A stretch of DNA of 64,000 nucleotides. Origin: Methanocellales archaeon (GTDB taxonomy: Archaea; Halobacteriota; UBA148; JAUWXC01). Location of the stretch: the NCBI GenBank assembly GCA_030610945.1, contig JAUWQV010000003.1, forward strand, positions 62,001-126,000. The letters are read 5' to 3'. Positions 1 to 64,000 of the stretch are shown here, in pieces (position 1 is the stretch's first letter; each line of letters begins with the position of its first letter). The notes beneath the pieces are model-generated. The model made no database searches and had not been told where the DNA came from. It was given only the letters and a program-made list of their open reading frames with translations. The position numbers and the translations under genes are program-made.

Positions 1-1575
1 AACGGCACCGTAGCCTTTGGTTCTGCGCTATACAACTGGGCGATCAGCGTGCCACACATGAAGAAGACCGGCATAAGTTTCAAGGAAGTATTCGAATGTT
101 GCCAGACCGGCAATATGAAAGAACTCGCCGAGAAAAGCCCTCTGCACGAGATATGTTTGGATATGGTCATCCGACATCTGCCAAATCCGCTAACAGCGCA
201 AAAGGACAGAGTAGGAGTGATATGGAAAGGCGACAAGTCAAGTGAGATAGGGAGAGCAATGGAAAGTTGCGACTCCAACGGCCCGGTCGCAATGATGGTA
301 ACAGACATCTGCATAGACCCACATGCGGGAGAAGTTGCTAGTGGAAGATTATTTAGTGGAACGCTGTCGCGCGGCCAGGAACTTTACATCTCTGGCACAT
401 ATGAAACCAACAGAGTCCAGCAGGTAGGCGTATTCATGGGCGCTGAGCGTTTGGAGGTGGAGAAAATCCCAGCTGGAAATATTGCTGCAATCACTGGAAT
501 GAAGGATGCCGTGGTTGGCTCTACTGTCACCTCGTTAAAGGATATGCCGCCATTCGAGAGTATAAAACATGTCAGCGAGCCCGTGGTGACCGTTGCAGTC
601 GAGGCAAAAAATATGAAGGATTTGCCAAAGTTAGTTGTGGTTATCCGCCAGATATCAAAAGAGGACCCCACGCTCAACGTTAAAATTGACGAAGAGACGG
701 GGGAACATCTTATATCTGGAATGGGCGAACTGCACCTCGAAATTATCACCCACAGGATTGAGCGAGATTTTAATGTGCCAATTACCACGTCTTCACCAAT
801 AGTAGTATACAGAGAGACCGTTCAAGGTAGAGCTGGACCCGTAGAGGGCGTATCCCCTAACAGGCACAACAGATTCTATATGGAAGTTGAACCTCTTGAA
901 GAGGAGATTGTCAAACTGATTAAAATCGGCGATATCTCCATGAGGATGGATGCGCTGGAGCGGAGAGATTTGTTGATGAAGGCCGGAACGGACAAAGTGC
1001 AAGCGAAAAAGGTCGTGGAGATTTGCAGCTCCAACATACTTGTGGACATGACAAAAGGCATTCAATACCTGCGAGAGACGATGGAACTCATTATCGAAGG
1101 GTTTAAAGAGGCTATGGAAACTGGCCCACTTGCAAGAGAACCATGCCAGGGCATAAAGATCAAGCTGATGGATGTAAAACTGCATGAAGATGCAATACAC
1201 AGAGGGCCGGCACAGGTCATTCCAGCTGCGAGGCAGGCAATTCACGAAGCAATCAGACAGGCGAGACCGGCAATCCTTGAGCCGATTCAAGACGTGCACA
1301 TACACGTGCCGACCAATTTGATGGGCAGTGCAACCAGAGAGATTCAGGGGCGGCGCGGCCAGATTTTGGAGATAGAACAAGAAGGAGATATGACCTTTAT
1401 CAAGGGCAAAGCTCCGGTGTCAGAGTTGTTTGGATTTGCTGGAGATATGCGCTCTGCTACGGAAGGAAGGGCTCTGTGGAATACTGAGCACGCCGGGTTC
1501 CAGATTCTTCCGCAAAATCTTCAGGAAGGACTGATTCGGGAAATCAGGCAAAGGAAAGGTTTAAAAACTTCGTGA
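1..1575 (+). CDS. fusA: Translation elongation factor EF-2 (C-terminal part; 5' end outside window)
   Basis: Open frame from base 1; EF-2 domain II-V sequence (e.g. [61 protein letters not shown]). Confidence 0.97.
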
Positions 1576-1675
1576 CCTAAAAAGGCAAATTTGGAACCGA
1601 ATTGTATAAGTCTAAGAAACGCATATTCATGGCACGGATTACGTGTATCAAGTGTAGATAGGAAGGAGGAAGATT

Positions 1676-2941
1676 ATGGCAGCAAAACCACATATGAATT
1701 TAGCTGTAATCGGACATGTTGACCACGGAAAATCGACACTCGTGGGACGACTGTTGTTCGAGACAGGCGCTGTACCAGCGCATATAATTGAACAGTATAA
1801 GAAAGAGGCAGAGGCAAAAGGAAAGGCCACGTTCGAGTTTGCATGGGTAATGGACTCGTTGAAAGAAGAGAGGGAGAGAGGACTTACCATCGATATCGCC
1901 CACAGGCGATTTGATACGCCCAAATACTACTTTACCGTTGTTGATTGCCCAGGACACAGGGACTTTGTCAAGAACATGATTACAGGCGCATCGCAGGCAG
2001 ATGCCGCCCTGTTGGTAGTGGCTGCAAAAGAGGGCATAATGCCCCAGACCAAGGAGCACGTATTCCTGTCACGAACACTTGGCATCAATCAGTTGATTAT
2101 AGCCATCAACAAGATGGATACCGTCAACTACGATGAAAGCAGGTACAAACAGGTAAAAGAGGATGCTGAAAAGCTTCTTAAAACGGTAGGGTACAAGACT
2201 GAGAACATCCACTTCATACCGACTTCTGCATTTGAAGGAGACTGCATCTCCAAGAAAAGCGAGAAAATGCCGTGGTACACTGGACCTTCGGTGTTGGAAG
2301 CACTTGACATGCTAAAAGAGCCAGAGAAGCCTGTTACACTGCCACTACGTATCCCGATTCAGGATGTGTACACCATCTCCGGTGTTGGAACAGTTCCAGT
2401 CGGACGTGTGGAAACTGGCAAGATGAAGAAAGGCGACAAGGTCATATTCCAGCCAGCAAACGTCAGCGGCGAGATCAAATCAATCGAAATGCATCATGAG
2501 GAGATTTCAGAAGCAGTTCCAGGCGATAACATAGGGTTCAACGTCAGAGGAGTTGGCAAGGATGACATACGAAGGGGAGACGTCTGTGGACACCCTGACA
2601 AACCACCAAGTGTTGCCGATGAATTCACAGCACAAATAGTTGTACTTCAGCACCCATCTGCGATTACGGTAGGATATACACCGGTTTTCCACTGTCACAC
2701 CACACAGGTTGCCTGCACGCTGATTGAACTTAAAAGTAAGCTGGACCCCAAGACGGGGCAGGCCAAGGAAGAAAAGCCAGATTTCCTGAAGACGGGTGAC
2801 GCAGCGATTGTACAGGTCAAACCAACGCGTCCGATGGTAATCGAAAAGGTCAAGGAGATTCCGCAGTTAGGGCGATTTGCGATTCGAGATATGGGGATGA
2901 CTATCGCTGCTGGCATGTGCATCGACATCAAGTCTAAGTGA
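1676..2941 (+). CDS. tuf: Translation elongation factor EF-1 alpha
   Basis: GTPase motifs [24 protein letters not shown]. Confidence 0.98.
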
Positions 2942-2957
2942 TCAGGGATTTGGAAAA

Positions 2958-3269
2958 ATGGCTCAGAAGGCAAAGATACGGCTATCAGGAACCAGTCCGA
3001 ATAAATTGGACGATGTTTGCAGTCAGGTTAAGCAAATCGCTGAGAGGACTGGCGTAGACATCTCTGGGCCAATACCACTCCCTACAAAGAAGCTTATAGT
3101 GCCATGCAGAAAGAGCCCTGATGGGGAAGGGACTGCCACCTGGGAGCACTGGACGATGAAGGTGCACAAGCGCCTGATAAATATAGACGCAGATGAAAGG
3201 GCGCTGAGACAGCTGATGAGGATTCAGGTCCCAGAAGACGTCAGCATCGAGATCGTGCTGGAAGGGTAA
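2958..3269 (+). CDS. rps10: Ribosomal protein uS10
   Basis: [15 protein letters not shown]...[38 protein letters not shown]. Confidence 0.97.
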
Positions 3270-3290
3270 AACGTTCTTTTAAAGACTGCA

Positions 3291-3364
3291 CGGACCCGCC
3301 GGGATTTGAACCCGGGTTAGAGGCTCCGGAGGCCCCTGTACTATCCTAACTATACTACAGGCCC
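3291..3364 (-). tRNA. tRNA-Arg (CCG)
   Basis: Minus-strand cloverleaf GGGCCTG...CTCCGGA anticodon loop...GGTTCAAATCC...CGGGTCCG; acceptor, anticodon and T arms pair. Confidence 0.88.
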
Positions 3365-3493
3365 AGTATCTCAATTGCCCTTATGCAATATGATAGTAAC
3401 GTTCTTCTTTTATGGCATAACGTTAATATTCGTCAAGCCCATGTTTCTATCACGTATAATCCTGCTGAGCGAGCGTATGTAGAATGCAGGTTT

Positions 3494-3514
3494 AAAAAGG
3501 GTGCAACCCTTTTT
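3494..3514 (+). repeat. Perfect inverted repeat AAAAAGGGT-GCA-ACCCTTTTT abutting tRNA-Ser(TGA)
   Basis: 9-bp perfect stem, 3-nt loop, ending one base before the tRNA 5' end. Confidence 0.8.
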
Positions 3515-3655
3515 GCCGAGGTAGCCAAGTGGCCTAAGGCGCCGGTCTTGAACAACCCTTTTCCACTTCGTGCAAAAGCGTTGACGGAAAAATAAGAGGG
3601 TTAAAGCAAACCGGTGTTCCTCTGGAACGCAAGGGTTCAAATCCCTTCCTCGGCG
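3515..3655 (+). tRNA. tRNA-Ser (TGA), with ~56-nt intron (approx. 3553..3608) at 37/38
   Basis: GCCGAGG...CCTCGGC acceptor, CCGGT/ACCGG anticodon stem, loop CTTGAA|intron|A, long variable arm, GGTTCAAATCC T-arm. Confidence 0.9.
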
Positions 3656-3679
3656 TGACCATAACTAAAGGGGGTAAAA

Positions 3680-5128
3680 ATGACGCTAAAAGAGAAATTA
3701 AAAAAACTCGATGAATGCCTGTGGGAGTTGCCCAAGGGCGCTGTTGAAGGGATGCACGTCCCGACATGGATATTCTTGTCAGAGACTCTGCTAAAGCAGG
3801 TCGAGGAGGGTGCGATAACGCAGGCTGCAAACATCGCCTGCCTTCCAGGAATTCACAAACATTCCATTGCATTACCGGACATGCATTTTGGCTATGGTTT
3901 TCCCATCGGTGGCGTCGCCGCCTTGGATTCTGAAACGGGTGGCCTCTCGCCAGGCGGCATTGGCTTTGACATCAACTGCGGCGTTCGCCTGCTAAGGACA
4001 AATCTGAGCGCAGAAGACGTCAAACCGCATGTGGAAGGGCTGGTGATGGAGATATTCCAGAACGTTCCCTCTGGCGTGGGCAAAGGCGGGAAAGTCAAGT
4101 TATCTGCACCGCAACTCGATGAAGTCCTCGAAATTGGGGCAGAATGGGCCGTGAGAAACGGCTATGGAATTGAAAAAGATTTAGAGCACCTTGAGGAAAA
4201 GGGGTGCATGAAATCTGCCAACCCGGAAAAGGTTTCAGTTAAGGCAAAACAAAGAGGTGCTCCGCAATTGGGGTCACTGGGTGCAGGGAATCACTTTTTA
4301 GAGATTCAGAAGGTTGACAAAATCTACATGCCAGACGTCGCAAAGAGATTTGGCATACGTGAAGGACAGGTCTGCGTCATGATTCACACCGGCTCCAGGG
4401 GCTTTGGACATCAGGTCTGCACGGATTATCTGCGAATTCTCGAGACCAAGTTTAGAGCAGAGACAGCAAAGCTGCCTGACCGCGAGTTGGTCTACGCACC
4501 GGCAGGAACGAAGGAGTGTGAGGATTACTTCGCTGCGATGTCATGCGCCGCCAATTTCGCATGGTGTAACAGGCAAATGATAAATCACTGGGTGAGAGAG
4601 AGCATGGCAAAGGTTCTGGGCATGCAACAGGACGAGCTTGGTATTGACGTGGTCTACGACGTCGCGCACAACATCGGCAAATTAGAGGAGCATGAGATAG
4701 ACGGAAAGAAGACAAAGGTTTTCGTGCACAGGAAGGGCGGAACCCGGTGCCTTGGTCCCGGATCTGGTGATATACCAAGCGATTATCGCGATGTGGGCCA
4801 GCCCGTGCTCGTTCCAGGAGATATGGGGTCTGCAAGTTATATTCTGGTGGGGACAAAGATGGCCGAAGAGGAGACGTTCTCTTCTGTTTGCCATGGCGCA
4901 GGGCGAGTTATGTCGAGACATAGTGCACTGAAGCAATTCAGGGGCGAGAGCGTAAAGGCAAATTTAGCCAACAAGGACATATTCGTGAAAGCTGCCAGTT
5001 GGAAGGTGCTGGCAGAAGAAGCGCCAGGCGTATACAAAGACATCCATGAAGTCGTGCGCGTGTGCGAAGTTGCAGGCATCAGCAAGACGGTTGCCAAACT
5101 CGTCCCAATGGGTGTTATGAAGGGGTGA
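3680..5128 (+). CDS. rtcB: RtcB, tRNA-splicing ligase
   Basis: MHFGYGFPIGGVAA, GGIGFDINCGVR, GSLGAGNHFLEIQ, HTGSRGFGHQV, MGSASYIL, CHGAGR. Confidence 0.98.
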   Translation: MTLKEKLKKLDECLWELPKGAVEGMHVPTWIFLSETLLKQVEEGAITQAANIACLPGIHKHSIALPDMHFGYGFPIGGVAALDSETGGLSPGGIGFDINCGVRLLRTNLSAEDVKPHVEGLVMEIFQNVPSGVGKGGKVKLSAPQLDEVLEIGAEWAVRNGYGIEKDLEHLEEKGCMKSANPEKVSVKAKQRGAPQLGSLGAGNHFLEIQKVDKIYMPDVAKRFGIREGQVCVMIHTGSRGFGHQVCTDYLRILETKFRAETAKLPDRELVYAPAGTKECEDYFAAMSCAANFAWCNRQMINHWVRESMAKVLGMQQDELGIDVVYDVAHNIGKLEEHEIDGKKTKVFVHRKGGTRCLGPGSGDIPSDYRDVGQPVLVPGDMGSASYILVGTKMAEEETFSSVCHGAGRVMSRHSALKQFRGESVKANLANKDIFVKAASWKVLAEEAPGVYKDIHEVVRVCEVAGISKTVAKLVPMGVMKG

Positions 5129-5148
5129 AAATCAGAAATCCTTCAAAT

Positions 5149-5808
5149 TTATCTGAGTCTATCTCTGTAAATTTCCCTAATCATGTTAATAGCCGATATC
5201 ATTGCAAGATAAATTGTGATCAAAGAGAAGAATAGGAGGTACATGTTGGTTCTCAATTGCAATGTAACAGATGAGGGGTCAATCTCAAAAACACCGTCCT
5301 TGGTCTGTTGCGCAATTCCATGATGAAACCTAAAAGTTAGAGAGTTGGGTCCACTTGTTTGGAATTTTACTATATCGCTTCCTTTTAGCCTATATTCCGC
5401 CCACCCAGCACTCCCTTCTGTGCGATTGGCGGTTATGGATATTTTACAATATTCATCGTCAAGCATTCTGGCATTATCGGGATAAAATTCCACGATAAAA
5501 GATTCTGGAGTGTCTAACTTATCTTTCTTAACACTACAAATGCCATTTATATGGATCGTAATTGGCTGATTGACAGCGATAGCCCCCCTAGCAGAATAGT
5601 GCACATCCAGCCCATAAGTGATCACATTTACTCCATTCATTTTAATTTCTCCAACCAACCCCTCAGGATGTCTAAATACCTTATCGTGCTGGGGGCCCCA
5701 ATATCCGGCAAGTAGTGTAACGCTGAGTGTTATGAATAGGACACCTAAGACCGCTACAAAGCATATAAACCATCGATCATACTTGGATAAATTTCTGAGA
5801 AACTTCAT
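5149..5808 (-). CDS. Uncharacterised membrane protein with N- and C-terminal transmembrane segments
   Basis: Hydrophobic helices at both ends (FICFVAVLGVLFITLSVTLLAG; LLFFSLITIYLAMISAIN); start overlaps the stop of the upstream small ORF. Confidence 0.75.
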   Translation of the reverse strand: MKFLRNLSKYDRWFICFVAVLGVLFITLSVTLLAGYWGPQHDKVFRHPEGLVGEIKMNGVNVITYGLDVHYSARGAIAVNQPITIHINGICSVKKDKLDTPESFIVEFYPDNARMLDDEYCKISITANRTEGSAGWAEYRLKGSDIVKFQTSGPNSLTFRFHHGIAQQTKDGVFEIDPSSVTLQLRTNMYLLFFSLITIYLAMISAINMIREIYRDRLR

Positions 5809-5948
5809 CTGAACGACTCCTTAACATCCTTCTTGGGTGCTTCCTCGTGATACTCGCACTCTGCGCATATCCACTCATCGAGAACGAACTCCAAACTTGC
5901 GCCACAATTGGGGCATTTTTTCGTTTTCATCTTCGCCACATCACACAT
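5805..5948 (-). CDS. Small zinc-ribbon protein (47 aa)
   Basis: Not in ORF track; minus-strand translation MCDVAKMKTKKCPNCGASLEFVLDEWICAECEYHEEAPKKDVKESFR*, two CxxC pairs, overlaps both neighbours. Confidence 0.75.
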   Translation of the reverse strand: MCDVAKMKTKKCPNCGASLEFVLDEWICAECEYHEEAPKKDVKESFR

Positions 5949-6393
5949 CTAAAATCACCTGTGCCATCCATTTTCCGTCGCGCTTCTTGACTTCCATGTT
6001 GTGATACGTGCATGCCTTTACCTCGGTTTTTATCGTGTGCTTTTGATGGTCTATCCGCTCGCCTGAGACCTTTGCGCTGAGTTTCATCTGCTTTTCGTCG
6101 ACCTTGACGTCAAACTTGGAAAACACCAAGCCTTCGGAGTCAACGTAAAAGAGCAGTTCATTCAACCAATCGAACATCAGCGACTTCAGGTCCTCGCCCT
6201 TGACTTCAATGTCTTTCGTAACCTTGGGTGCAACGTTTTTCGTTTCCACCATGACCTCGAACATCGCAAGGGCGGCGTTGGCAAACAATTCATCCTGCGT
6301 CTCGCCGTACGCCCTGAAGCAAACGTCCGCCGTCGCAAAATCCAGGAACTCAAATTGTTTCATATCCACACACACAAACCTTATCACAAGCAA
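5941..6393 (-). CDS. Archease (RtcB cofactor); start may be the internal ATG at 6363
   Basis: FLDFATADVCFRAYGETQDELFANAALAMFEVM...KSLMFDWLNELLFYVDSEGLVF. Confidence 0.92.
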   Translation of the reverse strand: MLVIRFVCVDMKQFEFLDFATADVCFRAYGETQDELFANAALAMFEVMVETKNVAPKVTKDIEVKGEDLKSLMFDWLNELLFYVDSEGLVFSKFDVKVDEKQMKLSAKVSGERIDHQKHTIKTEVKACTYHNMEVKKRDGKWMAQVILDV

Positions 6394-6418
6394 CCTTTAT
6401 ATAAGAATAGTCTAATCT

Positions 6419-7246
6419 ATGAGGAAATACGAGATGTGCAGCGGTAATCTGGCGATAATAATACCATCGTCCTTGACATCTGAAAGCAAGGATCAGCGAA
6501 TCAAGACATACAAGGTAGGACAAATCGCCAGGGCGGCGTCCATCTTCAGGGTGGACAGAATCAGCATATATAGAGACCCTGAATACGATGACAGCAAATT
6601 CATCGACCTGGTGCTTAGATACGCGGAAACGCCGCAATATCTGAGAAAACACCTCTTCCCCCTGATGGATGAGCTTAAGTATGCGGGAGTGATTCCGCCG
6701 CTACGGACACCGCATCATCCATTGCGTTCATCTCCTGAAGTAGGAGAATATCGAGAAGGAGTCGTGGTCGGATCTGACGAAGGCGCTTGGGTCGATATCG
6801 GCATAGAAGGCCCAGTTCCGTTGCGTGCTGACAGAACAGTGCACAAGGGAGAGCGCGTGACCGTCAGGATCTTTTCGCGAAGACCTCTGCAAGTCGAGCT
6901 GTGGGATAAAAATCGAATCCCCCAGTACTGGGGATACCAAACCGAGATTGCAGGAACGTTAGGAAAAACGCTCAAAGCACAGCCGCTGGTAATTGCAGCA
7001 TCGAAAAAAGGCAGTACCGTTGATGGGCAATTGCTAACAAAATTGCAAAAGGCACTGCAAAAAAGCGTCTCGGTCGCGTTTGGGTCTCCAGCAAGAGGAA
7101 TCGATGACATTCTGCACGAGGAAGGCTGCACGCTTTCCGACCTTGCAGATTACGTCATCAACACCATACCAAACCAGGGAACTGCCACCGTTAGAACAGA
7201 GGAAGCAGTATTCGCAACCCTGTCGATACTAAACATAGTCAGATAA
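6419..7246 (+). CDS. SPOUT-family putative RNA methyltransferase (DUF171), typical neighbour of rpl3
   Basis: AIIIPSSLTSESKDQRIKTYKVGQIARAASIFRVDRISIY; position upstream of uL3. Confidence 0.85.
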   Translation: MRKYEMCSGNLAIIIPSSLTSESKDQRIKTYKVGQIARAASIFRVDRISIYRDPEYDDSKFIDLVLRYAETPQYLRKHLFPLMDELKYAGVIPPLRTPHHPLRSSPEVGEYREGVVVGSDEGAWVDIGIEGPVPLRADRTVHKGERVTVRIFSRRPLQVELWDKNRIPQYWGYQTEIAGTLGKTLKAQPLVIAASKKGSTVDGQLLTKLQKALQKSVSVAFGSPARGIDDILHEEGCTLSDLADYVINTIPNQGTATVRTEEAVFATLSILNIVR

Positions 7247-7257
7247 TGGAGTAAAAA

Positions 7258-8271
7258 ATGGCAACAATACATAGCCCCAGAAAGGGTTCCTTGGCATTTA
7301 GCCCAAGAAAAAGAGCAAAATCGCCAGTAGCAAGATTCGGATCCTGGCCAGAGAGCGAGGGTGAGCCAAAAGTACAGGGATTTGCCGGTTACAAGGCCGG
7401 AATGACCCATCTGACAATGATAGATGACAGTCCGCATAGCCTCACAGAGGGCATGGAAATTTCGGTTCCAGCTACGGTTATCGAGGTGCCCGCTATGAAA
7501 GTAGCAGCTATTCGAGTTTATTCCCATACGCCATATGGCACTAAATCAATAACAGAAGCATGGGCAAAAAAACTGGACCCAGAACTTAATAAATTGCTGC
7601 CAGTACCCAAGAAGCATGATGCTGGAGCGGCGCTAAAGCGCATCGAAGAGCTAATCTCTAAGGGCGTGGTAGACGATGTCCGAATATTAACCTACACATT
7701 ACCCAAGAACGTAGGAGGCATACCTAAGAAAAAGCCGGATATGATGGAGAACCGCATAGGTGGAGGAGGTATCCCTGCCAGGTTTGAATATGCCAAGAGC
7801 ATCATGGACAAGGAAATAAAGGCATCAGATGTGTTTAATGGTGGGGAACTTGTAGATGTAGCAGCCATCACAACAGGCAAGGGAACCCAGGGGCCTGTAA
7901 AAAGGTGGGGAGTGAAACTTCGAAAGCGCAAACATGCGAGAACAGGGAAAAAAAGACATATTGGAACGCTGGGGCCATGGCATCCGGCTAGGGTAAGCTG
8001 GAGGGTGCCGCAACTGGGCCAAACTGGTTACCATCAACGGACTGAATTTAATAAGCGCATCCTGCAGATAGGAGCAGACGGGGACAAAATCACACCAGAT
8101 GGCGGCTTCTTGAATTACGGTATTGTCAAGAACATGTTCATATTAATTAAGGGGACTGTTCCAGGCCCTGCGAAGCGCTTGGTCAGGATAAGGGCGGCTC
8201 TCAGGCCGAAAATGGCGCCAAAAGGCGCTCCAGAGATCAGGCACATTAGTGTAGAATCTAAACAAGGATGA
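7258..8271 (+). CDS. rpl3: Ribosomal protein uL3
   Basis: [78 protein letters not shown]. Confidence 0.98.
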
Positions 8272-9035
8272 TAATCATGAAGGCACAACTTATAGACTTG
8301 TCAGGAAAGGCCAAGGGCAATGTGGAGCTGCCCAAGGTCTTTGAGGAAGAGTACAGGCCCGACCTGATAAAAAAGGCAGTCCTTGCAGCACAAGCCAACA
8401 GGCTGCAATCATATGGCTCAAATGCATACGCAGGAATGAGAACCTCAGCTGAAGGATGGGGCACCGGCAGAGGCGCTTCCAGAGTGCCACGAATTAAGGG
8501 CGGTAGCAGGGCTGCCAGGGTACCACAAGCGGTGGGTGGACGTAGAGCGCATCCACCAAAGCCCCAGAAGATTCTCAAAGAGAAGGTTAATACAAAGGAG
8601 CGGAAAAAGGCCATACGGTCTGCAATCGCGGCAACCACTAATGCCGAATTGGTCAAGAGCAGGGGGCACAAATATGGGGCAAAAGTGCCACTCATCGTCG
8701 AGAATGCCCTAGAAAAACTGGCAAAAACATCCGATGTGATAGGATTTCTGCAAACCGCCAACCTATGGGATGATGTCCTCAGGGCCAAGGAAGGAAAGAA
8801 AGTTCGGGCAGGCAAGGGCAAGATGCGGGGAAGAAAATATAAGCGCAAAAAGAGCCTGCTAATTGTAGTTTCTGAAGACAAGGGCATTTCCAAGGCAGCA
8901 CGCAACCTACCTGGAGTGGATGTAGTAACAGCAAACCAGTTAAATGTAGAGTTGCTTGCGCCAGGCGCACAACCCGGTAGGCTAACAATCTGGACGAAGG
9001 GTGCGCTGTCCAAAGTGGGAGGTGCGTTCAAGTGA
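8268..9035 (+). CDS. rpl4: Ribosomal protein uL4 (alternative ATG at 8277)
   Basis: [22 protein letters not shown]...[11 protein letters not shown]. Confidence 0.97.
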
Positions 9036-9283
9036 CGATAATCAAGTACCCATTCATAACAGAAAAGGCAACCATTGAGATGGGTGCCGAGAACAAACTT
9101 CAATTTATCGTTGATGTCAATGCAACAAAAGGGCAGGTTAAGAAAGAAGTTGAGAGGCTATATGATGTTACGGTCATCGATGTCAGGACGATGATGACGA
9201 CAAAAGGACTGAAAAAAGCGATAGTCAGGCTATCGCCGGAAGATTCGGCTGACGAGATTGCGAGTAGATTGGGAATATTCTAG
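9032..9283 (+). CDS. rpl23: Ribosomal protein uL23
   Basis: [39 protein letters not shown]. Confidence 0.97.
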
Positions 9284-9293
9284 TGAGGCAAAG

Positions 9294-10013
9294 ATGGGGA
9301 AAAGAATTAAATCTCAGCGCAGGGGAAAAGGAACGCCAACATATAGGGCACCATCTCATAAATATAAGACAGAGCTTAAACACCCAAAGACGGGCGTGGG
9401 CGAAACTGTCAAGGGCAAGATTATCAGCATAGAGCACGACCCTGCCAGAACTGCACCAATCGCCAAGGTCATGTTTGAAAAGGGCAATAAGCAATACGTC
9501 CTTATACCAGAGGGCGTAGCAGTTGGCGATACGATTGAATGCGGCATATCCGCACAAATCAAGCCTGGAAATACATTGCCACTGGCAGAGATTCCAGATG
9601 GGGCACTTATATGCAATGTGGAGATTAGGCCAGGGTGTGGCGGTGCTCTTGTGAGGGCATCTGGCACGTATGCAATACTTACTGCACATGACGCTCACAA
9701 AACCATAATCCAACTACCAAGCGGCAAGACTAAGTGGCTAGACTCCAAATGCAGGGCTACAGTCGGCATTGTTGCAGGCGGAGGTCGAACAGATAAACCA
9801 TTCCTCAAGGCAGGCAAAAAATATCACAAAATGAAGGCACGAGCAGGGAAATACCCAACCGTAAGAGGTGTCGCGATGAATATAGTAGACCATCCGTTCG
9901 GTGGTGGAGGCTGGCAACATCCCGGAAGGCCAAAAACTGTGAGTAAGGGTGCCCCCCCAGGAAGGAAGGTTGGGTCTATAGGGGCACGGAGAACTGGAAA
10001 ACGGAAGAAGTGA
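9294..10013 (+). CDS. rpl2: Ribosomal protein uL2 (ATG at 9294; ORF track starts upstream)
   Basis: [25 protein letters not shown]...[49 protein letters not shown]. Confidence 0.98.
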
Positions 10014-10017
10014 TGAC

Positions 10018-10425
10018 ATGGCTGTTGAAACTAAGATACCCAGGAGAAAAGAGGCGTTCACATATAGAGGGCATACTCTTGATGAACTGAAAAAAATGAG
10101 ACTGGAGGAAATTGCTGAGTTACTGCCAGCGAGGGAGCGCAGAACCATCAAGCGAGGAATGCCAGAAACACACAAGAAATTGCTGGCTACTGTCAGAAAT
10201 GGCAAATCTGTAATCAGAACGCACCTGCGCGATATGATTATACTGCCAGAGATGGTGGGGCTGGAATTTGAGGTGCACAATGGCAAGCAGTTCATCAAAG
10301 TAAAAATTCAGCCAGAGATGATTGGGCACCACCTGGGAGAGTTTGCGCTAACGCGAAAAAAGGTTGTGCACGGAAGTGCTGGCATAGGTGCAACCAGATC
10401 GAGTAGGTACGTGCCATTGAAGTGA
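10018..10425 (+). CDS. rps19: Ribosomal protein uS19
   Basis: [14 protein letters not shown]...[23 protein letters not shown]. Confidence 0.97.
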
Positions 10426-10429
10426 TAAG

Positions 10430-10891
10430 ATGTCAAAAGTTGATTATTCCATGAAGGCAGAAGCCGATATAACGGCAAAGGCCATGACCTATGAAGTACA
10501 CATGTCGCCAAAACACGCATTTGAGATATGCAGGGAACTGAGAGGAATGCATATAACCAAGGCAAAGGCCTTCTTAGAGGATGTCATTGTCATGAAGAAG
10601 GCGGTGTCCTTCAAACGTCACAAGATAGACGTCAGCCACAAACGTGGGCTAAAGAAATGGTGTGCCGGGCGATATCCGAAGAAGGCTGCCGCTGAAATAC
10701 TCAAGCTTATCGCCAATGCCAGGAGCAATGCTGAGTATAAAGGGCTAGACCCGGAGCGGATGAAAATTAAGCATATCGCCACCAAGAAGGGTCGCGTAAT
10801 TCCAGGAATGATGCCCAGGGCGATGGGGAGAGCGACTCCCAAAAATACCGAGACAGTAACAGTTGAACTCATCATAGAAGAGGCGAAATAA
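10430..10891 (+). CDS. rpl22: Ribosomal protein uL22
   Basis: [28 protein letters not shown]...[16 protein letters not shown]. Confidence 0.97.
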
Positions 10892-11814
10892 TGGCCATCG
10901 AAAAGAAATTCGTTCAGGAAGGTCTGAAGAAATCCCGATTGCAAGAGTACTTTGCCAAAAGACTGAATAGAGTCGGCTATGGGGGAATGAAAATCACCAG
11001 GACGCCCATGGGTACGCAAATAACGATTTATGCGGAAAAACCAGGGATGGTTATCGGAAAAGGTGGAAGAACCATAAACGAGTTGACCAGAGAATTAAGC
11101 ACCAAATTCCAGATAGATAACCCCCAGATCGACGTACAAGAAGTCACAAAGCCAGAACTAAATGCACAGGTGATGGCGACCCGCCTGGCAAATGCACTGG
11201 AGAGGGGTTGGTACTTCAGAAAAGCTGGCCATTCTACGCTGCACCGAATAATGGATGCTGGAGCGCTGGGCTGCGAGATTATAATTTCCGGAAAGCTGAC
11301 AGGCCCAAGAAAAAGAACGGAGAAGTTATTAGCTGGATATATTAAACATGCTGGAGAACCGGTGGAGAGAATCGTTGACGAAGGTTTTGCCACTGCAATC
11401 AAAAAGTCGGGCATCATTGGCGTGAAGGTTAGAATCGTCCCGCCAGACGTGGAGCTGCCTGATGACTTCAAGATTGTAGAGGCTCCGTCAGAGGAAGTGC
11501 AGGTTGAAGAAAAACCAGAAGAGGAAAAAGCTAAAGAGAAGGCAGAGATATCCAAAGAAGACGTTGTTACAGCAGAAAAACAGCCTGAAGAAACGGCCGA
11601 AAAGGTGAAACCTGAGGCGGCGCCTGAAGAGGCAAAGCCGAAGGAGGAAAAAGTCGAGGCGCCCAAAGAAGAAGTTGCCAAAGTAGAAGAGCCTAAAAAG
11701 AAGCAGAAAGTCAAGGGTACAACCAAGAAAGCGAAAAAAGTGGCGAAAGTAGAGAAGAAGCCAGAAAAAACGAAGAAAAAACCTAAAACAAAAACCAAGA
11801 GCAGTGACAAATAA
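10891..11814 (+). CDS. rps3: Ribosomal protein uS3 with ~100-aa K/E/P-rich C-terminal tail
   Basis: KH domain [53 protein letters not shown]; tail [19 protein letters not shown]... Confidence 0.96.
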
Positions 11815-12020
11815 TGGCAATTATACGACCTGACGAAATAAGAAAAATGACGCCCGATGAGAGGAAAGAGCAGATAACGAAGCTCAGCAGCGACCTCATC
11901 ATAGAGAGGGCAATGGCTTCTGCTGGTGGTGCACCAGAAAATCCTGGGAGGATTAAGGAGATGCGGCGCACGATTGCCAGAGTTAAAACCATTCAGCGAG
12001 AATTAGGAGAGGTAAAATGA
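11814..12020 (+). CDS. rpl29: Ribosomal protein uL29
   Basis: [60 protein letters not shown]. Confidence 0.96.
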
Positions 12021-12280
12021 AAATTACGCCAAAAAATCTGATTTATCACGAGTTGATTGGACTCCCAGCCAAGGTCGTTGAGAGTACAGATCCAAGCCTG
12101 GTTGGAATTGAAGGAAACGTCACCGATGAAACGCGGAATATGGTCACCATTGAGCATGGCGGCAAGGAGAAAAAAGTGGCAAAAGCAAACGCAAGCTTTG
12201 TATTTGCCCTGCCCGATGCCAAGGTCAAGGTCAATGGCAGATTGTTAGTTTCCCAGCCAGAAAACAGGATTAGGGGTTAA
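12017..12280 (+). CDS. rnp1: RNase P protein component 1 (Rpp29/Pop4)
   Basis: [36 protein letters not shown]; position between uL29 and uS17. Confidence 0.94.
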
Positions 12281-12283
12281 AGC

Positions 12284-12610
12284 ATGGCGAGGGATATTGG
12301 ATTAGATGTAGCGGCACCAAAAAATGAATGTGCTGATATAAACTGCCCATTTCACGGCACACTGCCCGTACGTGGACAAATCATAGAAGGAAAAGTCGTG
12401 AGCTCTAAAATGGACAAAACAGCAGTTGTCCAGCGAGAGTTCACCAAATGGAATCCCAAGTATGGGAGGTACAAGAAAGTGCGGTCAAAAATTCATGTGC
12501 ATAATCCACCCTGTATAAATGCAAAGGATGGCGACGTAGTCAAGATAGCAGAGTGTCGTCCGCTGAGCAAGACGAAGAAGTTCGCGATAATAGAGGTTAT
12601 AAAAAGGTGA
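12284..12610 (+). CDS. rps17: Ribosomal protein uS17
   Basis: [33 protein letters not shown]. Confidence 0.97.
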
Positions 12611-12617
12611 TGTCAAA

Positions 12618-13016
12618 ATGAAGGGGCATAAAGCCAAGATTCCACGTTCCGTGCAAACTGGCACTTTGCTTGAGTGCGTAGATAATTCCGGTGCGAGGAT
12701 ACTGCAGATAATTGCCGTTAAGAATTACAGAGGTGTAAAAAGGCGGTACCCTAAGGCAGGCATAGGGGACTTGGTTATTGTCTCTGTGAAAAAGGGATCA
12801 CCCGAAGTAAGAAAACAGATTTTCCACGCGGTTGTCATCAGACAGAAAAAGGAACTTCGCCGTCCAAGTGGCATCAGGGTAAAATTTGAGGACAATGCAG
12901 CCGTACTCACCGATGAAAATGGCGAGCCAAAGGGAACTGAGATCAAAGGTCCGGTAGCGAGGGAGGCGGCAGAGAGATTTTCCAAGATTGCATCTGCGGC
13001 GACGACGATTGTGTGA
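12618..13016 (+). CDS. rpl14: Ribosomal protein uL14
   Basis: [49 protein letters not shown]. Confidence 0.98.
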
Positions 13017-13030
13017 GGTAAAGAAAGGAA

Positions 13031-13381
13031 ATGACATCAAAACAACCAAGAAAACAGCGTAGGGAACGGGCGAAGGCGCCATTGCACAAGCGACAGAAGT
13101 ACTTGAGGGCACCCCTTAGCAAAGAGCTCAGAGAGAAATACTCCAAGCGAAATGCCCGCCCAGTCAAGGGTGATGTCGTGAAAGTAATGAGAGGGGACCA
13201 CGCTGGTACAGAGGGCAAAGTCCAGAGCATCGACCTTGCGCGAGGAGACATGACCATAGATGGAGTCACTGTCAAAAAAGCAGACGGCTCAGAGGTAGCA
13301 CGTCCGATCCATCCATCAAATGTTCAAATCACCAAATTATATCTCAAGGATAGACGTAGAGAGAAATGCTTGAAGAGGTAG
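13031..13381 (+). CDS. rpl24: Ribosomal protein uL24
   Basis: APLHKRQKYLRAPLSKELREKY...VKGDVVKVMRGDHAGTEGKV. Confidence 0.97.
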   Translation: MTSKQPRKQRRERAKAPLHKRQKYLRAPLSKELREKYSKRNARPVKGDVVKVMRGDHAGTEGKVQSIDLARGDMTIDGVTVKKADGSEVARPIHPSNVQITKLYLKDRRREKCLKR

Positions 13382-13394
13382 GAGAAAAGTACAT

Positions 13395-14078
13395 ATGCAT
13401 CAAAAAAGAATTTCAGCGCCCACCGCCTGGCCAATAACCAGAAAGACCAATAAATGGGTAGTTACACCAAGACCTGGCCCACACAAGACGTGTATGCCAC
13501 TTGCCATTATACTGCGCGATGTGTTAAAACTGGGAAATAATATCAAAGAGGTTAAGCACATGCTAAATAACGGGCAGGTGCTCGTGGATGGCGTAGTCAG
13601 GCGAGACCATAGATTTCCAGTGGGAATCTTCGATGCAATCTCGATTCCCGCCACCAAGAAGCATTACAGGGTATTATTTGACTCAAAGGGGCGGTTTATA
13701 CTCCTGCCCATCAAGGATTCAACCCTGAAACTATACAGGATCAATGGTAAGACTGTACTCAAAGGGGGAAAAGTCCAGCTTAATTTACATGATGGCTCAA
13801 ATGCCATCGCCACCAACAAGTATCGATCCGGCGATTCCGTCGTGCTCGAGCTACCGCAGCGAAAGATAAAACAGCACCTGGAACGCAAACCAGGCAATCT
13901 AGCGATGATTACTGGTGGACGGCACCGGGGAGAGATTGGAAGTATCAAAGAGTTGAAGCTGCTCAGGAGTTCACAACCGAACATGATGACTATGAAGACT
14001 GACAAGGAATTTGAGGTTATAGAAAATTACGTTTGCGTCGTCGGCACCAAAAAGCCAGCGATTGAACTGGGAGAGTAG
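13395..14078 (+). CDS. rps4e: Ribosomal protein eS4
   Basis: HQKRISAPTAWPITRKTNKWVVTPRPGPH...PLAIILRDVLKLGNNIKEVKHMLNNGQVLVDG. Confidence 0.97.
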   Translation: MHQKRISAPTAWPITRKTNKWVVTPRPGPHKTCMPLAIILRDVLKLGNNIKEVKHMLNNGQVLVDGVVRRDHRFPVGIFDAISIPATKKHYRVLFDSKGRFILLPIKDSTLKLYRINGKTVLKGGKVQLNLHDGSNAIATNKYRSGDSVVLELPQRKIKQHLERKPGNLAMITGGRHRGEIGSIKELKLLRSSQPNMMTMKTDKEFEVIENYVCVVGTKKPAIELGE

Positions 14079-14585
14079 ATGGCAGATATGAGACGTCCTA
14101 AAATCGACAAAGTAACAGTCAATATTGGCTTAGGAGAAGGAGGGCAGAGATTACTCAAAGCTGAGGATATCATGACGAAAGTAACAGGACAGAAACCAGT
14201 TAGGACAACCGCAAAGAAAACGATACAGGCATTCGAAATTAAAAAAGGAGAGCCTGTTGGGTGCATGGTAACACTCAGGAAAGACGCGGCAAAGAAATTC
14301 TTGAAATCTGCACTGGCGATAAAAGACAATATGCTGAATGATAGCCAGTTCGATAAAAGTGGCAATTTCTCCCTAGGTATTGAGGAACACACCGATTTCC
14401 CCAATATGCAGTACGATCCGGAAGTGGGGATATTTGGCATGGATGTTACTGTGGTCCTTAAACGACCGGGATATAGAATTGGCAAACGCAAGATTGGACT
14501 GCGAAAACTGCCCCGCAACCATAGATTGTCCAAGGAGGATGCGATTGCTTTTGTAAAAGAAGAGTTCGGAGTAGAGGTGGCATGA
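14079..14585 (+). CDS. rpl5: Ribosomal protein uL5
   Basis: [18 protein letters not shown]...[29 protein letters not shown]. Confidence 0.97.
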
Positions 14586-14725
14586 CAGACAAGAAATTCG
14601 GACGAGGTGCACACTCCTGTAAAAGATGTGGAAGAAAACAAGGGTTGATAAGAAAGTATGGTATTTACCTATGCCGTCAGTGCTTTAGAGAAGTGGCACG
14701 CGATATGGGATTTAACAAGCATTGA
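14582..14725 (+). CDS. rps14: Ribosomal protein uS14 (47 aa, zinc-binding; absent from ORF track)
   Basis: ATGA overlap with uL5; [47 protein letters not shown]. Confidence 0.95.
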
Positions 14726-14734
14726 GGAGATTTG

Positions 14735-15124
14735 ATGACGTTAGTAGATTCAATTGCAAATGCACTGGTAATAATTAAAAATGCTGAATACGCAGGGAAG
14801 TCCGAGTGTACAATACACCCAGCATCGAAGTTGATTAGTAACATCCTCAATGTCATGAAGGACGAAAGCTACATTGATGAATTCGAGTTCATCGATGACA
14901 AGGGAGGGAAATTTATCGTCAACTTACATGGCAAAATCAACAAGTGCGGGGCCATAAAACCGCGATATTCCGTTAAAAAAGACGAATTTGAAAAATGGGA
15001 AAAGAGATATTTACCAGCAAGAGATTTTGGAATCCTCATACTATCAACCCCTGAAGGGGTTATGTCCCATGAAGAGGCAAAGAAAAGAGAGACCGGGGGC
15101 GTACTTCTCGCGTACGTATTTTAG
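14735..15124 (+). CDS. rps8: Ribosomal protein uS8
   Basis: [34 protein letters not shown]...GGVLLAYVF. Confidence 0.97.
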
Positions 15125-15133
15125 GTGAAGATA

Positions 15134-15658
15134 ATGAAGGAATCTAAAAAGATAATACCAATCCCAGAAGGCGTGAACGTTGAAGTAGATGGGAGTGTCA
15201 TCAAGGCCACCGGCCCAAAAGGAGAGTTGCAACGCGAGCTTGTGTTCCCTGGAATTAGCATTGAGAAGAAGGGTAATGAAGTAGTAGTGAGCACTAACAT
15301 CGCCAGAAGAAGAGAACGAGCGATGGTAGGCACGTTTACCTCGCACATCAGGAATGTGATGGTGGGCGTAACTGAGGGGTTTGAACGTAAATTAAGAATC
15401 ATTTACTCGCACTTTCCGATACAGGTGAAGGTTACAGGCGATATAGTGTCAATTAGCAATTTCTTGGGAGAACGGAAACCAAGAAAGGCGAAGATGTTGG
15501 GCAATTCAAACGTCCAGGTTAGTGGTGATGAAGTAATCGTTACGGGTACGGACAAAGAGATGGTTTGTCAAACTGCCGCAAATATCGAGCAGGCAACCAG
15601 AATTAAGAGGTTCGATCCCAGAGTGTTCCAAGATGGGATATATGTAGTAGAGGAATAA
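15134..15658 (+). CDS. rpl6: Ribosomal protein uL6
   Basis: IIPIPEGVNVEVDGSVIKATGPKGELQREL...GTDKEMVCQTAANIEQATRIKRFDPRVFQDGIYV. Confidence 0.97.
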   Translation: MKESKKIIPIPEGVNVEVDGSVIKATGPKGELQRELVFPGISIEKKGNEVVVSTNIARRRERAMVGTFTSHIRNVMVGVTEGFERKLRIIYSHFPIQVKVTGDIVSISNFLGERKPRKAKMLGNSNVQVSGDEVIVTGTDKEMVCQTAANIEQATRIKRFDPRVFQDGIYVVEE

Positions 15659-15662
15659 AAAA

Positions 15663-16325
15663 ATGGACAAGACAATTAAGGGACTTCCTAAGGTAAAAGG
15701 AATGGGCAAAGCAAAATCTGATGCACTATACCAGGCAGGATTTACCTCTACAGAGAGCATTCAACAAGCCACACTAGATGACCTCGTGACCGTCAAGGGC
15801 ATTACTGCACCCCTAGCAAAAGATATCAAAAAGGCGGCAGGGGGGGCAAAGCCTATAGTTAAAAAGAAGGCATCAAAGGAAGTATCCACAAAGAAGAAGA
15901 CATCAAAGAAGACCGCAGCAAAGCCTGGCAAAGTGCTCTCGGATGTTAAAAAACGCCTCCTTAAGGTGAGAAAAAAGCAAAAAAGCAAAAAACCTGCCTT
16001 TAGGCACCATGATTCGCATAAGAAAAAGAGGGTTGGCGAGAGCTGGAGGCGCCCCAGAGGGATTCACAACAAGTTGCGTAGCGGAATAGCCGCGAAAGGT
16101 ACGCTAGTACAGATTGGATACAGAAGCCCCAATGAAGTAAGAGGACTGCATCCATCGGGCTATGAAGAGGTATTGGTACACAGGCCCAGTGATGTTGAAA
16201 AAGTCGATGCAACTATGCAGGCAATCAGGGTCAGCGGCAAGGTCGGTACCAAGAAGCGATTGGATATAGAAGAGATAGCAGAAGAGCTTGGTGTTAAGAT
16301 ATTAAATCCAATGAGGAAGGAGTGA
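15663..16325 (+). CDS. rpl32e: Ribosomal protein eL32 with N-terminal helix-hairpin-helix extension
   Basis: C-terminal eL32 [28 protein letters not shown]-terminal [40 protein letters not shown] resembles HhH. Confidence 0.94.
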
Positions 16326-16326
16326 C

Positions 16327-16782
16327 ATGGCAGACCTATCCAACCAAAAAAGAATGGCCGCCGAGATTCTTGGAATTGGCGAAACACGGGTATGGATGGA
16401 TGGTGAGAGATTAGATGATATCGCCGCTGCAATTACGCGAGCTGATATCCGCACCCTAATTGAAGAAGGTGCCATCAAACGAAAACCCAAGAAAGGTGTT
16501 AGCAAGGGACGGGCGCGAGCTAGGATGACTAAACGCAAGTATGGGCATCGAAAAGGGCACGGCAGCAGGAGAGGTGCAAAAGGTGCCAGAACGCCAAAGA
16601 AAGAGCAGTGGATGAAGCGCATTAGAGCCCTCAGACAGAGACTGAGAACGCTCAGGGATGAGAGCACAATAGATGCAACTACATACCGCAAACTATACAA
16701 TAAAGCAAAAGGCGGGGAGTTTAGAAGCGTCGCACACCTAAACGCCCACCTAGAAAGCACAGGGATTATTAAGGAGACATAA
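16327..16782 (+). CDS. rpl19e: Ribosomal protein eL19
   Basis: [47 protein letters not shown]. Confidence 0.97.
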
Positions 16783-16783
16783 C

Positions 16784-17329
16784 ATGGCAAAAGGTCCAAG
16801 ACATCGGATTTCGTTCAGACGCAGAAGAGAGCACAAAACGAACTACTACCAGAGGCTTAGATTATTATTATCGCAAAAGCCACGAGTGGTAGTACGAAGA
16901 AGTTCGAGGCACATGATAGTGCAACTTATATCGCCCAGCGAGAGTGGAGATGTCATTCTGGCGTCGGCAACCTCGGCAGAGCTCCAAAAATTTGGATATG
17001 AAGGCGCGACCGGAAACACCCCAGCCGCATACCTAACAGGACTGCTATTCGGCCTGAGGGCACTGAAAGCAGGACATGGGAATGGCGTGCTAGATATTGG
17101 TCTGCACCCATCAAAGGTAGGCACAAGGATTTACGCCGCACTAAAGGGCACAATTGACGCTGGAATGGATGTCCCGCATAACTCATCCATACTTCCAAGC
17201 GATGAGCGAATTAAGGGAGAACACATTGCCAAGTATGCCAACGAGAAGGGGCTGAAATCAGATATGCCAGATCAGTTTGACAAGACTAAGAAAAAAATAT
17301 TGAGCGAATTCGCTAAAAAAGGTGAGTAG
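16784..17329 (+). CDS. rpl18: Ribosomal protein uL18
   Basis: [38 protein letters not shown]. Confidence 0.97.
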
Positions 17330-17334
17330 ATAGT

Positions 17335-17940
17335 ATGAAGTTTCGTGAAGAGACCTGGGTGCCAAAGACCAAACTGGGCAAAATGGTACAAGAAGGACAG
17401 ATTACCTCATTAGAGGAGGTGTTCGCCTCTGGACTACCCCTAAAGGAGGCTTTGATCATAGATACTTTGTTGCCAGAACTGGTGGATGAAGTTTTGGACA
17501 TCAACATGGTCCAACGGATGACGGATTCAGGGCGCAGGGTGAAGTTTAGGGCAACAGTTGTCGTAGGGAATAATGATGGCTACGTTGGTGTAGGGGTCGG
17601 CAAGGATGTGCAGGTAGGGTCTGCTATCAAAAAGGCAATCAGTGACGCCAAATTGAATCTTATTCCAGTCAAAAGGGGTTGTGGTTCCTGGGAGTGTGGA
17701 TGCCAACAGCAGCATAGCGTCCCGTTTGAAGTCAAGGGAAAAGCTGGTAGCGCCACGGTAACACTTAAGCCGGCACCACAAGGACTAGGGATAGCTGCGG
17801 GTGAAACCGCCAAAAAGGTACTGACGCTGGCGGGCATTAAGGATGTGTGGACTGAAACTAGTGGAAAAACCAGGACAACCTTGAACTTCGCCAAGGCCAC
17901 CTATGAAGCGCTTAAACAAACTGCGATAATGAGGCGTTAA
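17335..17940 (+). CDS. rps5: Ribosomal protein uS5
   Basis: [35 protein letters not shown]...[10 protein letters not shown]. Confidence 0.97.
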
Positions 17941-17941
17941 A

Positions 17942-18403
17942 ATGTATGCGATAATCAGGCTGAGGGGCCGCGTTAAGATCAAGCGAGAAGTAGAAGATAC
18001 ACTAAAAATGTTGCGCCTTAATAGAGTCAATCACTGCGCCGTGGTAGATGAAACGCCAAATTATAAGGGCATGATTCAAAAAGTGAAGGATTACGTAGCA
18101 TGGGGAAACATCAACGCAGACTCACTCGCCCTTATTCTCTGTAACAGGGGTGAACTTGAAGGGGGTGCGCCAATTACGGATGAATACGTGAAAGAAAACA
18201 CGAAGTGCAAATCAATAGAGGAGTTTGCCAAGGCGGTCTGCGAGAAAAAGGCATCACTCAAGGATATGCCAAGGCTTACACCTGTGTTCAGGCTTCATCC
18301 CCCGCGTAAAGGGCATAGGGGCATCAAGAAGACATTTCAACAGGGCGGAGCTCTTGGATCCTATGGCAAGGAGATTAACACGCTGATTAAGCAGATGCGG
18401 TGA
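17942..18403 (+). CDS. rpl30: Ribosomal protein uL30
   Basis: [44 protein letters not shown]. Confidence 0.97.
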
Positions 18404-18409
18404 TGGTAA

Positions 18410-18841
18410 ATGGTACAGCAGAAGACGAAAAAATATAGGGGCTCGAGAACCTTTGGCGCTGGCACACATAAGAACCGCAGGGGTGGTGGCAGCAGGGGTG
18501 GCAGAGGAAATGCAGGAGGGTGCAAACATCACTTTGTCAGGGCATTACAAGAGGGCAGACCTTTTGGAAAATACGGCTTCAAGCGACCCCTTAAAGTCAT
18601 CAGCAAAAAGGCAACCATAAATGTTGGTATGCTTGACCAGATTTCCAATGACCTGCTTTCTGCAAAAATGGCGAAAGAAAAAGATGGAACAATTCACATT
18701 GATATTGGCAAGATTGGCGCAGATAAGGTGCTTGGCGGTGGCAAGGTGACTAAAAAGCTTGTCATCACAGCAAGCGAATTTTCCGAGACCGCGAAGAGCA
18801 AAATAGAGAGCGCGGGTGGCAAATGCGTCCTCGCCAAATGA
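18410..18841 (+). CDS. rpl15: Ribosomal protein uL15
   Basis: KTKKYRGSRTFGAGTHKNRRGGGSRGGRGNAGGCKHH. Confidence 0.97.
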   Translation: MVQQKTKKYRGSRTFGAGTHKNRRGGGSRGGRGNAGGCKHHFVRALQEGRPFGKYGFKRPLKVISKKATINVGMLDQISNDLLSAKMAKEKDGTIHIDIGKIGADKVLGGGKVTKKLVITASEFSETAKSKIESAGGKCVLAK

Positions 18842-18848
18842 GGTGTAA

Positions 18849-20348
18849 ATGACAGACGAAGCAGGCATCAAGGGCCGCTTGGAGCCTTTTCTTAATCGCC
18901 TACCAGCGGTAAAACAACCTGAAGGGCATATCCACCTCAAAAACAAGCTGATGTGGACTGGTGCCATACTCATAACCTATTTTGCACTTACGAATGTTCC
19001 CTTGTTTGGCCTTGCGCCGGAATCACAGGACCTGTTCGCAATGTATAGGGCGATTATGGCAGGCGCCTCTGGTTCAATTGTGCTGTTAGGCATAGGGCCA
19101 ATCGTTACAGCCTCGATTATCCTGCAGCTATTCGTTGGCGCAGACATCATCAAGTTAGACCTAAGCAATCCCAGCGATCAAGCGATATTTCAAGGTGCAC
19201 AAAAGCTACTTGTGCTCGTCATGATCGTTTTGGAAACCGTGCCGCAAATAATCGGCGGATATCTGCGACCCGATGTTGCGCTGGCTAGTACGCTGGGCAT
19301 TTCCCCAGGCATATTAACCTGGATTATCTTTACTCAGGTTTGTATCGGCGGACTCTTAATCCTGTTTATGGATGAAGTGGTGTCAAAATGGGGCATCGGC
19401 TCTGGTGTCGGCTTGTTCATCGTTGCTGGAATATCCCAGGCCCTGGTCGGCGGCATCTTTAACTGGCAGATTGATTATAGCGGACTTGCAATCGGCCTCA
19501 TTCCGAGATGGCAACACATACTCACCACCATACCCGTTTCACAATTGCTCAGTGAAAGTGGATTAGTATTCCTTCTGCTCAGGGGAGGCGTTCTTGCCTT
19601 GATTTGCACGATCGTCGTCTTTCTGGTGGTCACATATGTAGAGAGCGTTAGGATAGAGATTCCATTATCGCATTCCGCGGTAAGGGGTGCAAGAGGGCGT
19701 TTTCCAGTAAAATTAATCTATGCGAGCGTTCTGCCCATGATACTTGTCAGGGCGCTACAGGCAAATATCCAGATGCTCGGAATGCTACTCTGGAATAGCA
19801 ACCTGCCTTTCATAGGGCATAATCCTAGTATAGGGGCCTTTAGCGGAAACATGGCAATCTCAGGCATAATGTACTACCTAGGGCCGCTGCACGGCCCTGG
19901 AGACTGGATTCCTTCCTTGGTATGGCAAAATCCTGAACTGGTACACCTCCAGTTATGGCAGATCGCTCTTAGAGTGACAACGGACATGACCGTGATGATC
20001 GTCGGTGGCATGATCTTTGCGATATTCTGGATCGAGACCAGCGGCATGGGAGCAAAATCCGTCGCAGCCCAGATTCAACGCTCCGGTATGCAAATCCCTG
20101 GATTTAGACGTGATGTCGGCGCGCTCGAGAGGGTCATGCAGCGCTATATACCAAAGGTCACGATAATCGGTGGTGCGTTCGTTGGAGCGCTCACGGTCAT
20201 AGCGAGCCTGTTTGGCCTAATTGGAAACGTCGGCGGCATGGGGCTTTTGCTGACGGTGAGCATCGTCTACCAGATGTACGAGCAACTAGCATCAGAACAG
20301 ATGATGGAGATGCATCCAATGATGAGAAAATTCCTAGGAGGAGAGTGA
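18849..20348 (+). CDS. secY: Protein translocase subunit SecY
   Basis: Multi-TM; GIGPIVTASIILQLFVGADIIKLDL; RIEIPLSHSAVRGARGRFPVKLIYASVLPMILVRALQANIQ. Confidence 0.98.
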   Translation: MTDEAGIKGRLEPFLNRLPAVKQPEGHIHLKNKLMWTGAILITYFALTNVPLFGLAPESQDLFAMYRAIMAGASGSIVLLGIGPIVTASIILQLFVGADIIKLDLSNPSDQAIFQGAQKLLVLVMIVLETVPQIIGGYLRPDVALASTLGISPGILTWIIFTQVCIGGLLILFMDEVVSKWGIGSGVGLFIVAGISQALVGGIFNWQIDYSGLAIGLIPRWQHILTTIPVSQLLSESGLVFLLLRGGVLALICTIVVFLVVTYVESVRIEIPLSHSAVRGARGRFPVKLIYASVLPMILVRALQANIQMLGMLLWNSNLPFIGHNPSIGAFSGNMAISGIMYYLGPLHGPGDWIPSLVWQNPELVHLQLWQIALRVTTDMTVMIVGGMIFAIFWIETSGMGAKSVAAQIQRSGMQIPGFRRDVGALERVMQRYIPKVTIIGGAFVGALTVIASLFGLIGNVGGMGLLLTVSIVYQMYEQLASEQMMEMHPMMRKFLGGE

Positions 20349-20353
20349 TTAAA

Positions 20354-21007
20354 ATGAAATTTGTACTTCTTGGTCCACCGGGTGCTGGCAAGGGCACCCA
20401 AGCAGAGAAGTTAGCCAAAAAATATGGCATCCCGCACATAGCCACAGGGGATATCTTACGGCAGAGTGTAAAAGATAGAACCAAATCAGGAATGTTAGCA
20501 AAATCCTACATGGACAAAGGCGAATTAGTGCCAGACCAGATCCTTATAGGCATTATAAGAGATAGGCTATCTAATCCAGATTGTTCAAAAGGGTTTATCT
20601 TGGATGGATTCCCAAGGACGGTAACACAAGCAGATGCGTTGTCGAGTATTTTGCGTAGGTTAAATCAAAAACTCAATGGAATGATTAATTTAGAGGTGCC
20701 ACAAGAAAAGGTGATTGCACGACTCTCCAGCAGGAGGGTATGCAGGTCATGCGGCACGAATTACCACATAGAATTTAACCCACCCAAAGAGGAGGGTAAA
20801 TGCGACAAGTGCGACGGACAGCTATACCAGAGAGATGATGACAAGGAAGAGTCAATCCAGAACAGGCTCAAGGTGTACCAGCGCCAGACAGAGCCCCTCA
20901 TAAAATATTACAAAAAAGAGGGGTTGCTGATTCCGGTAGATGGAGCAAAAGATATATCGGCAGTATTTGAGGACCTTTGCACGATTGTTGAGGGTGTAAA
21001 AAAATGA
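20354..21007 (+). CDS. adk: Adenylate kinase
   Basis: MKFVLLGPPGAGKGTQAEKLAKKYGIPHIATGDILR; GFILDGFPRTVTQAD; zinc lid CRSCG...CDKCDG. Confidence 0.98.
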   Translation: MKFVLLGPPGAGKGTQAEKLAKKYGIPHIATGDILRQSVKDRTKSGMLAKSYMDKGELVPDQILIGIIRDRLSNPDCSKGFILDGFPRTVTQADALSSILRRLNQKLNGMINLEVPQEKVIARLSSRRVCRSCGTNYHIEFNPPKEEGKCDKCDGQLYQRDDDKEESIQNRLKVYQRQTEPLIKYYKKEGLLIPVDGAKDISAVFEDLCTIVEGVKK

Positions 21008-21609
21008 AGAGCAAGTTTAAAGATATCTTGGATAAGGCAGCGATGATTGCCGGGTTTGGCCTTATCATTGGATTTATGAACCAGGGATTTCGCGAGTCGC
21101 TCGGAGCGACGATGGACGTTCTATTAGGTCCTCTGACCGTTTTTCCAGTATACATCGTGATATTCATCTTGGCTATGGTCACGGGCCTGTACACGTCGCT
21201 TATGCAGAAATGTACCATCGACTGGGAAAAAACCAGGCGTGCTACCGAGCAGATGAAGCAATTCCAAAGGGAGTTTAAGGAGGCGCAGTTGTCGGAGAAC
21301 AAACACAAGTTAAAGAAACTGGAGGGGGAAAGGGGAGATATCATGAAGATGCAAGCTGAGATGTCAAAACAGCAGCTCAAGCCCATGGCATATATCATGC
21401 TGGTGACGTTGCCGGTATTCGGCTGGCTGTATTACTTAATGTTCACCTTGAACCCAACGGCCGAAATCGTCTTACCATTTTACGGTCTTAAAATACTAGC
21501 AACCGATAAAGTTCTTAAATTCATACCAGTATGGATATTCTGGTATGCCCTTTGCTCCATGTCGGTGAGCCAAATAATCCGGAAGGCGTTGAACATGGGT
21601 GGGGCATAA
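21004..21609 (+). CDS. EMC3/TMCO1 (DUF106, YidC/Oxa1-like) membrane protein
   Basis: TM segments with coiled-coil QMKQFQREFKEAQLSENKHKLKKLEGERGDIMKMQAEMSKQQLKPM; position between adk and cmk. Confidence 0.88.
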   Translation: MKSKFKDILDKAAMIAGFGLIIGFMNQGFRESLGATMDVLLGPLTVFPVYIVIFILAMVTGLYTSLMQKCTIDWEKTRRATEQMKQFQREFKEAQLSENKHKLKKLEGERGDIMKMQAEMSKQQLKPMAYIMLVTLPVFGWLYYLMFTLNPTAEIVLPFYGLKILATDKVLKFIPVWIFWYALCSMSVSQIIRKALNMGGA

Positions 21610-21611
21610 TC

Positions 21612-22139
21612 ATGATTATCACACTAAGCGGATTGCCTGGCAGCGGTACAACTACCATAGCAAAAACCGTCGCGAGCCGGCTCAAGCTGAAAGTGATATC
21701 TGCCGGAGACACATTCAGAGAGATAGCAGCCGAGCAAAATATGACGCTTTCCGAGTTTGGGAAACTGGCAGAATCTAACACGGAAATAGACCAGACAATT
21801 GACCAAAGACAAGCCCAGATTGCGAAAGAGGGAGATAATCTCTTAGTCGAGGGGCGGCTCTCTGGATGGATGGTAGAAAACGCTGACCTCAAAATATGGC
21901 TCAAAACGCCGATTGAAGTGCGATGTGAGCGAATTGCAAAGAGAGATGACATACCGCTGGAACAAGCAATGCGCGAAACAAAGGAGAGAGAGAAATGCGA
22001 GGCGGTGCGATACCACAAGCACTATGACATCAATATCGGCAATCTGGAGCCTTATGACCTGATAATCGATTCATCAAAATGGGACGGCAACAGCATCGCG
22101 GAGATAGTTGGTTGTTCCATAGAGTTGAGTGCTAAATGA
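21612..22139 (+). CDS. cmk: Cytidylate kinase
   Basis: MIITLSGLPGSGTTTIAKTVASRLKLKVISAGDTFREIA. Confidence 0.95.
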   Translation: MIITLSGLPGSGTTTIAKTVASRLKLKVISAGDTFREIAAEQNMTLSEFGKLAESNTEIDQTIDQRQAQIAKEGDNLLVEGRLSGWMVENADLKIWLKTPIEVRCERIAKRDDIPLEQAMRETKEREKCEAVRYHKHYDINIGNLEPYDLIIDSSKWDGNSIAEIVGCSIELSAK

Positions 22140-23134
22140 GCCCCTTATTTGAGAAGAGAAGAACGCTGGCAAAGGCATCAGACACAACTGATGCCAAGTA
22201 CGGATGTATGCCAGAAAGGCGCAACCTTAAAGAGCACATCAACAAAGGAGTGGTGAATATAGACAAACCGCCCGGTCCAACATCACACGAGGTGGTCGCG
22301 TGGGTCAAGGACATCTTGCATGTGAATAAGGCAGGCCACAGTGGGACATTAGACCCCAAAGTGACGGGTGCACTTCCCATAATGCTTGGAGATGCTGTCA
22401 AAGCTGTCGGCATCCTGCTAACCGCGGGCAAAGAATATATATGTATAATGAGACTTCAGAGAAGTGCTTCAAAAGTAAAGATAATGGAAACCTGCGCTGA
22501 GTTTGTCGGGACGATATACCAGAAACCACCAATGAAGTCTGCAGTGAAGCGACAGATTCGCAAACGGAGGATATACTATCTGGAAATAATGGAGATAGAG
22601 GGCAAAGACGTGCTGTTCAAAGTAGGTTGCGAGTCAGGAACCTATATAAGGAAACTTTGCCATGATATCGGCGAGGCTCTCGGCACTGGCGCACACATGC
22701 TGGAGCTGCGCAGAATCAAGTCAGGGCCATTTACAGAAGCAAATCTGACAACCATGCACAATCTCAAGGACGCCTATGTCCTGTGGGAAGAAGATGGCAC
22801 TGAATCATACCTAAGGAAGATGATCCTTCCGATGGAGCGGGCGTTGGAGCATCTACCAAGAATAGCCATAAGGGATACAACGGTGGATGCAATCTGCCAC
22901 GGTGCAGACCTTGCCGCCCCAGGAATATTGACAGTAGAAAGTGATATTAAGGCTGGAGACTTGATAGCAGTGTTTACGTTAAAGGGTGAAGTAGTCTGCC
23001 TTGGCACGGCAAAAATGACGTCGATGCAAATATTGAACGCCAAGAGCGGGATTGTAGTTGACACCGATAGAGTCTTAATGAAGCCGGGCATATACCCCAA
23101 GGCGTGGACACATAAGACTGCCGAGGTCGCCTAG
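22136..23134 (+). CDS. truB: tRNA/rRNA pseudouridine synthase Cbf5 (aTruB)
   Basis: GVVNIDKPPGPTSHEVVAWVKDILHVNKAGHSGTLDPKVTGALPI; PUA-like C-terminus. Confidence 0.96.
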   Translation: MSPLFEKRRTLAKASDTTDAKYGCMPERRNLKEHINKGVVNIDKPPGPTSHEVVAWVKDILHVNKAGHSGTLDPKVTGALPIMLGDAVKAVGILLTAGKEYICIMRLQRSASKVKIMETCAEFVGTIYQKPPMKSAVKRQIRKRRIYYLEIMEIEGKDVLFKVGCESGTYIRKLCHDIGEALGTGAHMLELRRIKSGPFTEANLTTMHNLKDAYVLWEEDGTESYLRKMILPMERALEHLPRIAIRDTTVDAICHGADLAAPGILTVESDIKAGDLIAVFTLKGEVVCLGTAKMTSMQILNAKSGIVVDTDRVLMKPGIYPKAWTHKTAEVA

Positions 23135-23216
23135 CCCGGTATGGCGCAGGCCTGGAATCGATTCAGGGAGCCTGTTGTGCATTTGCACTGCAAGGGTTCA
23201 AATCCCTTCCTCGGCG
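23120..23216 (+). tRNA. tRNA-Ser (GGA), probable 11-nt intron (approx. 23158..23168)
   Basis: GCCGAGG/CCTCGGC acceptor, GCCTAGCCCGGTATGGC D-arm, CAGGC/GCCTG anticodon stem enclosing 18 nt, variable arm, AAGGGTTCAAATCCCTT T-arm. Confidence 0.88.
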
Positions 23217-23227
23217 CTGGAGGATAA

Positions 23228-23722
23228 ATGCCAAAGAAGAATGAAAAAACAGAAGAGGAAAATATCAAGCATATAGTCAGGATTGTCAACACTGACTTGA
23301 AAGGGAAAAAGAGCGTATGCTATGCACTTACTGGCATAAAGGGCATCTCCAGAAGAGTGGCAAGAGTGATAACACGGAAAGCTGGAATAGACCCAAATGC
23401 AACGATGGGGCATTTATCGGATGAAGAAATCGACAAGCTAAAAAAAGCAGTCGATGAATTTGAAAAAACTGCCCCTATCTGGATTATTAATAGGCAAAAG
23501 GATAACGTAACTGGAAGTAATCGACATGTAATCGGCTCTAAGCTCATGCTACAGCTTAGAGAAGACCTCAACAGGTTAAAGAAGATACGAAGTTACAGGG
23601 GCATCAGACACGAGAGAGGATTGAAAGTACGAGGTCAGAAGACTAGGTCTACTGGAAGAAGGGGTGCCGTGGTTGGCGTTGTAAGAAAGAGGATACTCGC
23701 AGAAAAAGCAGAGAAGAAATAG
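23228..23722 (+). CDS. rps13: Ribosomal protein uS13
   Basis: HIVRIVNTDLKGKKSVCYALTGIKGISRRVARVITRKAGID; RGIRHERGLKVRGQKTRSTGRRG. Confidence 0.97.
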   Translation: MPKKNEKTEEENIKHIVRIVNTDLKGKKSVCYALTGIKGISRRVARVITRKAGIDPNATMGHLSDEEIDKLKKAVDEFEKTAPIWIINRQKDNVTGSNRHVIGSKLMLQLREDLNRLKKIRSYRGIRHERGLKVRGQKTRSTGRRGAVVGVVRKRILAEKAEKK

Positions 23723-23732
23723 GTGATAAACA

Positions 23733-24269
23733 ATGGGATACCCGGGAAAGAGTCGTAAAACGTATGAGTCACCAAGTCACCCATGGCAGGCAATAAGGAT
23801 GTCTGAAGAAGTGGCACTGGTCAAAAAATACGGCCTGAGAAATAAGCGAGAGATCTGGAAAGCACACAGCATACTGAGAAAATATCGGCGAGAGGCTCGA
23901 AAAATGCTCGCAAAGTCAACTGCCACCAGCGAAGGGGATGTGCGCGCCAAGGAAGAGGAGATAAAAACTCTAGAAAAACTAAATAAGATGAACCTCTTAA
24001 AGGAAAGCGCTAAATTAGATGATGTCCTTGCCCTAAAGACCGAAGACATATTAGAACGGAGATTGCAAACCCAAGTGCAGCGGAAAGGTCTTGCAAATTC
24101 CATGAAACAGGCACGTCAACTCATCACTCACGGACACATCACAGTTGCAGGGAGGAAAGTCACTATCCCAGGTTATTTGGTTCGGAAGAACGAAGAAGCG
24201 CAGATAGGGTATTATGTCGGATCTTTCATGATTAAAAACTTAAAACCTAAAGCAAAAGCAGCGGAGTAG
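23733..24269 (+). CDS. rps4: Ribosomal protein uS4
   Basis: [66 protein letters not shown]. Confidence 0.97.
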
Positions 24270-24278
24270 GATATACCT

Positions 24279-24668
24279 ATGTCAAGTGAAAAATGGGGAA
24301 TTGCACATATATATGCGTCGTTTAACAACACGATTATCACGATAACCGACTTGACGGGGGCTGAGACCATTGCGAAGTCCTCGGGCGGAATGGTGGTTAA
24401 AGCAGATAGGGATGAAAGCTCACCATATGCAGCGATGCAACTCGCGATGAACGTTGCGGACCAAGCAAAGGAGAAGGGCATTATAGGCGTTCATGTGCGA
24501 GTGAGAGCTCCTGGCGGCAACAAACAGCGCAGCCCGGGCCCAGGAGCGCAAGCCGCAATACGAGCATTAGCCAGAGCAGGACTGCAAATCGGGCGGATTG
24601 AAGATGTGACGCCCGTACCACATGATGGGACGCGCGCATCTGGCGGGAAAAGAGGGAGAAGAGTCTAA
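24279..24668 (+). CDS. rps11: Ribosomal protein uS11
   Basis: [85 protein letters not shown]. Confidence 0.98.
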
Positions 24669-25451
24669 ATGAACGTCGATATAATCGAATTATCCGAGTT
24701 AAAAGCAAAATTTGTGTTATCTGGCGTCTCACCAGCTTTTGCAAATGCCCTGAGACGCAGTATGATTATTGAAGTGCCATCTCTGGCGATAGACGACGTC
24801 AACATATACGAGAACATGTCCGTGTTGTTCGATGAAGTAATCGCCCTGCGTCTTGGACTGATACCTCTCAAAACGGATTTAAACTCATATGTACTTCGCT
24901 CTGAGTGCAAGTGCGATGATGGTTGCCCCAAATGCCAGGTATCCCTAATGCTTAGTGTTGAAGGGCCAAAAACGGTCTACTCGGGAGACTTGCAGTCCAG
25001 CGACCCAAAGGTCGTTCCCGCAGAAGCAAATATCCCTATCGTCAAGCTTAAAAAGGATCAAAAACTGGTATTAGAGGCGATAGCCATATTGGGCAAGGGC
25101 AAGGACCATGCAAAATGGCAACCTGCAGTTGCGTGTGGTTATAAAAACATGCCGAAAATCGTCATTTCAGGATGTGACGGATGCGGTGCATGTGTGGATG
25201 TCTGCCCCATAGGTATATTAGAGCTAGATAAAACAGTAATAGTCAAAGATGAGGCAAAATGCTCGCTATGCCGCCTTTGCGAAAAATCATGCGAATCCGG
25301 GGCGATAAAAATAAACGCAGACTCGACATCATTTGTGTTTTCTGTTGAAGTTGATGGGTCGATGTTGTGCATAGAGGCGATAATAAGGGCTGCGGATGAG
25401 ATCAAGACAAAAGCTAAGGCATTAACAAAAAGTTTAAGTGTACTAACCTAA
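24669..25451 (+). CDS. rpoD: RNA polymerase subunit D with 2x[4Fe-4S] ferredoxin-like insert
   Basis: PAFANALRRSMIIEVPSLAIDDV; insert GCDGCGACVDVCPIG and KCSLCRLCEKSCESG. Confidence 0.97.
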   Translation: MNVDIIELSELKAKFVLSGVSPAFANALRRSMIIEVPSLAIDDVNIYENMSVLFDEVIALRLGLIPLKTDLNSYVLRSECKCDDGCPKCQVSLMLSVEGPKTVYSGDLQSSDPKVVPAEANIPIVKLKKDQKLVLEAIAILGKGKDHAKWQPAVACGYKNMPKIVISGCDGCGACVDVCPIGILELDKTVIVKDEAKCSLCRLCEKSCESGAIKINADSTSFVFSVEVDGSMLCIEAIIRAADEIKTKAKALTKSLSVLT

Positions 25452-25452
25452 A

Positions 25453-25568
25453 GCGGGGGTTGCCAAGTCAGGTTAACAATCTTTTTGGTTGCAAAAAGGT
25501 TGACTAAAGGCGCAAGGTTGAGGGCCTTGTCCCGTAGGGGTTCGCGAGTTCAAATCTCGTCCCCCGCA
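25453..25568 (+). tRNA. tRNA-Leu (GAG) with ~30-nt D-loop insertion (putative non-canonical intron)
   Basis: GCGGGGG/CCCCCGC acceptor, CAAGG-TTGAGGG-CCTTG anticodon arm, variable arm, GCGAGTTCAAATCTCGT T-arm; D-arm GCC...GGC interrupted. Confidence 0.88.
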
Positions 25569-25592
25569 TCACCAGCAAACCAGGGAGTGGAA

Positions 25593-25952
25593 ATGAGAAA
25601 GACGAAAACGAATCCAAGATTAGCAAAACTAATAGGAATGCTCAAAGCCATGTCAAGGGATGAAAACGCGCCGATCTGGCGGAGTGTTGCAGAAAAGTTA
25701 GAGCGACCTACGCGCCACTACGCAGATGTAAACATCAGCAAGATTAATCGGCATACAAGTAAGGATGAAACCGTGCTCGTGCCAGGCAAGGTGCTCGGTG
25801 CGGGTGTGCTAGACCATCCAGTTACTGTTGCCGCACTCAACTTCAGCTCTTCTGCAAAGGATAAGATCGCATCCGCCAAGGGAAAATGCACTTTAATCGA
25901 AAAGTTGATAGAAGAGAACCCTTCTGGTAAAGGAATCAGGATAATTCAATAG
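25593..25952 (+). CDS. rpl18e: Ribosomal protein eL18 (ATG at 25593)
   Basis: [50 protein letters not shown]. Confidence 0.96.
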
Positions 25953-25963
25953 GGAGAGTATAA

Positions 25964-26380
25964 ATGACTGTTATCGATGCAGACGGACTTATATTAGGGC
26001 GATTAGCATCACATATCTCGAAGCGCCTCCTATCAGGAGAGGATATCATTATCGTGAATGCAGAAAAATCCGTAATCTCCGGGTCCAGAGATAGCATTTT
26101 AGAAAAATACAAGAGCCATATAAACAGAGGGAGCCAAGAAAGGAAGGCGCATTTTCCGAAAAGACCGGATAGGATATTGAAAAGAACGATAAGAGGCATG
26201 CTTCCATATAAGCAAAAACGCGGTAGAAATGCGTACTCGCTGTTAAGAGTGTATATTGAAGTGCCGAATGAACTGCAAGATGCACATTTTGAAACGATTG
26301 AAGGCGCTAAAGCGGCACGGTTGAGCGCGCAATACGTCCGGTTGGGTGAATTGAGCAAAAAACTCGGCGCATCTTGGTGA
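25964..26380 (+). CDS. rpl13: Ribosomal protein uL13
   Basis: TVIDADGLILGRLASHISKRLLSGEDIIIVNAEKSVISG; RTIRGMLPYKQKRGR. Confidence 0.97.
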   Translation: MTVIDADGLILGRLASHISKRLLSGEDIIIVNAEKSVISGSRDSILEKYKSHINRGSQERKAHFPKRPDRILKRTIRGMLPYKQKRGRNAYSLLRVYIEVPNELQDAHFETIEGAKAARLSAQYVRLGELSKKLGASW

Positions 26381-26386
26381 TAAAAC

Positions 26387-26782
26387 ATGATAGTTAATAC
26401 AAGTGGTAAGAGGAAAAAAGCAATCGCGAGGGCTACGATAAAGAGTGGAACTGGACGAACCAGGATAAACAAAAAGCCCCTGGAGATCCTTGAGCCGGAA
26501 TTAGCGAGGCTTAAAATACTGGAGCTGTTAAACCTTGCCGGAAATGCTGTTGCGGGGCTAGATATAGAGGTTAATGTGCAAGGGGGAGGCATTATGGGAC
26601 AAGCGGATGCAGTTAGGACCGCCATAGCCAAAGGACTGGTTCAATTGACAAAGGATACCTCACTTAGAGAGGCTTTTCTGGAATATGACCGAAATCTTTT
26701 AGTTAGTGATGCCAGACAAAAAGAGCGCAAAAAGTTTGGCGGACCTGGAGCGAGGGCGAAGCGGCAAAAATCATACAGGTGA
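26387..26782 (+). CDS. rps9: Ribosomal protein uS9
   Basis: [52 protein letters not shown]. Confidence 0.97.
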
Positions 26783-26786
26783 TACT

Positions 26787-26999
26787 ATGATACCAATTAG
26801 ATGTTTTACATGCGGAAAAGTCATATCCGGTGTATGGGACGAGTATAAGAAGCGAGTGGAGGAGAAGAAGAAAGAGCTTGGAACAGACGACGTCAAGGTA
26901 GGAGACATCCTGGACGACTTGGGTATCGAAAGATACTGCTGTCGACGAATGTTGATGGCACATGTGGAGCTGGTGGATGTACTGGCACAATACCAATGA
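26787..26999 (+). CDS. rpoN: RNA polymerase subunit N
   Basis: [24 protein letters not shown]...[22 protein letters not shown]. Confidence 0.97.
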
Positions 27000-27000
27000 A

Positions 27001-27075
27001 GGGGTTGTAGGGTAGTCTGGTCCATCCTATAGCGTTCGGGACGCTGTGACCTGAGTTCAAATCTCAGCAACCCCA
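27001..27075 (+). tRNA. tRNA-Pro (CGG)
   Basis: GGGGTTG/CAACCCC acceptor, loop TTCGGGA, GAGTTCAAATCTC T-arm. Confidence 0.9.
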
Positions 27076-27110
27076 CTGGAACTGTTTTAAACCCTCTGGA
27101 GGAGATAAAT

Positions 27111-27287
27111 TTGGATAAAAAGTACACAAGATTCGAAAAAGCTAGGATAATTGGAGCCAGAGCCCTGCAGATTGTTATGGGGGCCCCAATCCTGATTTCA
27201 ACGAAGTCAAGCGACCCGATAGATATAGCAATGCAAGAATTCGAGAAGGGTGTGATTCCCATAACGGTAAGAAGGATATGTAAATGA
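27111..27287 (+). CDS. rpoK: RNA polymerase subunit K (TTG start, SD GGAGGAG; absent from ORF track)
   Basis: (M)[57 protein letters not shown], overlaps eno start ATGA. Confidence 0.94.
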
Positions 27288-28492
27288 CCAAAATCACGAG
27301 CATCACCGTCAGGACAATATTAGATAGCAGGGGAAACAAAACCATCGAGGCTGATGTATGCACGGCCAACGGCTTTGGGCGATGTGCCGCACCCTCTGGT
27401 GCGAGTACCGGCACATTTGAGGCAAGGTCAATCCCTGCATCGGAGGCGGTGCTCAAGGCAAGAAAGTTAGTCATACCTGAATTGATTGGCTTAGATGCCA
27501 TTGAACAGGAAAAAATAGATGCACATCTACATGAAATAGATGGCACAAACAATTTTGCAAACATAGGCGGTAACACAGCCGTAGCGATATCCCTGGCAGT
27601 TGCAAAAGCGGCTGCCTCCTCATCCAACATTCCCTTATATAGATACCTCAATCCATCTGCAAGCGCCCTTCCTTTTCCATTGGGCAATGTTATAGGTGGC
27701 GGTGCACATGCAAAAGGCGCTACGGACATCCAAGAATTTCTCGTCATTCCTGTGGGCGCGAAAAGTGTCCAAGATGCGATATTTGCCAATGCGCTGGTGC
27801 ACAAAAAAGTTAAAATGATACTGGAGAAAAAAGGAGTGCATTGTGGAAAGGGTGATGAAGGGGCGTGGGCACCACCTATTAGTGATGTGGAAGCGCTTGA
27901 AATTATATCAGAAGCGATTAAGAGTATCTCCGATTCGACCGGGTTTGAGATACGTGCAGCTCTTGATGTAGCTGCAACAGAGCTGTGGGATGGCTCTACG
28001 TACGTCTACGCAGACGCCAAACGCAGCCCAGAGGAGCAAATTGGATACATATCCCAATTAATAGATGAACATAACTTATATTTCGTAGAGGACCCATTGG
28101 AGGAAAATGACTTTGAGGGCTTTGCTAGATTGACAGAGAAGGCAAAATGCCTGATTTGCGGCGACGACCTATTCGTCACGAATTCCGAAAGGATTAAAAA
28201 AGGTATCGAGAGGAGGGCTGCTAATGCTGTCCTAATTAAGCCTAACCAGATAGGAACGCTAACAGATACCTATAATGCGATGAAATTAGCAAAGGAGAAG
28301 GGCTATTGTTGCATAATATCCCATCGATCCGGCGAGACTTTGGATGAGACGATTGCGCATCTGGCAGTTGCATTTGATATCCCTATCATCAAAACAGGTG
28401 TGGTTGGAGGGGAGCGCATAGCAAAACTTAATGAATTAATCAGAATAGAAGAGGAGATGTCTGCCCCAAAAATGGCAAGTATAACTTACTGA
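27284..28492 (+). CDS. eno: Enolase
   Basis: [17 protein letters not shown]-type N-term; [32 protein letters not shown]. Confidence 0.97.
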
Positions 28493-28501
28493 GGTGCGAT
28501 A

Positions 28502-29107
28502 ATGAATGAAAAGATAAAGAATGTGGACTACGAACCATTGATTCCCATGGAGGAATACTTAGCATCAGGCGTCCATATAGGGACGCAACAGAAGACAGAG
28601 GATATGAAGGGATTTATTTATATGGTTAGGGGGGACGGTTTATATGTCTTAGATATACAAGCAACAGACCAGCGCATTAGGACTGCTGCAAAATTCCTGG
28701 CAAGATATGAACCCTCTAAGATCTTAGCCGTATCTGCACGGCAATATGGACAGTGCCCAGTAGAAATGTTAGCCAAGGCGATTGGAGCAAAGGCAATTGC
28801 AGGTCGATTTATTCCAGGCACATTAACCAATCCCCAGTATCAGAGATATATAGAGCCTAGTGCACTAATCGTAACAGACCCGACCGGAGACATGCAAGCC
28901 GTTAGAGAAGCTGTGAGCATTGGAGTCCCAGTTATAGGGCTGTGTGACAGCAATAACCTAACCGCAAGCATCGATTTGGTAATTCCAACGAATAATAAGG
29001 GAAGAAAGGCTCTCGCTACAGTCTATTGGCTACTCGCCAAGGAAATTCTCAAGGAGAGGGGCGAACCATTTAATTATTCAATAGACAATTTTGAAGCAGA
29101 ATTGTGA
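28502..29107 (+). CDS. rps2: Ribosomal protein uS2
   Basis: [52 protein letters not shown]. Confidence 0.97.
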
Positions 29108-29117
29108 AGGCGATTAA

Positions 29118-29909
29118 ATGAGAAGGACGGTCGTAGCCGGACAATTTTATCCAGGCGATGCCGAAACCCTGAGGCGCCAGGTCGAAGGTTACATGGCTGC
29201 TGCAGAAGTAGAGGTGTCTGAAACTATAAAGGGAGCCGTGGTACCCCATGCTGGATATATATACTCTGGCAAGGTTGCAGCGCATGTCTATGCAGCACTT
29301 CCAGATGCAAAAACATTTGTCATTATAGGGCCAAACCACCATGGAGCCGGTTCCACTGTAGCGGTGTCATCGGACACATGGAGCACCCCCTTGGGCGAAG
29401 TGAAAGTGGATAATGAGATTATAGCTGCGCTACCGTCGAGCATCAGCAGGGATGAAACTGCACACCAATATGAGCATTCTATAGAGGTTCAACTGCCTTT
29501 TCTACAGGTTAGATTCAATGATTTTAAAATTGTCCCTATATGCATGGGCATGCAAGATGAAAAGACGGCCCAAGATGTTAGCGCAGCACTAATCGAAGCC
29601 CTGAAAAATAAAAATGCCACCATATTGGCATCTTCGGATTTTACGCATTATGAGCCTGCCACTGTAGCGCATGAGAAGGATCGGTCGGTAATCGAGCCAA
29701 TTCTCGAGTTAGATGCACATACCTTTTACTCGCGCTTGTATCAGCAGCGAGCCTCGGTCTGTGGCTATGGCCCGATTGCAGTGATGATAGAGGCCACAAA
29801 AGCCCTCGGAGCAAAAAGAGGGTGCCTGTTGAAATACGCCACGTGCGGCGATGTTACAGGGGACATGTCAAGCGTGGTTGGGTACGCAGCCATAAGCGTT
29901 GGAGATTGA
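29118..29909 (+). CDS. MEMO1 family protein
   Basis: RRTVVAGQFYPGDAETLRRQVE; AVVPHAGYIYSGKVAAHVYA; GPNHHGAG; SSDFTHYEP. Confidence 0.95.
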   Translation: MRRTVVAGQFYPGDAETLRRQVEGYMAAAEVEVSETIKGAVVPHAGYIYSGKVAAHVYAALPDAKTFVIIGPNHHGAGSTVAVSSDTWSTPLGEVKVDNEIIAALPSSISRDETAHQYEHSIEVQLPFLQVRFNDFKIVPICMGMQDEKTAQDVSAALIEALKNKNATILASSDFTHYEPATVAHEKDRSVIEPILELDAHTFYSRLYQQRASVCGYGPIAVMIEATKALGAKRGCLLKYATCGDVTGDMSSVVGYAAISVGD

Positions 29910-29910
29910 G

Positions 29911-30807
29911 ATGGTCACATATTCTGCACCTGGTAAGATATTTTTATTTGGTGAGCATGCCGTAGTTTACGGCGAGCCTGCCATTGCATGCGCGATAGAC
30001 TTGCGAGCGAGTGTCACCGCCCAGAAGCATTCAGAAGTTGTGATTACCTCGAAGTTGGGCAAGGGAGAGGGCAAGCATCAGTACGTCAGCAAAGCAATTA
30101 AAAAGATGAGAGAACTGACTGAATTAGGTGGAGTGAGGATTGTAATTGATTCCAAGATTCCGGTAGGCGGTGGGCTGGGTTCCTCTGCTGCAGTCACGAT
30201 TGCGACACTGGCTGCCCTGAACGAAGAGTTTGGCGCTGGGCTAAACAAGGAGGAGATAGCTGGATTAGGCTACTCGATTGAGAAAGAGGTACAAGGTGCT
30301 GCCAGCCCTACTGACACCTACGTCTCTACAATGGGAGGGGTTGTGCTTATTCCTGCCAAGAAGAGGTTGCGAAATCTGGACTGTGAAATCGTGATAGGAG
30401 ACACTGGCAAAAGTTCATCAACCAGGGGGCTTGTACAGCAAGTAAGAGTCCTCAAGGACAATCATCCCGAGATAATCGAGCCGATATTCAGTTCAATCGG
30501 TAATTTAGCCAAGAAATGCGAGGTGTTAGTAGAAAAAGGAGATTGCAACGCTGTTGGTGAATTGATGAACGTAAATCAAGGTCTGCTTGAGTCGCTCGGC
30601 GTCGGGTGTGCCGAACTGTCAGCGCTGGTGTATGCAGCAAGGGGCGCAGGTGCCATAGGGGCAAAGTTGACCGGTGCCGGTGGAGGAGGGTGCATGGTCG
30701 CACTGGCAGATAAGATGTACGTGGAGGGCGTGGCATCTGCCATAGAAAGTGCGGGTGGAACGCCCATTAAAAGCAAAATAACGGAAACAGGTGTGAGACG
30801 TGAGTGA
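29911..30807 (+). CDS. mvk: Mevalonate kinase
   Basis: APGKIFLFGEHAVVYGEPAIACAIDLR; PVGGGLGSSAAVT; KLTGAGGGGCMVAL. Confidence 0.96.
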   Translation: MVTYSAPGKIFLFGEHAVVYGEPAIACAIDLRASVTAQKHSEVVITSKLGKGEGKHQYVSKAIKKMRELTELGGVRIVIDSKIPVGGGLGSSAAVTIATLAALNEEFGAGLNKEEIAGLGYSIEKEVQGAASPTDTYVSTMGGVVLIPAKKRLRNLDCEIVIGDTGKSSSTRGLVQQVRVLKDNHPEIIEPIFSSIGNLAKKCEVLVEKGDCNAVGELMNVNQGLLESLGVGCAELSALVYAARGAGAIGAKLTGAGGGGCMVALADKMYVEGVASAIESAGGTPIKSKITETGVRRE

Positions 30808-31570
30808 AGTTACGATTCTGAAAATTGGCGGGAGCGTCTTAACAGATAAGAGAGAGGAAGGCAAACTCAATCAAGATAGGATAACCAAAATTGCAAAGGA
30901 GATAGCGTCCAGCGATGTGCAAAACCTTATATTAATTCATGGTGCCGGCTCTTTTGGGCACCCCATAGCCAAGAAGTTTGGCCTCGACGCGTCAGGGAAG
31001 CAGAACTATGCAGGTGCAGCGCTAACGCATGAAATGGTAAAAGAACTTAATAAAATAATAGTCAAAGAGCTGGTTGAAGATGGTGTAGCTGCCATGCCCG
31101 TGCACCCGATGAGCTGCGCGATATCATCTAAGGGAAGATTAAAGGAGATAATGACTGCACAGATTGAACTGATGACAGATAATGATGTAGTTCCAGTTAT
31201 TCATGGTGATGTAGTGATGGATTTGGAGTGGGGAACCTCAATATTGTCAGGGGACCAAATAGTATTGCATCTGGCGCAACGCTTAAAGGCCAAAAGGGTT
31301 GGAGTTGGCACCGATGTTGATGGAGTGATTGATGGCGAGGGTAGGATAATAGCATCCATAACTCCAAAAACATTTAGTAACATAAAGCCACTACTAACTA
31401 CCCCCAAGAGCGTTGATGTTACTGGAGAGATGTCGGGCAAGGTGAGCGAGTTGGTAAGACTGGCAAAGGCTGGCATCCAATCTTATGTATTTAATGCATC
31501 AAAAAAAGGAAATATCACAGCATTTTTAAGGGGCAACATAGATTTTGGAACAGTTATCAGGAGCGATTGA
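30800..31570 (+). CDS. Isopentenyl phosphate kinase
   Basis: ILKIGGSVLTDKREEGKLN; LIHGAGSFGHPIAKKFGL; follows mvk. Confidence 0.93.
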   Translation: MSEVTILKIGGSVLTDKREEGKLNQDRITKIAKEIASSDVQNLILIHGAGSFGHPIAKKFGLDASGKQNYAGAALTHEMVKELNKIIVKELVEDGVAAMPVHPMSCAISSKGRLKEIMTAQIELMTDNDVVPVIHGDVVMDLEWGTSILSGDQIVLHLAQRLKAKRVGVGTDVDGVIDGEGRIIASITPKTFSNIKPLLTTPKSVDVTGEMSGKVSELVRLAKAGIQSYVFNASKKGNITAFLRGNIDFGTVIRSD

Positions 31571-31571
31571 T

Positions 31572-32645
31572 TTGGAGCAAACGTCTAAGAGAAAAATCGA
31601 ACACCTGCGCATATGTGCGGAGGAAGACGTCGAATCAAGTCCAACTGGATTTGAAGATGTCATGCTAATTCATAATGCCCTGCCTGAAATTAGTAAGGAT
31701 GAAATCGACTTAGGCACCACGTTCCTCGGCAAACGCTTTAATGCACCCATTATGATTGCTCCTATGACAGGGGGGCACCCTGACACCAAAGCCATAAATG
31801 CGGCACTTGGCAGTGCGGCAGAAACACTTGGCATTGGCATTGGTGTTGGCAGCCAGAGGGCAGCAATTGAAGACCCTAAGCAAGAAGATTCATTTCGCAT
31901 TGTAAGGGACGTTGCACCCAACGTATTCATATGCGCCAATGTCGGCGCACCCCAACTAAGAGAGTATGGGATAGATGGGGTCAAAAAGGCAATTGAGATG
32001 GTGAGTGCGGATGCGCTGTCAATTCATCTCAACTTCTTACAAGAAGCGATTCAACCAGAAGGAGATGTTGATGCAAGGGGCTGTCTTGATATGATAAAAG
32101 AGATATGTGCAGGCATAAACGTTCCTGTAATGGTGAAAGAAACAGGCGCCGGCATATCAAGAGAGGCCGCAACTGCATTGAAGGGAGCAGGCGTAGCCGC
32201 AATAGACATTGGCGGGGTTGGCGGAACCTCCTGGGCAGGCGTAGAGGTTTATAGGGCAAAAGCAGAGGGTGATGTATTGGCAGAGCACCTCGGCAAAATG
32301 TTCTGGAACTGGGGCATTCCAACTGCCATAAGCATCGTCGAATCGTCTGTGGGCGTGCCAATCGTCTCAACCGGTGGTGTGCGCACCGGCATAGATATGG
32401 CAAAGTGTCTTGCCCTTGGTGCTTCACTCTGTGGCGTAGCGTTGCCGCTGGTAGCACCTGCGCTCAAAGGCGAGAAGGAAGTGATTGGTAAACTAAGTAC
32501 TATGATCGAAGAGCTAAGGGTGGCTATGTTCTTGGCAGGTTGCCGTTCTATTCAAGATATACAAAAAGCCAGGATTGTGATAACAGGGATGACGAAGGAG
32601 ATTCTGGAGCAACGAGGACACGACCCTGGACGATTTTCAAAATAA
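31572..32645 (+). CDS. fni: Isopentenyl-diphosphate delta-isomerase, type 2 (start uncertain; TTG 31572 or 31545)
   Basis: RKIEHLRICAEEDVE; APIMIAPMTGGHPDTKAINAALG; GIGVGSQRAA; GGVGGTSWAGVE. Confidence 0.94.
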   Translation: MEQTSKRKIEHLRICAEEDVESSPTGFEDVMLIHNALPEISKDEIDLGTTFLGKRFNAPIMIAPMTGGHPDTKAINAALGSAAETLGIGIGVGSQRAAIEDPKQEDSFRIVRDVAPNVFICANVGAPQLREYGIDGVKKAIEMVSADALSIHLNFLQEAIQPEGDVDARGCLDMIKEICAGINVPVMVKETGAGISREAATALKGAGVAAIDIGGVGGTSWAGVEVYRAKAEGDVLAEHLGKMFWNWGIPTAISIVESSVGVPIVSTGGVRTGIDMAKCLALGASLCGVALPLVAPALKGEKEVIGKLSTMIEELRVAMFLAGCRSIQDIQKARIVITGMTKEILEQRGHDPGRFSK

Positions 32646-32655
32646 AGGTGATAAA

Positions 32656-33987
32656 ATGGATATGAGCATTGTTGCAGTCGGTGGATACGACGAAGTAGGA
32701 AGAAATATGACCGCAATTCGTTGCGGAAAAGACATCGTGATAATGGACATGGGCGTCAGGCTTGATAGGGTCCAGATTCACGAAGATGTAGCTGTTGAAA
32801 AGATGCACTCGCTGGACCTCATTAAAATGGGTGCTATTCCAGACGATACGATAATGAGTGAGGTAGAAGGAGAGGTCAGAGCTATTGTCTGCACACACGG
32901 ACACATGGACCACATAGGCGCCATATCAAAACTGGCACATCGCTACGGAGCACCCATCATAGGAACGCCATTTACAATTGAACTAATCTCGCAACAAATC
33001 GCCTCAGAGCGTAAATTTGGCACTACGAACAAGTTGATTACGCTAAATGCCGGCGAAACCATGCAGATTGCACCCTCTATAGAACTCGAATTCATCAGAG
33101 TTCAGCACAGCATCATAGATTGTGTGTTTGCAGTGCTTCACACCCCGGACGGGGCGATAGTTTACGCCAATGATTTTAAGTTAGACAGGACGCCCACCCT
33201 TGGCGAAAAGCCCGATTTTAGACGATTGAAGAGGTTGCACAATGATGGGGTGGTTGCCATGATTGTCGAGAGCACAAATGTACAGCGATGTGGCAAGACG
33301 CCATCAGAGCAAATCGCGCGAGACTTGGTTAGAGATGTGCTATTGGGCACAGAGGAGAGTGAAACGGGCGTATTAGTCACCACGTTCTCGTCGCACATTG
33401 CAAGGATTAAGACGATTGTCGAGGCTGCAGAGAAGATGGGGAGGCGCCCAATCCTTTTGGGCAGGTCAATGGAAAAATACGCAGGGTCGGCAGAACGAAT
33501 GAAATATGTCGATTTCCCGAAGTCGCTGGGTATATTTGGGGATAGAAAATCAATCGACAGGATGTTCAAAAAGATAATGGAAAAGAAAGACAAATACCTG
33601 CCTATTGTTACAGGCCACCAAGGAGAGTCTGGGGCAGTGCTCTCAAGAATTGCCAATGGTCTAACGCCATATACGATTGAAGAAGGCGACAAGGTCATAT
33701 TCTCGGCTAATGTGATACCAACTCCCACCAACGTATCCAATCGATATACTGTTGAAACCAAGTTGCGAATGAAGGGGGCAAGGCTATATGATAATGTGCA
33801 CGTCTCAGGGCATGCATCCAGGGAAGACCACTGGGAACTGCTCAGAATGATCAATCCGGAACACGTCATCCCCGCACATGGAGACCTAAGCATGACATCT
33901 GCATATGCAGAGCTGGCTGAAGATGTCGGCTATAAATTGGGTGACACGGTACATCTCGTGCGAAATGGACAGGAAATTTACCTTTGA
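32656..33987 (+). CDS. Ribonuclease J (beta-CASP MBL family)
   Basis: AIVCTHGHMDHIGAI; VHVSGHASREDHWELLRMINPEHVIPAHGDLSM. Confidence 0.93.
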   Translation: MDMSIVAVGGYDEVGRNMTAIRCGKDIVIMDMGVRLDRVQIHEDVAVEKMHSLDLIKMGAIPDDTIMSEVEGEVRAIVCTHGHMDHIGAISKLAHRYGAPIIGTPFTIELISQQIASERKFGTTNKLITLNAGETMQIAPSIELEFIRVQHSIIDCVFAVLHTPDGAIVYANDFKLDRTPTLGEKPDFRRLKRLHNDGVVAMIVESTNVQRCGKTPSEQIARDLVRDVLLGTEESETGVLVTTFSSHIARIKTIVEAAEKMGRRPILLGRSMEKYAGSAERMKYVDFPKSLGIFGDRKSIDRMFKKIMEKKDKYLPIVTGHQGESGAVLSRIANGLTPYTIEEGDKVIFSANVIPTPTNVSNRYTVETKLRMKGARLYDNVHVSGHASREDHWELLRMINPEHVIPAHGDLSMTSAYAELAEDVGYKLGDTVHLVRNGQEIYL

Positions 33988-34959
33988 GTGAATGCTATGC
34001 ACATAACCGAGGAGGTTAAGAAAAGGAGCAAGATGGTCAATGGGCTAGCTGAGGAACTATTGCCCGTCGCACAACCAGAGGAGCTATACCTGGCATCTAG
34101 GCATTTGATGGAAGCGGGAGGAAAAAGACTTCGACCGGCCATGCTGATTCTCGCAACCGAAGCTGTCAGGGGCGATGTACAGAAAGTGCTCCCAGCTGCA
34201 TTCTCTATCGAGCTGATTCATAATTTCACGCTGATTCATGACGATATTATGGACCAAGATATTTTACGAAGAGGTTATCCTACAGTCCACCTAAAATGGG
34301 GGCTGCCCGCTGCAATTCTGGCTGGAGATACACTCTATTCAAAGGCAATCGAGATTCTCGCTGGCGTGGATGCACCTCCCGATAGAGTGGTGCGCTGTCT
34401 GAACATCCTCTCGAAAACATGTACGGAAATCTGTGAAGGGCAGTGGATGGATATGATGTTTGAGGGGTTGCCAAAGGTTTCCGAGGCAGAGTATATGAAG
34501 ATGGTTAAGAAGAAGACTGGTATGTTATTCGCTGCTGCCATGTCAATTGGCGGGATTCTCGGCGGTTGTGATAAGAAAGAGGCAAAAGCACTCTGGGAAT
34601 TTGGAAAAACTATGGGGATAGCATTCCAGATACGCGATGACGTACTTGACCTGATAACACCAGAAGAGGAATTAGGCAAAGATAGAGGGAGTGATCTTAT
34701 GGGGGGCAAGAAAACCTTGGTTAGGATTCATGCATTCGAGAAGGGGATTAAATTAGGCCATATTAAGCGGGGGGCATCCAAAGAAGACATTGATGCGGCA
34801 GTGCAAGCATTGCACAATGCAGGCTCAATCGATTATGCGATGGAAAAGGCGCAACAACTGGTTGTGCAAGGCAAAACCAAGCTTGATGTGCTACCTGATT
34901 CTAGGGCAAAAGAGTTGTTAAAAGAGCTGGCAGACTATATGGTGACGCGCACATACTAA
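33988..34959 (+). CDS. idsA: Geranylgeranyl diphosphate synthase family (polyprenyl synthetase)
   Basis: GGKRLRPAMLIL; IELIHNFTLIHDDIMDQDILRRGYPTVH; FQIRDDVLDL. Confidence 0.95.
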   Translation: MNAMHITEEVKKRSKMVNGLAEELLPVAQPEELYLASRHLMEAGGKRLRPAMLILATEAVRGDVQKVLPAAFSIELIHNFTLIHDDIMDQDILRRGYPTVHLKWGLPAAILAGDTLYSKAIEILAGVDAPPDRVVRCLNILSKTCTEICEGQWMDMMFEGLPKVSEAEYMKMVKKKTGMLFAAAMSIGGILGGCDKKEAKALWEFGKTMGIAFQIRDDVLDLITPEEELGKDRGSDLMGGKKTLVRIHAFEKGIKLGHIKRGASKEDIDAAVQALHNAGSIDYAMEKAQQLVVQGKTKLDVLPDSRAKELLKELADYMVTRTY

Positions 34960-35059
34960 CCGAGCATTTCTTTCCCCCGCTTGTTTCGCTGTGGTTGTAG
35001 GGAATAATGACTTTAGCTACACAAGCCTATTATTGGTCCTATGCATAAGGGAGTATGAA

Positions 35060-36745
35060 ATGAAAGTTGACGTTAAACGAGTTATACGCAAATATGCCCT
35101 GCAGAATGCGGTCAAATACGGCTCTGCCCCCTCAAAGGCAGCGGTAATGAGCAAGGTAATGGGGCTACACCCCGAGCTCAGGCCAAATGCAAAGGAAACT
35201 ATGACCCTGAGCGAGGGTATTTTAGCCGATATTGCTGCGATGAGCCCTGAACAAAGGGAGAGCGAATTGCAACGAATAGCACCTGAGCTAATAGAAGAAT
35301 TGCACGAAAAAAGGGAAAAAGAGCACAAACTCCCAGGATTAGATATAACAGATGGCGTTGTAATGAGGATTGCGCCCAACCCTAATGGGCCGCCCACCCT
35401 GGGCAGTGCAAGGGGCATCATCATAAATCACGAGTATGCCAAGATGTACGATGGCAAGTTCATTCTCAGGTTCGATGACACTGACCCCAAGATTAAAAGG
35501 CCCATGCTGGAGGCATATGCATGGTATGAAGAGGATTGCGAGTGGCTTGGCGCCAAGCCAGATGAAATCGTGATAGCGTCTGACAGGCTAGATAGATACT
35601 ACGAGTACGCTGAGGAACTGATAAAGAAGGGGGATGCTTATATCTGCTTCTGCAGTCAACAAAAATTCAAACAACTGAAGGATGCTAAAAAAGCATGTCC
35701 GCATAGAGAGAAGGATGCCAGAACCAATCTTGAATCCTGGAAAAAGATGCTAGCAGGAGAATATGATGAGGGTGAAGCAGTCCTACGGATTAAAACTGAT
35801 ATTAAACATAAAGATCCTGCACTGCGCGACTGGGTTGCCTTCAGGATTGTCAAGATGCCGCACCCAAGAGTTGGAGACAAATACCAAGTCTGGCCCATGC
35901 TCGATTTCGAATCGGCAATAGAGGACCACCTGCTTGGAATCACACATATAATCAGGGGCAAAGACCTTATGGATAGTGAAAAAAGGCAGAAATTTGTCTA
36001 TGGGTATCTGGGATGGGAATACCCCAAGACATCTCATTGGGGGCGTATCAAAATCCATGAATTTGGCAAACTCAGCACCAGCGAAATGAAAAAAGCCATA
36101 CAGGAGGGTTTGTATGAAGGCTGGGATGACCCAAGGTTGCCGACAATATGCTCCCTCAGAAGAAGGGGCATTCAACCAGATGCGATTAGAAATTTTATGA
36201 TAGGCCTGGGCATAAGCGAGACAGATATTGCGGTCAGCATGGATACGCTATATGCCGAGAACAAAAAAATTATAGACCCTGTGGCAAATCGATATTTCTT
36301 TGTCCATGACCCTGTACGCATGATGATAGAAAATGCACCGCCAGTAGTGGCAAAGGCGCCGCTGCATCCAAACATAGACAGGGGCATCAGACAAATTTCC
36401 ACCCGGGGAGAGGTTTTCGTATGCAAGGATGATGTAGAAAGGATGAAAGAGGGCAAGATATTACGGCTGAAGGACCTGTATAATATCAAAATTACGAGTT
36501 TAAAACCCCCCAAAGCCGAATATATTGGAAATGACAGGAGCATTATAGAGAGGGGTGCGATTATTCACTGGGCACCGGTTGATGGAGCCAAGGTAGAAGT
36601 ACTCGCCCCTGACTACGAATACAATGGTGTTGGCGAGGAAGGGATTAAATCAGAACTTGGTAATGTCGTCCAGTTTGAGCGATTTGGATTTGTGAGGATT
36701 AATTCCGTGGATGGTGTTATAAGGGCACATTTTGCACATAAATAG
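35060..36745 (+). CDS. gltX: Glutamyl-tRNA synthetase (archaeal; ATG at 35060)
   Basis: RIAPNPNGPPTLGSARG; RFDDTDPKIKRPMLEAY; GRIKIHEFGKLSTSEMKK. Confidence 0.96.
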   Translation: MKVDVKRVIRKYALQNAVKYGSAPSKAAVMSKVMGLHPELRPNAKETMTLSEGILADIAAMSPEQRESELQRIAPELIEELHEKREKEHKLPGLDITDGVVMRIAPNPNGPPTLGSARGIIINHEYAKMYDGKFILRFDDTDPKIKRPMLEAYAWYEEDCEWLGAKPDEIVIASDRLDRYYEYAEELIKKGDAYICFCSQQKFKQLKDAKKACPHREKDARTNLESWKKMLAGEYDEGEAVLRIKTDIKHKDPALRDWVAFRIVKMPHPRVGDKYQVWPMLDFESAIEDHLLGITHIIRGKDLMDSEKRQKFVYGYLGWEYPKTSHWGRIKIHEFGKLSTSEMKKAIQEGLYEGWDDPRLPTICSLRRRGIQPDAIRNFMIGLGISETDIAVSMDTLYAENKKIIDPVANRYFFVHDPVRMMIENAPPVVAKAPLHPNIDRGIRQISTRGEVFVCKDDVERMKEGKILRLKDLYNIKITSLKPPKAEYIGNDRSIIERGAIIHWAPVDGAKVEVLAPDYEYNGVGEEGIKSELGNVVQFERFGFVRINSVDGVIRAHFAHK

Positions 36746-36850
36746 TAAGCACAACATTTAAACCACATGATGCAATATTAGAGAGACGCTTGGTCATAAC
36801 TTAGAAACGATGATTGATGAAGGGTTCATAGCCCAGAAGGAGGAAATAAT

Positions 36851-37219
36851 ATGGCAAAATTAATGTACGTCAAATTTGAGGTTCCAGCGGAACTGGAAAA
36901 TAAGGCGCTAGAAGCGCTGGAATTGGCAAGAGACACAGGAAAAATTAAAAAGGGAACGAATGAAGTAACAAAGGCAATCGAGAGAGGAGTTGCCAAGCTG
37001 GTTTTAATCGGCGAGGATGTGCAGCCTGAGGAAATCGTTGCGCACCTACCGCCCCTAAGCGAAGAAAAGAAGACACCATATATCTACGTCAAAAAACAGG
37101 AGGAGCTCGGAGCAGCATCTGGCCTGGACGTGGGCTGTGCAGCATCAGCGATTATAGACCCTGGAAAGGGCAAGGAACTCGTGGAAGATGTTACGCAGAA
37201 GCTCAAGGCATTGAAGTGA
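36851..37219 (+). CDS. rpl7ae: Ribosomal protein L7Ae (eL8)
   Basis: [35 protein letters not shown]. Confidence 0.98.
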
Positions 37220-37231
37220 GGGAGATTTTTA

Positions 37232-37444
37232 ATGGCAGAGAATGATGGAGTTCCCGCAGAGGTCATTGAGGTACTTGGCAGAACAGGCATGCATGGAGAG
37301 GCAACTCAGATTAAGTGCCGCATTCTCGAAGGCATGAACAAAGGCAGGATAATCACCAGAAACTGTATAGGGCCAGTGCACATTGGCGACATTCTCATGT
37401 TGTTAGAAACAGCCAGAGAAGCCAAGAAGTTAGTTTCGCGTTGA
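37232..37444 (+). CDS. rps28e: Ribosomal protein eS28
   Basis: [27 protein letters not shown]...[14 protein letters not shown]. Confidence 0.97.
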
Positions 37445-37491
37445 TGGATGGTATTTAGGCACTCTAAGAGAAGAAAGGTGTGTTAGATAGT

Positions 37492-37728
37492 ATGGATATA
37501 AAAAAATGCTCGTTTTGTGGCAACCCCATTGAACCTGGAACTGGTAAAATGTTGGTTAGGAATGATGGAAGCATCTATTTCTTCTGTTCGTCCAAGTGTG
37601 AAAACAACATGGCCCTTGGCAGGATTGCAAGGAAGACCAAGTGGACGAAGCAGGCGAAGGCTAAAAAGATAGAAAGCGAGACCAAGAAAAAAGCGAAGCC
37701 AAAAAAGGTCAAGAAAGCGAAGAAGTGA
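37492..37728 (+). CDS. rpl24e: Ribosomal protein eL24 (C-terminally extended, K-rich)
   Basis: [35 protein letters not shown]. Confidence 0.95.
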
Positions 37729-37734
37729 ATTAAG

Positions 37735-38151
37735 ATGCACGAGCGCACCTTCTTGATGATTAAACCAGATGGCGTTCAGCGTGGCGTAATAGGCGAGATT
37801 ATTTCCAGAATCGAGCGAAGAGGATTTAAAATAGTTGCGCTCAAGATACTGCATGTAGATGATGAAATGGCGAAAAAACACTACGCCGAGCATATAGATA
37901 AGCCATTTTTTAATTCGTTAATAGAATTTATCAAGTCCGGTCCAGTTGTGGCGATGGTTATTGAGGGAGAGAACGCCATATCCGCGATAAGAGAGATGGT
38001 TGGTGCAACCGACCCTAGAAAAGCCGCACCCGGCACAATCAGGGGCGATTTGGCACGTGATACACATAATATCACATACAACATGGTTCATGCATCTGAT
38101 TCCCCCCAATCTGCAAAAAGAGAGATTAGCCTTTATTTTGGCAACCTCTGA
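37735..38151 (+). CDS. ndk: Nucleoside diphosphate kinase
   Basis: [58 protein letters not shown] (NIVHGSD-like). Confidence 0.97.
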
Positions 38152-38210
38152 TTCAAAAGGTTAGTTCAAAACTTCAACATTCTTTATATATTCCCCAGAA
38201 CATCTTTTGA

Positions 38211-39992
38211 ATGGCGATTATGGCAAAAAATCAGGAGAGTGTGCGGACGCCCATTGTATGTGTGATGGGGCATGTCGACCATGGCAAGACCTCATTACTG
38301 GATAAGATACGTGGCACGAGCATCGCAGAAAGGGAAGCAGGTGCGATTACCCAGCATATTGGCGCTACTGAAATACCGCTGGATACCATCAAGACGCTAT
38401 GCGGCCCTCTAATGAAAGGGGATTTTAAGATCCCAGGGCTACTTTTCATTGATACGCCAGGGCATCATGCCTTTACGACACTGAGGAGCCGGGGGGGAGC
38501 GCTGGCAGATTTGGCAGTCGTAGTAGTTGACGTCAATGAGGGGTTTCAGCCGCAAACAATAGAGGCGCTGAAAATCTTGCGTCGTTTCAAGACTCCTTTT
38601 GTGATTGCTGCCAATAAAATCGACAGGATTCACGGATGGTGCCCATACGAAAACGAGGCTTTTATCACCACATACAAACGTCAAAGTGAGCGGGCAAAAA
38701 TGGCACTTGAGGATGCCGTCTATAGGCTGATTGGCCAATTAGGCGAAGTGGGTTTTTCTTCAGACAGGTACGATAGGATTAAGGATTTTCAGAAAAATGT
38801 CGGCGTGATTCCTGTTAGTGCTAAAACCGGAGAGGGAGTTCCAGACTTGTTGATGCTTCTTATCGGCTTGGCGCAAAGATTCCTTGAAAAAAATCTGAGA
38901 GTTCATGTCGCGGGCGAGGGCATTGGAACAATCCTGGAAGTTAAGGAGGAAAAGGGGCTCGGCACGACAGTCGACGTGATTCTGTACGATGGTGAACTAA
39001 AAGTTGGAGATAACATTGTGGTTGGTAGCCTAGGCGAGCCCATAGTAACAAAGGTACGCGCATTACTAAAACCCAGGCCCCTCGCCGAAATCAGGTCAGA
39101 GGATAGATTCCAACGAGTAAACAAGGTAGTGGCAGCTTCGGGTATAAAAGTCGTCGCGCCAGGGCTAGAAAAAGCGCTTGCCGGCTCGCTGATGAGAGTT
39201 GCCAAGGAAGACCTCGAATGCGTGGCAAAAGAGGTTAAGTCAGAATTGGAAGAGGTGACAATCCAGACAGATGAAACAGGCGTGATTCTCAAGGCAGATA
39301 CAATCGGGTCGTTGGAAGCGCTAATAAACGAGTTGAAGAGCGCAAACGTGCCAATACGCAAGGCTGAAGTTGGCAATATTTCAAGAAAGGACATCTTCGA
39401 GGCGGCGACAATCAAGGACCGTTGTCTGGCAGTCGTAATAGGGTTTTGTGTGAATATCTTGCCAGATGCAAAAGAAGAGGTGCAAAAATCTGGCGTTAAT
39501 GTATTCCAGAACAATGTAATATACCAGTTAGTCAATGATTATAATGAATGGGTAGCCAAGGAGAAGTCGATATATGAAAAGAAGAGGCTCGAAGCAATCA
39601 TCAGGCCTGGCAAATTTGTGATTATTCCTGGGCATGTATTCAGGCGCAGCAAGCCCGCCATAGTCGGCGTAAAGGTAACAGGGGGGATAATAAAGTCAGG
39701 AGTAAGCGTAACTAACGAGAATGGTGTACGAATCGGTACAATTAAGGGCATTCAGGAGAGAGGAGAGCATATAAGTGAGGCTGTGGTTGGAAAAGAGGTG
39801 GCAGTTTCGATTGATGGCCCTACAGTCGGCCGACAGATTAATGAGAAAGATACGCTCTATGTGGATATCCCAGAAAAACATGCAAAGATTCTTGAACAAG
39901 AATTGTATGATAAACTGTCTGCAGACGAACGTGAAACGCTGACAGTGTTTCTAAATATAAAACAAAAAGAAAAACCATTTTGGGGCAAATAG
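38211..39992 (+). CDS. infB: Translation initiation factor aIF5B/IF-2
   Basis: VCVMGHVDHGKTSLLDKIRGT; GAITQHIGATEIP; FIDTPGHHAFTTLRSRGG; NKIDRI. Confidence 0.97.
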   Translation: MAIMAKNQESVRTPIVCVMGHVDHGKTSLLDKIRGTSIAEREAGAITQHIGATEIPLDTIKTLCGPLMKGDFKIPGLLFIDTPGHHAFTTLRSRGGALADLAVVVVDVNEGFQPQTIEALKILRRFKTPFVIAANKIDRIHGWCPYENEAFITTYKRQSERAKMALEDAVYRLIGQLGEVGFSSDRYDRIKDFQKNVGVIPVSAKTGEGVPDLLMLLIGLAQRFLEKNLRVHVAGEGIGTILEVKEEKGLGTTVDVILYDGELKVGDNIVVGSLGEPIVTKVRALLKPRPLAEIRSEDRFQRVNKVVAASGIKVVAPGLEKALAGSLMRVAKEDLECVAKEVKSELEEVTIQTDETGVILKADTIGSLEALINELKSANVPIRKAEVGNISRKDIFEAATIKDRCLAVVIGFCVNILPDAKEEVQKSGVNVFQNNVIYQLVNDYNEWVAKEKSIYEKKRLEAIIRPGKFVIIPGHVFRRSKPAIVGVKVTGGIIKSGVSVTNENGVRIGTIKGIQERGEHISEAVVGKEVAVSIDGPTVGRQINEKDTLYVDIPEKHAKILEQELYDKLSADERETLTVFLNIKQKEKPFWGK

Positions 39993-40003
39993 GAGATTAA
40001 AGC

Positions 40004-40402
40004 ATGGCAGATTTTAGAGTAGTAATTTCATCCCCTAAAGAGGGAAAAGCATACCAAGTAGAGGTTTCCGGAGCAGAAGCAAACAAATTTATCGGCAAGA
40101 CCATTGGCGACGCGGTTGATGGTAGCGTAGTCGGATTAAATGCCTATACGCTGCAGATTACCGGTGGAACAGATAAAGATGGATTCCCAATGCGAAAAGA
40201 CCTTCCCAAAGGGGGGCGGCGAAAAATCCTTACATACATAGGTATAGGGCACCATCCAAAAGAGGAAGGGCAAAGAAGACGAAAAACCGTGTGCGGGAGA
40301 GATATCACAGCAAACACGTGCCAGATAAACACAATCATCACCAAATACGGATCGAAACCTGTCGCTGACCTTCTGGGCAGTAAAAAAGAAAAAGAAGAGT
40401 GA
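40004..40402 (+). CDS. rps6e: Ribosomal protein eS6
   Basis: FRVVISSPKEGKAYQVEVSG...GLNAYTLQITGGTDKDGFPMRKDLPKGGRRKIL; RRRKTVCGRDI. Confidence 0.96.
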   Translation: MADFRVVISSPKEGKAYQVEVSGAEANKFIGKTIGDAVDGSVVGLNAYTLQITGGTDKDGFPMRKDLPKGGRRKILTYIGIGHHPKEEGQRRRKTVCGRDITANTCQINTIITKYGSKPVADLLGSKKEKEE

Positions 40403-41254
40403 AATTATTGCTCACTTTTTGGGCTATGATAAAATTTTGATATCTTGGTCTTTTTAAAATTTTAATATTATATTAAAATCAACTTAGTTACACTGCATAA
40501 TATACTTTTAGATGATATCAATCAATAGTATATTATAAAGTATCACCTGTAAAAATTTAGAGAAGAGATTTTACATTTTTATTTGGACTTTATTATATAA
40601 TAATATTTGGCACCAAACCCCAAGAGGTGAAGGGCAAAAACATGTGACAAAACACAATGCCCAAATCACGCTTATTTCTATAATATATAAGAATGAAAAA
40701 ATACTGCCCAAAAAAGCGGCATTTTGTCAACTCAATGATTCCAAAATCTATAAGAATATGGTGATTGGCACGTGCAAACCCCTGCTTTACGGGTAAAAAG
40801 ATGGCAAAATCGACGAGATCTGGTTTTTTGTAAATTTGTTCCTATATATAGTGGAATATATCCTGCGCTATTGTATGAGAAATATTTGTCGAAGCTGAGA
40901 ATTATTGCACCAATCAGCGTAGATTTATGATATCAATTAACTCTCACTTTTTTGCGACTTTCTAAGTGCATTACAAAAAGCCAGTTAAACGTCTTTTGAG
41001 ATAAAATAAGCCCTATTATGTCAAATTAACTAATTTAGAGCATTTTACAAGGAGACATTTAGATGAGATAAGATGTATCTCAGATATATCTAAGATACTA
41101 TTTTTCATCTCAAAATTAAAAATAAGCAAATAAAAAATATATTAAATTAATGACGAAAAATAAAATACAATAGGAAAATTTAGATATGTGGAAAAAGTGA
41201 GAGTTAAAAAGCAGAGAGAATATTTAGTAGTAGAGGAATAAAAGAAGCAAGAAC
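40403..41254. other. AT-rich ~850-bp intergenic region with repeated CTCACTTTTT elements and nested palindromes
   Basis: No credible ORF; CTCACTTTTT at 40411 and 40943 (+) and 41192 (as AAAAAGTGAG); palindrome cluster 41064-41098. Confidence 0.7.
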
Positions 41255-41656
41255 ATGGCCAGAATAAGAGAGGCGAAACGTACGGCCACGACGATGGTGG
41301 TCCGGTCACATGCAACTGCACGCATCACGCAGTCTAGGGACCCCTACCTGGAATTAATGAGGCGGTTGTTCCAGGGAGAAACCACTGCGATGAGGGCGAA
41401 ACGTTTTCTTGAACTAGTCGAGAAAAGAAAAAGTGAGGGCAAACCCATACTGACGAGAGAATGGAATCGGCTGCTCAAAGAGATGAGTATCAGCAGGTCC
41501 TCATTTTATGCAATGCGAAACAAGCTGTTGGGCGCTGGCGTACTTGAAATACGAAACGGCGAATACCATTTATCAGGGCAATTCAGCAAGGATTTGTCAG
41601 ATATGGCGCGATGGTGGTGGACTGCAGTTTTAAATAAATCATTGGATGTGTTATGA
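41255..41656 (+). CDS. Small winged-helix-like protein, putative DNA-binding
   Basis: TREWNRLLKEMSISRSSFYAMRNKLLGAGVLEIRNGEYHLSGQFSKDLSDMARWW. Confidence 0.75.
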   Translation: MARIREAKRTATTMVVRSHATARITQSRDPYLELMRRLFQGETTAMRAKRFLELVEKRKSEGKPILTREWNRLLKEMSISRSSFYAMRNKLLGAGVLEIRNGEYHLSGQFSKDLSDMARWWWTAVLNKSLDVL

Positions 41657-42199
41657 ACTGAGAAGTTTCTTCCTGAGTTGAAGCAACTCATCCATCCGTT
41701 TTCGGACCTTTTCAAAATCCTTCTTGATTTTCGGGGATTTTGCGACCTGCTTCTCAATTTTGCTGATTTCCCTGAGATATGGACCAAATCTCCTGCTTAT
41801 GCGCGTCGCATCCTTTAGTGTGAGCGATTTTTTGCCCTTTAATTCCTCCCGGTAGATGGTATCCATCTTGGAACCGAGAGATGCTATTTTCTTGCGCAAC
41901 CTGCAGACATCTTCATCGTGCAGGGGTAGCTCCACATCCCCCAAGACACTATGTAGCTCGCCCAAAATCCCGGCAACTGTTTTGCCCAAATCGGTTAGTT
42001 CGATATACTTGGTCCGCCCTTCATGTGAAAAAGCAACCAACCCATGCTGCTCCATTTCAGAAAGGACATTTGTGATGTGGGCATATGTGCTGTCAACAGC
42101 CCTGGCGATAGCCAATGCATACGGCCTCTTGTGAGAGGCAATTGCCAGCAAGATGCGCGCAGGCTTTTCACGCAAAAAAAGCTTCTCCATGTCTTTCAT
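41651..42199 (-). CDS. Winged-helix (MarR/ArsR-like) transcriptional regulator
   Basis: REKPARILLAIASHKRPYALAIARAVDSTYAHITNVLSEMEQHGLVAFSHEGRTKYIELTDLGKTVA. Confidence 0.85.
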   Translation of the reverse strand: MKDMEKLFLREKPARILLAIASHKRPYALAIARAVDSTYAHITNVLSEMEQHGLVAFSHEGRTKYIELTDLGKTVAGILGELHSVLGDVELPLHDEDVCRLRKKIASLGSKMDTIYREELKGKKSLTLKDATRISRRFGPYLREISKIEKQVAKSPKIKKDFEKVRKRMDELLQLRKKLLSS

Positions 42200-42202
42200 G
42201 AC

Positions 42203-42358
42203 TCATTCCATCTTTTTAGCCTTTCCAGCCTTCGTTGTTATGTCGATGCCTAGCCAGTAGGCGTCATCCGTTTTATGCATGCCCATTTCAACCTTGTCGA
42301 TCTCCTTTTTTGTATGAAAGACCCTTACCTTACCATCGACCGTTACCCTGACCTCCAA
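42203..42358 (-). CDS. Small conserved-looking protein (51 aa, TTG start), coupled to downstream regulator
   Basis: Minus-strand translation (M)EVRVTVDGKVRVFHTKKEIDKVEMGMHKTDDAYWLGIDITTKAGKAKKME*; SD-like aaggaggtg upstream; absent from ORF track. Confidence 0.55.
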   Translation of the reverse strand: MEVRVTVDGKVRVFHTKKEIDKVEMGMHKTDDAYWLGIDITTKAGKAKKME

Positions 42359-42438
42359 ACACTACACCTCCTTAAGCTATATTTATGAAATGAACTCACA
42401 TATAACTTGATAGGATGTTTTCAATAAGGTTGCGTTTG

Positions 42439-44300
<1,862 letters not shown>

Positions 44301-44395
44301 TATAATACCCCATGTCCCATACGTCCAAACGGTATATATCCTTTTTTAATGGAGTTCCAATAGTTATAAGAGGAAATAGTACAAGCATAAAGAAC

Positions 44396-45076
44396 ATGGC
44401 AACGACGAAGAGAGTATATGAACGGCTTGCACCCGTTTATGACTTGGATGATGTGATGTTCGCTGGAGCCAAGCAGCACTGGCGCAAGAAAATTATAGAC
44501 ATACTGGATATCGAAAACGCCAAACTCGTTTTAGATATCACGACTGGTACCGGCAGGGCTGCGAAAATACTCTCAAAAAGAGTGAAGAACGGTCGGGTAA
44601 TAGCCGTAGATATATCCAAAAACATGCTTAAAATCGCCAGGATGAGAAATCATGGGAGAAATAATCTGCGCTTCATCTTGTGTGATGCTGCGCACCTGCC
44701 GCTTAAGGATGGAGTATTTGATGGCGTAAGCTGCATGTGTGGGATGGACACGGTTGATGAGCCGGGAGCGGTTCTCTCGGAAGTGGTGCGGGTTCTCAAA
44801 AACAAAGGAAGATTTGGCATGATGTACTTCAGGGAGTCAAAGGGGTGGCTCAGGCATCTGGATGCCATCCTTAAAAAATATTACAATTTGATATGGAACA
44901 CAGGGAATGTTGATATAGCATCCATGATTTCGGACCATCCTCTGAGGACAGTCAAGAAGCAGGACCTGCTAATTGCCGATGCCCTGGTTGTGGAAAAATG
45001 CCGGGAGCGCGATTCGAACGCGCGATCTTCAGATCTCTCACTTTTCCGTCAACGCCAAGGGGCTCCGCCCCTTTGA
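44396..45076 (+). CDS. Class I SAM-dependent methyltransferase (UbiE-like); C-terminus runs into antisense tRNA-Met
   Basis: VYERLAPVYDLDDVMFAG...LVLDITTGTGRAAKILSKRVKNGRVIAVDISKNML. Confidence 0.88.
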   Translation: MATTKRVYERLAPVYDLDDVMFAGAKQHWRKKIIDILDIENAKLVLDITTGTGRAAKILSKRVKNGRVIAVDISKNMLKIARMRNHGRNNLRFILCDAAHLPLKDGVFDGVSCMCGMDTVDEPGAVLSEVVRVLKNKGRFGMMYFRESKGWLRHLDAILKKYYNLIWNTGNVDIASMISDHPLRTVKKQDLLIADALVVEKCRERDSNARSSDLSLFRQRQGAPPL

Positions 45077-45123
45077 ACCCTAGGTTATGAGTCTGACGCC
45101 TTAACCACCTAGGCCACCCCGGC
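44999..45123 (-). tRNA. tRNA-Met (CAT, elongator-type), with ~51-nt intron (approx. 45035..45085)
   Basis: GCCGGGG/TCCCGGC acceptor, TCAGA-CTCATA|intron|A-TCTGA anticodon arm, GCGCGTTCGAATCGCGC T-arm. Confidence 0.9.
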
Positions 45124-45239
45124 ATCTTGCACGACTTGTTACTGCCCATAATGTAGTATAATGATTGTGGTAAAAGACATTCCGCCGAAAGATTTATAGA
45201 ACACGAGATATATTTTAATTTAAGATAAAGGTGGAATAG

Positions 45240-45632
45240 ATGATAGAACGGTCAGTATCAGTACTAGATGAAAAAGAGGATGAGTTCGCGCGAATTCTTA
45301 TGAACATAGAGCTGAAGAGGAACGTCGCAAGAACGCTGGTATACCTGGCAAATGTGGAGGAAGCTACATCCAGGCACATAGAATTAGGCGCGGACCTGAG
45401 ACAGCCAGAAGTGAGCACTGCAATGCGGAGGCTCATGGAGGAGAACTGGGTCGATGTGCACGAGATTAAGAAAGAGGGCAAAGGAAGGCCCGTAAAGTGC
45501 TACAAGTTGGCGGCTCCAATCGAAGAAATAGTCAACAAACTTGAGAAGAGGAAGCAGGAGCAGGTAGCAAAAGATCTGGAAAGCATCCAGAAACTGAGAG
45601 AGCTTGGGAGCCAAAAGATACTCAAATTTTAA
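45240..45632 (+). CDS. ArsR/winged-helix predicted transcriptional regulator
   Basis: ELKRNVARTLVYLANVEEATSRHIELGADLRQPEVSTAMRRLMEENWVDVHEIKKEGKGRPVKCYKL. Confidence 0.85.
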   Translation: MIERSVSVLDEKEDEFARILMNIELKRNVARTLVYLANVEEATSRHIELGADLRQPEVSTAMRRLMEENWVDVHEIKKEGKGRPVKCYKLAAPIEEIVNKLEKRKQEQVAKDLESIQKLRELGSQKILKF

Positions 45633-46348
45633 CTGATTTCTCTTTTTAGAACTTCCACTCCATCCTTTCGCCCAACATGTACCTCGTTGATATTCGTAAA
45701 AATGCCATGCTCAACTACACCGGGGATTGTAGAAATGGCTTCGCTAAGTTTTAGTGGATGGATTATCTTGCCAAAGTCAACGTCAATGATGAAGTTGCCG
45801 TTATCCGTTATCACCGGACCGCCTTTTTCCTGAGCCAACCTCAACTGAGGTTTGCCGCCCAGTCCTTTTACCTTCACCTCGACGGATTTCCATGCACACT
45901 GCAATATCTCCACCGGAACCGGTTGGCCTAACACATTCACCAACTTCCTTTCCTCAATAGCAACCACAAACCGCTTTGCGGAGAGTGCCACGACTTTTTC
46001 GCGCGTGTGGGCCCCCCCTCCCCCTTTAATCGCATTTAACTTGGAATCTACCTGGTCCGCCCCATCTATCGCCAGATTGAGCGAAGCATGTTTCCACAGT
46101 GACGTTAGTGGTATCCCTTCTTCCATTACCAACATCTCGGTCCCATAAGAGGTAGGGGCAGCAAGAATGTTCAGACCGCCTCTAACCAGTTCACCCAGTC
46201 GCTTAATCGCATATGCCATGGTAGTGCCAGTTCCCAGGCCGATGACCATTCCGTCCCTGACCAGCGCAGCTATGGATTCTCCTGCCATTCTCTTTTCCCT
46301 ATCGGACATTGCATTAAGATTGACGTTGGCTATATAAAAAACTTGCAT
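45629..46348 (-). CDS. rpiA: Ribose-5-phosphate isomerase A
   Basis: VIGLGTGTTMAYAIKRLGEL; IDGADQVDSKLNAIKGGGGAHTREKVVA. Confidence 0.96.
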   Translation of the reverse strand: MQVFYIANVNLNAMSDREKRMAGESIAALVRDGMVIGLGTGTTMAYAIKRLGELVRGGLNILAAPTSYGTEMLVMEEGIPLTSLWKHASLNLAIDGADQVDSKLNAIKGGGGAHTREKVVALSAKRFVVAIEERKLVNVLGQPVPVEILQCAWKSVEVKVKGLGGKPQLRLAQEKGGPVITDNGNFIIDVDFGKIIHPLKLSEAISTIPGVVEHGIFTNINEVHVGRKDGVEVLKREIS

Positions 46349-46377
46349 AACAAAAAGATTTTATTGAGATAACCAAT

Positions 46378-46872
46378 GTGATATTGGGATTAAGCATGAC
46401 AAAAATACTTGTAGCATACTACTCCAAGACTGGAAATACTGAAGAACTTGCAAAGGCTGTAGCAAAGGGCGTGAAGGATGCTGGCGGGGATGCCACGCTG
46501 AAAGAGGTAGATGAAGTTCACCCCGAGGGGCTGTTAGCCTATGATGGCATCGTTATTGGCTCACCAGTGTACTTTGGTGGCATGGCAGCTGATGTAAAAA
46601 AGCTCATTGACGAGTCGATTTGCGTCAGAAGGAAATTGGAAAACAAGGTTGGCGCAGCATTCGTAACATCTAGGCATAGAACTGGAGGGAAAGAAACAAC
46701 GCTGCTATCTATTCTAGAGGCGATGCTGGTGCATGGAATGGTTGTCATCGGCGACCCGATAGAAACTGGGGGGCACTACGGCGCAGCCGGCGCAGATGAG
46801 CAGGGCAAAAAAGAAGCCTATGGCCTGGGAAAACGAATAGTAAAAATCGCCGAGAGGCTAAACATAGAGTAA
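46378..46872 (+). CDS. Flavodoxin/WrbA-like NAD(P)H:quinone oxidoreductase
   Basis: ILVAYYSKTGNTEELAKAVAKGV; DGIVIGSPVYFGGM; AAFVTSRHRTGGKETTLLSI. Confidence 0.88.
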   Translation: MILGLSMTKILVAYYSKTGNTEELAKAVAKGVKDAGGDATLKEVDEVHPEGLLAYDGIVIGSPVYFGGMAADVKKLIDESICVRRKLENKVGAAFVTSRHRTGGKETTLLSILEAMLVHGMVVIGDPIETGGHYGAAGADEQGKKEAYGLGKRIVKIAERLNIE

Positions 46873-46899
46873 ATCTTAAATACAAGTTAACCCGATTAC

Positions 46900-46959
46900 G
46901 GATGGGAGTGAGTTTAGGCGTCCCATCCCCTCTAGAAAAAGCCTAGATTTGCTCCTCAC
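46900..46959 (+). ncRNA. Putative structured RNA element (candidate H-type pseudoknot)
   Basis: GGATGGGA/TCCCATCC hairpin; loop TTTAGGC complementary to downstream GCCTAGA; further GTGAG/CTCAC. Confidence 0.35.
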
Positions 46960-47044
46960 TTAATTTTGATTAATCTGCTACGTATGATGTGTTAGAAACG
47001 TTTAAGCATGATTTTATCGTAGTGGATGAACCTAGAGGATTACA

Positions 47045-47215
47045 ATGAATAAATCAAAAAGAGTGGAAATTTGCATATCCTGCGGCGTCATGCTTGTAGA
47101 GCCTGGGTTCGTCCGGTTCCCATGTCCAGAATGCGGAGAGGAGATAGGAAGATGCGTGAAATGCCGAAAACAAAGCAACCCATACAAGTGCAAGTGCGGA
47201 TTTATTGGACCGTGA
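47045..47215 (+). CDS. Small zinc-finger protein (56 aa; HVO_2753-like), absent from ORF track
   Basis: [56 protein letters not shown]; four CxxC/CxC pairs, immediately upstream of EF-1beta. Confidence 0.9.
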
Positions 47216-47224
47216 GGTGAGCAT

Positions 47225-47488
47225 ATGGCAGTTATAGCTAAAATCAAGATGATGCCATCGAGCCCAGACACTGATTTAGAGAAGCTTAAGGAGAATATCA
47301 AAGCAGCAATGCCAGGTAGTGCAAAACTAGGCGAGATGAAAGAGGAGCCAATAGCATTTGGCCTCAAGGCGATAATGGCAGCGGTTACCGTTGAAGATGT
47401 AGAGGGGGGGACCGAAAAAGTTGAAGAGGCACTTGCCAAGGTCGATGGCGTAGAGAGTGTGCAGGTTATAAGTTTAGACCGCATATGA
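47225..47488 (+). CDS. ef1b: Translation elongation factor EF-1 beta (aEF1B)
   Basis: [29 protein letters not shown]...[30 protein letters not shown]. Confidence 0.95.
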
Positions 47489-47493
47489 GCTTC

Positions 47494-47565
47494 GGGCTCG
47501 TAGATCAGTGGTAGATCGCCGTCTTCGCAAGGCGGAGGCCGTGGGTTCAAGTCCCGCCGAGTCCA
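47494..47565 (+). tRNA. tRNA-Ala (CGC)
   Basis: GGGCTCG/CGAGTCC acceptor, loop TTCGCAA, GGGTTCAAGTCCC T-arm. Confidence 0.93.
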
Positions 47566-47568
47566 TTG

Positions 47569-48477
47569 ATGAAGGAAATTTTGAAGAATTCTAGCATTAT
47601 ATTCATATTCGCCGCTGTGTTTGCCCTCGTCTATCCAGACCTGGCTGGATTCCTAGAGCCGTGCCTTATCCCTGCAATTATCACTCTCATGGCGTTCTCC
47701 CTGACCGAGATCGATCTGCAGAAATTAGATGTGAAGGCAAATCTGAAGCCGATTATCATGGCCCTTTGCCTAAATTACGCATTTCTCTCCGGACTCACGC
47801 TGGCAGGAGCGTTTCTCCTACTTGAGGATACGACCCTGCTCAAAGGGTTCATTGTGATGGCCGCCACGCCGCCCGCTGTAGGAATTGTCGCGTTCAGCAC
47901 GCTATTGAAAGGAGATACAAAGCTTGCACTGATGGCAAATGCATCAATCTACATATTATCCATCTTCATAATGCCAGCTATATTAATCCTGTTCCTAGGG
48001 AATGCAATAAATCCCCTTGAGATATTGCAAATCTTATTAGGACTGATAGGATTGCCCCTAATTATTTCAAGAATAATCCCCCGAATTCCACATTATGAGC
48101 AAGTGAAAGAGGACAGGAATATAGTTATCAATCTCGGATTTTTCGTGGTGATATACGTGATTGTAGGCCTGAATCACGACGTGTTATTGAACGAGTATAG
48201 ATTATTGATACCTGTAGCTATAATAGGAATTATAAGGACATTTTTTGCATGCACAGCAGTGTTCAGTATTGGCAGAGTGCTCAATATGCCTTTGGATAGA
48301 AACATCATCTATGCCCTGTTTGGCTCATACAAAAATCTTGGCATTACTGCAACGGTTGCGCTGCTCCTTTTCGGGACGAGGGCAACCATCCCGTCAGCAG
48401 TTTGCATCCTATTTGAGGTCTTGATGTTTCCCTATTTTTCAATGCTGATAAAACGTCAGCGGTTAATCTTCTCATAA
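47569..48477 (+). CDS. BASS/bile-acid:Na+ symporter-like membrane transporter (TTG at 47566 also possible)
   Basis: Multi-TM; MAATPPAVGIVAFSTLLKGDTKLALMANASIYILSI. Confidence 0.75.
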   Translation: MKEILKNSSIIFIFAAVFALVYPDLAGFLEPCLIPAIITLMAFSLTEIDLQKLDVKANLKPIIMALCLNYAFLSGLTLAGAFLLLEDTTLLKGFIVMAATPPAVGIVAFSTLLKGDTKLALMANASIYILSIFIMPAILILFLGNAINPLEILQILLGLIGLPLIISRIIPRIPHYEQVKEDRNIVINLGFFVVIYVIVGLNHDVLLNEYRLLIPVAIIGIIRTFFACTAVFSIGRVLNMPLDRNIIYALFGSYKNLGITATVALLLFGTRATIPSAVCILFEVLMFPYFSMLIKRQRLIFS

Positions 48478-48710
48478 ACTACCTTCCCCACATACGTGAT
48501 TCTAAAAATCCTGTGATATGGAATCATGGTTCCGCTGCGTAGGCTAAAAAAAGATGGGGCTATCTCTTTTATTTCATCGCCTCTAACGACTTTCATGTCG
48601 TTCGGCGCACCCCTGTGAATGTAAAACACCTCGCATTTTGATATATTAAGACCCCTCCACTTGATTTCATTTAGGATATTACGCGGATGTTTCGATGTTA
48701 TATTTGGCAT
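48456..48710 (-). CDS. DUF504/UPF0248 family protein
   Basis: HPRNILNEIKWRGLNISKCEVFYIHRGAPNDMKVVRGDEI...GTMIPYHRIFRI. Confidence 0.88.
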   Translation of the reverse strand: MPNITSKHPRNILNEIKWRGLNISKCEVFYIHRGAPNDMKVVRGDEIKEIAPSFFSLRSGTMIPYHRIFRITYVGKVVYEKINR

Positions 48711-48752
48711 AGGTATTAGGATTATAATACCTATGCAGATAATTATATATCC

Positions 48753-48814
48753 TAAGTTTTATCGTTCCGGCCCCCTATCGGCACTTTAATACGATAGAAC
48801 GCACTCTTAGAATT
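48753..48814 (+). repeat. Degenerate copy of tbp 5' region (promoter + first codons)
   Basis: TAAGTTTTATCGTTC and ACTCTTAGAATT occur at identical 50-nt offset here and at 50639-50700 around the tbp start. Confidence 0.75.
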
Positions 48815-48835
48815 AAAAAAACGGAGTAGAAATAC

Positions 48836-50191
48836 GTGAAAAAATATGATGCCATAGTCGTTGGCGCAGGAGTTAGTGGACTTCTTACGGCGCTTGCACT
48901 CTCGAAGTCAGACGGCGGAAAAGACGTTTTGATACTTGAAAAAGAAGACCATATCGGCGGCGTTTGTAGGTCTTACAATGTTGATGGGTATACGGTCGAT
49001 ACCGGCCCCCACGTTATTACGCAGCTTAAAGATGGCCCGCTAAAAAAACTGATGGCGAGATATTTTGACGTTCTCCCTGTGTTTAAGCCGCACGGGAAGT
49101 ATTATGTTAAAATAAACGGCTTGACAAGGGAGTTTCCATGGACAGTAGCCGATTGGCTTCAGTTCAATGTGCTCCCTCTACGGGATAGGATATTACTTAT
49201 CCAGGCACTTTTTTCCGCATTTAGCGCCTCAGTAGTGTCACCGAAAAAGATTGCCGATGTCTCGGTGTATGATTATGTCAAAAACTATGACCTCGCTGAG
49301 AGCACGTTGAACTTTATCAATACCATTGCATACTTTTTAACCGGTGCACCTATGCATGATGTGTCGGTATTCAGGATTTTCGGCTGGAGCGACACAAAGA
49401 ACATGCAGAAAAAGGTGACCAATGTGATAAACTTCCTCTTTAGAGAGGGAGCAACGGACCAGGCATATCCAGTGGGGGGTATTGAGAGCATCGTTGACTC
49501 GATTACCAGGTCATTTCCCGAGGGAAGAGTTGACATCAAGAAAAATGCAGAGGTAAAAAGGATTCTTATAGAAAACGGTTTGGTCAAAGGAGTTTCAGAC
49601 GGCAAAAATGAGTACTATTCTGACGTAGTGATATACTCGGGATTCGTATCCGAGCTTCCCAAAATGCTTGGCAATGATGTACCACCCGAATATGCCAACA
49701 AACTCAACAACGTCACGAATATTTTATCGCTAACAGTATGGCTAGGGCTAAAGAAGAAATATTTTAAAAATGTTGGGTCAGAGATTATGATAGGCGATTT
49801 AGACAGCGTAGGTGCCTGGGCGGTTCCGGTAACCAATTACGACCAAGGCCTCGCTCCGCCTGGAAGGCAGCTGGTTGGATTTGGATTCATAGTTGATTCT
49901 ACTGACGTCGAATCTGTTAAAAAGCGAGCGATGGAATTTATCTACAGGCATTGGCCATCAATTGAAAACGACATAGAGATGGTCCACTACCAGGTTCTGG
50001 TTCCAGAGAAATCGGTAAACCAAATTAATCAGGTCGTTCCATCACACAGAACTCCGATTCAGGGGCTCTATCTGGCAGGCACCGACACATCCAAAAAGAG
50101 CATGGGAGTTACCAGAGCATCATATTCCGTAGTTGAGTGCCTCAAGACCTTGGAGGAAGATAGAGTAATACAATTAGATGCGCCTATGTGA
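48836..50191 (+). CDS. FAD-dependent oxidoreductase, phytoene desaturase/protoporphyrinogen oxidase-like (GTG start)
   Basis: YDAIVVGAGVSGLLTALALSK...LILEKEDHIGGVCRSYNVDGYTVDTGPHVI; YLAGTDTSKKSMGVTRASYS. Confidence 0.85.
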   Translation: MKKYDAIVVGAGVSGLLTALALSKSDGGKDVLILEKEDHIGGVCRSYNVDGYTVDTGPHVITQLKDGPLKKLMARYFDVLPVFKPHGKYYVKINGLTREFPWTVADWLQFNVLPLRDRILLIQALFSAFSASVVSPKKIADVSVYDYVKNYDLAESTLNFINTIAYFLTGAPMHDVSVFRIFGWSDTKNMQKKVTNVINFLFREGATDQAYPVGGIESIVDSITRSFPEGRVDIKKNAEVKRILIENGLVKGVSDGKNEYYSDVVIYSGFVSELPKMLGNDVPPEYANKLNNVTNILSLTVWLGLKKKYFKNVGSEIMIGDLDSVGAWAVPVTNYDQGLAPPGRQLVGFGFIVDSTDVESVKKRAMEFIYRHWPSIENDIEMVHYQVLVPEKSVNQINQVVPSHRTPIQGLYLAGTDTSKKSMGVTRASYSVVECLKTLEEDRVIQLDAPM

Positions 50192-50536
50192 AATCACGCG
50201 ACGCCCTATTACGTCCAAGTCCGTCAGCATTTTCCGCCGATGGAGCTCATCCTGTTGAGAGTATACAGCCCAGAATTCGTCCCTGTCAATGCACACCTTT
50301 CGACCTATATCCATGAGGAGTTCAACATAGGAAGCAATATCAGAAAGCTCATCATAGACATTAGTCAGATTCCGTTCATGTTTGCAATGAGGGCATTTAA
50401 CCACATGGGCAACTTTATTGTCCCCCAAATCGATGCCCTTAACAACGACCGATGGAGCGTATTCGTATACCCTGCCGCAGTTTGGACACCTCAACTCCGT
50501 GAATAATGCCTCATCGTTTATTCGTTCCATACCCAT
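50174..50536 (-). CDS. Zinc-ribbon domain protein of unknown function
   Basis: LRCPNCGRVYEYAP...VKCPHCKHERN. Confidence 0.65.
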   Translation of the reverse strand: MGMERINDEALFTELRCPNCGRVYEYAPSVVVKGIDLGDNKVAHVVKCPHCKHERNLTNVYDELSDIASYVELLMDIGRKVCIDRDEFWAVYSQQDELHRRKMLTDLDVIGRRVISHRRI

Positions 50537-50676
50537 TCTTCAAATCCCCACCCGTTTAGATAAGTTTTAGATAATTTACAGAGTTGCCCGTATTAATATT
50601 TATCGCCTTGTATTTTGTCATTTAACGCATAAAATCCATAAGTTTTATCGTTCTTGCCTTATATTGAGTTTCTAAT

Positions 50677-51228
50677 ATGACAGAATCAACTCTTAGAATT
50701 GAAAACGTAGTTGCATCCACTCAGCTTGCAGATGAATTCGACTTAGAAAAAATCAATCAGAAACTGGAAAACACTGAGTACGACAAGGGGAAGTTCCCAG
50801 GGCTGGTCTACAGAGTCAAACAACCAAAGGCAGCATTTCTAATATTTAAGTCTGGCAAGGTAAACTGCACCGGAGCAAAGAGAATTGATGACGTGAAAAA
50901 AGCCACCGAAAATCTAACAGTAAAACTGCGCCAGATGGGTGTTGTAATCAAGGAGCCGCGCAATATCGTGGTGCAAAACATCGTCGCGTCCGCGGATTTG
51001 GGCAGGGAGCTAAACCTGAACGCAATAGCCATCGGACTGGGGCTGGAGAATGTGGAATACGAGCCGGAAGTATTTCCCGGATTGGTGTATAGGATTGCAG
51101 ACCCCAAGGTCGTTGTGCTCATATTCAGCTCTGGAAAACTCGTAATCACGGGAAGCAAGACACCAGAAGACTGCGAGAGAGGCGTGGAAGTCGTACGGCA
51201 TCAATTAGAGAATCTGGGGTTGTTGTAG
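50677..51228 (+). CDS. tbp: TATA-box-binding protein
   Basis: Two direct repeats: [23 protein letters not shown]...[29 protein letters not shown] / [21 protein letters not shown]...[29 protein letters not shown]. Confidence 0.98.
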
Positions 51229-51249
51229 CCGGCGCACCTATGAGATTCC

Positions 51250-52269
51250 TCAGACGAACTCTGCGTCGCTGTTCATTGCTTTACCCAGAATGCGCCCGTC
51301 GTATGCATTGATTTTGATGGATCGTGCCAACCCCTTCATTGTCCACACTGGGAGATATATTAGGTTCAATTCGATGGTTATATCGTTTGGATTAGGTTTA
51401 AAGGGCTTGTTTTCAAAGATAAGTGCTTCACCGACAACCTCGTTGACCTTGACGTACTTTGTATGCTCTTTTACGATTTCCTTGAGAGCGATGCGCTTTG
51501 CCTCCTCCCTAAGTATCGTCGAATCTATGACCTCATAATTCCCATCTGGAATTTGCGCTTTGTCCTGCGCCGCGTATTGCGCAAACGTGTTCTCGCCGTT
51601 AAGCGCATTAACAAGGCCATCCCCATCACCATAGAGGGCCATCGTTTTCGATTTATACTGCTTACTCTGGTCAAAGCGATAGCGATACTGCCAGAATGGC
51701 ACGAACCTGAGTATCACATGCTCGATTCTGCCAACGTTGTCTCCTGCAATCTGCATGGCATTTTGCTTTGAGATATTGACGGGTAGTGAGCGCAACTGCA
51801 AGCTAAGGCCAGTGGAATCGCCAGTAGAATCATAAGTCCTCTCCACCGCCCCAGTGCTGTCGGCGCCAAGCGCAAAGAAATCTGATACGAGGCTTGGTGC
51901 CTCCGGCGCGCTCAGCCCCATGTTGGGCACATTTCCCTCTGCCTTGGACAGGAATGCCCTGCCAATTTGCACCTCCAGTTCACCCTTGTCCCACAGGGAA
52001 ATTCCGTTCTGCTCTGCAAAACTCTGTGTTTCTGGAGAGAATGATGCAGTTGTAATAAGCAAACCACGCCCCCCTTTGGCTCTGACCATTTCCTCCATGC
52101 GTTTTACGTCATAGTAGCTGCCGTCCCGGCTGAACATGATTAACATCTTTTCTGTACCCTTCTGCGCGACGAGCATGTTATCCCCGGTTCTAAAATCATA
52201 AGAAGTGTTAACATCATACTCATACGCAGTAAAAAGATCCTTTAACAAATCATACATTGCGCTATTCAT
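51250..52269 (-). CDS. Restriction-endonuclease-like (Mrr-like) protein with additional C-terminal domain
   Basis: LKDLFTAYEYDVNTSYDFRTGDNMLVAQKGTEKMLIMFSRDGSYYDVKRMEEMVRAKGGRGLLITTASFSPETQSFAEQNGISLWDKGELE. Confidence 0.7.
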   Translation of the reverse strand: MNSAMYDLLKDLFTAYEYDVNTSYDFRTGDNMLVAQKGTEKMLIMFSRDGSYYDVKRMEEMVRAKGGRGLLITTASFSPETQSFAEQNGISLWDKGELEVQIGRAFLSKAEGNVPNMGLSAPEAPSLVSDFFALGADSTGAVERTYDSTGDSTGLSLQLRSLPVNISKQNAMQIAGDNVGRIEHVILRFVPFWQYRYRFDQSKQYKSKTMALYGDGDGLVNALNGENTFAQYAAQDKAQIPDGNYEVIDSTILREEAKRIALKEIVKEHTKYVKVNEVVGEALIFENKPFKPNPNDITIELNLIYLPVWTMKGLARSIKINAYDGRILGKAMNSDAEFV

Positions 52270-53671
52270 ACCCATCTCCCAACTGTAACCCAATTTTCTC
52301 GTTCAATATACTTATAAACTTCTCTTCTGCCCCTCTGGGAATCGTCGCTCCGGCTGCAATATCGTGCCCACCGCCACTTCCATCAACCTGCTCAGCAGAT
52401 TCCCTGAGCGCAACCGCCAGATTTAGCCCCCGCCTAACCAAGCCCTGTGTCCCCCTTGCTGAGACCTTTATGCCATCCTCGGCGTCGGCAAGCGCGATCA
52501 TTGGCAATTTTCTATTGACGCCTTTTATGCTGGCACTCATCCCGGCAACGATGCCTACAATCGTGTCCTGTATGTTGTCCCTCGCGTGGAAGTATTGCAG
52601 ATTCTCCAGCGTTGTCACGCCTTCTTCCCTGACAAAATTCAGGCCATTTGAAAGATTGCGCCTGTGCTGCATCTGCAGATTGTGTGCGAATGCATATGCA
52701 TCAGCCCTGTCCCCCATGCACACTGCCAATCCAATCTCTGCGTGACCATAACGTGCCGTGGCATTCAAGAGCGTGGAGTATTCTGATGCGTCCCTCAGCT
52801 CAGTCCCCTCTTCCTCTTTCAGCAACGTATATACCTCGCCCACCAGGCGTTCAACCTTATATGGCGGTATGCCCGACGCCATGCACAATCGCATTAGACC
52901 TGAAACGACCTGCTGCTTTTCATCTTTGCGCAGGTCAATCCATCTGCGCCAGTCATTCTCCTTCAAGTTGATGCCTAAATCGTAAAGGAATCTCAGGCAC
53001 CCCTCTTTATCGCCCGTAATTCCCCGTATATATGGATCTGAGCAGTACTCCAGCAACTTGTGAATTGGCCTGGTCTGGCGACCGAATAACCTGATGTCGG
53101 GCTCAAAGGATAAAACACCAGCTTCAACGCCTTCTTCTAAAATTTGGCGATTTATGCCAATTAATCGCCCTTCACGTGAGTCCTGCAGGTCTCCAATTGC
53201 GCCTACGACCGCTAAACCCGCTAAATCCCGATTAGAGCCCATTGCTCGCCCTATCAGGTAGGTCGCCCCAGAGCCGCTCAACTCGTTGGCGCCGTTGATG
53301 CCGAAAAGGTGGGGATTGAGATGGTATTCTCCTTCTCCAGACGGCTGGTGATGGTCAGCGATAACAGCATTTATACCGAGCGCGTTAATCGGGTCTGTCA
53401 TCGCAGAGCCAAGGTCTGTAAAGATGACGAGTTGCTTGCCCATATCTGCGATTTCATTTAGCGCCGCTGAATCAAGCTGCTTTAAAAATCGCACTTCATA
53501 ATCCATGCCCTCTCGCTCAAGCGTTTTACACATGATGGCTGCAGATGTTACTCCATCGGCATCGATATGCGAGATTACGAGAGCTTCATTATGTTCCTTG
53601 ATATATCTGGCGCATTCGCCTGCTTTCTCGGATAATGGGTGCATTACGACAATATTTATCGAAATGTACAA
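52262..53671 (-). CDS. RecJ-like DHH/DHHA1 phosphoesterase
   Basis: LVISHIDADGVTSAAIMCK; AVIADHHQPSGEGEYHLNPHLFGINGANELSGSGATYL; C-term GSGGGHDIAAGATIPRG. Confidence 0.95.
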   Translation of the reverse strand: MYISINIVVMHPLSEKAGECARYIKEHNEALVISHIDADGVTSAAIMCKTLEREGMDYEVRFLKQLDSAALNEIADMGKQLVIFTDLGSAMTDPINALGINAVIADHHQPSGEGEYHLNPHLFGINGANELSGSGATYLIGRAMGSNRDLAGLAVVGAIGDLQDSREGRLIGINRQILEEGVEAGVLSFEPDIRLFGRQTRPIHKLLEYCSDPYIRGITGDKEGCLRFLYDLGINLKENDWRRWIDLRKDEKQQVVSGLMRLCMASGIPPYKVERLVGEVYTLLKEEEGTELRDASEYSTLLNATARYGHAEIGLAVCMGDRADAYAFAHNLQMQHRRNLSNGLNFVREEGVTTLENLQYFHARDNIQDTIVGIVAGMSASIKGVNRKLPMIALADAEDGIKVSARGTQGLVRRGLNLAVALRESAEQVDGSGGGHDIAAGATIPRGAEEKFISILNEKIGLQLGDGYE

Positions 53672-53720
53672 TAAGCTTTGCTACTAAAAACGAAACATCT
53701 TTTATACACCTGATGTAGTA

Positions 53721-54737
53721 GTGATATATATGAAAGTCGGAATCATCGGGGGGTCTGGTTACACCGGCGGAGAGCTGCTCCGCCTCTTGGTAAATCATCC
53801 TGATGCTGAAATATCTGCAGTAACCTCCAGGACTTTCAAGGGCAAACCCATTAGCGTAGTGCATCCGCATCTATCAAAAATATTGGACATGCACTTCGAG
53901 GATATTTCTGCTGGCGAGGTTGCGAAGCATTCAGATATCGTATTCATGGCTGTGCCGCATAAGGCTGCGATGGAACATGTTCCTGAGCTGCTGGCACAGG
54001 GCACGAAAGTCGTTGATTTGAGCGCAGATTACAGGCTAGATTACGACATCTATGAAGCTGTATATGGAGTAACCCATACCGACAGGGGCAGGAAGGCGGC
54101 ATACGGCCTGCCGGAGTTGCATAGGGCAGAGATCAAACGCGCAAATCTGGTCGCCAACCCCGGTTGTTACCCTACGGGTGCCATTCTGGCTGCCGCCCCA
54201 TTGGTGAAAGCAGGGAAAGCGAGCAGAATCGTGTTTGACTCCAAGACAGGTATCTCTGGCGCAGGCATGATACCTTCTGAGGTGACGCATTACCCAAATA
54301 TTGCAGAGAATATCGTGCCGTACCAGATAACCAAACACAGGCACCTGCCGGAGATACTGCAAGAGTTGACGAGATTGAATAAGTGCAAAATCCATTTCAC
54401 GCCGCATGTAATTCCTGCCATCAGGGGCATCCTGACCACAGCTCACATATTTATAAAGAGTAAGATGTCCAGAGAAGAGGTCGTGGAACTATACCAGAAA
54501 ATGTACGCAGACGAAACTTTTGTTCGAATTTTAGATGGGGTGCCGTCGCTGAGCGCTGTCAGAGGCTCTAACTTCTGTGATATCGGCTGTTTTGAGGTAG
54601 AAGGAGATAGAGTCATAGTCATCTCAGCAATTGATAACATGGTAAAGGGCGCCTCCGGCCAGGCAACCCAGAACATGAACATCATGTTCGGCTTGGATGA
54701 AAAGGCCGGACTGTGGATGCCCGGTGTTGCGCCATAG
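53721..54737 (+). CDS. argC: N-acetyl-gamma-glutamyl-phosphate reductase (ATG at 53730 possible)
   Basis: VGIIGGSGYTGGELLRLLVNHPDAEI; ANPGCYPTGAILAAAPLV. Confidence 0.97.
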   Translation: MIYMKVGIIGGSGYTGGELLRLLVNHPDAEISAVTSRTFKGKPISVVHPHLSKILDMHFEDISAGEVAKHSDIVFMAVPHKAAMEHVPELLAQGTKVVDLSADYRLDYDIYEAVYGVTHTDRGRKAAYGLPELHRAEIKRANLVANPGCYPTGAILAAAPLVKAGKASRIVFDSKTGISGAGMIPSEVTHYPNIAENIVPYQITKHRHLPEILQELTRLNKCKIHFTPHVIPAIRGILTTAHIFIKSKMSREEVVELYQKMYADETFVRILDGVPSLSAVRGSNFCDIGCFEVEGDRVIVISAIDNMVKGASGQATQNMNIMFGLDEKAGLWMPGVAP

Positions 54738-54746
54738 GTGAAAACA

Positions 54747-55216
54747 TGAAAGTTAGAGATATAATGAAGAAAAAGGTAATCACGTGCGACCCCGGTGATA
54801 TCATCAGTGATGTGACAAAAAAGCTCAGAAAGCACAATATTAGCGGCATGCCTGTAGTTGAGAGTAAAAAGGTGGTCGGCATCATATCTGAAAGTGATGT
54901 CCTCAGGTTGCTGCGCACCCCGGAATATTCCGAAGAGCTCTGGCTGCCTAGTCCACTGGAATTCATTGAAGTGCCGATACGCGAGTTGGTGGAATGGATC
55001 GAGACAAAAAAGGCGCTGGAAAAGATAGGCAACAAGCCAGTCGCAATGGTCATGACACAGCGCATATATGCCGTTTCACCAGAGGATAGCGTTGAAAAGG
55101 CGGCGGAACTCATGACTAAATATCACATCAACCGCCTCCCAGTTGTGGAAGATGACAAACTCGTTGGCCTCGTTACCAGAGGGGACATCATCGCCGGGCT
55201 GGTGGGCAGAAGATGA
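54747..55216 (+). CDS. CBS-domain pair protein
   Basis: MKVRDIMKKKVITCDPGDIISDVTKKLRKHNISGMPVVESKKVVGIISESDVLRL ... AAELMTKYHINRLPVVEDDKLVGLVTRGDIIAGL. Confidence 0.93.
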
Positions 55217-56373
55217 GGATTATTGAGGGCGGCGTATGCGCGGTTCCAGGGGTGAAGGCATACGGAATAAAAGAGGGTAAGCAGGGTCTTGCAATTATAA
55301 CGGGAAAGGGCGATGCTGTCGGCGTGTTTACCCAGAATAAGATAAGGGCTGCCCCTGTCATCGTCACGAGCAGGCACACGCCAGGTGTCATGAATGCGAT
55401 TATCGCCTATAGCGGACGTGCAAACGCGTTCACCGGCAAGAAGGGCATTGAAGATGCGGAAAAGATGGCTTCTTTGGCTGCCAGTGCGTTAGGCGTTGCC
55501 CCTGAATCCATAGGGGTTGCATCTACGGGCATCATCGGATGTCCGGTCGATATGGATTGGATTGGAAGTCATGTGGGAGAAGTGATTGATGGGTTGACTT
55601 CGGAGCCTTCTGGAAGTGATGCGGCGGCAAGGGCAATCATGACGACTGATACCGCACTGAAGCAGATTGCAGTTGAGGTTGAGGGCGTTAGGATTGGCGC
55701 CATTGCCAAGGGCTCCGGCATGATAGAGCCGAACATGGCAACGATGCTGGCATTCATTTACACGGATGCCGAGTTGCCTCCTGAATCGCTCCACAAATGC
55801 CTGAAAGCAGCAGTTGATAAGAGTTTTAACATGCTTGTCGTGGACGGTGACACGAGCACCAACGACATGGTTCTGCTCACCGCGACAGGTGAAAAGAGGA
55901 TAGCCGAGGATAGATTCCAGGATGGGCTGGATTTCGTGTGCACCGAACTCGCTAAGATGATCGCAAGGGACGGCGAGGGTGCAACCAAATTCATCGAGGT
56001 CCGCATCACGGGCGCACGATCAGAAGATGATGCGAAAAAGGCGGCAAAGGCAGTTGTGCGGTCACCATTGGTGAAGACCGCTGTCTTTGGCGAAGACCCA
56101 AACTGGGGCAGAGTTGTAGCCGCCATAGGGCGCTCTGGCGCGGATGTTAATGCGGATAAAATCACGCTTGTGCTCTCGAACGATGGCAATGTCGTGGCGC
56201 TGGTCAAGGAAGGAAATATCGTCGAAGGGGTGCTTGCCCAGGCAAAAATGCTCATGGCGAAGGACGTTGTTATTATTAGCGCAGATTTGGGGCTTGGGAA
56301 CGGAGAGGCGCGTGCATGGGGCTGTGACCTTACCTGTGATTATGTCAGGATTAATGCAAAGTATATGACGTGA
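55213..56373 (+). CDS. argJ: Bifunctional ornithine acetyltransferase/N-acetylglutamate synthase
   Basis: GVFTQNKIRAAPV; IAKGSGMIEPNMATMLAFIYTDA; GDTSTNDM; FGEDPNWGRVVAAIGRSGA. Confidence 0.97.
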   Translation: MRIIEGGVCAVPGVKAYGIKEGKQGLAIITGKGDAVGVFTQNKIRAAPVIVTSRHTPGVMNAIIAYSGRANAFTGKKGIEDAEKMASLAASALGVAPESIGVASTGIIGCPVDMDWIGSHVGEVIDGLTSEPSGSDAAARAIMTTDTALKQIAVEVEGVRIGAIAKGSGMIEPNMATMLAFIYTDAELPPESLHKCLKAAVDKSFNMLVVDGDTSTNDMVLLTATGEKRIAEDRFQDGLDFVCTELAKMIARDGEGATKFIEVRITGARSEDDAKKAAKAVVRSPLVKTAVFGEDPNWGRVVAAIGRSGADVNADKITLVLSNDGNVVALVKEGNIVEGVLAQAKMLMAKDVVIISADLGLGNGEARAWGCDLTCDYVRINAKYMT

Positions 56374-56470
56374 GAAGGAATGATATCTCTTAATTTTAAT
56401 ATTGCATGAAACTTAAAAGCTTTGACGCCCATGAAAAGCCCTCCGGGCACCTATACTCAAAATAAAAAAT

Positions 56471-56512
56471 AGGAAGAGCGTCGGCAAATAATAGACAGCC
56501 ACAGCTCTTCCT
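56471..56512. repeat. Inverted repeat AGGAAGAGC...GCTCTTCCT
   Basis: 9-bp perfect arms, 24-nt spacer, in the argJ-downstream convergent intergenic space. Confidence 0.7.
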
Positions 56513-56615
56513 TGTTGTGCAAAAGCAATCTAACTCGACCTTAACATTTTCTATAAGCAAATATGCCTATCGTGAACGAAAAAAAGCATATGCTAATATG
56601 ATGTATTATGCCGCT

Positions 56616-56792
56616 TTAATATCGCTTTGGTTTACGTTTCTGGTAGCAGTCCCTGCAATACACAGGTCTTGTACCATCTGGCTTGAAAGGAACTTCGGTT
56701 TCCGCACCACAGTCGGCACATGTTACTTTATGCATCTCCCGTGGCGTTCCGTATCCGAATCCCCTAGAGCCAGATTCCCTGCCTTTGTTCAT
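56616..56792 (-). CDS. Small zinc-ribbon protein (58 aa), absent from ORF track
   Basis: Minus strand MNKGRESGSRGFGYGTPREMHKVTCADCGAETEVPFKPDGTRPVYCRDCYQKRKPKRY*; CxxC-x17-CxxC pattern. Confidence 0.85.
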   Translation of the reverse strand: MNKGRESGSRGFGYGTPREMHKVTCADCGAETEVPFKPDGTRPVYCRDCYQKRKPKRY

Positions 56793-56925
56793 TTTTTAAC
56801 TCCTACCCCGCCCTATTCAGCGGGACAAGAGGTAATGATTTTCATTATATATAAAGGCATTAGCAAGCAAGAGAATGACAACATCCCAAGAAGGGTTTTT
56901 AAGCTGAAATTACATAGGTAAATTC

Positions 56926-57810
56926 GTGAATCTTGAGGAAGGGGGAGTCCTAACCGAGGCACTTCCATATATAAAGGAATTTCGTGGTTCAATCGTCGTG
57001 GTCAAGGTTGGAGGGCATGTGATGGCTGACCCCAAAAACATGGAGGAGATTGCCAAAGACGTCGTGCTACTCCATCAGATTGGGATAAGGCCCATCATCG
57101 TGCACGGCGGTGGTCCCGAGATCACGAAAGAAATGGAGAAAAGGGGCAAGAAGCCAAAGTTCGTGGCCGGGCTGAGGGTCACGGATGATGATACCCTCAA
57201 AATCACCGAGGCTGTCCTAATAGAGAATGTGAACAAGTGTATAGTTTCGTTGATTGAAAAGCACGGTGCAAAAGGGGCAGGACTCTCCGGGAAGGATGGC
57301 AGACTGATAACCGCAAAGAAAAAGTCTCCACAGCGGGTCGTCGTGGAAGGCGCAAAACAAGAGGTGGATTTGGGCTGGGTTGGAGAAATTGCAAGCATAA
57401 ACCCAGAGATATTGGTGAAGGCGATTGAAGAAGGCCGCATCCCTGTGATAGCCCCAGTTGCCGTTGATGCCCATGGCAATTCCCTCAATCTGAATGCAGA
57501 CACCGCCGCTGGTGGCATTGCAGCAGCGCTCCGCGCTAAAAAGTTTATAATCCTGACTGACGTTCCGGGCATACTAAAGGATGCCTCTAATCCAAAGTCC
57601 ATCATATCCCAGTTAAGCATAAATGAGGCGAAAGCATTAGTTCAAAAGGGCACAATCCAGAAAGGGATGATCCCAAAAGTGAAGGCATGCATTCATGCAC
57701 TCGAGAAATCGGTTGAAAAAGTCCATATCCTCGATGGTTCGAGACCACATGCGCTCCTGCTCGAACTCTTTACGGGCAAGGGCATTGGGACCATGATATA
57801 CAAGGGGTGA
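56926..57810 (+). CDS. argB: Acetylglutamate kinase
   Basis: [59 protein letters not shown]. Confidence 0.97.
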
Positions 57811-57814
57811 AATC

Positions 57815-59023
57815 GTGAAGGCGATGCAAGAAATTGAGCTGGAAGGGCACATCATCGACTCGCTAATCATGACAAAGGTATTCGACAAGATAATGAGCAT
57901 GAACGGCGAGTTTGAGGTCTTGGAATTCAGGGTTGGAAAAAAGAAGACCGACCCAAGTTATGCTCGACTAATGGTCACAGGCAGGAATGAGAAGCACCTG
58001 GATGAGATTCTCAGCGGATTACACAGGCTCGGCGCGCGGCTACCGGATGTGGAGGACGTTATGTTGGAGAAGGCACCAACCGATAAGGTAGTGCCAAAGG
58101 GGTTCTACTCCACAACGCACCACCAAACCTACGTCAGGCATAAAGGCAAATGGGTGCCCGTGGAGCGCATAAAGATGGATGCCATGATCGTGATAGAGGG
58201 TGACAAGGCGATATGTAAAACCCTTGCCAGGATCAAAAAAGGCGATATGATTGTAACAGGAAAGAAAGGTGTCAGGGTCAGACCCCCCGAGCGGCCCAGA
58301 GGGAGAACTGTATTCGAGTTCATGAGTGCCTCTACGTCGTCTGAAAGACCTTCTGAGACGCTGATTTCCCAGATTGCCGAGGAGATAAAGGATGTAAAGA
58401 AGAAGGAGGGCAAGGTCGTGGTAGTAGCAGGACCTGCAGTAGTGCATACCGGGGCAGCGCCCTCCCTCGCAGCAATGGTCAGGAAGGGGTACGTAGATGT
58501 CCTACTGGGTGGCAACGCGCTAGCCGTGCATGACATCGAGTATAACCTGTACGGCACTTCACTTGGAATGAATATCAAGAAGGCCGAACCTGTATCAGAA
58601 GGGCATAAAAATCACATCTATGCCATCAGCGAGGTCGTGAGAGCGGGATCAATTAAAGATGCCGTGGAAAAGGGCATCGTCACAGGAGGCATCATGTACG
58701 AGTGCGTGAAGAAGAAGGTTCCGTTCATACTGGCAGGCTCTATCAGGGATGATGGTCCGCTGCCAGATGTCATAACCGATGTGATGGTCGCGCAGGATAT
58801 GATGAGGGATGCACTACAAGGCGTAGACCTTGTATTGATGATGGCAACCATGCTGCACTCGATAGCGGTGGGCAATTGCCTTCCTTCGTATGTGAAGACG
58901 ATATGCATCGACATCAACCCCGCCACCGTGACGAAACTAATGGACAGGGGGACAGCACAGGCAATTGGAGTGGTAACTGACGTGGGGACGTTTCTGCCCA
59001 TGCTGGCAGATAAGTTGCGCTAA
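57815..59023 (+). CDS. TIGR00300 / LOR-SDH family protein (archaeal ornithine cyclodeaminase-type)
   Basis: [22 protein letters not shown]...[63 protein letters not shown]. Confidence 0.87.
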
Positions 59024-60219
59024 CGCTTTCTAAAAATTCGATGGGCAACGTACTCAAGCGTCAGTCTAAAGCACCCAAGAGAAAGGATATAATGTATATC
59101 AAACAGGCGCTTCAGCATGATTGCGAAAAGCCCCGTGAATGAGATTGTGCCGAAGTCTGCTATCCCGTACCTGCGCCCTATGGACACGACCGTCCCGTAT
59201 ATCTTGGGCCTGTATTTCTTCTTGTCGTAACCGCGAATGTCTGCCATGATGTTATGCGCAGCACAATCCGCTGTTTGAAACGCCACCTCGACCTGCTGGG
59301 GCACCGGCGCACCATCAACCACGATATGTGCACAATCCCCAATTGCATACACGTCTGGATGAGTGGTTTGCAGATACTCATTAACCTTTATTCTACCCCT
59401 ACCCCCGATTGGCAATCCAAGTTTTTCAATAAAAGTGTTTCCCCTAACACCGCCAGTCCATATCAGCGTTCTTGCAGCGATTTTCTCCCCGGATTTGAGC
59501 TCCAATCCCGTTGAGTCTACCTTCATAATGGGAGAGTTGGTCATCAGCTGAACGCCCTTCGACTCCAGCACCTTCCTGGCTTTTTTGATAAGATTGGGCT
59601 TGAGCACCGGCAGGATGTCTGGCAGCGCTTCGACCACTATCAAACTGACTTCGCCCTGGGGCACGCCGTACCTTTTCGATAAACAAGGGATGCTCTCTGC
59701 CAGCTCGCCCGCCATCTCAACGCCGGTAAGCCCTCCGCCGCCGATTACAAACGTTAGCAGCTCCTTTCTCTTCTGCGCATCTCTCTTTTTTAGGGCAGCA
59801 GTGAACATTTTCTCTATATGAGCGCCGATTCTCATCGCATCATCCAAGGACCACAACGTAAAACTGTGCTCTTTCATTCCAGATATGCCGAAAAATTCGG
59901 GCTCGCTGCCAATGGCGAGAATCAGATAGTCATAGCCTATGGGGCCAGTCCCTGTGAATACCTGCTTGTGTTCAAAATCGACTCTCGATACAACAGTCTT
60001 TACAAAAGATGCCCCTGATGATATACATCCCCTAATAGGAACTGCCACACCGTCCGGCTCAACCCTATTCGCAGCAACCTCGTGTATCTCGGATAACCTG
60101 ACGTGCACGTCATCCTTGTTGATTAAAATCACTCTGGCGCTGTTGTACTTGCCTAACTTCCGCGCAGCGCGCAGCCCAGCATAGCCAGCCCCAATAATTA
60201 CGATGTTTTTGTCCCGCAC
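59020..60219 (-). CDS. NADH dehydrogenase (NDH-2)-like FAD pyridine nucleotide-disulfide oxidoreductase
   Basis: [51 protein letters not shown]-terminal [22 protein letters not shown]. Confidence 0.9.
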
Positions 60220-60283
60220 CCCTTGACCTCCAGAACTGTTGAACTTGATTTATAAGTGCTCTCTTAATAAGTTTCCGCAATGC

Positions 60284-60559
60284 CTAGAGCCGCACAAACG
60301 CCAATGCGAGTAACATCAATACAATCGCCAGAGCCAGCGCAATCACCACAGATTTACTGTCAGAGGCAAACGCGATGGGAATAGGCCCTATCATGATTAC
60401 TCCCCCGCCCTTGACGGTTGGTTTTTCCTCCCCTGGCGCCTGGGCAAGCTGCACACCATACTCCCGCATGAAGCCCATGCTGATTAAGATGAAGCCAGTA
60501 ATTATCGCAATGATGCCCCAGAGAATGAGAATCCCCCAGCCCATCCTCATTTCCTCCAT
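60284..60559 (-). CDS. DUF131/TIGR00304-like membrane protein (copy 1)
   Basis: Two TM segments plus KGGGVIMIGPIPIAFASD. Confidence 0.8.
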   Translation of the reverse strand: MEEMRMGWGILILWGIIAIITGFILISMGFMREYGVQLAQAPGEEKPTVKGGGVIMIGPIPIAFASDSKSVVIALALAIVLMLLALAFVRL

Positions 60560-60825
60560 GCAATGACATACAGAGCCATGATGACTAAGCCCAGGCTCAT
60601 CGCTATGACGGTCATTTGAGGAGAGGAGCCGAAAGCAACCGGTATGGGGCCTACCATGACAAAACCGCCGAACTCTCCCCCAACCATGACAGCTCCGACT
60701 AACAGTGATGTGATACCCACTACGATCAGTGCATATCCCAGCTTGCGCATCTTTGCCATCACGGGTTTATACCGCCTTATCCAGCTCTTCCACTGCCTCC
60801 GGATTCGCAAGGGTTGATATATCAC
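60547..60825 (-). CDS. DUF131/TIGR00304-like membrane protein (copy 2; likely start MAKMRKLGY at 60762)
   Basis: [65 protein letters not shown]. Confidence 0.8.
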
Positions 60826-62713
60826 CGACCGGTGCTCCTATTGCCTTTGCCTTTATGACCCTGCGCATGATTTTGCCGCTCCTTGTCTTTGGGAGATCGC
60901 CGACGAATCCTATGCTCGCAGGTCTTGCAATTGGACCTATCTCCTCTGCCACATGGCGTTTTAGTTCATCCTTAAGGGCGTCAGATGGTTCCCGACCCTT
61001 TCTCAGGATTACAAAGGCACTTATCTCCTCGCCTTTTATGGGATGCGGTACTCCGATGACTGCTGCTTCTGCCACGGCAGGATGACTGACTAGGGCGCTT
61101 TCCACTTCCGCTGTGCCTATTCTATGTCCAGCAACGTTCAGCACATCGTCCTCCCTTCCCTGCACCCAGAAGTAGCCGTCCTCATCCTTTCTCGCTGCAT
61201 CTCCTGCAAGATAGGTGTCTGGGAACCGGCTCCAGTACTGCTTTTCGTATCTCTCCGGGTCTTTGTAGAGCGTTCTGAGCATTGAGGGCCACGGTGTTTT
61301 TATAACGAGGTGGCCACCTTTCTCCGTGAGTGATTTGCCGTTATCATCGAAAATGTCTGCCTCAACACCTGGGAATTGTCTTGTAGTCGAGCCTGGCTTA
61401 AGCGGTGTAATGGGCAATGGTGTAATCATGTGACTCCCTGTTTCGGTCTGCCACCATGTATCCATGATTGGACATCGCTTGTCGCCTATGTACTCATAAT
61501 ACCACATCCAGGCCTCCGGGTTTATCGGCTCGCCCACGGAGCCCAACAATCTCAAAGAGCTCAGGTCGTGCTTCTTTGGCCACTCCTCTCCGTATTTCAT
61601 GAACATCCTGACAGCGGTTGGAGAGGTGTAGAAGATGGTTACGCCGTACTTCGCGATCATTGACCACAGCCTGTCGGGATGTGGATAATCCGGTGCGCCT
61701 TCATACATGACCGAAGTAGCTCCCGCAATCAGCGGGGCATAGACTATGTAGCTGTGCCCTGTTACCCAACCTATATCTGCGGCGCACCACCACACGTCTT
61801 CGTCCTTCAGGTCAAAGACCCACTTGAGCGTTCGATATGTTCCAACTGCATAGCCTCCATGCACGTGCACAATCCCCTTTGGCTTTCCTGTCGTGCCAGA
61901 GGTGTAGAGAATGTATAGAATGTCCTCGGAGTCCATGACTTCTGCTTCTGCTGTTGCTGACTGCCCCTCGACGAGTTCGTGCCACCAGACATCCTTGTCT
62001 CCATTGGAGACATCATTTCCAGCGCGCTTGACCACGATGATGTGTTTTACGCTGGGCGCATCTCTCAGCGCTTCATCCGCGTTTTGCTTAAGCGAGATCA
62101 GTTTGCCCCTCCGGTAGAAGCCGTCAACCGTAATGACGACCTTTGCCTCTGCATCCTTCGTCCTTTCCATCATGGCATGCGGACTGAACCCGGAGAACAC
62201 AACTGAGTGAATTGCACCTATCTTGGCACATGCCAGCATGGCTATGGGCAACTCAGGAATCATCGGCAGGTAAATCGTAACTCTGTCGCCTTTTTGAATG
62301 CCAAGACCTTTTAAGGCGTTAGCGAACTTGTTGACCTCCACATAGAGGTCCCTATAGGTTAGTTTTCGTACCTCTCCAAGCTCGCCCTCCCAGATATAAG
62401 CGACCTTATTCTCTCGCGGCGTGCCCATGTGTCTGTCCAGGGCATTATGAACGATGTTGATCTTACCATCAACGAACCACTTAGCATGTGGAGGATTCCA
62501 CTCTAGGACTTTAGTCCATGGCGCAAACCACTCCAACTCTTTTGCGGCATCTTCCCAGAACCATTCTTTATCTTTCGCTCTCTCAAGCAGTTCATCATAA
62601 TCCTTTATGTCGTGCTCGTTCATCCATTTCTTGACGTTGCTGTTCTCCACCAGCTCAGCTGGCGGTTCAAAGATTCTCTTTTCTTTCTGTAGAGCTTCTA
62701 TGTCTTTAGCCAT
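60767..62713 (-). CDS. acs: Acetyl-CoA synthetase (AMP-forming)
   Basis: [89 protein letters not shown]. Confidence 0.97.
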
Positions 62714-62840
62714 TTTACATCTCCACCCCTCTTACTCTTCCTAATCCTCCATACTTAATCATTATAAATTTTTGGGTGTTAAAGTTTACTCCAAGTCGTT
62801 ATGCGGCGCACGCACTTTGTACATGAATAAAAGGGGGCAC

Positions 62841-64000
62841 TCACTTGATATCCGAGTGTAAGCTGTGCATTTGATGCATGATGTCGTCGATGTCATCAGG
62901 CATTTTGCCCGCCCACTTGGAAACAAAATATATCGCAAGGAATGCCAGCGGCACGGATATGATCGATGGATTCTGTAGTGTGTGCATGCCCATGATGTTG
63001 GTAGTGATTATCAGAATGGCTGACGCTCCGCCGAGGATGAGGCCTGCAAGCGCACCCTTATCAGTCATGTCCTTCCACCAGATACCCATGAACAGCATTG
63101 GGAAGAAAGTGCTTGCAGTAATGGCAAATGCCAATCCAACGAGGAATGCAACGTTGTAGCCTTTAAATGCGAGACCCAATCCAATTGTAAATAGTCCTAT
63201 CGCTATCGTCGATACCTTTGCAATCCATACCTGCTTTCTGTCTGAAGCCTCCGGATTGATAAGGCCCACATATAAGTCATGGGCTATTGCACCAGTGCAG
63301 GCGATGAGCAACGCTGCCGTGGTCGATACGATGGCTGCAAATGCCCCTCCCACTATAATGCCCATCAGCGGCTCGCCACCAAGTGCCTGCCCTAATAGCG
63401 GCAGGACCGTGTTCTTGCCTGCAGCATCACCCAAGATTGCCCTACCAGCAAATCCTACGATTGGGGTCATCATGTAGAATGTTCCAATGATGAAGAGCAC
63501 CCCCACTGTAGCCCATCGAGCTGCTTTGCCAGATGGATTGGTATAGTACTGAATTAGGATGTGAGGTAGCCCAGCAGTGCCCAGGACCAAACCTAAAGCC
63601 AGTGCAAAACTGTTTAAAGGATCCAACCATATTCCTGGCTCAATACGGGCGCCAATGTCTCCGAGTAACGCGTTGTAACTCCATCCATAGTGCATCAAGG
63701 CCAATATCGTGGTAATGAACATCGCACTCCACAGCACAATGCACAGGAAAATCTGATTATAGGTGGTACCTCTCATACCTCCTACTACCACATACAGAGT
63801 CATTAGGATGCCTGAAACCACCACTGCAAAGGTGTAGTCCCAACCAAGTAGTACCCCTAATAAATCACCTGCTCCAACCATCTGTGGTACAACATAGAAC
63901 ATCATCGAAATCAATGTGAATACTATACATGCCATTCTAAGTGACTTTGAGTGCCATCTACCAAATGCAAAATCTGCAACGGTGTATCTTGCAAATCTTC
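62841..64000 (-). CDS. Sodium:solute symporter (SSS family, possibly acetate/ActP-like), 5' end beyond window
   Basis: Multi-TM; VVVGGMRGTTYNQIFLCIVLW; open frame continues to the window edge. Confidence 0.9.
   Translation of the reverse strand, partial: RFARYTVADFAFGRWHSKSLRMACIVFTLISMMFYVVPQMVGAGDLLGVLLGWDYTFAVVVSGILMTLYVVVGGMRGTTYNQIFLCIVLWSAMFITTILALMHYGWSYNALLGDIGARIEPGIWLDPLNSFALALGLVLGTAGLPHILIQYYTNPSGKAARWATVGVLFIIGTFYMMTPIVGFAGRAILGDAAGKNTVLPLLGQALGGEPLMGIIVGGAFAAIVSTTAALLIACTGAIAHDLYVGLINPEASDRKQVWIAKVSTIAIGLFTIGLGLAFKGYNVAFLVGLAFAITASTFFPMLFMGIWWKDMTDKGALAGLILGGASAILIITTNIMGMHTLQNPSIISVPLAFLAIYFVSKWAGKMPDDIDDIMHQMHSLHSDIK

Follow-up and report, generated by a model that had tools for sequence, protein, structure and literature searches.

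A 14-nt sequence, GCGTTGACGGAAAA, that recurs in the introns of two unrelated archaeal tRNA genes is the 3' half of a dispersed hairpin element, and not a tRNA-intron motif as such. We consider it probable that this element is a new archaeal variant of the intrastrand-triplex repeat, i.e., a dispersed, ultra-short, non-coding sequence that is gained and lost at new sites and seeds tRNA introns. Here, we describe the family and its contexts, the base pairing of its two variable positions, the covariation among three of its strands, its filled and empty sites, and its strand bias in tRNA genes.

The element in the window and its host genome

The window, the whole stretch of 64,000 nt that was analyzed, is part of a 992-kb draft archaeal genome, labeled G000. 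As the preliminary description had reported, the 14-mer is exact at 3578–3591 on the forward strand and at 45042–45055 on the reverse strand. Both sites lie in tRNA genes found by Rfam, and no third site in the window matches at two or fewer mismatches. Enrichment within the window alone is modest, with at least two matches at two or fewer mismatches in 5 of 100 shuffles. Elements of the family are about 27–60 nt long, non-coding, and carry no gene of their own. In type A, the layout is X-AACCCTTTT-loop-AAAAGCGTT-X'-ACGGAAAA, with X and X' left free in the search pattern. The features concerned, with the tail named as a putative third strand, are:

3515..3655, forward strand: tRNA-Ser(UGA) gene with a 56–58-nt anticodon-loop insertion (intron); Rfam tRNA, 48.6 bits; orthologues in congeners carry other inserts
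3553..3591, forward strand: intact type A element in the Ser intron, from sequence, predicted hairpin, and family alignment
3553 and 3554–3562, forward strand: X (C3553) and 5' arm AACCCTTTT of the Ser element
3563–3573, forward strand: loop of the Ser element
3574–3582, forward strand: 3' arm AAAAGCGTT of the Ser element
3583 and 3584–3591, forward strand: X' (G3583) and putative third strand ACGGAAAA of the Ser element
3578..3591, forward strand: 14-mer in the Ser intron, made up of the end of the 3' arm, X', and the putative third strand
25453..25568, forward strand: tRNA-Leu(GAG) with a D-loop insert
25477..25502, forward strand: hairpin CAATCTTTTTG-gttg-CAAAAAGGTTG in that insert (hairpin z = −4.5 as DNA)
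44999..45123, reverse strand: tRNA-Met(CAU) gene; Rfam, 52.8 bits
45085–45035, reverse strand: tRNA-Met intron; canonical bulge-helix-bulge (CTCA/TGAG, bulges TAA/AGA), mature tRNA of 74 nt
45042..45055, reverse strand: 14-mer in the Met intron, the 3' half of a type A element whose 5' arm is replaced by CCTAGGGTTCAAAGGGGCGGAGCCCCTTG

The 14-mer had been proposed as the shared unit; it is indeed shared exactly, but it is only part of a larger element, since the Ser copy adds a 5' arm, CAACCCTTTT, that was lost from the Met copy. At the same place in the Met intron, genome G004 carries an intact copy, CAACCCTTTccgctAAAGCGTTGACGGAAAA. The arms of the Ser copy are predicted to form a hairpin with a single C.C mismatch. 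A position near the 3' splice side had been claimed for both copies; this holds for the Met intron, with 7 nt between the end of the 14-mer and the predicted splice site, but not for the Ser intron. The Met insertion is an archaeal bulge-helix-bulge (BHB) intron, in that a BHB at its junctions leaves a normal mature tRNA, and a canonical BHB is also present in most other introns of the genome. In the Ser intron, a BHB search found no canonical solution in the anticodon loop, where a relaxed motif is possible. The likeness noted earlier between the D-loop insert of tRNA-Leu and the Ser intron is borne out by the hairpin at 25477–25502, in which the 3' arm and the Ser arm align; this hairpin is a diverged family element with a degraded third strand (ACTAAA). 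Elsewhere in the window, positions 6774–6867 (forward strand) hold an L4-Archaeoglobi ribosomal protein leader (Rfam RF03135, 48.8 bits).

Across the 992-kb genome, the exact 12-mer core GTTGACGGAAAA has three copies against about 0.12 expected, all of them in tRNA introns (Ser, Met, and Gln(CUG), the last in a gene that had been missed by Rfam). The 17-mer AAAGCGTTRACGGAAAA has four copies, in tRNA-Ser, tRNA-Gln, a CAU tRNA (Ile2), and the D-loop of tRNA-Leu(CAA), and the intron of the second CAU tRNA, like the D-loop insert of tRNA-Leu(CAA), contains a near-copy, GTTAACGGAAAA. Insertions are present in about 24 of the approximately 40 tRNA genes read in G000, and many of its tRNA introns have no such element. 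Two insertions of the latter kind, i.e., without the element, are a second one in the variable region of tRNA-Ala(GGC) (G000:C4:156548–156675) and a short one in the D-loop of tRNA-Ile(GAU) (G000:C4:156784–156875). The preliminary description held that a 14-mer frequent genome-wide, or absent from the same introns in sister genomes, would speak against its proposal; the 14-mer is infrequent genome-wide, and the sister genome G003 keeps it in the Met intron, whereas its Ser intron carries a different type of the same family.

These other types share the type A plan with other arms and tails. Type B in G000 reads X-AAACTTTT..AAAAGTTT-X'-ATCAAAA and type B' reads X-AACCTTTT..AAAAGGTT-X'-ATCAAAA; together their pattern occurs at nine sites in G000, seven of which are tRNA introns. 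Type C reads X-AACCTTTTT..AAAAAGCTT-X'-ACCAAAAA. In Micrarchaeota (JACRGG010000036, locus L180), four 41-nt type A elements stand in tandem, separated by identical 9-nt spacers.

Pairing of X with X' and three-strand covariation

Although X and X' were left free in the search, they form a Watson-Crick pair in 114 of 118 distinct copies (97%), and all four pairs are used (A-T 36, C-G 30, T-A 28, and G-C 20). Orthologous Ser and Gln introns show the states T-A, T.G (a wobble), and C-G. The tail 3' of X' mirrors the purine arm in order. Most loci were retrieved without recourse to types B and C; in these two types, a T in the 5' arm goes with A in the tail 295 times and with G 8 times, and a C goes with A 6 times and with G 31 times (Fisher test, ~1e-30, ignoring the kinship of copies). 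Type A copies, beyond their fixed core, give the same picture (T with A 95, T with G 5, C with A 6, C with G 40; Fisher test, 7e-24, kinship of copies again ignored). The tail matches at 135 of 166 positions where the arm has a purine and at 8 of 38 where it has a pyrimidine (p = 3e-12, calculated as if copies were independent of kinship). Registers specific to lineages follow suit, e.g., CTTTCTTT with AAAGAAA, CTTTTCTT with AAAAGAA, CTCTTT with AGAAA (tRNA-Gly of G003), and CTTTTCTCTCTTT with GAAAAGAGAGAAA.

This rule could be read as the tail being the parallel complement of the 5' arm. We rejected that reading in favor of the triplex rule because the tail does not follow the pyrimidines in the purine arm. 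The pattern suggests a purine-motif triplex, in which A lies on A-T and G on G-C, antiparallel to the purine strand, rather than mirror copying. In this model, a single strand would fold in the order pyrimidine arm, loop, purine arm, and purine third strand; the arms would form a hairpin, along which the tail would run back with a polarity opposite to that of the purine arm, the arrangement of a class II (purine-motif) intrastrand triplex. Core triplets number only 5–6 in many copies and up to about 13–14 in L173. We infer that the covariation reflects a physical triplex, and we place the triplex in single-stranded DNA because a passage of Holder et al. (PMC4666352) cites purine-motif triplexes as not forming in RNA. 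ANME-1 copies (L091 and L096) reach ACGGAAAAACGCTTCGCA, of which AAACGCTT can pair instead with AAGCGTTT in the second arm, and a folding program favors this alternative hairpin.

Contexts, empty sites, and distribution

Within tRNA genes, copies lie inside introns at the anticodon, D-loop, and T-arm, and the parts of these introns outside the element differ from tRNA to tRNA. Among 42 copies within recognized tRNA genes, 41 are in the sense orientation and one is antisense. Further copies occur in 16S and 23S rRNA genes, all of them sense, and in intergenic DNA. The RNase P RNA genes of two lineages (L078 in G004 and L172 in Yes46-13) carry an antisense type A element with similar flanks. In-frame copies are found in genes for an IS200-like Y1 transposase, Diphthamide_syn, DUF1616, CbiZ, and a family-4 glycosyltransferase (GT4). 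A conserved element bound by L7Ae or the splicing endonuclease, as had been suggested from the two introns, is unsupported; such a role does not agree with the antisense copies in RNase P RNA genes or with those in intergenic DNA and reading frames.

Some copies adjoin partial tRNA genes. In G000 (L059, C2 near 100750), an orphan 3' tRNA half (CGAGGGTTCAAATCCCGCTCGCCCGCA) beside tRNA-Leu(CAG), adjoining an antisense type B element, is a decayed or split tRNA. In Aenigmatarchaeota (L154, 5584–5708; L160; L155), 15-nt 5' tRNA fragments are each followed by the element and an inverted copy of the fragment, and these units stand in tandem immediately 5' of a complete tRNA gene. At L155, tandem repetition takes in both the element and its flank.

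Comparison of close relatives reveals filled and empty sites, that is, gain or loss of the element. In tRNA-Asn, the intron of G003 measures 12 nt, and G000 carries this intron with a 27-nt type B' element nested in it. The tRNA-Arg(UCU) gene (TCT in DNA) is intronless in G003 and contains a 52-nt intron in G000. Two tRNA genes of G000 that lie 2.8 kb apart, Ile2 and Leu(CAA), share one identical insert of 80 nt or more. In 16S rRNA, a 45-nt type A insert occupies the CCTGTTAAGTCAGG hairpin loop in G001 and G004, and the site is empty in G000, G003, G005, and G009. At the D-loop site of tRNA-Leu(CAG), three congeners carry type A, type C, and inverted type C, respectively. In the ANME-1 gene for the Y1 transposase, one to three sites are filled in the homologues L091, L096, L100, and L126, with a net length difference of +36 to +45 nt that is always a multiple of three, and the homologue L386 is empty at all three. 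The common ancestry and mobility suggested in the preliminary description are supported, as the same element stands in introns of unrelated tRNAs and orthologous sites in congeners are filled, empty, or of another type.

We scanned GTDB (85,462 species) with the exact pattern AACCCTTTT-N2-32-AAAAGCGTTNACGGAAAA, i.e., 9 + 17 fixed bases, and obtained at least 113 stretches; all the matches listed are archaeal, and the taxa among them include Methanophagales/ANME-1, Aenigmatarchaeota, Micrarchaeota, Diapherotrites, Parvarchaeota, Woesearchaeota, Altiarchaeota, Thermoplasmata, Methanocellales/Methanosarcinales, and others. One bearer's phylum is represented by 156 genomes, of which 28 contain the pattern, with about 70 matches, and a backward control pattern has zero matches in this set. 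Queries with a 41-nt ANME-1 copy gave no match in phages and, in plasmids, nothing beyond chance matches of 20 nt; 2.9 million viral contigs contain one match to the pattern. From the GTDB matches listed and these plasmid, phage, and viral searches, the element is likely restricted to archaea, and an origin carried by viruses was dropped given the single viral match and none in phages. The viral copy (L224; IMG/VR 3300009285_002298, 690–760) lies within a duplicated antisense tRNA 3' end, with its flank copied in inverted form.

Spread of the element and comparison with known systems

The mechanism we favor would begin with exposure of the sense strand during replication or transcription; the folded strand would then be copied by host replication, repair, or template switching, not by a dedicated transposase, and copies would come and go at new sites. 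Within tRNA genes, the element lies in introns that are cut out by the splicing endonuclease, and this location is probably why it is tolerated and accumulates there. Genes for 16S, 23S, and RNase P RNA hold it as an insert, and protein genes keep their reading frame around it. A Y1 transposase and a reverse transcriptase were considered and rejected as required mobilizers, as each is missing from most bearers: Y1_Tnp has no match in G003 and G004 (one contig each), G001, G063–G066, G069, G072–G074, and G076, and RVT_1 is present in only 4 of 26 bearers, being absent from most, including the single-contig G003 and G004. Two further ideas about the insertion itself were set aside. An inverted copy of the left flank as part of the insertion has few strong cases (L224, L154, and L160), and otherwise amounts to BHB pairing in tRNA genes; copying of X' from a target base is unsupported, since at two Y1 sites and at tRNA-Asn the insert itself contains X. 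Box C/D or another known RNA family was also considered, and Rfam gives only tRNA at the window sites.

The main rival is a role at the RNA level, on account of the 41:1 sense bias in tRNA genes, which a purely DNA-level element does not predict unless an extra step is added; RNA structure could thus be important. In the pre-tRNA or the excised intron, hairpin and tail would then make up a pseudoknot or a three-stranded RNA fold that is retained for a protein (splicing endonuclease, RtcB, or L7Ae) or for RNA stability. The uniformly sense rRNA copies and the wobble intermediates of X/X' in orthologous Ser and Gln introns fit this reading, but intergenic and reading-frame copies, the antisense copies in two RNase P genes, and the many introns of the same genome without the element do not, and the specificity of the third strand (G on C, A on U) is that of the purine-motif triplex, reported absent in RNA in the passage of PMC4666352 mentioned above. 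We regard the RNA-level role as unlikely. Transposition of whole introns between tRNA genes, the 14-mer being merely part of the moving intron, has a precedent in Thermoproteales, as cited in PMC4090602, and would account for the identical insert common to tRNA-Ile2 and tRNA-Leu(CAA) of G000, as well as for the tRNA-Arg intron of G000 that G003 lacks. However, the element is nested in an existing intron in tRNA-Asn, sits where no intron is needed (the 16S hairpin loop, RNase P, protein genes), and has ends that disagree with splice sites (tRNA-Asn, 16S, and Y1 genes), and intron sequence outside it differs among tRNAs, all of which makes this quite unlikely as a full account.

A REP/RAYT- or MITE-like palindrome moved in trans by a single-strand (Y1, IS200/IS605) transposase would agree with the imperfect hairpin, its conserved C.C mismatch, and the Y1 genes of several bearers. 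Nevertheless, the bearers without a Y1_Tnp match, among them G003 and G004, refute it as a general requirement, and the ANME-1 Y1 genes are themselves insertion targets; we judge it very improbable. Convergence of A/T-rich (poly-T/poly-A) hairpins in introns by chance is hardly credible. The element is short and A/T-rich, and in an unbiased hairpin scan of 513 kb of ANME-1 sequence, generic hairpins numbered 123 against 119 in the reversed control, with 10 full element matches, too sparse for statistics. Yet chance is not tenable given the empty backward control, and it is also contradicted by the presence in many phyla of an exact pattern with 9 + 17 fixed bases, by the near-complete X/X' pairing, and by the filled and empty sites. 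The archaeal intrastrand-triplex repeat is the reading we prefer. A bolder version, which we hold only tentatively and think doubtful, is that these are self-spreading intrastrand-triplex DNA elements that need neither transposase nor reverse transcriptase, move through host replication, transcription, or repair acting on the folded sense strand, and, in DPANN as in methane-cycling archaea, are a main source of short insertions that keep the frame of proteins, of inserts in rRNA, and of new introns in tRNA genes.

For the origin of archaeal tRNA introns, intron transposition was proposed earlier with its mechanism then unexplained, according to a passage of PMC4090602; Asgard genomes have been described in which 92–95% of tRNA genes carry introns (PMC11291895). 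With a defined unit of 27–60 nt that is nested in introns, inserted in rRNA and RNase P RNA, placed within proteins without a break of the frame, and matched by empty sites in close relatives, intron seeding becomes directly testable. The three-strand covariation under the purine-motif rule provides evolutionary evidence for intrastrand triplexes, whose role in the cell is unproven. The element also accounts for tRNA genes missed or misnamed by standard tools. In the part of the literature that our search covered, we found no description of this archaeal hairpin.

Among known systems, Rickettsia has palindromic repeats that insert into protein genes without disturbing the frame, and also into RNA genes. 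The Rickettsia palindromic elements are bacterial and about 100–150 bp long, and to our knowledge a third strand has never been described for them. In-frame insertion with an empty homologue is common to both, as seen in the Y1 gene, but at 27–60 nt the archaeal element falls short of their length. Yeast mitochondrial GC clusters (GC42) are likewise ultra-short palindromes with dynamic merging and shuffling and no known enzyme; unlike the archaeal element, they are G/C-rich and mitochondrial, insert at AG, and have no described third strand (PMC4478555). In Thermoproteales, similar introns occur in different tRNA genes through recent gain (Fujishima, 2010, as cited in PMC4090602), and the moving unit there is the intron, whereas here it is a hairpin within or outside introns.

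The closest counterparts are the class II intrastrand triplexes (BoxC/PIT elements/TM_ECO), with pyrimidine, purine, and third strand in this order on one strand (Holder et al., 2015, PMC4666352). The archaeal element has the same 5'-to-3' order of pyrimidine, purine, and purine, and its covariation, including the loss at pyrimidines, is that of an antiparallel third strand with A on A-T and G on G-C. It departs from the ITxF rules (stem of 6–15 nt, both loops of 1–6 nt) in its second loop of 7–8 nt (CGTT-X'-ACG), and may for this reason have escaped the search of Holder et al.; its A/T-rich consensus also departs from the TM_ECO/BoxC consensus, CCCTCNCCC-N3-6-GGGNGAGGG-N3-GGGNGAGGG. TM_ECO is G/C-rich and proteobacterial and was studied mainly in non-coding intergenic DNA (PMC4666352), whereas in the archaeal family the second loop itself pairs with the 5' arm, and the insertion sites are tRNA introns, rRNA, RNase P RNA, and reading frames. 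What the two have in common is the succession of pyrimidine arm, loop, purine arm, short loop, and purine third strand, together with dispersal as repeats that are present or absent between close relatives.
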